Source: Chlorobium sp. (GTDB taxonomy: Bacteria; Bacteroidota; Chlorobiia; Chlorobiales; Chlorobiaceae). Taken from it: a stretch of DNA of 33,831 nt. Positions 1-33,831 of this stretch are shown here, one piece after another. Location: assembly GCA_005843805.1 (NCBI GenBank), contig SZXY01000098.1, forward strand, positions 1-33,831, given 5' to 3'. The position numbers and the translations under genes are program-made. Each line of letters starts with the position of its first letter. Position 1 is the first letter of the stretch. Below the pieces are notes generated by a model that saw only the letters and a program-made list of their open reading frames with translations, ran no database searches and had not been told where the DNA came from.

Positions 1-2
1 AT

Positions 3-110
3 AAACCGATCCTGCCTGGCAAAATTTATAATACCGGACTGGAGAAGTTTGAGGACGAACGACAAGACGCACTTCCGGAATGTGGCCGCCCGTTAACATC
101 CATGTTTTAA
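3..110 (+). CDS. Possible C-terminal fragment of a protein cut by the window edge
   Basis: An open frame enters from the left edge and ends with TAA at 108-110, giving about 35 residues that end in GRPLTSMF. No start is visible and I do not recognise the family. Only the open frame itself supports it, so it could be a chance ORF. Confidence 0.22.
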   Translation, partial: KPILPGKIYNTGLEKFEDERQDALPECGRPLTSMF

Positions 111-382
111 GCATGAAAGGACATGAGCCCGAAAAACTGTACTTTAAAAGTATCCGGTTTTTGTAGAGGGGGCAAACAACAATAAAGCAAATTTACTTAA
201 AAAATCGCTTGGAGCTGCGATTTCCTACGCAAAGAAAATATTTGGATGCTCATATTACCTTGGCGTATTTTCCATAAAGGTAACTACAAGACCTTGGAGC
301 TGTGTTGCGTTGCGGTGGCAAACCCGTCCTGAAATTACTATGATTTAGAAAAATCATTAAAACTTAAAACAAAGAAATGCGC
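111..382. other. Intergenic stretch without a recognisable gene
   Basis: I see only very short frames here. One is a 17-codon ATG frame starting MKGHEPEK on the plus strand. Another is an open stretch of about 60 codons without a good start, ending at the TAG near 346-348. Neither resembles a known family. The stretch may be remnant DNA behind the leftward methyltransferase gene. Confidence 0.4.
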
Positions 383-1990
383 TTAATTTACACTCACACA
401 GAACGAGATATAAGTCACTTTACGAGGACGAGTTTGAGTGGGACCAACACGTCTGAAAGCAAGTTGAGCAAGATCATCAGCCTCCTGAACGCTAATCTTG
501 GTAAGATCAAAAAATGAATCAAGAACTGCTGGAGTCTTCCACATTAATCGACGATCTTCCATCGTAAGATGAAAATCTCTCTCTTTCTTTTGAGTCATCT
601 CGAAGCCAGCTTGAATGACATTACGTTCAATATCTTCCAAAAAAAGTGATGGTTTGGAACCTCTTAGAATCTGAGGAGAGTGATTATTTGCGATCGAAAG
701 TAACTCCATTCGAAAAGGATCATTCCAATTTGTATTTGCTGTTGATAATGCATTATCGTGAATGGCAAAAAGAAGTCTTCCTTCATTATTTAATCGTTCA
801 CGAGCCCAATTAGCCAATGTCAATACTTCATCAAGGGTAGATGCAATGGCCGGTATGCCTTGATGAACAACTATTACATCAAAAAATTTACCCTTAATAT
901 CTATATCCTCTAAAGAAAAGGAAGGAATACTGCACAGAGCAAAAGTCACTCTCGCATCTTCTCCGATATATGATTTCGCTCTCATCAACATTTGGGGTGA
1001 TTTATCAACAACAGTCAACGTTGCAAGATCCTCATTTAACAGAAGTATCGAAGTTTCGCCCGAACCACACCCCAAGTCAAGCACATGTTTCCCTTTAAAA
1101 GAACAGATATCACGATTAATTTCGATAAGCCCTGACATCTCTGCTTTGGGAAGTTTCGAATTTTGACAAAAATACTGCCATGCTTCCACACTCTCATTCC
1201 ATCTTGATGATGGCTCAAACTTTCCCAAATCAACTCTCGAGTCAGAAATCATTTTCAATGCGTAACGATAATGGTACAAGGCTATTGAGTGCGCACTACT
1301 CAGCGCGTCACTACCATCAGCAGCTATGCTAAACGTCAAAGCATTCTTGGTTTCATATTGACTATAAGCAAGTGATTGGACTATGTAGATCTTATCTGGA
1401 TCTGAGGCCAGGTCTTTACAATAAAAACTGCCAGTGAAACCGACAGGATTTTTGCATTGAAAAAAAGATATCTTTTGAAGATCTGGCAACTGTATTTTAC
1501 TGCTAGACGAAAGGAGCATTGTTGCAATTTCTTGCCTGGCTTTTTTTACAGTTGGCAAGAACGAATTCTCTCTATATATTGATCCAAGCTGATCACATGC
1601 GAAGTAAACATCGATATGCGTCCATTGGTATTTCTGGTTATTTGCAAGTACTTCTTCAAAATATTGTTTCAAACTTTCTTGAGTTATACCAACAAATATC
1701 AAATACTTATAATTTTTCCATGTTCCCAACATAATTGGTTTAACTTGATCACGATAAAGATACCAAGTAACTAATGGCTGATCAGAAACAAGAATTTTTA
1801 GTCTACGAAAAATATTCCTGAGCCTGCTCACTGGATTAAAAAACATCAATAAAATCAACAAGAAGACTACGATAAAACAAAATATAGCAACCAATGAGGT
1901 AGTCTGGATCAAGAACATGATTATAGAAAAAATAGCGATTACTGCCGCAGTAATTTCGATGATTTTTTTTAATAACAATTTAATCTTCAT
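383..1990 (-). CDS. Membrane-anchored protein with C-terminal SAM-dependent methyltransferase domain
   Basis: The 535-residue product starts with two adjacent hydrophobic segments (about residues 10-30 and 33-52), followed by a basic juxtamembrane stretch. A middle domain (about 70-270) has alternating beta/alpha character with the strand-like segment KYLIFVGITQ. From about residue 295 there is a class I methyltransferase with motif I VLDLGCGSGET (about 303) and an acidic strand-2 end TVVDKSPQM. The cytoplasmic part should therefore bind SAM; the substrate is unknown. The middle domain is not one I can name. Its pattern loosely recalls the sensor or PLD-like modules of conflict proteins, which is only an impression. 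The start is supported by AAGAAAAG just upstream. The gene is AT-richer than panB next to it, which suggests accessory origin. It stands alone, leftward, behind panB. Confidence 0.8.
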   Translation of the reverse strand: MKIKLLLKKIIEITAAVIAIFSIIMFLIQTTSLVAIFCFIVVFLLILLMFFNPVSRLRNIFRRLKILVSDQPLVTWYLYRDQVKPIMLGTWKNYKYLIFVGITQESLKQYFEEVLANNQKYQWTHIDVYFACDQLGSIYRENSFLPTVKKARQEIATMLLSSSSKIQLPDLQKISFFQCKNPVGFTGSFYCKDLASDPDKIYIVQSLAYSQYETKNALTFSIAADGSDALSSAHSIALYHYRYALKMISDSRVDLGKFEPSSRWNESVEAWQYFCQNSKLPKAEMSGLIEINRDICSFKGKHVLDLGCGSGETSILLLNEDLATLTVVDKSPQMLMRAKSYIGEDARVTFALCSIPSFSLEDIDIKGKFFDVIVVHQGIPAIASTLDEVLTLANWARERLNNEGRLLFAIHDNALSTANTNWNDPFRMELLSIANNHSPQILRGSKPSLFLEDIERNVIQAGFEMTQKKERDFHLTMEDRRLMWKTPAVLDSFFDLTKISVQEADDLAQLAFRRVGPTQTRPRKVTYISFCVSVN

Positions 1991-2012
1991 CGCTTTTCTT
2001 ATTTATCTTTTG

Positions 2013-2033
2013 AATTTTTTTTCAAAAAAAATT
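2013..2033. repeat. AT-only palindrome between panB and the methyltransferase gene
   Basis: AATTTTTTTT and AAAAAAAATT flank a single C, a perfect 10-bp inverted repeat about 50 nt behind the panB stop. It could act as a weak terminator for the leftward panB transcript or may only be a homopolymer coincidence. It lacks the GC stem of a standard terminator. Confidence 0.3.
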
Positions 2034-2080
2034 GAGCTATTGCAATAAAACGATGTCATAAAAAAAATAAGTCGCCGCCT

Positions 2081-2914
2081 TCAATAACTTTCGTCGGGGG
2101 ATGGGAAACTTTTCTGGCGGACGTCCTGGACGTACTGGCGGGCAGCATTTTCAATGTCGGTATTCAGATCGGCGTAACGACGCACAAATCGAGGGTGAAA
2201 TTCCCGGTTGAGACCGAGAATGTCGTTGATGACAAGCACCTGGCCATCACACTCTATGCCTGCACCTATGCCGATGATGGGAATGGTCAGAGAACGGGTG
2301 ACTGAGGCGGCAAGCGCAGAAGGTATTTTTTCAAGGACAATGGCAAAAGCCCCCGCCTGTTCTATAATTCTGGCATCTTCAAGCAGTTGTTCGGCCTCTC
2401 TCTCCTCCTGTGCCCTCACCCTGTAACTGCCGTACTTGTAAATGGACTGCGGCATCAGACCAAGATGGCCCATGACGGGAATACCGACATCGGTAATTCT
2501 CTTGACGGTATCGGCAATAACCCTGCCTCCTTCAAGCTTGACGGCATCACACTCATGTTCTTTCATTATTTTACCGGCGTTGCGTAAAGCCTCCTCTCCG
2601 GAAAGCTGGTAGCTCATGAAGGGCATGTCGATCACCACCATGGCCCTGCCGCTCTCGTCATGCACTCCCCTTACAACGGCTTTTGCATGATAGATCATCT
2701 CTTCAATGGTAATCGGCAAGGTGGTACTGTGGCCGGAAAAAACATTGCTTGCAGAATCTCCTACAAGAAGCACATCGACACCAGCCCGATCGAGAATTCT
2801 GGCCATGGTATAGTCGTAAGCCGTCAGCATCGATATTTTTTCACCATTCTGTTTCATGTCGAGCAACCTTCTGGTGGTGACATGGGATGCTTTCTGCTGA
2901 ACGCTTCTGTTCAT
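2081..2914 (-). CDS. panB: 3-methyl-2-oxobutanoate hydroxymethyltransferase
   Basis: PanB transfers a hydroxymethyl group from 5,10-methylene-THF to alpha-ketoisovalerate, giving ketopantoate, the first committed step of pantothenate and CoA synthesis in the cytosol. The 277 residues are normal for the family. The TIM-barrel signatures are present: [19 protein letters not shown] near the N-terminus, [13 protein letters not shown] with the Mg-binding Asp, the lysine-containing segment DAVKLEGG, and [17 protein letters not shown] near residue 215. The start ATG lies 12 nt behind the stop of the lipoyl-transferase gene, so the two are probably co-transcribed leftward. No abnormality was seen. 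Confidence 0.97.
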
Positions 2915-2926
2915 GGTATTATCTGC

Positions 2927-3748
2927 TTAATGGATTGAATGTTCATGTCCTTCAAAAATATCCGACAATTCGGCTGGGTTAATCTCAACGGCTTCGACTC
3001 CGAGCAAGGTTCCAACTGCACTCCGCATCAGTTCTACAAGTCGGGAATACTCTGGAATGTAACCGAGAATCTCTTCAAGAGAGATGGTTTTCCGCTCCAT
3101 TTCATCTCTGGTCTCCTCAAATCCGTTCCCTGCCGAAAAAGCAATCAACCGGCAAAGCTCTTTGTGCCGTCCTGAGAGTGGCAAAGAACCATGCTGCAAA
3201 AGGACGTTGCGTGTCCTGCGCTGGGCTGATCCAACCATTTTCCGACCATCAACCTGAAGTTCGTTCCGGGCTGATGAGGTAAAACAACTCACGGCACCTG
3301 GCACAGGCGATCCCTGTGGCCTCGAAAGGGTTGAGCGACAGAACTCCGCATGAATGCCAAGAGTTTCAAGGGCAAGCCTGATCACCTCGTGCACCATCCG
3401 GTAAAGCACGGAATTCTGCTCTGGAGAGTCGGCAAAAAAACTGTAGGTAAATTCAGCGGCATGGAATACCGCCCTGCCACCCGTAGGCCTTCTGACAACA
3501 TCGATTCCGGCAGAGTTGCACTTGGCAATATCGATATCCGAACTCTCCTGGTTGTAGCCAAGGGTAACAGCATAGGGTTCCCAGGCATAAAAACGCCAGA
3601 GACAACTCTCTTGACCATACCGCCTCTGAAAACTGCCGTCAAGGAATGCCGCCATAAGACGACGGTCAAACTCCATGTTTTCCTCGCCGGTATGCAGGCC
3701 TGTATCGACAAAATAGACTCTTGAAAAAAGATAGCTCACAACACCCAT
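2927..3748 (-). CDS. Lipoate/octanoate protein ligase family transferase (LipM-like)
   Basis: The 273-residue protein belongs to the biotin/lipoate A/B ligase fold. It shows the RRPTGGRAVFH substrate-binding motif (about residue 85) and a later SCFTSSARNELQVDGRKMVGSAQRR-type region with the conserved lysine in GRKMVGSAQ. The cysteine in SCF sits where LipM octanoyltransferases carry their catalytic Cys, so octanoyl transfer to lipoyl domains is more likely than ATP-dependent lipoate ligation. This subfamily choice is inference. An internal ATG at residue 25 (MEFDRRL) is an alternative start, because the first 24 residues precede the usual family N-terminus. It is closely followed by panB in the same direction. 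Confidence 0.85.
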   Translation of the reverse strand: MGVVSYLFSRVYFVDTGLHTGEENMEFDRRLMAAFLDGSFQRRYGQESCLWRFYAWEPYAVTLGYNQESSDIDIAKCNSAGIDVVRRPTGGRAVFHAAEFTYSFFADSPEQNSVLYRMVHEVIRLALETLGIHAEFCRSTLSRPQGSPVPGAVSCFTSSARNELQVDGRKMVGSAQRRTRNVLLQHGSLPLSGRHKELCRLIAFSAGNGFEETRDEMERKTISLEEILGYIPEYSRLVELMRSAVGTLLGVEAVEINPAELSDIFEGHEHSIH

Positions 3749-3944
3749 CCTCCCTCACAGAGAGAATCAGAAAGTGTGATACAATATTTTTCAATCACTT
3801 GCAGCAAAATCTGTATCATTGGTAAAAATTGCAAAACCTCTCTTGTCGCCACATATCCGGGACAAGATAGTTGAAAAGGATATTGCAACAAAAAAAGAGG
3901 GAGAAAAGCCATAAGAGAGCCGGATAAGTGCGTCGCCCCGCACT

Positions 3945-4547
3945 TCACCTCTGTTTTTTCAGTGGACAGAAGCGCTCGATCATTTCCGATACCGCATGAT
4001 CGACACTTTCCCGCATGGAGTTGTCGTTTCCATACTCCCTTACAACACCTCGGGACGCTGCCCTCCATAAAGGTTTGTGAAGGAGTGCATCGGTAATATC
4101 GATCACAAGGATTCCATCCTCATGGTAACTGACCCATGTTTGTGGCCAGAAAGGATCCCTCCATGCATAACCCCTGAAGTTGTGTCCTCTGTAATATCCA
4201 CCAGGATAAAACAATGGGTCATGCACGATGGTGCCGACCACAAAGGTTTCCGTATGCGCGTTGACAATGAAATCCACAGGGCCATTGTTTTTCAGCACGT
4301 ACCCTCGTGCGGCAAGCTCCCGATCAACCGCTCTGCGTACCCAGCTTTTGAAAAACGGGTTTTGAACGTTCCCACCAACCGCATCACTACCTTCCGGCGT
4401 AGCTGACCAGGTATAAAAAAAGTACCTGGAAGGGTCAAACGAAGCATCATGACAGGAAGAGACCGAAAGATTATAACAGCCTCCAAGAAATAAAAGCAGA
4501 CAAAAGCTCAAACAACAGATAACTCTCTTTGTAATCACCACGATCAA
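3945..4547 (-). CDS. DUF4136-type outer-membrane lipoprotein
   Basis: The 200-residue product has an N-terminal signal peptide with a lipobox (LFLGGC, Cys about residue 28), so it should be lipidated and exported. The mature part contains the YFFYTWSAT strand early on, a segment with RRAVDRELAARGYVL, an aromatic Gly/Tyr-rich central loop, and a C-terminal helix (VDHAVSEMIERFCP). This order is typical of DUF4136 proteins, whose function is unknown. It is leftward, about 200 nt ahead of the lipoyl-transferase gene, so an operon link is uncertain. The 110-residue ORF overlapping its 3' end (3736-4068) is a shadow frame. Confidence 0.85.
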   Translation of the reverse strand: MIVVITKRVICCLSFCLLLFLGGCYNLSVSSCHDASFDPSRYFFYTWSATPEGSDAVGGNVQNPFFKSWVRRAVDRELAARGYVLKNNGPVDFIVNAHTETFVVGTIVHDPLFYPGGYYRGHNFRGYAWRDPFWPQTWVSYHEDGILVIDITDALLHKPLWRAASRGVVREYGNDNSMRESVDHAVSEMIERFCPLKKQR

Positions 4548-4808
4548 CCTCCTTCTGCTTTGAACGAAAAGTTAACCTTACAGCGAGTTCAAAATCAAAA
4601 ACAGCTTTATCAATAACGAAACCTCGTTTCGTTTCTTTTCGTTTCAGCCAGGAGTGATTTCATAAAAGAGAGGACTCCACCAGCAGAGAGAAAACTCATT
4701 TTCTGACTATTTTTCACCCGTGCATTGTTTGTGTCATGCCATACGGGTATTTTGCCTGAAAAATCAACGATCAATAACCTCGGTCTGATCCTCTTTTCAA
4801 TGGAGACA

Positions 4809-5213
4809 ATGTCCATACAGGAAATCCTTGCTTCGTTCCGCCACATTGCCGTTGTAGGACTGTCCGGCAACCCGGAACGCCCAAGCAACAGCGTTGCGCA
4901 CTATATGATGCAGCAGGGATATACCATTTACCCGGTCAATCCAGCTCTTCCAGAGGTATTCGGTCTCCCCTGTTACCCTTCGCTTGTATCTATGCCACCT
5001 GAGGTCAGCAAAACAATTGAAATTGTCAATATTTTTCGCAAATCTGACGATATACCTCCTGTTGTCGACGAAGCAATTGCTATCGGTGCGAAGGTGATAT
5101 GGATGCAGTCAGGAATCGCCAACGAATCAGCAGCAGAAAAAGCACGCAACGCAGGACTCATTGTGATTGAAAACCGCTGTATCGCAGAAGAACACAAGCA
5201 CCTTTTTCAGTAA
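4809..5213 (+). CDS. CoA-binding (YccU/CoA_binding_2 family) protein
   Basis: The product of about 134 residues is a single Rossmann domain. It has a nucleotide-binding loop HIAVVGLSGNPERPSNSVA and later VIWMQSGIANESAAEKA and VIENRCIAEEH, all characteristic of the small CoA_binding_2 family (usually about 135-140 residues). The biochemical role of the family is unclear. The ORF track start (4725) adds residues that do not match the family. I chose the ATG at 4809 because GGAG lies 4 nt upstream and the domain starts there; the ATG at 4800 is the alternative. ddl follows 33 nt later in the same direction. Confidence 0.88.
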   Translation: MSIQEILASFRHIAVVGLSGNPERPSNSVAHYMMQQGYTIYPVNPALPEVFGLPCYPSLVSMPPEVSKTIEIVNIFRKSDDIPPVVDEAIAIGAKVIWMQSGIANESAAEKARNAGLIVIENRCIAEEHKHLFQ

Positions 5214-5246
5214 AAAAATTCTTTAAAACCCGTCACAAACGAACTC

Positions 5247-6353
5247 ATGTCACTTATCACTGTTGCTCTCATTTTTGGAGGCAGGTCAGCAGAACACGAA
5301 ATATCGATCATCTCGGCGAAATCAATAGCCGCCAACATAAATCCTGAACGCCACAGGGTTATTCCAATCTATATAACTCATGAAGGTGTATGGTTTTGTG
5401 ACGGTATTGCCCGCAAGATTCTCGAACTCGATCTTTCCGCTCTTTTGAGAACGGCATCAGTTGAAGCGGCAGCGACAACCCTCTGCGAGATGGTTCGGCA
5501 ATCGGCAGAAAAACCATTTGACCGTGATTTCAGAGCAGCAGGCATCGATGTCGCATTTCTGGCGCTTCACGGAACTGGCGGAGAAGATGGTCGCATCCAG
5601 GGTTTTCTGGATACCTGTGACCTGCCTTATACCGGCAGTGGCGTTCTGGCCTCGGCGCTCACCATGGACAAGGCTCTCACCAAACTCTGCGTTGCCGATG
5701 CAGCTCTTGATGTAGCGCCATCCATAACGCTTTTGAGCGCAGATTACCATGCCAGCCCTGAAACAACACTCTCCAGGATCGTCCAGGAGTTTGAATACCC
5801 GATATTTGTTAAACCGGCAAGCCTCGGCTCTTCGGTGGGAATCTCAAAAGTGCATAACGCCGACGAACTGCCTCTGGCCCTCGATACCGCCTGCTCGCTT
5901 GACTCGAAAGTTCTGGTCGAAAAGGCAATCAAAGGAAGGGAAATCGAGGTCGCCGTGCTCGGAAATGATAGGCCAATAGCCTCGGTATGTGGAGAAATCG
6001 AACCTGGAAGTGACTTTTACGACTATGAGGACAAGTACATTCACAACTCGGCAAAACTTTTTATTCCTGCCCGCATTCCCGAACAACTCCAGGAAGAGGT
6101 CAGAAATGCAGCGCTCAGGGCATACAAGGCTCTGGGATGCCAGGGTATGTCCCGAATAGATTTTTTTGTTGATGACGAGAGCGAAAGCATTGTCCTCAAT
6201 GAGGTCAATACAATTCCCGGTTTCACCGATATCAGCATGTACCCGAGACTCATGGAAGCAACCGGTATCCCTTTTCCAGAACTTGCAGAGCGCCTGATTC
6301 AACTCGCCCTGGAAAAGAGGAAACAGTCCAGTTCTTCGGGTCAGCGATCCTGA
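5247..6353 (+). CDS. ddl: D-alanine--D-alanine ligase
   Basis: Ddl makes D-Ala-D-Ala in the cytosol for peptidoglycan precursor synthesis. The 368-residue length matches the DdlA-type subgroup. Family signatures are present: N-terminal [38 protein letters not shown] (about 105), the ATP-grasp segment [19 protein letters not shown]-like near 190, [15 protein letters not shown], and the metal-binding end [20 protein letters not shown] (about 325). It lies between the CoA-binding gene and a TPR gene, all rightward. Nothing appears truncated. Confidence 0.97.
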
Positions 6354-6393
6354 TCCTTACATTTTTTACCCCGGTGACGAAAGTGACAGTGCC

Positions 6394-6972
6394 ATGATCA
6401 ACGATCCATATCTTTTTTTTGCGGAAGTTTCACTTGATATTTCAAGAAGACAGTTCCAGGCAGCAATCGACAAACTCACATTGTGTGGGGAGCATTTTAC
6501 AGATTCATATCTTTTTCATCTGCTCTATGCAAAAGCTCTCAGGGGTCTGAACAACTTCTCGCTTGCCAGCGACTATTTACGAAAGTGCTGCGCCATTGCC
6601 CCTGCAAACCAGGTCGCATGGATGGAACTCGTTGAGTTACAGGCTTCAGGAAATACGGAGACTCAAGGCATTTCGCAATCCAGCGTCTTTGATTCGGTCA
6701 CTGACGAGCTGGAACAACTCACAGCGGCTCTCATGAATTTTGAACCGGTTAAAACTTCGGAAAACGCCGATCCAACCCCAATCCTTGAACAAAAACAGCC
6801 TTTTTCTGACGACACAACCATTGCAGTTCCCACAGAAAGCCTGGCCAATCTTTTTACGGCACAGGGTGCTTTCAAAAAAGCCATAAAAATCTATACGATT
6901 CTCATCCAGTTGAAACCGCATAACGCTGAACACTACCAGCAAGAGATAGACTCCCTTCTTGATCGCCTTTAA
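6394..6972 (+). CDS. TPR-repeat protein
   Basis: This 192-residue protein has TPR-like helices at the N-terminus (about 10-75, with YLFHLLYAKALRGLNNFSLASDYLRKC) and another at the C-terminus (about 150-190, ESLANLFTAQGAFKKAIKIY then LKPHNAEHYQQEIDSLL). A polar, probably disordered linker joins them. No signal peptide is visible, so it is probably a cytosolic scaffold. It starts 40 nt after ddl and may share its transcript. The partner is unknown. Confidence 0.75.
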   Translation: MINDPYLFFAEVSLDISRRQFQAAIDKLTLCGEHFTDSYLFHLLYAKALRGLNNFSLASDYLRKCCAIAPANQVAWMELVELQASGNTETQGISQSSVFDSVTDELEQLTAALMNFEPVKTSENADPTPILEQKQPFSDDTTIAVPTESLANLFTAQGAFKKAIKIYTILIQLKPHNAEHYQQEIDSLLDRL

Positions 6973-7097
6973 GCGCAGACAAAAAGCATGGATGAAACTA
7001 TTTAAGCAACCAGAATATTATAGACTGAGAATTCGTTATATTTGAGCCATGACCAGATAGCAATATTCGACACTTTAACCAGTTAGATCAAAATATC

Positions 7098-8483
7098 TTG
7101 TTTTTCAGACTCTTTTCATATTTCCTCATTGCTGCTTTTTTTTTCGTTTGCCCCTCAACCGGAACAAGCGCTGAAACGGCAGAGAAAAAGTTTTCTCTTG
7201 CCCGCTGCATTGAGATAGCTCTTAATAACTCGACTTCGGCCAGGAAGGCCCAAAATACCCTGAAGCTTCAGGGTTCCGATGTACTGAGAAGTTACGGCAG
7301 CTTCCTTCCCCGACTCTCAGCCTCTGCCAGCTATTCTCCCTATGTTTTGAGCCGCAGTTATACGCAAGACAACTCAGGAATAACAAGCCTGAAATCAGAG
7401 AGTAAATCGCTTGATCTGATTCTGACCAGCTCCCTCAATCTTTTTAATGGATTCCGTGATTACGCTTCCCTGCAAGCTGCACTGAAAACAGAGGATGCTG
7501 CTCGATACTCCCTTTCGAGGGCACTGCAAACCATCGTTTTCGACGTTACCCAATCCTATTATCAGGTACTCCTGAACCGCGAACTGTTTGAAATTGCTCG
7601 TGAAAACCTTCTTCTTTCCCGCGATCAGTTGACGCTCACTAACCGGCAGTTTCAGATTGGCCTCAAATCCATAATAGATCGCGACCAGCAGCAGGCTGAC
7701 GAAGCCGAAACCCGCCTCTCGGTCATCAAGGCAGAAACCCGCCTTCAACAAAGCATGCTCGAACTGGTGCGCCGCATGCAAATCGACCCCACGACAAAGT
7801 TCAGCCTTGAAGCTCTCCCCGACAGCCTCAACACACCTGTTTCGGCACAACCCGACCCGGAATCTCTTGTTACGATTGCCTTTCAGCGACGCAGTGATCT
7901 GAAAAGCAGGGAGCTGGCCGTGAAAGCGGCAACATGGCAGGTCACCCAGGCAAGGTCGCCCTTCTATCCGCGTCTTGATCTGAACTTCAACGTCAGCACA
8001 GGAGGTATCGATTATCTTCACCAGAGCATAGGCAATGTTCCTTTCATCTATTCCTACCCTCCTCTCTCGAATCAGCTTTCAAACTCAATCGGATATTCGG
8101 TTGGACTGAACCTCAGTTGGACGATTTTTGACGGATTCCAGACTCGTTACAATATAGAATCGGCAAAAATCAACAATATCAACCAGCAGCTCGATTACGA
8201 GGATCTTAAAAACTATATCTTCATCGATCTTCATCAGGCAGCAAAAGAGTACACTTCAGCATGGATGCAGATTGAAACTGCCAAAATAAGCCTGAAAGCA
8301 GCACAATCGGCTTTTGATGGCATCAAGAGAAAATATGACCTTGGAGCGACAAGTTTTATCGAACTCAGCTCTGCTCGAGCCTCACTTTTCAATGCCCGAT
8401 CCAACCTCTCCCAGGCGACCTACAATCTCGCACTGCAGAAAAACATTCTTGACTTCACGACAGGCAACATAACCCTGCCATAG
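7098..8483 (+). CDS. TolC-family outer-membrane efflux protein
   Basis: The 461-residue protein begins with a signal peptide ending in STGTSA and then shows the repeated TolC helical-hairpin pattern (SLARCIEIALNNSTSARKAQ at the start; ALQTIVFDVTQSYYQVLLNRELFEIA; the second repeat ending GATSFIELSSARASLFNARSNL). TolC trimers form the outer-membrane channel of tripartite exporters. The only start giving a proper signal peptide is a TTG at 7098; the upstream in-frame stop at 7050-7052 leaves no ATG. The gene is followed within 25 nt by the MacA-like adaptor and then the ABC ATPase and permeases, so this is the outer-membrane part of that system. Confidence 0.93.
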   Translation: MFFRLFSYFLIAAFFFVCPSTGTSAETAEKKFSLARCIEIALNNSTSARKAQNTLKLQGSDVLRSYGSFLPRLSASASYSPYVLSRSYTQDNSGITSLKSESKSLDLILTSSLNLFNGFRDYASLQAALKTEDAARYSLSRALQTIVFDVTQSYYQVLLNRELFEIARENLLLSRDQLTLTNRQFQIGLKSIIDRDQQQADEAETRLSVIKAETRLQQSMLELVRRMQIDPTTKFSLEALPDSLNTPVSAQPDPESLVTIAFQRRSDLKSRELAVKAATWQVTQARSPFYPRLDLNFNVSTGGIDYLHQSIGNVPFIYSYPPLSNQLSNSIGYSVGLNLSWTIFDGFQTRYNIESAKINNINQQLDYEDLKNYIFIDLHQAAKEYTSAWMQIETAKISLKAAQSAFDGIKRKYDLGATSFIELSSARASLFNARSNLSQATYNLALQKNILDFTTGNITLP

Positions 8484-8508
8484 TAACCAGAATCCGGTAG
8501 ACCATCCG

Positions 8509-9762
8509 ATGAGCAAAAAACAACCCTTTCTGAAACGAAAATCCATACTGATCACCCTTGCCGCTCTCCTGCTTGCAGGAGGAGTTGCCGTTACACTGCT
8601 AAAGTTAAGGGAAAAGCCCGTTGAGGTAACCACCGAAAAGGTGTTCAGCAAAGAGGTTGTTCATATCGTTACAGCAACCGGAAAAATAGAACCGGAACTG
8701 GTAGTGGCAATGTCGCCAGACGTTTCCGGAGAAATTATAGAACTCCCTGTCAAGGAGGGCCAGAGTGTGCGACAAGGAGAGTTGCTGTTTAAAATTCAGC
8801 CCGACCTCTACGTCAACCAGGTGGAACAGAGCCTTGCACAGCTCAATCTGGCAAAATCCCAAAGCCTTGAGACGCAGTCCAGAAAACTCAAGGCGGAAGA
8901 TGATTTCCGCAAGGCTTCGCTGCTTTACAAGGAAAAGCTGATCTCCGAATCCGATTTCATCGCATCAAGAACCATTGCAGAGGCTGCAGAAGCCTCTTAT
9001 AATGCATCTCGCTATACCATAGAACAAAACCGAAGCCTGCTTCAGCAGAACCAGGACAGGATGAAAAAAACCGTAGTTCGAGCACCCATCAGCGGTTCCA
9101 TCATAGCCCTGAACAGCAAACCAGGTGAACGTGTTGTCGGCACAGGCCAGTTTCCTGGCACAGAGGTACTGCGGCTTGCCAACCTTGACAGTATGCAGGT
9201 TAAAGTCGAGGTCAATGAAAACGACATTGTCAATGTCAGAATCGGCAATCCAGTTTCAATCACAGTAGACGCTTATGGTGATCGAATCTTCAAGGGAGTC
9301 GTCCATGAAATCTCCAACTCGGCCATATCGAAAGCGGCTGGCACACAGGAAGAGGTCACAAATTTTTCGGTAAAGATCCGCATCGTCAACCACGAACGGT
9401 TGCTGAAACCAGGAATGAGTGCAACGGCAGATATTGAATCGCAAAGGGTAAAAAACGCCCTTGTGGTTCCCATTCAAAGTGTGACCATCAGAACTGCTTC
9501 AGGCAGTGTCGATAGTGAAAAACATGAGAAAACAGCTCTAACCATTTCCTCTGCAGGCAAGGCGATTGAAAGCAGGCAGGGTGTTTTTGTGATCAAATCA
9601 GGCAAGGCAACTTTCCGGCCAGTCAAAACCGGCATCACCGACAATACCCATATCGTGGTTACCGAAGGGGTCAATAAAGGAGAAGAGGTTGTGTCAGGAA
9701 GCTACACCGCCATTACCAGCCAGCTCAAGGAAGGAAGTCAGGTCAAACAGCAGCAAAAATAG
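8509..9762 (+). CDS. Periplasmic adaptor protein of a MacAB-type exporter (HlyD/MacA family)
   Basis: The 417-residue protein has one N-terminal TM helix (about 12-30) and the membrane-fusion-protein order: half lipoyl domain ([20 protein letters not shown], about 78-97), a coiled-coil hairpin (about 105-185), the second lipoyl half ([21 protein letters not shown]), then beta-barrel and membrane-proximal domains. It bridges the inner-membrane ABC permease and TolC. It is encoded between the tolC-like gene and the ABC ATPase in one operon. The C-terminus is Gln/Lys-rich and its last bases overlap the over-extended ATPase ORF of the track. Confidence 0.93.
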
Positions 9763-9769
9763 CCCCGGT

Positions 9770-10459
9770 ATGCCCGCAAACTCTGTCATCTCAATGCAAT
9801 CGCTCTGCAAATTCTACGAAATGGGCGATCAGGTTGTACGGGCACTCGACTCTATCAATCTTGAGTTCAGGCTGAACGACTATGCCGCAATCATGGGACC
9901 ATCCGGCAGCGGCAAGTCAACACTCATGAATATTATCGGATGTCTCGATACGCCAACCTCCGGCACCTATGAACTCAACGGCCAGAATGTTGCGAAAATG
10001 GATGATGATGACCTTGCCCGCATCAGAAACAAGGAGATCGGGTTCGTCTTCCAGACCTTCAACCTTCTTCCACGCCTCAACTGCCTGCGTAATGTCGAAC
10101 TCCCGCTGATCTATGCCGGAGTCTCTCCAAAGGAGCGGGAAGAGCGTGCTGCGGAAGCCCTTGTCAAAGTTGGACTCGGCGACCGTATTACACACAAGCC
10201 TTCCGAACTTTCCGGTGGTCAGATTCAAAGGGTAGCCATAGCGAGGGCACTCATCAACAAGCCCTCAATCATCCTTGCCGACGAGCCAACCGGAAACCTC
10301 GATACCGCAACCAGCCGCGACATCATGGATATTTTCGGAGCACTCTCCGCAGCAGGCAACACCATTATCCTCATCACCCACGAAGAGGACATTGCCCGCT
10401 ACACACGCCGTATAATCCGGCTCCGGGACGGTAAAATTGAAAGCGACACCAGGCAATAA
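9770..10459 (+). CDS. ABC transporter ATPase (MacB/LolD type)
   Basis: The product of about 229 residues is a complete nucleotide-binding domain: Walker [10 protein letters not shown] (about 43), Q-loop [11 protein letters not shown], signature [15 protein letters not shown], Walker [12 protein letters not shown] and switch His ITHEE. The family drives lipoprotein, macrolide or peptide export with FtsX-like permeases. The track start (9689) runs back into the adaptor gene. The ATG at 9770, 7 nt behind its stop, fits the family better; 9797 is a shorter alternative. Unlike classical MacB the ATPase is separate from its permeases, and two foreign-looking genes stand between them here. Confidence 0.94.
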
Positions 10460-10470
10460 CATTGCATTAT

Positions 10471-10498
10471 CATGATTTATTTCAGAACTTAAATCATG
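10471..10498. promoter_or_regulatory. Perfect 9-bp inverted repeat before the AAA/Toprim cassette
   Basis: CATGATTTA and TAAATCATG flank a 10-nt spacer in the 64-nt gap between the ABC ATPase and the AAA-family gene. The stem is AT-rich and has no T-tract, so it looks more like an operator or a weak processing hairpin than a terminator. Its placement suggests separate control of the cassette; this is inference. Confidence 0.4.
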
Positions 10499-10523
10499 TT
10501 TACCCTTTAAAAAAAATGATGCC

Positions 10524-11630
10524 ATGCTGCAAGAGCTCTATGTCAACAATTATAAATGCCTGGTAAATTTTACCTTGCCAATAAAAAACATCAATCTGGT
10601 TCTTGGTCGTAACGGCACAGGAAAATCAACCGCGTTTGAAGTACTTTCCAGACTGCAAAGTTTTATTGCCGGGAATGAACGGCTAACCAGGATTTTCCCG
10701 CCTGATACGCTGACAATATGGCTAAAAAGTCAGCTCCAGCATTTTGAACTCCGACTTAATGTTGAGGACAGAGCTTATCATTACAAACTTATCCTTGAAC
10801 ATAACAGCAATAAAGTGCTTTGCAGGGTTCAACTCGAACAATTGACAATTGACGGAAATCTTCTTTTTGAATTTGAAAACGGAACGGCCCGACTTTTTCA
10901 CGATGATTTCACCAAAGGCCCGGAATATCCGTTCGACTGGTCACAATCAGGATTGGCAACATTACAATCACGCCCGGACAATCAACTGCTGACCTTATTC
11001 AAACAGCAGATCAATGGTATGGTGATTATAAAACCAAATCCAGCCATGATGATCAGTGAAAGCACCAGCGAGGAAAATTTCCTTTCCATCGACTGCACTA
11101 ATTTTGCATCCTGGTACCGTTTTCTGTCACAGGAAAATCAAGCTGAAATCTTTGAACTTACCCATAAACTCCGGGAAGTTATCGATGGATTTTACTCTTT
11201 CAAACTGATGCAGTCAGGAGAAGAAACCAAATCTTTGCAGGTTGGCTTTATCTCAGAAAACAATGAGCTTATTCATTATCGATTCAAAGAACTCTCAGAT
11301 GGACAGCGCATCATCATTCTGCTTTACACATTGCTCTATGTTATCAATCGGAAAGGTGCTTGCCTTTGTATTGATGAACCGGAAAATTACCTTGCATTAC
11401 CGGAAATCCAGCCTTGGCTGATAACATTGTTCGATATCTGCCAGGAACGTAACATTCAGGCTATCATTGCCTCTCATCACCCGGAGATCATAGATTACCT
11501 TGCTGCGGATTCAGGACAGTGGTTTGAACGCTTTCCAAACAGCCCGACACGAGTCCGGCAAATCAGTGAAAATGGCGACTTTGGAATTAAAATATCAGAA
11601 CTTGTAGCAAGAGGATGGATTAATGAGTAA
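10524..11630 (+). CDS. AAA_21/OLD-like ATPase (first gene of a two-gene cassette)
   Basis: The 368-residue protein is an SMC/RecF-type ABC-class ATPase: strand MLQELYVNNYKCLVNF, Walker A GRNGTGKST (about 28), signature-like FKELSDGQRIIILLYTLL (about 258), Walker B CLCIDEPENYLAL (about 283) and sensor His IIASHHPEII. Such ATPases pair with small Toprim/RloB-like proteins in several phage-defence systems (PARIS-like, AbiL-like, Gabija-like). The next gene is such a partner and overlaps this one by 8 nt. The pair is inserted between the ATPase and permease genes of an exporter, which is unexpected for an export component. A role in defence is inference from architecture. Confidence 0.85.
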   Translation: MLQELYVNNYKCLVNFTLPIKNINLVLGRNGTGKSTAFEVLSRLQSFIAGNERLTRIFPPDTLTIWLKSQLQHFELRLNVEDRAYHYKLILEHNSNKVLCRVQLEQLTIDGNLLFEFENGTARLFHDDFTKGPEYPFDWSQSGLATLQSRPDNQLLTLFKQQINGMVIIKPNPAMMISESTSEENFLSIDCTNFASWYRFLSQENQAEIFELTHKLREVIDGFYSFKLMQSGEETKSLQVGFISENNELIHYRFKELSDGQRIIILLYTLLYVINRKGACLCIDEPENYLALPEIQPWLITLFDICQERNIQAIIASHHPEIIDYLAADSGQWFERFPNSPTRVRQISENGDFGIKISELVARGWINE

Positions 11631-12162
11631 CGAAAGCTCAATGGTGATAATTCTATGCGAAGACTCACAACAAGAAGCATTTCTTCGGCGCTTTCTGAAA
11701 AAACGCAATATTGTCGGCAAAAAGATAAGGGTTGTCAAAAATCCTGCAGGGAAGGGTTCTGGAGAGCATTTCGTCAGAAAAGAGTTCCCCATGCAATTAA
11801 ATGCACTCAGAAAACGATCGGCTAAAACAGATTTGATCGTAGCCATTGATGCGGATCTCTCAGAAGTCACTCAAATCAGGCAAAAACTGGAAACCGCATG
11901 TTCAGAACAACAGATAGATCGGAGAGCAGAAAAAGAACGAGTATCCTTTATAATTCCGAAAAGAAACATTGAAACCTGGATACATTATTTGAATGGGAAT
12001 GAAGTAAATGAACAATCTGTATACCCAAAACTGCAAAAAGAATCCGACTGTCAATCCGCAGTCGATTATTTATACGAAATTTGTTCTGTCAGCAAATCGT
12101 CTGCCGGATTTCCCGACTCTCTGCTCGATGCTTGTCATGAATACAAAAAAATTGAACGGTAA
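11623..12162 (+). CDS. Toprim/RloB-DUF4276-like small protein (second gene of the cassette)
   Basis: The 179-residue protein has a Toprim-like order: first strand followed by acidic residues (VIILCEDSQQEAFLRRFL, Glu/Asp about 13-14), a later strand with a DxD motif (LIVAIDADLS, about 70), and then IIPKRNIETWIHYL (about 110), which resembles the conserved Glu-containing segment of RloB/DUF4276 proteins. Toprim folds cut or join nucleic acid using these acidic residues. The start ATG lies within the last codons of the AAA gene (ATGAGTAA overlap), indicating translational coupling. The downstream permease gene starts 6 nt after its stop, so the cassette is within the same transcript. Exact family assignment is uncertain. 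Confidence 0.68.
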   Translation: MSNESSMVIILCEDSQQEAFLRRFLKKRNIVGKKIRVVKNPAGKGSGEHFVRKEFPMQLNALRKRSAKTDLIVAIDADLSEVTQIRQKLETACSEQQIDRRAEKERVSFIIPKRNIETWIHYLNGNEVNEQSVYPKLQKESDCQSAVDYLYEICSVSKSSAGFPDSLLDACHEYKKIER

Positions 12163-12168
12163 CAGGCA

Positions 12169-13434
12169 ATGAACCTGAACTACCGACAGTTTCGCTATGA
12201 AACCGAAGAAAGCCTCAAAATTGCCCTCTTCCAGATCAGGGCAAATAAAACGCGCTCCTTTCTGACTGCACTCGGCGTCATTATCGGCATTGTTGCAATT
12301 ACCATGATGGGCACCGCTATCAACGGCATTGACCGGGGATTTGAAAAAAGCCTCGCCATGCTTGGCTACGACGTAATCTATGTTCAGAAATCCTCATGGA
12401 CAACCATGGGCCAATGGTGGCTCTACCGTAACCGTCCCGATCTGAAAACACAATATGCCGACCAGATAAACCGGATCATTGCCGACAATCCCCGTTCCGA
12501 GCTTCTCATAGCCGTGCCGCAGATGTCAACCTATATGGCATCGGCTAAATACAAGGATCAGATTCTGGAACAGGTTTTTTCTCTTGGCACAAACCACGAG
12601 TACCTGCAGACCGCATCAGGCAACATAACCGCCGGACGGTTCTTTACCCCTGGAGAATCAGCCAGCAGCGAAATGGTCTGTGTCATCGGCGACGATATTG
12701 CCGTGGGGCTCTTTCCCAATGAGCCAGCTCTTGGCAAGTCACTCCAGATCAAGAATTATAAATGCCGGATTATCGGAATTTTCAAAAAACAGGGAAAATT
12801 CCTCGGGCTTTTCAGCTTTGACAACCAGATCATAATGCCGCTTGGTGCCTTTGAAAAGGTATACGGCAAAAACATGTTCATCACCATCAGGGTGAAAATC
12901 AGGGAGCAGACTCATATTGCAGAAGCAAAGGAGGAGCTGCTCGGGCTGATGAGAAGAATCCGCAGACTTCCTCCAGGCAAGGAAGAAAACTTCTCGATCA
13001 ACGAACAGCAGGCATTCAAAAGCCAGCTTGATCCAATCAAAAACGGCATTGCGGTAGCAGGTATATTTATCACCGGCATGTCACTCTTTGTCGGGGCTAT
13101 CGGCATCATGAACATCACCTTCGTCAGCGTCAAGGAACGCACCAGGGAGATTGGACTGCGCAAGGCGCTCGGCGCAAGACGGCGTACCATTCTTTTGCAG
13201 TTTCTCATCGAATCGGTGATGATCTGCCTTATAGGAGGGTTTATCGGGCTTGCCACCTCCCTTTTCATTACCTTTTCCATTGAAAAAATCATGCCTGACT
13301 TTCCAGTCCAATTCTCACCAGACCTGGTACTGGCAAGTCTTGCTGTTTCAGTCATCACCGGCATTATCTCAGGCCTTGCTCCGGCAGTTACCGCTTCGAA
13401 GCTCGACCCGGCAGACTCACTTCGTTATGAATAG
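12169..13434 (+). CDS. MacB/FtsX-like ABC transporter permease (first)
   Basis: The 421-residue protein has the MacB permease plan: one TM near residues 25-50 (TRSFLTALGVIIGIVAITMM), a large periplasmic MacB_PCD domain, and three C-terminal TMs beginning at about 285 with IFITGMSLFVGAIGIMNITFVSVKERTREIGLRKALGA, the family signature. It forms the membrane part of the exporter with the ATPase at 9770 and the second permease. Two paralogous permeases suggest a heterodimer. It starts 6 nt after the Toprim-like gene. Confidence 0.93.
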   Translation: MNLNYRQFRYETEESLKIALFQIRANKTRSFLTALGVIIGIVAITMMGTAINGIDRGFEKSLAMLGYDVIYVQKSSWTTMGQWWLYRNRPDLKTQYADQINRIIADNPRSELLIAVPQMSTYMASAKYKDQILEQVFSLGTNHEYLQTASGNITAGRFFTPGESASSEMVCVIGDDIAVGLFPNEPALGKSLQIKNYKCRIIGIFKKQGKFLGLFSFDNQIIMPLGAFEKVYGKNMFITIRVKIREQTHIAEAKEELLGLMRRIRRLPPGKEENFSINEQQAFKSQLDPIKNGIAVAGIFITGMSLFVGAIGIMNITFVSVKERTREIGLRKALGARRRTILLQFLIESVMICLIGGFIGLATSLFITFSIEKIMPDFPVQFSPDLVLASLAVSVITGIISGLAPAVTASKLDPADSLRYE

Positions 13435-13442
13435 GAGTACCC

Positions 13443-14678
13443 ATGCTGCTGCGTGAAACCATAACCCAGGCGATCTACTCCCTGGCAGTCAACAAGCTCC
13501 GCTCATGGCTCACCGTCATGGGTGTTGCCGTAGGTGTCTTTTCCATCATTGCCGTCATGACCGCTCTCGATGCCATCGACAAAAGCGTCGAGTCAGGTTT
13601 GACAAGCCTCGGAGCAAACACCTTCCAGATACAGAAAAATCCTGCGACAGTCTTCGGCGGCGGGCACAACAGAAACATGTATGCAAACCGCAAGGATATC
13701 ACCTACAAGCAGGCACTCTTTTTCCGGAAAAACATGGAAGCATCTGCCAGGAATATCGGGTTCATAATTTCCAGCCGAACAAACCAGGCAAAATATGCCA
13801 CCCAGACCACCAATCCCGATGTCACCCTTAGCGGTGGAGACGATAACTTTTCCGCATCGAGCGGCTACTCCATAATGACAGGACGCAATCTTGCTGAGGG
13901 AGATATCCGGTATGCAAGAAATACCGCTGTTCTTGGAAACGAAGTTGCCACAACGCTCTTCGCTTCCAACGAAAACCCGCTGAACAAATCCATCAAGGTT
14001 AATGGAGAGGTTTATACCATCATCGGTGTTTTTGAAAAAAAGGGAGCAGCGTTCGGCCAGAGCCAGGATAACTTTGTGCTTATTCCAATTACCCGATACC
14101 TCGATCATATCAACGAAAAGAGCAGCCTGAGCATAACGGTTGAAGCGCTCTCCCGCAAAGATTATCCGTTTGCCATAGACCGGGCTATCGGAGCCATGAG
14201 ACTTGCCCGTGAGCTGACCGTCAAGGAACCCAACGATTTCGAAATCAGAACAAACGAATCCCTTATCGACTCTTTCCGTGATATAAAGCGGGCCATCAGT
14301 ACTGGAGCCTTCATCATCAGCTTTATGGCCCTCCTGACTGCAGGTGTCGGCATCATGAACATCATGCTGGTCAGTGTCACTGAACGGACAAGGGAGATCG
14401 GCATCAGGAAATCAGTTGGAGCCCCGCGCAACACCATCCTGCGCCAGTTTCTCTTTGAATCGTTTTTTCTCTCGCTTGCAGGCGGCCTTATAGGAGTAAT
14501 TGTCGGCATCGTAGCCGGCAACGCCGTAGCCTTGAAATTCAACCTGCCACCCATATTTCCCCTGCTCTGGATAACCGTTTCCATGGTTGTCTGTTCAATT
14601 ATCGGCATGGCCTTTGGACTCTTCCCGGCATGGAAAGCCGCCAACCTCAACCCGGTGGAAGCCTTGAGACCGAAGTAA
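13443..14678 (+). CDS. MacB/FtsX-like ABC transporter permease (second)
   Basis: This 411-residue paralogue of the preceding gene has the same order: N-terminal TM (KLRSWLTVMGVAVGVFSIIAVM), a periplasmic domain of about 220 residues, and the C-terminal signature GVGIMNIMLVSVTERTREIGIRKSVGA followed by two more TMs. The start is supported by AGGAG 6 nt upstream, 8 nt behind the first permease's stop. It closes the exporter operon. Substrate cannot be read from sequence; lipoprotein, siderophore or peptide export are all known for the family. Confidence 0.93.
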   Translation: MLLRETITQAIYSLAVNKLRSWLTVMGVAVGVFSIIAVMTALDAIDKSVESGLTSLGANTFQIQKNPATVFGGGHNRNMYANRKDITYKQALFFRKNMEASARNIGFIISSRTNQAKYATQTTNPDVTLSGGDDNFSASSGYSIMTGRNLAEGDIRYARNTAVLGNEVATTLFASNENPLNKSIKVNGEVYTIIGVFEKKGAAFGQSQDNFVLIPITRYLDHINEKSSLSITVEALSRKDYPFAIDRAIGAMRLARELTVKEPNDFEIRTNESLIDSFRDIKRAISTGAFIISFMALLTAGVGIMNIMLVSVTERTREIGIRKSVGAPRNTILRQFLFESFFLSLAGGLIGVIVGIVAGNAVALKFNLPPIFPLLWITVSMVVCSIIGMAFGLFPAWKAANLNPVEALRPK

Positions 14679-14748
14679 GAAATATGAATGGGTTACTCAC
14701 CCGGCCTGTGGATTTTTTCAGCCGAAATATGTGTTCTTCTCTTCATAC

Positions 14749-14780
14749 CTCCTGAAAGAGAAGATCCAAAACTTCAGGAG
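14749..14780. terminator. Hairpin downstream of the exporter operon
   Basis: CTCCTGAA and TTCAGGAG are separated by 16 nt, about 70 nt after the second permease stop. No T-tract follows, so a rho-independent terminator is only a weak possibility; an RNA-processing stem is another. Confidence 0.35.
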
Positions 14781-14840
14781 ATCTGACTGAGCTATAGCAG
14801 ACTTTGACTCTAACCCTTCATATAACGAGGAGGCACAATA

Positions 14841-15194
14841 ATGGAGACCCAACAGTTAATTGAAAGCTATCACCAGGCCTGGACAAACGGCGATTTTGCA
14901 ACAGCTCGCAGATGCCTTGCTGATGATCTCGATTTCCGAGGTTCTATCGACACCTTTTCGAAGGCTGACGATTTTATTGCCGCATTATCGCAGTTCCGTC
15001 AGATGGTTCGCAGCGTCACCCTCCTGCAAAGCTTTTATGGCAAAGAAGGCGCCGCACTTCTTTATGACTGCGATACACCAACTCCGGCAGGAGTCATCCG
15101 CACTGCTGAATTTTTCACTGTTTCAAAGGAGAAAATTTCTGCCATCCGTCTGGTCTTCGATGCTACTGAATTAAGAAAATCCATGCCGGGCTGA
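14841..15194 (+). CDS. SnoaL/NTF2-like protein
   Basis: The 117-residue single-domain protein begins METQQLIESYHQAWTNGDFATARRCLADDLDFRG, the typical first helices and strand of the NTF2/SnoaL cone fold, and ends with a family-like sheet (AEFFTVSKEKISAIRLVFD). Members are small-molecule-binding or isomerase-like proteins; the substrate here is unknown. A strong GAGGAGG ribosome-binding site precedes the ATG. It lies 28 nt ahead of the Nramp gene and may be its operon partner. Confidence 0.82.
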   Translation: METQQLIESYHQAWTNGDFATARRCLADDLDFRGSIDTFSKADDFIAALSQFRQMVRSVTLLQSFYGKEGAALLYDCDTPTPAGVIRTAEFFTVSKEKISAIRLVFDATELRKSMPG

Positions 15195-15221
15195 GCCATC
15201 AAACACTGAATTCGCAACAAA

Positions 15222-16487
15222 ATGGTTCAAGCCTCCATGAAGTCAGCAACAACCAGGAAAAAAGGGTTCCCCCTCAAAACCCTTCTCGGTTTTCTGGGGC
15301 CGGGCTTTCTTGTTACTGTGGGTTTTGTCGATCCCGGAAACTGGGCTACAAATATCGAAGGCGGCTCACGTTTCGGCTATGAACTGCTCTGGGTGGTCAC
15401 TCTTGGCACCATCATGCTCATCATTATCCAGCACATGGCGGCCAAACTCGGCATTGCGACGGGAAAATCACTCGCAGTCAATATCCGTGAATTTTTTCCA
15501 AAACCGGTAGCAACCTTTCTTGGTTTTACCGTTCTGCTCGCCTGTATCGCCACCGATGTAGCCGAGCTTCTGGGTGGCGGCATCGGCTTCAGCCTGCTTT
15601 TCGGCATACCGCTCTGGTGCGGCGCCCTCCTGACGATTCTTCTCGAGATATTCCTTATCATCAGCCAGAGATATCACCGGATAGAAACAATCATTGTGGG
15701 TTTCCTCGGTATAATCACCTTTTGCTACCTCATCGAACTTCTTATCGTCCAGCCGGACTGGTCGGCAATCGCACCAGCGCTTGTTGTGCCGAAAGTTAAC
15801 AAAAACAGTATCTATGTCGCCATGGCCATTCTTGGAGCACTGGTGATGCCTCACAACATCTTTCTGCACTCAAACGTCATTCACAGCAGAAAATGGGGAA
15901 TTTCCGAGAATGAAAAGATGGCGCAGCTCCGGTACGAAAAAATAGACACTCTGTTTGCCATGATTCTCGGATGGGTAGTGAACTCATCGATGATCATCGT
16001 GGCTGCGGCTGTATTTTTTCACAACCAGGTTACGGTCAGCACTATTGAAGAGGCATCTGCAACGCTCAAACCACTTGCAGGACCATTTGCCGGTCTGCTT
16101 TTTGCCATTGCCCTCGTTTTTTCCGGTATCGGCTCTTCCATGACCTCCTCCATGGCAGAAGCAAACGTCATCACAGGCTTTCTTGGAAAACCCGAAGACC
16201 CGAGAACAGCGCTCTACAGGCTGGCCGTTTTTTTAACAGCCATTCCTGCTTTCATTGTGATAGTGTTCAGCATCGACACCTTTCGCATCCTGATTTTAAG
16301 CCAGGTGATGCTGAGTATTCAGTTACCCTTTACCCTGGTGCCACTCCTGATACTCTGCCGTAACGTGAAAGTCATGGGTGCATTCAGAAGCCGAAACATC
16401 GAGTTTGCTGCCGCTTCAGTAATTTCCGGAGTGGTTATCCTGCTCAACCTCTATTTTTTCTATACCACATTGACCGGGGGAAAGTGA
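15222..16487 (+). CDS. Nramp-family divalent metal transporter
   Basis: The 421-residue inner-membrane protein has about 11 TM segments. The Nramp metal-site motifs are intact: DPGN in TM1 (VGFVDPGNWATNIEGG, about 37) and MPH in TM6 (GALVMPHNIFLHSNVIHSR, about 208). Family members import Mn(II) or Fe(II) with protons. Of the bacterial subgroups this one carries W after DPGN instead of the common F. The UspA gene starts 1 nt after its stop, so the two are co-translated. Confidence 0.93.
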   Translation: MVQASMKSATTRKKGFPLKTLLGFLGPGFLVTVGFVDPGNWATNIEGGSRFGYELLWVVTLGTIMLIIIQHMAAKLGIATGKSLAVNIREFFPKPVATFLGFTVLLACIATDVAELLGGGIGFSLLFGIPLWCGALLTILLEIFLIISQRYHRIETIIVGFLGIITFCYLIELLIVQPDWSAIAPALVVPKVNKNSIYVAMAILGALVMPHNIFLHSNVIHSRKWGISENEKMAQLRYEKIDTLFAMILGWVVNSSMIIVAAAVFFHNQVTVSTIEEASATLKPLAGPFAGLLFAIALVFSGIGSSMTSSMAEANVITGFLGKPEDPRTALYRLAVFLTAIPAFIVIVFSIDTFRILILSQVMLSIQLPFTLVPLLILCRNVKVMGAFRSRNIEFAAASVISGVVILLNLYFFYTTLTGGK

Positions 16488-16488
16488 G

Positions 16489-16899
16489 ATGCGACTTTAC
16501 AGAAAAATCCTCGTTGCCATCGACTGCTCAGCGGTTGACGAGACCATTATGGAACATGTATCGGCACTCGCACTTCAGCTTGGGGCCAGCCTGCATCTGC
16601 TGCATGTCGTTCATTCCCACACCCTCGACCAGGAGCGGATTCTTCGCGAAGAGTCCGCCATCATCCTTAACCGTTACCGCGACAAACTGCAGAATGAGGG
16701 GATCGATGTAAAGATTATTCTAAGAAGCGGTGAACCCGAGAAAGAGATACTCGGTGAAACTGGGGAAAACTCCTACGATCTCCTCGCAATGGCGACCCAT
16801 GGTCACAGTTTACCTGAAAGAATTCTCTTTGGCAGCGTTTCAAGGACTCTTCGACAAAAAATCACGATACCGCTGCTCCTTATCCAGCCGGATCATTGA
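16489..16899 (+). CDS. Universal stress protein (UspA family)
   Basis: The 136-residue protein has the Usp Rossmann-like fold: KILVAIDCSAVDETIMEHV at the start and the ATP-binding signature MATHGHSLPERILFGSVSRTL near residue 102 (G-x2-G-x9-G-S type, with some spacing deviation), then KITIPLLLI. It is probably an ATP-binding stress protein. It is directly coupled to the Nramp gene (1-nt gap), an arrangement suggesting a regulatory or metal-stress role. Confidence 0.92.
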   Translation: MRLYRKILVAIDCSAVDETIMEHVSALALQLGASLHLLHVVHSHTLDQERILREESAIILNRYRDKLQNEGIDVKIILRSGEPEKEILGETGENSYDLLAMATHGHSLPERILFGSVSRTLRQKITIPLLLIQPDH

Positions 16900-16963
16900 G
16901 TGAAAAATGGAAATTTTGTATTTTTCAGAATTGAGCTTCCAGGAACTTAAACATTGATTAATT

Positions 16964-17653
16964 ATGACATCCATGCATAAGCTTTTAAAACCTGTCGCAC
17001 TTCTTCTCATTCTTGCAATGACCACCCTTACCTGGGGCTGCGAGACGACAACCAGGACGGGTCGGGGTGCAGGTATCGGCGCCTCTGCCGGAGGCGTTAT
17101 CGGCGGTATTATCGGCAGCAGGTCGGGCAGTTGGGCCAAAGGAGCAATCATCGGTGCAGTCATTGGCGGAGCTGCAGGAGCAATGATCGGCAATTACATG
17201 GACAAGCAGGCGGCTGAAATCGACCGGGATGTGCAAGGCGCAAAAGTGGAACGGGTGGGTGAAAGCATCAGGGTTGTTTTTGATTCCGGCCTTCTCTTCT
17301 CGACCAATTCAGCAACACTGACATCGACCAGCAGATACAACATTGAAAAACTTGCACGAATTCTCAACCGCTACAACGACACCAACATGGTGATTGAAGG
17401 CCATACCGACAGTATCGGCAGCGAAGCCGAAAACCAGTCGCTCTCTGAAAGAAGGGCTGAAGCTGTGGCAAACCTCCTCAAAGCTTATGGCGTTGCTTCC
17501 CACAGACTCTCTCCCGTCGGATACGGCGAAACACGCCCTGTTTCATCCAACGAAACAGAGCCCGGTCGCAAGCTTAACCGCCGTGTTGAAGTGCTGATCT
17601 ATGCAAACGATGACCTCCAGCGCCAGGCTGCATCCGGTGAGTTGAGAATGTAA
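16964..17653 (+). CDS. OmpA-family lipoprotein with glycine-zipper segment
   Basis: The 229-residue product has a signal peptide and a lipobox-like end (TLTWGC, Cys about 26), then a glycine-zipper hydrophobic stretch (GAGIGASAGGVIGGIIG..., about 35-80). From about 110 to 215 there is an OmpA_C peptidoglycan-binding domain (GHTDSIGSEAENQSLSERRA and the arginine at NRRVEVLI). It should sit in the outer membrane and bind peptidoglycan, YiaD-like. A good terminator follows. Confidence 0.93.
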   Translation: MTSMHKLLKPVALLLILAMTTLTWGCETTTRTGRGAGIGASAGGVIGGIIGSRSGSWAKGAIIGAVIGGAAGAMIGNYMDKQAAEIDRDVQGAKVERVGESIRVVFDSGLLFSTNSATLTSTSRYNIEKLARILNRYNDTNMVIEGHTDSIGSEAENQSLSERRAEAVANLLKAYGVASHRLSPVGYGETRPVSSNETEPGRKLNRRVEVLIYANDDLQRQAASGELRM

Positions 17654-17683
17654 ATCCTGCATCAAAAAAAAATTTCTCCCCAT

Positions 17684-17722
17684 AAAAAAAAGCCTGAATG
17701 CAAGCGCGTTCGGGCTTTTTTT
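17684..17722 (+). terminator. Rho-independent terminator after the OmpA-like gene
   Basis: An A8 run, the stem GCCTGAA/TTCGGGC (one G-T pair) around a 10-nt loop, and a T7 tract lie 31 nt after the stop codon. The A/T flanks make it usable in both directions. Confidence 0.88.
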
Positions 17723-17826
17723 GCTAACAAAGAAAACTGAAAAAAAGCTTACATTTCGGGCCATTGAGGTCAGCCTTTCATGCCTGGTTGTAAATGGCTG
17801 GCAGAAAAACACAGGGAAAACAAAAC

Positions 17827-18231
17827 ATGCACACCATGCTGTATTTCAAAAATGCCGAAGAGGTTCTGTTTCAATGGGTTTCACGGGTCTGCAGCGGTAG
17901 TCCGGAAGAGATTGCCGCGCTTTACAATGAATCTGCAGTCCTTATTCCTACATTTTCTCCCCACACCGTCATAGCCCCTGAAGGGGTCAACGGATACTTC
18001 GGACAACTCGCATCAAGAGACGGGCTTGGTGTTCGTCTGCACAGCAAGGCGCTCAGAAAACAGTCGCTGAGCGAAAATCTGCATACCCTGAGTGGCATTT
18101 ACTCTTTTGAGTTTGAGGTTGACCAGGTACTCCTCTCCTTCCCTTCACGATTTACCTTTGTGATGGACATCTCGCTTCCCAAACCTATTCTTCACCACCA
18201 CTCATCGCAGGTACCAAGAAATCTCTCATAA
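17827..18231 (+). CDS. NTF2-like / CaMKII association-domain-like protein
   Basis: The 134-residue protein (from ATG 17827) has the NTF2-like pattern: EEVLFQWVSRVCSGSPEEIAALYNESAVLIPTFSP, APEGVNGYF, and two long C-terminal strands (TLSGIYSFEFEVDQ, RFTFVMDI). Related proteins are annotated as CaMKII association-domain or SnoaL-like; function is unknown. I preferred this start to 17794 because AGGGAAA lies upstream of it, whereas 17794 has none, and the fold begins at MHTMLYFKN. It is monocistronic, between two hairpin terminators. Confidence 0.78.
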   Translation: MHTMLYFKNAEEVLFQWVSRVCSGSPEEIAALYNESAVLIPTFSPHTVIAPEGVNGYFGQLASRDGLGVRLHSKALRKQSLSENLHTLSGIYSFEFEVDQVLLSFPSRFTFVMDISLPKPILHHHSSQVPRNLS

Positions 18232-18243
18232 ACCCTGCCCAGG

Positions 18244-18276
18244 GGGCAATGCCAACCTGAACGGAAGGCATTGCCC
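18244..18276. terminator. Strong hairpin between convergent genes
   Basis: GGGCAATGCC and GGCATTGCCC form a perfect 10-bp stem with a 13-nt loop, between the rightward NTF2-like gene and the leftward lpxD. It lacks a long T-tract but its position suggests a bidirectional transcription end. Confidence 0.65.
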
Positions 18277-18318
18277 TTGAAGAATTAAACCATTACAGCA
18301 CACTGCAAAAAGGGCAAC

Positions 18319-19371
18319 CTACCCCTCCTTGAGCTTTTTCAGTTCAGATTCAAGCCGATCGAGTTTTTCCTTCATGGCGCCAAGGTTGCGCAGCATCGCC
18401 TCATGCTTCAACTGGTCGCGCATGGGCTGCGCCGGATATCCCCGGAGCGAAATACCGGACTGAAGAAAAGATTTCGAAATACCAGCCTGGGCGGCAACAT
18501 TGATGCGGTCGGCAAGTTCAAGATGACCGGCAAATCCTGCCTGTCCACCAATCATACACTGCCGGCCTATCGTTACACTTCCGGAAATACCAGCCTGGGC
18601 GGCAATAACCGTATCTTCGCCAATCCTGCAGTTATGGGCAACCTGAACGAGATTGTCAATCTTGGCCCCCCTGCCTATCACGGTACTCCCCAGGGTTGCC
18701 CTGTCAATGGTGGCATTTGCGCCAATCTCCACATCATCACCAATTTCAACGATACCCATCTGGGGAATCTTCACGTAAGATCCATCACTCTGCGGGGCAA
18801 ACCCGAAACCATCCGCCCCAATGACACATCCCGAATGCATGACCACCCTGCACCCCACAACAGTGCCATTGTAACAGGTCACATGGGGAAAAAGAATTGA
18901 ATCAGCACCAATGGAGACATCCTGAAAGAGAACGGTATGAGCACCAATGACAACATTGCTGCCAATCGAACAGCGATCGCCGATAACCGCGTACTCTCCA
19001 ATCGAGACACCTTCACCAACAGAAACTCCTTCACCGATAACCGCAGTCGGAGCTATACCTTTGGCAGCAATGGTACGGGGCGGAGCAAATTTCTGCAGAA
19101 GAAAAACAAATGCGGAATAGGGATCACCAACTTTAATAAACGATCTCTGATCAATAAACTCATCGACACACATTGAACGATGAACGATAACCAGCGATGC
19201 CTCGGTTACAGCAAGAAACCGGATATATTTCTCGTTGGCAATAAAGCTTACCTGCCCCTGATGTGCGGTTTCGATCTTTGCCGGACCGGAAATCTCAACG
19301 TCACCATTTCCAGCCAGTTCAACAGAATCAAAAAACCGCCCAAGGTACTCTCTGATCTCCTGAATAGTCAT
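18319..19371 (-). CDS. lpxD: UDP-3-O-acylglucosamine N-acyltransferase
   Basis: LpxD adds the second 3-hydroxyacyl chain in lipid A synthesis. The 350 residues show the N-terminal uridine-binding domain (to about 100), a long left-handed beta-helix of hexapeptide repeats (for example [20 protein letters not shown]), the catalytic-region segment [24 protein letters not shown] with its His near 243, and a C-terminal helical tail rich in Lys and Glu. Length and order are normal. It is transcribed alone, divergently from prs. Confidence 0.96.
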
Positions 19372-19551
19372 ATTTTTTCAATAAATAGCCACGCTTTAGA
19401 AAGAGGAAAAAATTAGTTAATTTTTATACCTTTTTGATTATATTTGGCATCATAATTCTGTTCATCTCAGAAAAAAGGATAGAAGATAATCCGGAGCTGA
19501 GAAAAAACTGCCTTATAATATAACCCCTTTCATCCGAATATGCAGGACACG

Positions 19552-20523
19552 ATGGCAAAACCAATTAAAATTTTCGCAGGGCGCAGTAATCCAGCCCTTG
19601 CCGAAAAAATTGCCGAGTACCTCGACATGCCCCTTTGCAACGCAAAGGTCGAAAACTTCTCCGACGGAGAAATTTCGGTAAACTATTTCGAATCTATTCG
19701 GGGATCGGATCTCTTCATTATCCAGTCGACCAACCCTCCTGGCGACAACCTTATGGAACTGCTCATCATGATTGACGCAGCCAGAAGGTCTTCAGCCGCG
19801 AGAATCACCGCAGTCATGCCCTATTACGGCTATGCCCGCCAGGACAGAAAAGATCGCCCACGCGTTGCCATTACGGCCAAGCTCGTAGCGAACCTTCTCA
19901 CCCAGGCAGGTGCCAACCGCATTCTGACCATGGATCTTCATGCTGCCCAGATTCAGGGATTTTTCGATATTCCATTTGATCACCTCTACTCCAGTGTAGT
20001 ACTGATCAACGACATCCGTCACAGAGAGTTCCGCGACAACCTCGTCGTAGCATCTCCTGATGTGGGCGGTGTCAAGCTTGCAAGAAAATTTGCCGAAGAA
20101 CTCGGCACCGATCTGGTCATTGTCGACAAACGTCGTCCCGCAGCCAACGTAGCCGAAGTGATGAACATTATCGGCGACGTCAAAGGCAAAAACGTCCTGC
20201 TCGTTGACGACATGATCGATACAGCAGGAACCATTGTCAACGCAGCAAAAGCTATCCGTGAAGCAGGCGGCCTTAAAATCTATGCCGCAGCAACGCACCC
20301 GATTCTCTCCGGCCCGGCCATCGACAGAATCAACGCATCAGTGCTTGAAAAACTGATTGTAACCGACTCGGTTATAACGAGTCACGCATTCTCGCCTAAA
20401 ATCGAGACCGTTTCTGTCAGCAACCTCATCGGTGAGGCCATAAAACGTATTTACGAAGATGATTCTGTCAGTTGCCTGTTCGACAGCAAAAATATCATCG
20501 AAAAACTTACGAACCTTCATTAA
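19552..20523 (+). CDS. prs: Ribose-phosphate pyrophosphokinase
   Basis: Prs makes PRPP from ribose-5-phosphate and ATP for nucleotide, His and Trp synthesis. The 323-residue product (from ATG 19552) has the N-terminal IKIFAGRSNPALAEKIAEYL, the ATP/flexible-loop region YYGYARQDRK (about 95), the metal-binding DLHAAQIQGFFDIP (about 130), and the PRPP loop VLLVDDMIDTAGTI (about 218). I chose 19552 over 19540 because AGGA lies just upstream and family proteins begin near MAKP. rplY follows 32 nt later. Confidence 0.96.
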   Translation: MAKPIKIFAGRSNPALAEKIAEYLDMPLCNAKVENFSDGEISVNYFESIRGSDLFIIQSTNPPGDNLMELLIMIDAARRSSAARITAVMPYYGYARQDRKDRPRVAITAKLVANLLTQAGANRILTMDLHAAQIQGFFDIPFDHLYSSVVLINDIRHREFRDNLVVASPDVGGVKLARKFAEELGTDLVIVDKRRPAANVAEVMNIIGDVKGKNVLLVDDMIDTAGTIVNAAKAIREAGGLKIYAAATHPILSGPAIDRINASVLEKLIVTDSVITSHAFSPKIETVSVSNLIGEAIKRIYEDDSVSCLFDSKNIIEKLTNLH

Positions 20524-20555
20524 TACACAAGCGATAAAAGAGATAAAGGAAGAGC

Positions 20556-21155
20556 ATGGAAACAATTGTATTAGGTGTAGAACCTCGCGTTATCAAAAAG
20601 AAAGAGGCTGAAAAGCTCCGCAAGAACGGTATAGTACCAGCAGTTATCTACCATAAGGGCGAACAGACCATCCCGGTAAGCATCAATGAAATCGCACTGA
20701 AAAAGCTGGTTCACTCCGCTGAATCACATATTATCGATCTTCAGTTCCCGGACGGCAAAATCAAGCGCTCGTTTATCAAGCAGGTACAGTTCCACCCGGT
20801 AACCGACCGGATCATCCATACCGACTTTCAGCTCTTCTCGGCTGACGAGATCATCGAGCTCGAAGTACCAGTCGCCATGGCGGGTGACAGCATAGGCGTT
20901 GAAAAGGGCGGCAAGCTGCTCATTATCCGCCACGCACTCACCATCAAAGGCAAACCGGAAGATATGCCCGATCACCTCATCGTTGATGTCACGAAGCTTG
21001 AAATCGGTCACACCATCCATGTCAAGGAGATCCCGATGGAAGCCTACACAGGCCTCACCATCATGGATGATCCCGACACTCCGGTCATTACCGTGCTCGC
21101 ATCGAAGAAAGAAGCAGATGCCACTGCCGAAGCAGAAGAATCAACAGCAAGCTGA
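20556..21155 (+). CDS. rplY: 50S ribosomal protein L25/general stress protein Ctc
   Basis: The 199-residue protein is the long (CTC) form of L25, which binds 5S rRNA. The N-terminal L25 domain (about 1-90) contains RKNGIVPAVIYHKGEQTIPVSI. The C-terminal TL5 domain follows (VPVAMAGDSIGVEKGGKL, MPDHLIVDVTKLEIGHTIHV). The tail is rich in Ala and Glu. AGGAAG precedes the ATG. The prs-rplY order is common in bacteria. A strong terminator stands 45 nt after the stop. Confidence 0.96.
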   Translation: METIVLGVEPRVIKKKEAEKLRKNGIVPAVIYHKGEQTIPVSINEIALKKLVHSAESHIIDLQFPDGKIKRSFIKQVQFHPVTDRIIHTDFQLFSADEIIELEVPVAMAGDSIGVEKGGKLLIIRHALTIKGKPEDMPDHLIVDVTKLEIGHTIHVKEIPMEAYTGLTIMDDPDTPVITVLASKKEADATAEAEESTAS

Positions 21156-21200
21156 TAGTCCTTCAACCTTCTCTGTTGACCAACTGTTTTCTCACTTTGC

Positions 21201-21238
21201 AAAGCTGCTTTTCTCCCAGGGAAAAGCAGCTTTTTTTT
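21201..21238 (+). terminator. Rho-independent terminator after rplY
   Basis: AAAGCTGCTTTTC and GAAAAGCAGCTTT form a perfect 13-bp stem with a 7-nt loop and end in a T8 tract. It lies inside the over-extended 612-residue ORF of the track, which helps show that the permease gene starts downstream of it. Confidence 0.93.
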
Positions 21239-21273
21239 ATGACCCGAAAGTTCAACGAATAGCCACCCGAAGC

Positions 21274-22737
21274 TTGAAAAAAGACACTGGCAACCCCATA
21301 TCCCTGCTGAAGCACAAACCCGGCACAGCATCGATTCTGTTACAGAAAAAAGGAGTGACCCTTTTTCTGCTGATCTCTTTTGTTGCCTTTCTGCTCATCC
21401 TGCTCATCCAGGCAGACCTTGTGTTTGTCAGTTTCCGCTCACTGGTTACCGCAACTGCACTCTTTGTATCTGCGCCGGAAACATTCAGGGAAATTTTCAC
21501 CCCCGACATCCTTGAATTCTGGATCGGGGCCCTCTACCTTGTTGCCATACCCATCATGCTCGGGCTCATTGCCCGCAACTCATTCCGCCAAAAAGAGGCC
21601 AAACAAAATGAACCACCCGCAAAAGAGCTTAGCCTCGGCAGAATAAGTCTCAGAGCTTTCATGCGCCATACCATAGCGCTCTACGCCTCATCCATAATTT
21701 TCATCCTCTACTCGGCAGCATTCCTTGCGCCCTTCATTGCACCATTCAGCCCCTATGACCAGCAAGACTTTCTGGTCACGGCCTACCAGCCGCCCTTTTC
21801 CCGACTCAATGCGCTGATACTCAAACAACCAAAAAACCTCATCATACCACTGCAAAGCGGCACAGGAACAACGGTAAAGCTTGCCAACAGCCTCATCAGC
21901 GACTTCCAGACACTGAAAACGCGCAACGAACCAAACGCCATCCGCTTTGTCAACGAATACCGAGTTGAAGGCTCACAAGTCATCTACCGTCAAGGCATAC
22001 GCACCAAAACCATCGCCCTCGGAGAACTTGCAGGAACCAGCAAAAACAACATCGCCGTAACACGTACCTTCATTCTCGGCACAGACCAGTACGGGCGTGA
22101 CATTCTCAGCCGGGTCATCTACGGCTCCAAAATATCGCTCTCCATTGGATTTCTCGTTGTCCTCATCTCCGTCACCCTCGGCACCATCATCGGAGTCTCC
22201 TCAGGCTACTTCGGCGGCTGGATCGACGCCATCATGATGAGGATTGTCGATGTGCTCATCGCCTTCCCGGCGCTCTTTCTCATTCTCATCATCATAGCCA
22301 CCTTCGGCAACTCCATCTACCTCATCGTCATCACCCTCTCCTTCACCGGATGGATGGGAGTAGCCCGAATTGTCCGAAGCCAGGTACTCTCGCTCAAAGA
22401 GCAGGAGTTCATTCTTGCGGCCAAATCACTTGGCCTCTCAAACATGAGAATCATCTTCCGCCACCTTGCGCCCAACACCCTCACTCCGGTCATCATAGCC
22501 GCAACACTCCGAATCGGCAGCATAATCCTCACCGAAGCCGGACTCTCATTTCTCGGCCTCGGCGTTCAGCCGCCCACCCCAAGCTGGGGCAACATCATCA
22601 ACGAAGGAAGAGACAGCCTGCTCAACTACTGGTGGATATCAACCTTCCCCGGCATCGCCATCCTCACCACAGTTGTCTGCTTCAACCTCGTAGGAGACGG
22701 AGTCCGCGACGCCCTCGACCCAAGAATGAGAGGATAA
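21274..22737 (+). CDS. DppC/OppC-type ABC transporter permease with long N-terminal extension
   Basis: The C-terminal 260 residues are a standard oligopeptide permease: TRTFILGTDQYGRDILSRVIYGSKISL, the EAA-loop segment EFILAAKSLGLSNMRIIFRHLAPN, and the closing GDGVRDALDPRMRG. About 220 residues precede it: two TM segments (VTLFLLISFVAFLLILLIQ and a second near FWIGALYLVAIPIMLGLI), a charged linker, a third TM and a periplasmic insert. The family is usually about 300 residues, so this long form is notable. The track start (20899) lies in rplY and before a terminator, so it is not real. No ATG is available; TTG at 21274 is my choice, and GTG near 21355 is another. No binding protein or ATPase gene is adjacent. 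Confidence 0.85.
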   Translation: MKKDTGNPISLLKHKPGTASILLQKKGVTLFLLISFVAFLLILLIQADLVFVSFRSLVTATALFVSAPETFREIFTPDILEFWIGALYLVAIPIMLGLIARNSFRQKEAKQNEPPAKELSLGRISLRAFMRHTIALYASSIIFILYSAAFLAPFIAPFSPYDQQDFLVTAYQPPFSRLNALILKQPKNLIIPLQSGTGTTVKLANSLISDFQTLKTRNEPNAIRFVNEYRVEGSQVIYRQGIRTKTIALGELAGTSKNNIAVTRTFILGTDQYGRDILSRVIYGSKISLSIGFLVVLISVTLGTIIGVSSGYFGGWIDAIMMRIVDVLIAFPALFLILIIIATFGNSIYLIVITLSFTGWMGVARIVRSQVLSLKEQEFILAAKSLGLSNMRIIFRHLAPNTLTPVIIAATLRIGSIILTEAGLSFLGLGVQPPTPSWGNIINEGRDSLLNYWWISTFPGIAILTTVVCFNLVGDGVRDALDPRMRG

Positions 22738-22775
22738 GTTGACCCGGAGCTGAACACCAAAAAAGAGGAAAGCTC

Positions 22776-23048
22776 ATGAAAAAAACAGCACAACTCACCC
22801 TGCTTGAAACCACCATAAAAGAGCTTGGCTACACACTGCGCTACGAAAAAGGCAACTTCCTCGGAGGAGAGTGCCGTCTCAGGGAAGACAACGTCGTTGT
22901 CGTCAACAAATTCATCCCACTCGAAGGCAAAATCTACACCCTCGCGCTTGTCATCAGCAACATCAACCCCCCCGGCCTCTCCCCCGACATCCGGAAAATC
23001 ATCGACAACCTCATCCCCAACACCCTCTTCGCCAGGGAAAACCGGTAA
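22776..23048 (+). CDS. Small conserved-looking hypothetical protein
   Basis: The 90-residue product (MKKTAQLTLLETTIKELGYTLRYEKG...) is a compact alpha/beta protein without signal peptide or TM. It has a clear AGAGGAAAG ribosome-binding site and sits 38 nt behind the permease gene in the same direction. I do not recognise a family. The balanced composition and good start context argue that it is real. Confidence 0.7.
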   Translation: MKKTAQLTLLETTIKELGYTLRYEKGNFLGGECRLREDNVVVVNKFIPLEGKIYTLALVISNINPPGLSPDIRKIIDNLIPNTLFARENR

Positions 23049-23055
23049 CCCGCAT

Positions 23056-23085
23056 CCGGGAAAGGCGGAGCTCCAGCTCGGCAAT
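23056..23085 (-). repeat. REP-like palindromic repeat, copy A
   Basis: On the minus strand this reads as a palindrome around GCCGAGCTGGAGCTCCGC followed by TTTCCCGG. Two further copies occur at 24761 and 28135. The core is self-complementary and the three share a core close to GAGCTGGAGCTC. Confidence 0.6.
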
Positions 23086-23235
23086 CATTCCCCTGATTCG
23101 GTGACAAACATCTTACGGGAAAATCAAATAAAAAGTGGGGTTTTATAGCCGTGCAATCATCATGCATTCCCAACGAGAATTAAAATAGAAACTCAAAGGC
23201 GACATCAAGAAAAAGCTGCACCAACCACTGAAATA

Positions 23236-23502
23236 CTATATGCCCCTGTAGACATCGCGACGATGACGAATATATTGAATGACAATCTGTTTAAGTTGGG
23301 AATCTACTTTATACAAAATGCGATAATCCCCTGCCCTTATGCGATAAAACTGCTCTCCACCAGTAAGTTTTATGGATTAGTGCGGGAATGGCTCTGACGT
23401 CAACCCTTCTATTCGCTCAAAAATAAGATCAATCACCACATCCGGTATTTTCCGCAAATCTTTTTCAACAGATGGCTTGAAGATTACACTATACTTGCTC
23501 AT
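23236..23502 (-). pseudogene. RelE/ParE-family toxin with in-frame stop codon
   Basis: This frame is absent from the ORF track. From the ATG at 23502 it reads MSKYSVIFKPSVEKDLRKIP, then after 41 codons a TAA (23377-23379), then continues in frame as SIKLTGGEQFYRIRAGDYRILYKVD to a TAG at 23236. Without the stop the protein would be 88 residues, the normal RelE/ParE size, with the conserved KL.G....YRIR.GDYRILY core. A single C-to-T change of CAA (Gln) would explain the TAA. It overlaps the antitoxin gene by 14 nt, the usual type II toxin-antitoxin arrangement. The mRNA-cleaving or gyrase-directed activity is probably lost. Confidence 0.85.
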
Positions 23503-23686
23503 GAGATTGTAGCCTCCGTTTCATCTCTTCAAGCGTAACCGGAGATTCATCTCTACGGGCAGCAATAACACTTAGGTCATGCAAGTCTTCCAGGAGTTGC
23601 TGATATTGTTTTAAAGGTAAAAGCACACCTGTCTTTTTTCCTTTGGAATTAACAATATATTGGCCCTGAGGTAGAGTGGTTTCCAT
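23489..23686 (-). CDS. Phd/YefM-like antitoxin of a type II toxin-antitoxin pair
   Basis: The 65-residue protein (METTLPQGQYIVNSKGKKTGVLLPLKQYQQLLEDL...) has the short antitoxin plan: an N-terminal DNA-binding beta/alpha part with VLLPLKQYQQLLEDL, and a charged C-terminal tail (SPVTLEEMKRRLQ) that would wrap the toxin. It starts the leftward pair and its 3' end overlaps the toxin frame. Nested inverted repeats upstream could be its own operator. The frame is intact although the toxin is not. Confidence 0.82.
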   Translation of the reverse strand: METTLPQGQYIVNSKGKKTGVLLPLKQYQQLLEDLHDLSVIAARRDESPVTLEEMKRRLQSHEQV

Positions 23687-23707
23687 GTACTATCTCCCGT
23701 TTATACT

Positions 23708-23744
23708 GTATTGTTCTTTAATGATAAGCACAATACATCATTAA
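23708..23744 (-). promoter_or_regulatory. Nested inverted repeats and likely promoter of the toxin-antitoxin pair
   Basis: Two interleaved palindromes lie upstream of the antitoxin: TTAATGAT/ATCATTAA (8 bp) and GTATTGT/ACAATAC (7 bp). On the minus strand a possible -35 TTGTGC and -10 TACAGT with 17-nt spacing overlap them. This is the layout expected of autoregulation by an antitoxin. Confidence 0.6.
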
Positions 23745-23780
23745 AACAATCAATTCATAAGCTCCTGTCAGAACACGCTT

Positions 23781-24163
23781 TCAGGAACGAGACAGAAACT
23801 GTTTCTGGACTGTCATCGCTGCTGAAGGGTGTGTATTTCGCATCCACTCCATCCACCTCTCAGCACCCGTCAAAGTGACGAAAACACCATCCCTGCCAGC
23901 ACAAGCAAAAACGCAACTATCGACTTTTTCCAGGGGTATCGTTCAATTGACAATTGACAATTGACAATGATTAACGACAATATAGAGAGGTGGCGATGAC
24001 ACCCTGAAGCCCACTGTCGATCTCTTCCCATTGCAAATCAGCCGCAGCTTCCTGAAACGGCAAATATTTCATGGCAACCAGATTCGTGTACGCCATTATG
24101 AGTGAAAATATAGCCCACAGCGCCATACAGAAGCGAGCTTGCAACCAGAAACAGAGAGGTCAT
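23781..24163 (-). pseudogene. Decayed small membrane-protein gene
   Basis: The ATG at 24163 overlaps the stop of the upstream kinase-like gene (ATGA), and the reading starts MTSLFLVASSLLYGAVG, a TM-like segment. It then runs into a stop. A second frame continues plausibly with IFSLIMAYTNLVAMKYLPFQ and QWEEIDSGLQGVIATSLY. A third, after a TTGACAA heptamer array, gives YPWKKSIVAFLLVLAGMVF (TM), and a fourth ends TGAERWMEWMRNTHPSAA to a TGA at 23781. Joined, these make about 125 residues with three TMs, which suggests a gene broken by several frameshifts and the repeat. No ORF finder would list it. The reconstruction is by eye. Confidence 0.45.
23947..23967. repeat. TTGACAA heptamer array (3 units)
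   Basis: Three exact TTGACAA units in tandem. The same heptamer type occurs behind both NACHT genes (24801 and 28348). It lies within the decayed membrane-protein gene. Confidence 0.85.
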
Positions 24164-24732
24164 TGTGCATCTCCCGTCAAGCCGGTTTCAGCCTCTCTGA
24201 CAGCCTCGATGATTTTATGAGCCGCCTGGGTTGGATCAAGCCCGGCGATATCGACCTGCAAATCAGCACGCTTGTAACTGCTGCGAAAATAAGAGATATC
24301 CTTCTTTATCTGGCGCAGATACAACTTCTTCTCTATCTCCGTAAGCTGTTTTTCAAGTAGACGGGAATCAATGTCATAAAACCGGATCCTCTCCAGAATA
24401 TTCTCCGGCCTGTCGGTAATCACCACCTTGACACCCTTGTTCTCCTTCAGCGCCTTCAGGTACCCTCCCATCAGACCACTCGGAGGCAACGCAATGACAC
24501 ACTCTTCGCTCTCCGGACGACTCAAGAGATGCACAAGAGCCTTGGCCGCCTCATTGCGATAATCATGCATGGTAAGAAACCTGCCCTGAAGACGCTCAAT
24601 GGTGGTTCCAAAAAAAGCCTCGATTTCAAGACCCAGATCAAAAAAATTAATCCCGAGAACTTCCCCGATTATCTTCCCAATCGTCGTCTTCCCGACACAA
24701 CCGACACCTGTCAATAAAATTTGCTTTGCCAT
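24160..24732 (-). CDS. Shikimate-kinase-like P-loop protein
   Basis: The 190-residue protein has a P-loop GVGCVGKTT (about 9-17) and, after helix 1, the strand FFDLGLEIEAFFGTTIERLQ, which matches the shikimate kinase pattern (D-x-D-like position and the FF motif). A later segment VIALPPSGLMGG corresponds to the glycine-rich substrate site. The C-terminus ends with a helix (AAHKIIEAVREAE). It is probably a small-molecule kinase of the SKI/AAA_18 group, not necessarily the biosynthetic AroK. It is downstream of the second NACHT gene in the same direction, and the decayed membrane gene is coupled to its stop by ATGA. Confidence 0.8.
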   Translation of the reverse strand: MAKQILLTGVGCVGKTTIGKIIGEVLGINFFDLGLEIEAFFGTTIERLQGRFLTMHDYRNEAAKALVHLLSRPESEECVIALPPSGLMGGYLKALKENKGVKVVITDRPENILERIRFYDIDSRLLEKQLTEIEKKLYLRQIKKDISYFRSSYKRADLQVDIAGLDPTQAAHKIIEAVREAETGLTGDAQ

Positions 24733-24760
24733 AACTCATTTGATTGTTAAACTTCCCCTC

Positions 24761-24792
24761 CCTTAGGAGCGCCGAACTCCAGCTCGGCATAT
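24761..24792 (-). repeat. REP-like palindromic repeat, copy B
   Basis: On the minus strand GCCGAGCTGGAGTTCGGC followed by GCTCC, closely matching the copies at 23056 and 28135. It sits between the VR1 downstream heptamer array and the kinase-like gene, at the place where the avd remnant stands behind the other NACHT gene. Confidence 0.6.
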
Positions 24793-24800
24793 TGAAAAAA

Positions 24801-24821
24801 TTGACAATGGACAATGGACAT
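24801..24821. repeat. Heptamer array behind the second NACHT gene (3 units)
   Basis: TTGACAA, TGGACAA and TGGACAT in tandem. The start of the array is the same as in the seven-unit array at 28348, and both are followed by a related flank and a VR. Confidence 0.85.
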
Positions 24822-24863
24822 TTCCCCAACTCCATTGCACCCTCAAAAATCCTTTTCAGAGTG

Positions 24864-27857
24864 TCAGATGGACAGATTTTCAGAGTCTCCGAAAGATAAA
24901 GAATGACTGGGCCGAACCACCCGAAAACCAACATCGTAGTACCAGTAGCTCACCGGATGAATGCTGAGCCGGAAGGAGCAACGCAGATAATCAGAAGCGT
25001 AGCCCCAGGAACCGCCGCGCACCGAGCGGGCGGGATTCAAATCTTTTTTTGGCGTATTTTCATCGTAAAGGCTTTCTGTCCACTCCCACACATTGCCTGC
25101 CATATCGTAAAGTCCTTCCGGTGTTGCGCCTTCGGGATAACGACCAACAGGTGTCGTTGCGCCAACATTGTTTCCGAAATTAGCCAATTTTGAGCTTGGA
25201 GCCCCCCTCTTTTTAGGCCAAGGATAATCTCGAACTTTCTTGCCGACTGTTCCTTGCTGGCCCCCTGCTACCCACTCCCACTCAATCTCGGTGGGAAGCC
25301 GGTAAAGCGCTTTATCTCCTTCAAGCAACGAGAGCCAAAGGCAATAGGCTTGGGCAGCATACCATGTTACCGCAACCACGGGTTGATCCTCCCCGTCAAA
25401 TTTGCGTTCTTCATCATAGCCCGATCGAAACAGAGCGGCATTGTTTCCATTACCTTTCTCAAGGTAGTTACCAAACCCGGGCCCCCATGTATTGTTGTTT
25501 GCAATGGTATTCAGCTCTGCACACAATGCGGAGTCCTTTGCCTGTAACGAAGCAATGAAAGAACGGTAGAGCTTGTTGGTTACAGGATACTTGGCAACAT
25601 AGAGATCCTCGACCTGCTCCTTCTTTTCTTTATACGAGTAGATATAGCTTCCGCCTGATATCCTTATATACTCCGCATTATGCTCATTCGGGTTGCGAAA
25701 AGAAGGCTGACGATCTTTCAGGATAATCCGGGAAACAGTAACGACCGAAGAGATTTTTTCCCCGCTTTTGGTTTTTTGCAGTTCAGATGCCCGCTTCAGG
25801 TCAACCAGAGCAAGCAACACCTCTTCAGCCCGATCAGCAATATCCTTGTTTTTCGCAAGACCATCCACCCGGAATTGCTGCAGGGCGTTGAGGGCAGCAG
25901 GTTCCCCTATTGCTTTAAGACAATCGAGTATCACCCGCTGGCGACCAGCCTTGTTTGAGCCATCCTGAAGTTTTTTACATAAAGCATCAACCTTCTTGAG
26001 GGGTGCTTCCTCAATGATACTCTGCAGCAGCGACTGCTGCTCTGACGTCAACTCTTCGCTCTGCGGAGAGTTGAGAAGCTTTTCCATAAAAAGATCGAAT
26101 ATCTCCTCATCTTCCTGGGCTATAAAAAATTTAATCGGTTCATTCCACCAGTCAACTCCAAAAACGGAAACAAGCTTATCGAGAGAGCCTGTGGTTCTCG
26201 CCACTTTTTTGACAAGTTGAACACCTGCAAGATATTCCCGAAATGATTTATGTCTGAATTCATAAAAATCCACATCTTCATTTATCAACAAGCCAGCTCT
26301 TTTTACAAGAAAATCGCAGAAGGCTTCAGCAGAAAGTGGCTGAGCGGAAATAATGTACTGAAGTCGCTCCTGCATTTTTTGATGCATAGCCCCTTTCTCT
26401 GCCTTGTCTGTATTCAACTCCTCCTGCATCCAAAGAGAAACTGGGCCAAGCACCTTTCGAGCGTCATCTGCCGGAAGAATGGCGGGAATCCCTCTGCGCT
26501 CATCCCTCAGTTCCAGCAAATAATCAAGTACAGCATTGTAAAGTTTTACCCTGCTCTTGGGCAGGAATTCCCGCTCTTTCCAGAGAATTGCCATGATCTG
26601 CAAAATCATCGGCACTGCGGCAAGTTGTCGCAACCCCTTGTTTTTATCTTCCTTCAGGTGCGCAACAATCTTTCTGGTTTGTTCTTCTGCTTTAGCCTTC
26701 TGCTGCCGTTGCCACTCTTTTTTGTCAATCTGTTTCTCACTGGGTTCTTTCAGAAAAACCGCTGTGAACCAATTCTTTAAAAATCGCTCCTGCTGTTGAG
26801 GCGTAAAGTCTTTTACATCGGCCCGTTCGTATTCAGCCGCAATCTCAATTCGTTCATCTTTATTATATCCTGTTGCTCGGGATGTTACCACAAAATAGGC
26901 ATCGCTGAACCCGCTCCAGGCGGTATCAATCCACTTGCACGCTTCTCTTCTTTCGGCAGTATTGCTGATTTCATCAAGCCCGTCAAGTAAAACAAGGGAG
27001 GTTCCTCTATGAAGCCACTCTTCGAAAAGCTCCTCCTGAATTGTCTGGTGATGCTTTTTTGCCCAGCGAGCAAGATTGGTTGGCAACGAATCATAACAGC
27101 CTTTTGCATCACGGACAAGGTCGCGCAACGGAAGATAAAAAACGCTGACTGGCCCGGAAAAACCAAGCCTCGTGAGGTGCTTCTGCTTGAGGGCACACAT
27201 TGCATAATACTTTAGCAACGTTGTTTTTCCTGCACCAGGATCACCAATAACCAGCAGCATCCGGCGCTGCTCTTTAAACGCCTGCTGCATAACATTGTCA
27301 GGAGTCATTGGCAGTTCACCCTCGTGCGCTATCTTGCTACCACCCTCTCCATAATCCTTGTCCAGACCTTGACTCCGAAAAAAACTAAGCGGTACAAAGG
27401 TATCGTCGTCAAGGTTGACCTGAACATTCTCAACACCCGGCAAGCCAAGCATTCGGATGTAACCCAACTCTTTTCTTAAAGTTTCATGGTACCTTTTTTT
27501 CTTTTTGCCCGTGTCACAGTAACGTCGCCATTCGGGGTAGATAAATTTAACAACAGCCCATATACCTCCTCCTGTAACAACAAAGATTGTACCAAGAAGC
27601 TTTAGTGTGTCTCCCATGCTCATACCTGCGGCAACACTCTGAACATCAGCATTGTTTTGTTGTTTACCCCTCAAACCTTGCCCGGCAAGCGAATCCGACT
27701 TGTTGCCCGGTTGAACTCCGCCAGATACCACCGCTGGCTCAACCCCGGTACTCTTCGCACCAACCTCTTTTCCATAACCGACACCAACAGTGACTGCATA
27801 AATGAACAGGCCGAGCCAGAGCACCCTCACTATCCTCGCAAAAGAAGTAACTCTCAT
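24864..27857 (-). CDS. Membrane-anchored NACHT ATPase with DGR-type FGE-sulfatase (C-type-lectin-like) variable domain
   Basis: The 997-residue product starts with a signal-anchor helix (about 8-28), a polar linker, and a second TM (about 85-105, LLGTIFVVTGGGIWAVVKFIYP). A NACHT ATPase follows: Walker A GDPGAGKTT (about 206) and Walker B/metal motif LVLLDGLDEIS (about 294) with VVTSRATGY as sensor region. HEAT-like helices fill about 430-720. From about 730 to the end is an FGE-sulfatase domain (RISGGSYIYSYKEKKEQVE, RLPTEIEWEWVAGG, GLYDMAGNVWEWTESLYDEN). Its last 55 residues hold variable region VR1. NACHT proteins are typically oligomerising immune/conflict sensors, so the FGE domain would bind a ligand; that is inference. 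The gene starts with ATGA overlap to a 39-codon ORF. Only the far C-terminus is DGR-like; the rest resembles its paralogue. Confidence 0.9.
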   Translation of the reverse strand: MRVTSFARIVRVLWLGLFIYAVTVGVGYGKEVGAKSTGVEPAVVSGGVQPGNKSDSLAGQGLRGKQQNNADVQSVAAGMSMGDTLKLLGTIFVVTGGGIWAVVKFIYPEWRRYCDTGKKKKRYHETLRKELGYIRMLGLPGVENVQVNLDDDTFVPLSFFRSQGLDKDYGEGGSKIAHEGELPMTPDNVMQQAFKEQRRMLLVIGDPGAGKTTLLKYYAMCALKQKHLTRLGFSGPVSVFYLPLRDLVRDAKGCYDSLPTNLARWAKKHHQTIQEELFEEWLHRGTSLVLLDGLDEISNTAERREACKWIDTAWSGFSDAYFVVTSRATGYNKDERIEIAAEYERADVKDFTPQQQERFLKNWFTAVFLKEPSEKQIDKKEWQRQQKAKAEEQTRKIVAHLKEDKNKGLRQLAAVPMILQIMAILWKEREFLPKSRVKLYNAVLDYLLELRDERRGIPAILPADDARKVLGPVSLWMQEELNTDKAEKGAMHQKMQERLQYIISAQPLSAEAFCDFLVKRAGLLINEDVDFYEFRHKSFREYLAGVQLVKKVARTTGSLDKLVSVFGVDWWNEPIKFFIAQEDEEIFDLFMEKLLNSPQSEELTSEQQSLLQSIIEEAPLKKVDALCKKLQDGSNKAGRQRVILDCLKAIGEPAALNALQQFRVDGLAKNKDIADRAEEVLLALVDLKRASELQKTKSGEKISSVVTVSRIILKDRQPSFRNPNEHNAEYIRISGGSYIYSYKEKKEQVEDLYVAKYPVTNKLYRSFIASLQAKDSALCAELNTIANNNTWGPGFGNYLEKGNGNNAALFRSGYDEERKFDGEDQPVVAVTWYAAQAYCLWLSLLEGDKALYRLPTEIEWEWVAGGQQGTVGKKVRDYPWPKKRGAPSSKLANFGNNVGATTPVGRYPEGATPEGLYDMAGNVWEWTESLYDENTPKKDLNPARSVRGGSWGYASDYLRCSFRLSIHPVSYWYYDVGFRVVRPSHSLSFGDSENLSI
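24905..25034 (-). other. DGR variable repeat VR1
   Basis: This 130-bp block encodes about residues 941-984 (ARSVRGGSW...FRVVRPS) of the membrane-anchored NACHT protein. Against VR2 it has 15 mismatches, all at codon position 1 or 2 of 11 codons, and no synonymous change. Its coding-strand 3' end carries the unvarying GC-rich segment GGTTCGGCCC, which would be the initiation-of-mutagenic-homing (IMH) part. A 1-nt insertion follows directly (see findings). Confidence 0.88.
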
Positions 27858-27973
27858 AAATATTTCCAGTCAACCGTTAACAATGTTTTTTTCCTTGTTT
27901 CACTTCTGATTCCCAACGAGCGCAAAAGGTTGCGGGTATCGGCCTGCCGGGCAATTGTCATCTCTACAAGCAT
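27854..27973 (-). CDS. Small ORF coupled to the membrane-anchored NACHT gene
   Basis: A 39-residue frame (MLVEMTIARQADTRNLLRSLG...) ends in a TGA that overlaps the NACHT start codon (ATGA). It is basic and without a TM. The coupling suggests a leader or uORF; it may also be a chance frame. It is too short for the ORF track. Confidence 0.3.
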   Translation of the reverse strand: MLVEMTIARQADTRNLLRSLGIRSETRKKTLLTVDWKYL

Positions 27974-28035
27974 TACAGAGGTGAAAGAAACGTAAAGAAA
28001 TATAGCACAATCAATCAAAAACAAAAAAATAACTT

Positions 28036-28055
28036 GGGACGTTGTTCAATAGCAT
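28036..28055. repeat. Shared upstream motif, copy 1
   Basis: GGGACGTTGTTCAATAGCAT lies about 180 nt before the membrane-anchored NACHT start. It matches 18 of 20 positions of the motif directly before the other NACHT gene (31535). On the coding strand it reads ATGCTATTGAACAACGTCCC. Confidence 0.65.
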
Positions 28056-28109
28056 CAATAAATCACTAAAAGAATTCAGTCGAATATGCTTTTTGGCAAA
28101 TCTTCCGAG

Positions 28110-28337
28110 TCACAGTAAATGAAAAAAATGCTCAATTGCAGAGCTGGGGCTCTGCATTCCCGGCCTGCTCCAGAACTTATTGGCAACCCCCAACAGCTCG
28201 GTAAACTCCAGCACTGCATTTTCAAGCCGAACAGCAATGCTGAACCGGTAGCTTTTCGGAAATTTCCCCGTATGACACAGCAGCCATTTCGAAAAATCAT
28301 AGGCCCTTTTGATAATCAGCATTTCGTGATGCGGCAT
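28110..28337 (-). pseudogene. avd: Truncated avd-like (DGR accessory variability determinant) gene
   Basis: The ATG at 28337 gives 75 residues. Residues about 6-53 (LIIKRAYDFSKWLLCHTGKF... to ...LENAVLEFTELLGVANK) match the Avd pattern: Y.L.KWL...GKFPKS.RF.....R.ENA.LE..E.L. The family is about 110-120 residues and forms a four-helix bundle that helps the reverse transcriptase in mutagenic homing. Here the homology stops after about 50 residues, exactly where REP copy C is inserted, and the final residues (GMQSPSSAIEHFFHLL) are repeat-encoded. So this is a truncated remnant, although the frame is open. The longer ORF of the track (to 28424) begins in the heptamer array. The position behind VR2 is the canonical DGR order. 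Confidence 0.65.
28135..28163 (+). repeat. REP-like palindromic repeat, copy C (inside the avd remnant)
   Basis: TGCAGAG and CTCTGCA flank CTGGGG, then TTCCCGG follows. The stretch aligns with copies A and B but lies in the opposite orientation. Confidence 0.6.
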
Positions 28338-28347
28338 GGCGAAAAAA

Positions 28348-28396
28348 TTGACAATGGACAATGGACAGTGGACAGTGGACAGTGGACAGTGGACAA
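28348..28396. repeat. Seven-unit heptamer array behind the DUF4062-NACHT gene
   Basis: Tandem units TTGACAA, TGGACAA, four TGGACAG and TGGACAA, 49 bp, just upstream of the avd remnant on the coding strand. The three-unit array at 24801 begins with the same two units. Such short tandem heptamers are known in cyanobacteria and some other genomes. Confidence 0.9.
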
Positions 28397-28432
28397 AAGA
28401 CATTTCCCGCCCGACTTTGCTCAAAAAAAATC

Positions 28433-28472
28433 TTTTTCAGAGTTTCAGATGGTCAGATTTTCAGAGTTTCCG
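28433..28472 (-). repeat. TCTGA-rich flank directly behind VR2
   Basis: On the coding strand the segment after VR2 contains two CTCTGAAAA repeats and intervening CATCTGAA-like units; the stop codon of the NACHT gene lies inside it. The same flank follows VR1 at about 24853-24890. DGRs often carry a structured element at this place. Confidence 0.55.
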
Positions 28473-31400
28473 AAAGATAAAGAAGACTGGGCCGAACCAC
28501 CCGAAAACCAACATTGAAGTTCCAGTTGCTCTCCGGATGATAGAAGTCCCGGAAGGAGCAACGCAGATAATCAGAAAGGTTGTCCCAGGAACCGCCGCGC
28601 ACCGAGCGGGCGGGTTTCCAAAACTCATCTGACGTATTTTCATCGTAAAGAGTTTCCGTCCACTCCCACACATTGCCCGCCATATCGTAGAGCCCTTCCG
28701 GTGTGGCTCCTTCGGGATAACGGCCAACAGGTGTCGTTGCGCCTTCATGTTCATTATAGTTGGCAAGCAATTTTGACGGTTCTTTCTCTCCCCAAGGATA
28801 GCTTCTGTTCTCTTTTCCGGCGGCGGCATATTCCCACTCCATTTCCGATGGCAAGCGGTATAGGTCACAACTATTATTCTCCAGCAAAGAGAGCCATAGA
28901 CAATAGGCTTTTGCAGCATACCATGTTACACCCATCACTGGCTGATCATCTTTATTGAATCGTTTGTCGTTATTGTAATAAGATGTAAAAAGATTTGCTA
29001 TGTCTTTTTCACCCTTCAAATAACCACTGAATCCCGTGTCACTCTCTGCCATTGCAAGCAAGCGCTGTTTATAGCTTTCCAGAGGCAATGCATAATCGCC
29101 GGACGTTTTTCCTGTGTGCAGGTAACTGATGAATTGACGGTAAAGCCTGTTGGTCACCGTATATTTAGCCACATAGAGGTCGGGTAACGTTTCCTGTTGC
29201 TTCGTCACTGAGTAGGTGAAGGTGCCGCCTTTGATGAGAATATATTGATCGCCAAGTGTGTCCGAGAGCACTTCCGCAGAGCAGGGCAAATCCGTGGTTC
29301 CGGTGATCTCGCAGGCAAGACGCTGCATATCGGCCTCTTCGGTAATACCAGCATCAGAGAACTTTCGAACCGCTTCAAGGGCTTCGGGTTTGCCGATGGT
29401 TTTGAGGCATGAGAGAATGTAGCGCTGCCGGTTGGTTGTTGTCAGGGTATTCAGCAGCTTCTTTTGCAATGCTGTAATCTTCTTCTGAGGAGCTTCGTTT
29501 ATGATGGTAACGAGCAGATCCTGCTGCTTTTGCGTGAACTCCTTGCTGACCGGAGAGTCAAAAAGCTTTTGCATAAAGGCATCAAAAAGTCCGGCATCCG
29601 CCTGCCCGATAAAAAACCGGAGCGGTTCTTCCCACCAGTCGTCGCCGAAATGCTTGACCAAAGCGCCGAGAGAACGGGGGTTTGAGTTCATTTTTTTCTC
29701 GAGCTGAACTCCAGCCATGTACTCCCTGAATGATTTATGCCGGAAGAGGTACTCCCTTTCGCCATACTCGACAAGCAGCCCTGCACGGTCAACAAGGTTT
29801 TGGCAAAACTCCGGTGCAGTGGGTGCCTCTTTGAGCGTATCCAGCTCCTGCTGCATCTGTTGCTGCATCCCGCTTCTGGAAGCTTCATCTTTTTTCAGTT
29901 CCTCCTGCATCCAGAGCGAAACCGGCGTCAGCACCCGCCGTGCATCTTTGGCGGAAAGCAGTGGGAAAAGCTCCTTTTGACGGTCACGATAGTCAAGGAT
30001 ATAGTTCAGTGCTGCGTCATAAAGCTCCACACGAGTTAACGGCAGATATTGACGCTCTTTCCAGAGAATGGCCATAATCTGCAGGAGCATGGGCACGGCG
30101 GCAAGTAACTGCAGGCTCTTGTTCTCCTCTTTTGCCAAAAAGGCAATAATAGTTTCGGCTTTTTTTCGGGCTTTTCCCTGCTGCCGGGCTTCCCACTCCT
30201 CATGAGTTAATTTTGAAGAAGGCAGTTCACGCAGAAAGGCTGCCTGAAACCACTTCTCCAGAAATTCCGCCTGCTGCTCCTGCGTAAAGTCCATGATATC
30301 GGCCCGAACATGGCGCGACCTCAGCTCGATGCCATCTCCTTTCCTGTACCCCGTACTTCGGGAGGTTACCACTACGCATGCTTTCGTAAATCCGGTAACA
30401 ATCCGGTCAATCCAGTCACACGCCTTTATTCTCGCTGCGGGATCACTGATTTCATCGAGCCCGTCAAGCAAGACCAATGTTACCCTGTGATGCAGCCAGT
30501 CGGAAAAAAAGGAGTCCGAAACACCGAGCGCACGCCCCTCAGACCACGCCGACAAGTTCTTCGGCAGTGAGTCGTAGTCGCCACTTGCGGTTGTAATGAG
30601 CTCGCGCAACGGAAGGTAGAGCACCACCACAGGCTTGCTGAAACCAAGCTTTTTATACCCCTCGTTTTCAAGGCAAGAGAGCGCGTAATGCTTCAGGAGT
30701 GTTGTTTTTCCTGAACCAGGATCGCCAACCACAAGCAGAAGCCGGTTCTTCTTAAACACCAGACTCATCACCTCTTCAGGAGAGCGACTTTGCGACTCCT
30801 TTTGCCATTCATGCAAAGCTTCCGGCATGAATCGCTTCTCGCCACGCCATGTATCAGAAAGATGCAACGAGACAAAGGTATCGGTCAAGGTGACCGGAAT
30901 GCTCTCGAGCGCATGGGTACCGAGAAGGCTTGTTGTGCCAAGTTCCTCCTCAAGAGCACTCTGGTATCGCTCTAAAGCTTCTTCGGCACTCAACGGCACC
31001 ACAACCTCTTCAACGCCTTCCCCACCGCTACCAGAACAAAACCACCTGCGCACCTGCATATCGAGATGATGAACAAGCTTGTCTCGAAACTGGTGGCAAT
31101 CATCATACTCCACAACCAGTGCACGCTTTTGTATCGATGCCCTGAACTTTTCAAGCTTCGTTTCCTGCTTTTTATCAACCTTTTTTCGCGAAATGGGAGC
31201 ATTGGAAAAATAAAGCATCACCTTTTTGCCCATTGTCAACATCCGCTGCACCTCCTCAACCGCACCACCGGGAGCTACACCGGTAGGAGTACCAATCTTC
31301 GTCCAGAAAATACCGATGGCAAAATCACAGTTATCGACAATCTGGCGATTGATAATCCCCTGCGTCCGATCCCCGGAATCAGGAGCGGTATGCGATTCCC

Positions 31401-31530
31401 ACAGCACCGCATCCAGCGTCAATTGCCGCTCCTCACTGTTGCGAATATTCCACTCCTTGATCACCGTTTCAGCAATCAGCCGCTCATCAGCAACATCAGA
31501 GGGCGACGCAATGAGAACCTTTATTTTCAT
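28453..31530 (-). CDS. DUF4062-NACHT ATPase with DGR-type FGE-sulfatase variable domain
   Basis: The 1025-residue protein begins with a TIR-like DUF4062 domain (MKIKVLIASPSDVADERLIA; about 1-165), no signal peptide. A NACHT module follows with Walker A GDPGSGKTT (about 268) and Walker B LVLLDGLDEIS (about 350), then HEAT-like helices (to about 750), then the FGE-sulfatase domain from about 760 (QYILIKGGTFTYS, GVTWYAAKAYCLWLSLLENN, GLYDMAGNVWEWTETLYDEN). The C-terminal VR2 covers about 972-1015. It is homologous over NACHT and FGE parts to the 24864-27857 product but has a different N-terminus (effector-type module), so the two could signal differently. NACHT-based systems with such domains are known as immune ATPases; the ligand is unknown. 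The ATG lacks a good SD but the DUF4062 start fits the family. VR2, heptamers and the avd remnant follow directly. Confidence 0.9.
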   Translation of the reverse strand: MKIKVLIASPSDVADERLIAETVIKEWNIRNSEERQLTLDAVLWESHTAPDSGDRTQGIINRQIVDNCDFAIGIFWTKIGTPTGVAPGGAVEEVQRMLTMGKKVMLYFSNAPISRKKVDKKQETKLEKFRASIQKRALVVEYDDCHQFRDKLVHHLDMQVRRWFCSGSGGEGVEEVVVPLSAEEALERYQSALEEELGTTSLLGTHALESIPVTLTDTFVSLHLSDTWRGEKRFMPEALHEWQKESQSRSPEEVMSLVFKKNRLLLVVGDPGSGKTTLLKHYALSCLENEGYKKLGFSKPVVVLYLPLRELITTASGDYDSLPKNLSAWSEGRALGVSDSFFSDWLHHRVTLVLLDGLDEISDPAARIKACDWIDRIVTGFTKACVVVTSRSTGYRKGDGIELRSRHVRADIMDFTQEQQAEFLEKWFQAAFLRELPSSKLTHEEWEARQQGKARKKAETIIAFLAKEENKSLQLLAAVPMLLQIMAILWKERQYLPLTRVELYDAALNYILDYRDRQKELFPLLSAKDARRVLTPVSLWMQEELKKDEASRSGMQQQMQQELDTLKEAPTAPEFCQNLVDRAGLLVEYGEREYLFRHKSFREYMAGVQLEKKMNSNPRSLGALVKHFGDDWWEEPLRFFIGQADAGLFDAFMQKLFDSPVSKEFTQKQQDLLVTIINEAPQKKITALQKKLLNTLTTTNRQRYILSCLKTIGKPEALEAVRKFSDAGITEEADMQRLACEITGTTDLPCSAEVLSDTLGDQYILIKGGTFTYSVTKQQETLPDLYVAKYTVTNRLYRQFISYLHTGKTSGDYALPLESYKQRLLAMAESDTGFSGYLKGEKDIANLFTSYYNNDKRFNKDDQPVMGVTWYAAKAYCLWLSLLENNSCDLYRLPSEMEWEYAAAGKENRSYPWGEKEPSKLLANYNEHEGATTPVGRYPEGATPEGLYDMAGNVWEWTETLYDENTSDEFWKPARSVRGGSWDNLSDYLRCSFRDFYHPESNWNFNVGFRVVRPSLLYLSETLKI
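28485..28614 (-). other. DGR variable repeat VR2
   Basis: 130 bp equal in length to VR1, encoding about residues 972-1015 (ARSVRGGSW...FRVVRPS). It contains 15 non-synonymous differences from VR1 limited to codon positions 1 and 2, e.g. GAC/CTC, TTC/AGC, AAC/TAC. 11 of the 15 sites have an A in one copy (coding strand), as expected if the template holds A at these sites. The flanking coding sequence carries third-position differences, so the block is selectively homogenised. Confidence 0.88.
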
Positions 31531-31534
31531 ATAG

Positions 31535-31554
31535 GGGACGTTGTTCGATAGGAT
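31535..31554. repeat. Shared upstream motif, copy 2
   Basis: GGGACGTTGTTCGATAGGAT stands 4 nt before the start of the DUF4062-NACHT gene and matches the motif at 28036 in 18 of 20 positions. It may be a regulatory site or the end of a mobile repeat. Confidence 0.65.
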
Positions 31555-31785
31555 AAGAAGTCAAAGAGTAAATGTTCTTGCACGTATACCAAAAACGATG
31601 AAAGAAAAGTATTTTAATATACAACAATCGCCACATAACAGAAAATCCCCAAAGTATGGGACGATCTTCATTTCACTCAGTTGCACATTTTTCAGGCAGA
31701 AAAAATCTTCCGCTCTCACTCAGAAAGCCACATTTCTAATCAATATACCTCTCTAAATGTTTCTGTCCGTTCACCAAAGACCAGG

Positions 31786-32421
31786 TTATTCCTGCACCAT
31801 AGAAGGTACCGAACGCTTAAAGTGGCAGTAAATAAACTTTTGAGCTGCTCCGGCAGGCGTATGGTGCTCCTCTCTTTCATGCTTGACCAAAGTAAATGCC
31901 TTGCCCAACTCTGCCTGAAGTTCTGATAGGGAGTAACGTCTCACCGGCAAACCACTGCACTGAAGCGGACCATCCTCTGCAAAAGTGGCAATAATAAGCT
32001 GCCCTTCCGGTTTGACTGCACGAAGAAGCAAAGAGAGATATGCCTTTCGCTCTTGCTCTGTGGTCAGAAAATGAAAAACTGCACGATCGTGCCAGAGATC
32101 ATAAGCATGGGCTGGCAGGGTGATGTCGGTGATATTTGCTTCAATCCAGGTAACGTTTTCAGCCCGTTCACCAAGTCGCACCTTCGCCTGAGAAAGGGCT
32201 GAAGCGGAAAGGTCAAGCACCGTCAACGATGAATAACCTTCGCGAAGCAGGTCATCAACCAGAGTAGAAGCACCTCCGCCCACGTCAATAATTGAAGCGC
32301 CAAGCGGCAAACCAGCCTCCCTGACAAGACGAAGTGAGAGATCTGCATGTTCCTGATACCAGCTTACCGCATCAGCAGGTTTGGTGGCATAGACTTTTTC
32401 CCAGTGCTCTTTGGGCTGCAT
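31786..32421 (-). CDS. Class I SAM-dependent methyltransferase (small)
   Basis: The 211-residue protein has motif I IIDVGGGASTLVDDLL (about 44), an acidic strand end VLDLSASALSQAK (about 70), motif IV-like YDLWHDRAVFHFL (about 106), and PEGQLIIATF (about 137). It resembles thiopurine-methyltransferase/UbiE-type enzymes of small-molecule substrates. The N-terminus (MQPKEHWEKVYATKPADAVSWYQEH) is typical of this subgroup. It is leftward, 52 nt behind the Coa1-like gene, so they may share a transcript. Confidence 0.88.
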   Translation of the reverse strand: MQPKEHWEKVYATKPADAVSWYQEHADLSLRLVREAGLPLGASIIDVGGGASTLVDDLLREGYSSLTVLDLSASALSQAKVRLGERAENVTWIEANITDITLPAHAYDLWHDRAVFHFLTTEQERKAYLSLLLRAVKPEGQLIIATFAEDGPLQCSGLPVRRYSLSELQAELGKAFTLVKHEREEHHTPAGAAQKFIYCHFKRSVPSMVQE

Positions 32422-32473
32422 TGTGACTCAATTGGGTTAAAGGCAACTTCTTGAGGGATTAACCTTTACGCAG

Positions 32474-33091
32474 TTACATCACCGACGGATTGAGATCGAT
32501 ACGACGACCAGTGCTTTCTTCCTCAAATACTATCTGATTGATTTTCCACTTCCCAAGTTCTTTCACAGCATCCAGATAAACCGTTCCCTTGCCTTTTGGG
32601 CCTTCGACACTGAAAGAGAGTTTTGCGCTGCCACTTGGGCCAGTGATTTCAAAACTTCCCATCGGCATACCTGTTGTGAGTGGCTTTCCAAGTATCTGCG
32701 AAACCTCCTGGCTTGACTCTAACCTTGTCACTGCCATTTTGATAGCTTCTGAGTCCTTGAGTGACGACGAAACCGAAAAGAAGAGTCCTCCAAACAGCAC
32801 AGCACTGGCTGCATAAACAATCAGTGCCCACTTGGTCCATTTTCGTTGAACCGCCTTGAATTGCTCAACGCTTTCCCACCTCTTGTTTCGCCAGGCCCAT
32901 TCACTTCCCTTGACGCCAAGCACAAACATCATGATGACGCCTGCAAAAGGAATAAACATCAGAAGAGCAATGAAGGTGTTGTTTCCGACACCCCATATCC
33001 AGTTCAAGAGAAAGGCTCCCCAGTTCCATCGGTCAACCTCGGCTGGAACAATTGCTGATGGGCCTTGTCCCGATGAATTCAAATCATCCAT
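32474..33091 (-). CDS. Membrane protein with Coa1/Tim21-like domain
   Basis: The 205-residue protein has an N-terminal part with tryptophan-rich segments and two TMs (RWNWGAFLLNWIWGVGNNTFIALL and LMFIPFAGVIMMFVLG), a third TM near 90-108, then a soluble domain (about 115-200) with TTGMPMGSFEITGPSGSAKL and KGKGTVYLDAVKELGKWKINQIVFE. This soluble pattern is that of the Coa1/Tim21 family (cytochrome oxidase assembly factor 1). The function in bacteria is unproven. It heads the leftward pair with the small methyltransferase. Confidence 0.83.
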   Translation of the reverse strand: MDDLNSSGQGPSAIVPAEVDRWNWGAFLLNWIWGVGNNTFIALLMFIPFAGVIMMFVLGVKGSEWAWRNKRWESVEQFKAVQRKWTKWALIVYAASAVLFGGLFFSVSSSLKDSEAIKMAVTRLESSQEVSQILGKPLTTGMPMGSFEITGPSGSAKLSFSVEGPKGKGTVYLDAVKELGKWKINQIVFEEESTGRRIDLNPSVM

Positions 33092-33682
33092 ATTTTCTCC
33101 GGTTGGTCATGTGATCTAAAAATTAATTTGAGTGAATACTCTCTTCCTCTCACTCTCTTTTTGGCTTGAAGGTCATAGCTTGCACCAGAGAAGGCGCCAC
33201 AAAAAAGAGGCTGAACGTATGGCTGCCAGCAAGGTTGATAAAATCTGCCCGGTGAATAGCTTTTTTACTGCTTGATGAAAAACCGCCTCATGACTATGAC
33301 GCCATCCCTTTTTCAGTGGCTTTCATGTTCAGCGGTTCGATTCTTTAACCAGCGCTTTCTCGGCGTCAAGCGCAGAATAGTAAAAAAAATGATTACGCTT
33401 CTTCAGTACCGTTGATGCTGTCAAGGCAGCTTGGTGCTGCGAAGAGTAACTACAGAAGTTCAGGGGTATGATTCGTTAAGGGAAATTTGCGGCATATCCG
33501 CGTTCATGTTGCTTATGAGCCTATGCATTGCTCATCAATAAAACCAACTTTATAAAGTTAAAAAACAGATCGGGGTTATCCAAAAATTCAGGATAAAACC
33601 AACAACAATTACATCGGCTTGAAAAAGAGATGTTTTCATTCGGCAAACTCAACATTTCTGTATCCGATGGCAATTTTTACAA
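33092..33682. other. Long intergenic stretch without a confirmed gene
   Basis: About 590 bp without an ORF over 60 codons. The longest readable frame is a minus-strand open stretch of about 49 codons near 33330-33480 (...TVLKKRNHFFYYSALDAEKALVKE...), which has no ATG and no recognised family. No clear RNA, terminator or repeat was found. Confidence 0.5.
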
Positions 33683-33831
33683 TTAGCGAATAACCACCTG
33701 CCTGGTTTTGGTGCGGATTTCGAGTTCTGGATGGGCAGCGGCAAAGCGGTGCATCACTGCAAGATGGGTTCGTGGGAGAAATGAACCGGGTATGAGAATG
33801 CAGCGCTTTGGGCGTGCGTAGTTTAGCCACG
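33683..33831 (-). CDS. C-terminus of a gene entering from the right edge
   Basis: The minus-strand frame ending in TAA at 33683 gives ...LPRTHLAVMHRFAAAHPELEIRTKTRQVVIR, a plausible protein end, and is open to the window edge. The track lists a different, overlapping frame (33636-33830) with less protein-like composition. Family unknown. Confidence 0.45.
   Translation of the reverse strand, partial: WLNYARPKRCILIPGSFLPRTHLAVMHRFAAAHPELEIRTKTRQVVIR

Follow-up and report, generated by a model that had tools for sequence, protein, structure and literature searches.

A gene pair within a MacAB/TolC exporter operon

The window (the whole stretch of DNA analysed, 33,831 nt of a Chlorobium contig) contains a MacAB/TolC exporter operon on the forward strand. 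Its genes encode a TolC-like outer-membrane efflux protein (7098-8483; PF02321 OEP, 1e-57), an HlyD/MacA-like membrane fusion protein (MFP; 8509-9762; PF16576, 5.5e-21), an ABC exporter ATPase (9770-10459; PF00005, 4.7e-33) and two MacB-type permeases, perm1 (12169-13434; MacB_PCD 2e-33, FtsX 5.7e-23) and perm2 (13443-14678; MacB_PCD 1.1e-32, FtsX 1e-22). The fusion protein is about 76-83% identical to those of the relatives compared. Two further forward-strand genes stand between the exporter ATPase gene and perm1: gene A (10524-11630), encoding an OLD-type ABC ATPase of 368 aa, and gene B (11623-12162), encoding a small Toprim/RloB/DUF4276-like protein of 179 aa. Gene A starts 64 nt after the ATPase stop (10459) and overlaps gene B by 8 nt (11623-11630), and the stop of gene B lies 6 nt ahead of the perm1 ATG (12169). 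A preliminary description of this DNA had reported the same overlap and had the pair separating the ABC ATPase from its permeases at the same distance from perm1; the coordinates confirm both points.

GC content is 41% in gene A and 40% in gene B versus 48-53% in the genes of the host operon, and GC3 is 42% and 35% versus 51-61%. Compared with the pairs of two related genomes, G073 and G082, the window pair has a dN/dS of ~0.09-0.13, which indicates purifying selection on both genes. At its junctions, the insert is flanked on both sides by a direct repeat of 8 bp on the forward strand, CAGGCAAT (left CAGGCAATAAC, right CAGGCAATGAAC), with one copy at 10450-10457 and the other at 12163-12170, the latter extending into the start codon of perm1. 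The repeat is possibly a short target duplication at the insertion edge, and its shortness may also fit selection preserving both gene ends. A palindrome (10471-10498, unstranded) lies in the 64-nt leader of gene A, with perfect 9-bp arms CATGATTTA (10471-10479) and TAAATCATG (10490-10498) around a 10-nt loop and a fold z of -2.8. The palindrome noted in the preliminary description is thus present ahead of the pair, but a role for it is unsupported: no counterpart was evident in the gene A leaders of G073 or of a third relative, G013, and we rejected it as a conserved element.

Predicted proteins

Gene A, the proposed sensor, matches Pfam AAA_21 (5e-19) and also AAA_15. It carries a Walker A motif (GRNGTGKS, from residue 28), a signature motif (LSDGQ, 257-261), a Walker B motif (CLCIDEPE) and an H-loop (SHHPE), the residues of which are invariant or nearly so across 69 homologues. 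A Foldseek search with the AlphaFold2 model (pLDDT 89.9) returned the OLD nuclease 6p74 as the best match (E 2e-13), followed by Rad50 and PtuA. Its motifs and OLD/Rad50-like predicted fold place gene A in the OLD family of ABC ATPases.

For gene B, the proposed nuclease effector, the residues invariant across 69 homologues are D76, D78, P112, I116, W119 and E130, and E13 is nearly so. With strand positions taken from the AlphaFold2 model (pLDDT 90.4), E13 follows strand 1 and D76xD78 follows strand 3, and a motif P112KRNIETW119 is present. This arrangement corresponds to the Toprim layout of acidic residues (E, then DxD, on a Rossmann-like fold) and makes gene B a predicted nuclease. Gene B is assigned to Toprim on the basis of its motifs, its topology and weak profile matches to RloB, DUF3226, DUF4276 and HEC-01B. 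RloB (PF13707) scored 19.8 bits against a Pfam gathering cut-off of 31.5 and matched just 1 of the 69 family members, and HEC-01B models matched at most 37 of 69, each weakly. Foldseek searches of PDB and BFVD with the gene B model gave no match at E ≤ 0.001 to solved or viral structures. The earlier designation of the two genes as an OLD/AAA_21 ATPase and a Toprim/RloB-like protein is borne out, with RloB reached only below its cut-off.

Empty and occupied sites in the Chlorobiaceae

We searched 86 genomes of the host family, from two genera, with perm1 and with gene B. The junction between the exporter ATPase gene and perm1 was readable in 81 of these, including the window, and in about 75 of the 81 the two genes abut or overlap. 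The usual empty site is a 4-nt overlap, ATGA, in which the ATPase stop runs over the perm1 start; small offsets in a few genomes partly reflect alignment ends. Only four genomes (the window, G073, G082 and G013) have the pair at this junction, which is the same in all four carriers even though they belong to two genera, and a B-like protein occurs in 7 of the 86 genomes. The pair is inserted relative to these empty sites, as proposed in the preliminary description, and with 4 of 81 junctions occupied it is not conserved at this place.

Two other inserts were seen in the same exporter operon, and neither is related to the pair. One locus (L079, G003:C10) has ~150 extra nt, without a gene, at the exact ATPase/perm1 docking junction, possibly a small mobile repeat. 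Another (L046, G067:C104) has an insert of ~1.1 kb between perm1 and perm2 that holds an outer-membrane beta-barrel-like gene on the opposite strand.

History of the docked pair

The four carriers fall at scattered positions in a tree of exporter proteins, among species whose site is empty. In a tree of 69 gene A proteins, the four docked copies form one clade with support 1.0, and its topology, ((window, G073, G082), G013), mirrors the host genera. This grouping indicates that the four docked pairs share common ancestry. Because the four carrier proteins form one clade, there would have been a single docked lineage, either inherited with many losses, passed around, or both.

Between ddl and the ATPase gene, G073 and G082 are for the most part identical or nearly so. 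Their synonymous divergence (dS) is 0.000 in the MFP gene, 0.046 in the ATPase gene, 0.09-0.17 in the pair (6-8% protein difference), 0.89 in perm1 and 1.57 in perm2. From perm1 onward, G073 instead matches G085, an empty-site genome, at 95-99%. G073 is therefore a mosaic consistent with transfer via flanking homology, with the proviso that several key relatives, G073 included, are metagenome-assembled and single mosaics could be assembly chimeras; the G073 pair is nonetheless distinct from that of G082, at the protein difference given above. Comparison of these loci indicates that recombination does occur at the exporter locus in relatives. As far as the junction, the flanks of G013 are those of its own genus, and we rejected the arrival of its pair together with flanks of the other genus. 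Since these flanks belong to its own genus, the G013 copy would have come without long foreign flanks or would have come long ago.

An ancient origin offers another account of this pattern, in which the pair entered once in the ancestor of the Chlorobiaceae, descended vertically and was lost about 15 times without any lateral transfer, leaving a declining old defence gene. It agrees with the native flanks of G013 and with the mirroring of the two genera in the gene A tree, and the same clade would be expected from one insertion and 15 losses. However, one insertion at the root requires all 15 of these losses, each of which must restore a tight junction, and movement of docked copies by recombination would require fewer events. 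The G073/G082 mosaic also points to exchange at the locus. We consider this account unlikely in its strict form, and it could be partly true alongside replacement by empty-site DNA.

A second docking site in the Methylococcaceae

Among seven species of the Methylococcaceae genus to which G086 belongs, five have the pair between gltB and gltD, and in the other two the site is empty. G095 (L188) and G096 (L189) differ little in gltB (dS 0.11), gene B (0.03) and gltD (0.07), whereas gene A differs strongly (dS 1.26, 73% amino-acid identity). The gene A proteins of G095 and G086 are 98.7% identical, and the flanks of G086 are far more diverged. Gene A alone has been replaced by a divergent allele, which is what one would expect of the component that does the recognising in a defence system. 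The genomes are drafts and at least partly metagenome-assembled, and the switch coincides with gene A, not with the end of a contig.

Relatives and their neighbourhoods

Scanning one genome for each species turned up 383 relatives of gene A in other bacteria, and the best 80 of the 383 were retrieved, among them Cyanobacteria, Chloroflexi, Thiotrichaceae and other groups. Gene B adjoins gene A in 73 of these best 80, so that the pairing is conserved in other phyla. Viral contigs yielded no pair, and plasmids gave two distant matches for gene A and none for gene B; on these results we rejected carriage of the pair by phages or plasmids.

Cousins of the pair reside inside BREX-type operons in two Chlorobium genomes, between brxC and a PglX-like methylase gene in G053 (L091, C88, operon at 7256-19000) and behind brxC in G066 (L092, C77). 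Their residence there supports the defence-like nature that the preliminary description had attributed to the pair. In G053 a second pair, of OLD-ABC and DUF4276 genes, follows the PglX-like gene and precedes pglZ, so that this BREX operon holds two distinct ATPase/Toprim-like pairs.

Other neighbours of the pair include gltB and gltD, a fadB-like gene, an AMP-binding enzyme, metH, dprA, rapZ and an SbcD-like gene, and most neighbours outside the Chlorobiaceae look like housekeeping rather than defence genes. The pair was operon-internal in 15 of 70 cases (21%) versus 49 of 243 (20%) for control ORFs called at the same loci with a crude ORF caller (Fisher p = 0.87). We therefore rejected enrichment at operon-internal sites and claim no operon tropism. 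In several Nostoc genomes (loci L163, L164, L165, L167 and L175), another gene, of ~375 aa, lies within 4 nt downstream of the pair, and a gene of 1100-1300 aa follows as well; these genes possibly form a larger system with the pair. Some neighbours at the Nostoc loci match AriA/mad3-like ATPase models.

The largely housekeeping surroundings would suit a non-defence OLD-type ATPase that has a Toprim-like partner and a housekeeping job. OLD relatives with cell-cycle roles exist, and the archaeal OLD protein Cran1 is reported to have a housekeeping role (PMC12796447). A housekeeping gene would not be expected to be as patchy as the B-like protein of the Chlorobiaceae, and residence in BREX operons and swapping of gene A alleles are likewise ill-suited to one. 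We regard a housekeeping job as improbable.

A function tied to the exporter is a very poor prospect in our judgement. Genes A and B might act with the MacAB pump, for example in regulation or as an accessory to export, so that position would reflect function. The single junction common to four carriers of two genera would fit, as would a pair that is co-directional, tightly spaced and probably co-translated with perm1. Yet most relatives have the same operon without the pair, its cousins live in BREX and gltBD operons, and a single ancestor at the site explains the shared position without any function. Near the best 80 of the 383 gene A relatives outside the Chlorobiaceae we found no homologue of an exporter permease or fusion-protein gene, merely scattered and distant ABC-ATPase matches. 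On this ground we rejected an exporter-linked function, and the obligatory link between exporter and defence pair implied in the preliminary description is not supported.

Finally, although the draft assembly of the window genome comprises 208 contigs, the chance of an assembly artefact is negligible: three other assemblies that differ in sequence (gene A 61-75% identical) show this arrangement too, the reading frames are intact and the gene ends are coupled.

A probable travelling defence module

We favour the reading, to which we assign a probability of roughly 75%, that the pair is a horizontally moving, PARIS/HEC-01-like sensor-nuclease defence module and a guest of the MacAB/TolC operon. 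Close relatives have empty sites at both docking places, as a mobile guest should leave (4 of 81 junctions occupied in the Chlorobiaceae, 5 of 7 at gltBD). Because relatives possess the pump alone and the pair occupies different operons elsewhere, it reads as a travelling guest and not as a part of the pump.

Under this travelling-module reading, the pair would be transcribed from the host exporter operon, and perm1 would be re-initiated from the stop of gene B, 6 nt away, rather than from the ATPase stop. Gene A would bind ATP and detect an infection cue, holding gene B in check or releasing it (PMC12839542, PMC12409363). Once triggered, gene B would cut nucleic acid, whether tRNA or DNA, leading to growth arrest or death of the infected cell. 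The docked copy would be gained and lost partly via homologous recombination in flanking host genes, gene A would be exchanged as an allele, as expected of an arms-race sensor, and the exporter would be a bystander.

More tentatively, and with doubt prevailing over confidence, the docked copies might jointly be read as immune alleles. In that case, a defence pair that has no mobile element of its own would use fixed docking sites in core operons, namely the macAB exporter in Chlorobiaceae and gltBD in Methylococcaceae, where sister species differ in its presence. Expression would be kept by translational coupling to host genes, and the sensor gene alone would be swapped between species by homologous recombination.

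Defence systems have mostly been found via islands or mobile elements, whereas this pair sits in ordinary operons. Docked loci offer clean before-and-after comparisons (empty, occupied, swapped sensor allele) in closely related operons. With them, the recognition target of the sensor gene and any burden of the guest pair on its host operon become directly testable.

Relation to known systems

Among PADLOC models (2023 library), gene A scored best to PDC-M25A (86 bits), followed by AriA (82), HEC-01A (71) and AbiLi (60). No system in this library covers both genes strongly, and no model places the pair in a non-defence family, which had been named in advance as a result that would count against a defence role. 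The families suggested for comparison fared less well: neither strict PARIS nor Gabija nor RloB applies, and AbiL applies to gene A only.

The pair resembles PARIS, a class 4 OLD system composed of the OLD-ABC ATPase AriA and the Toprim nuclease AriB, in having two separate, adjacent and co-directional genes for an ATPase and then a Toprim-type protein. The PADLOC AriA model has the same length as Pfam AAA_21 and is likewise matched by gene A. However, neither Pfam nor PADLOC gives gene B a match to AriB or DUF4435, and gene A is shorter than the solved AriA (368 versus 464 aa) with a match confined to the P-loop. PARIS itself has Ocr as its trigger and tRNA as its target. Lacking an AriB-type effector, the pair was rejected as PARIS sensu stricto. 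In Gabija, GajA carries a fused Toprim domain and is followed by the GajB helicase; we rejected this identity for a pair with no fusion and no helicase, the next gene being a MacB permease.

AbiL, consisting of AbiLi and AbiLii, has a two-gene layout of an ATPase and an RloB-like protein. The pair shares this layout, but gene B has no AbiLii match. Similarly, gene B matches no PDC-M25 model despite the top score of gene A.

The nearest named pair in PADLOC is HEC-01, where HEC stands for Hma-embedded candidate (Payne et al. 2024 preprint, cited in PMC12988326). HEC-01A models match up to 69 of 69 gene A members and the commonest HEC-01B model 37 of 69. Gene B of the window reaches only 21 bits with partial coverage, and gene A scores higher to PDC-M25A, so the pair would be at best a divergent cousin. 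HEC systems were discovered because they lie embedded within other defence loci (PMC12988326).

The recruitment of Toprim-linked OLD-ABC dyads into BREX operons has been described (PMC12839542). The Chlorobium cousins within BREX operons are similar to these, although the window copy stands in an exporter operon and not in a defence locus. Restriction-modification systems occurring as mobile insertions (for example PMC3031569) provide a looser parallel of a defence cassette without an obvious mobile element and with a short flanking repeat. The pair is not a restriction-modification system, however, its 8-bp repeat is weak evidence, and its exchange resembles homologous recombination in the flanks. 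From its sequence, the pair is best classed as a dyad of an OLD-ABC ATPase and a Toprim-like protein, a variant of an already known type.
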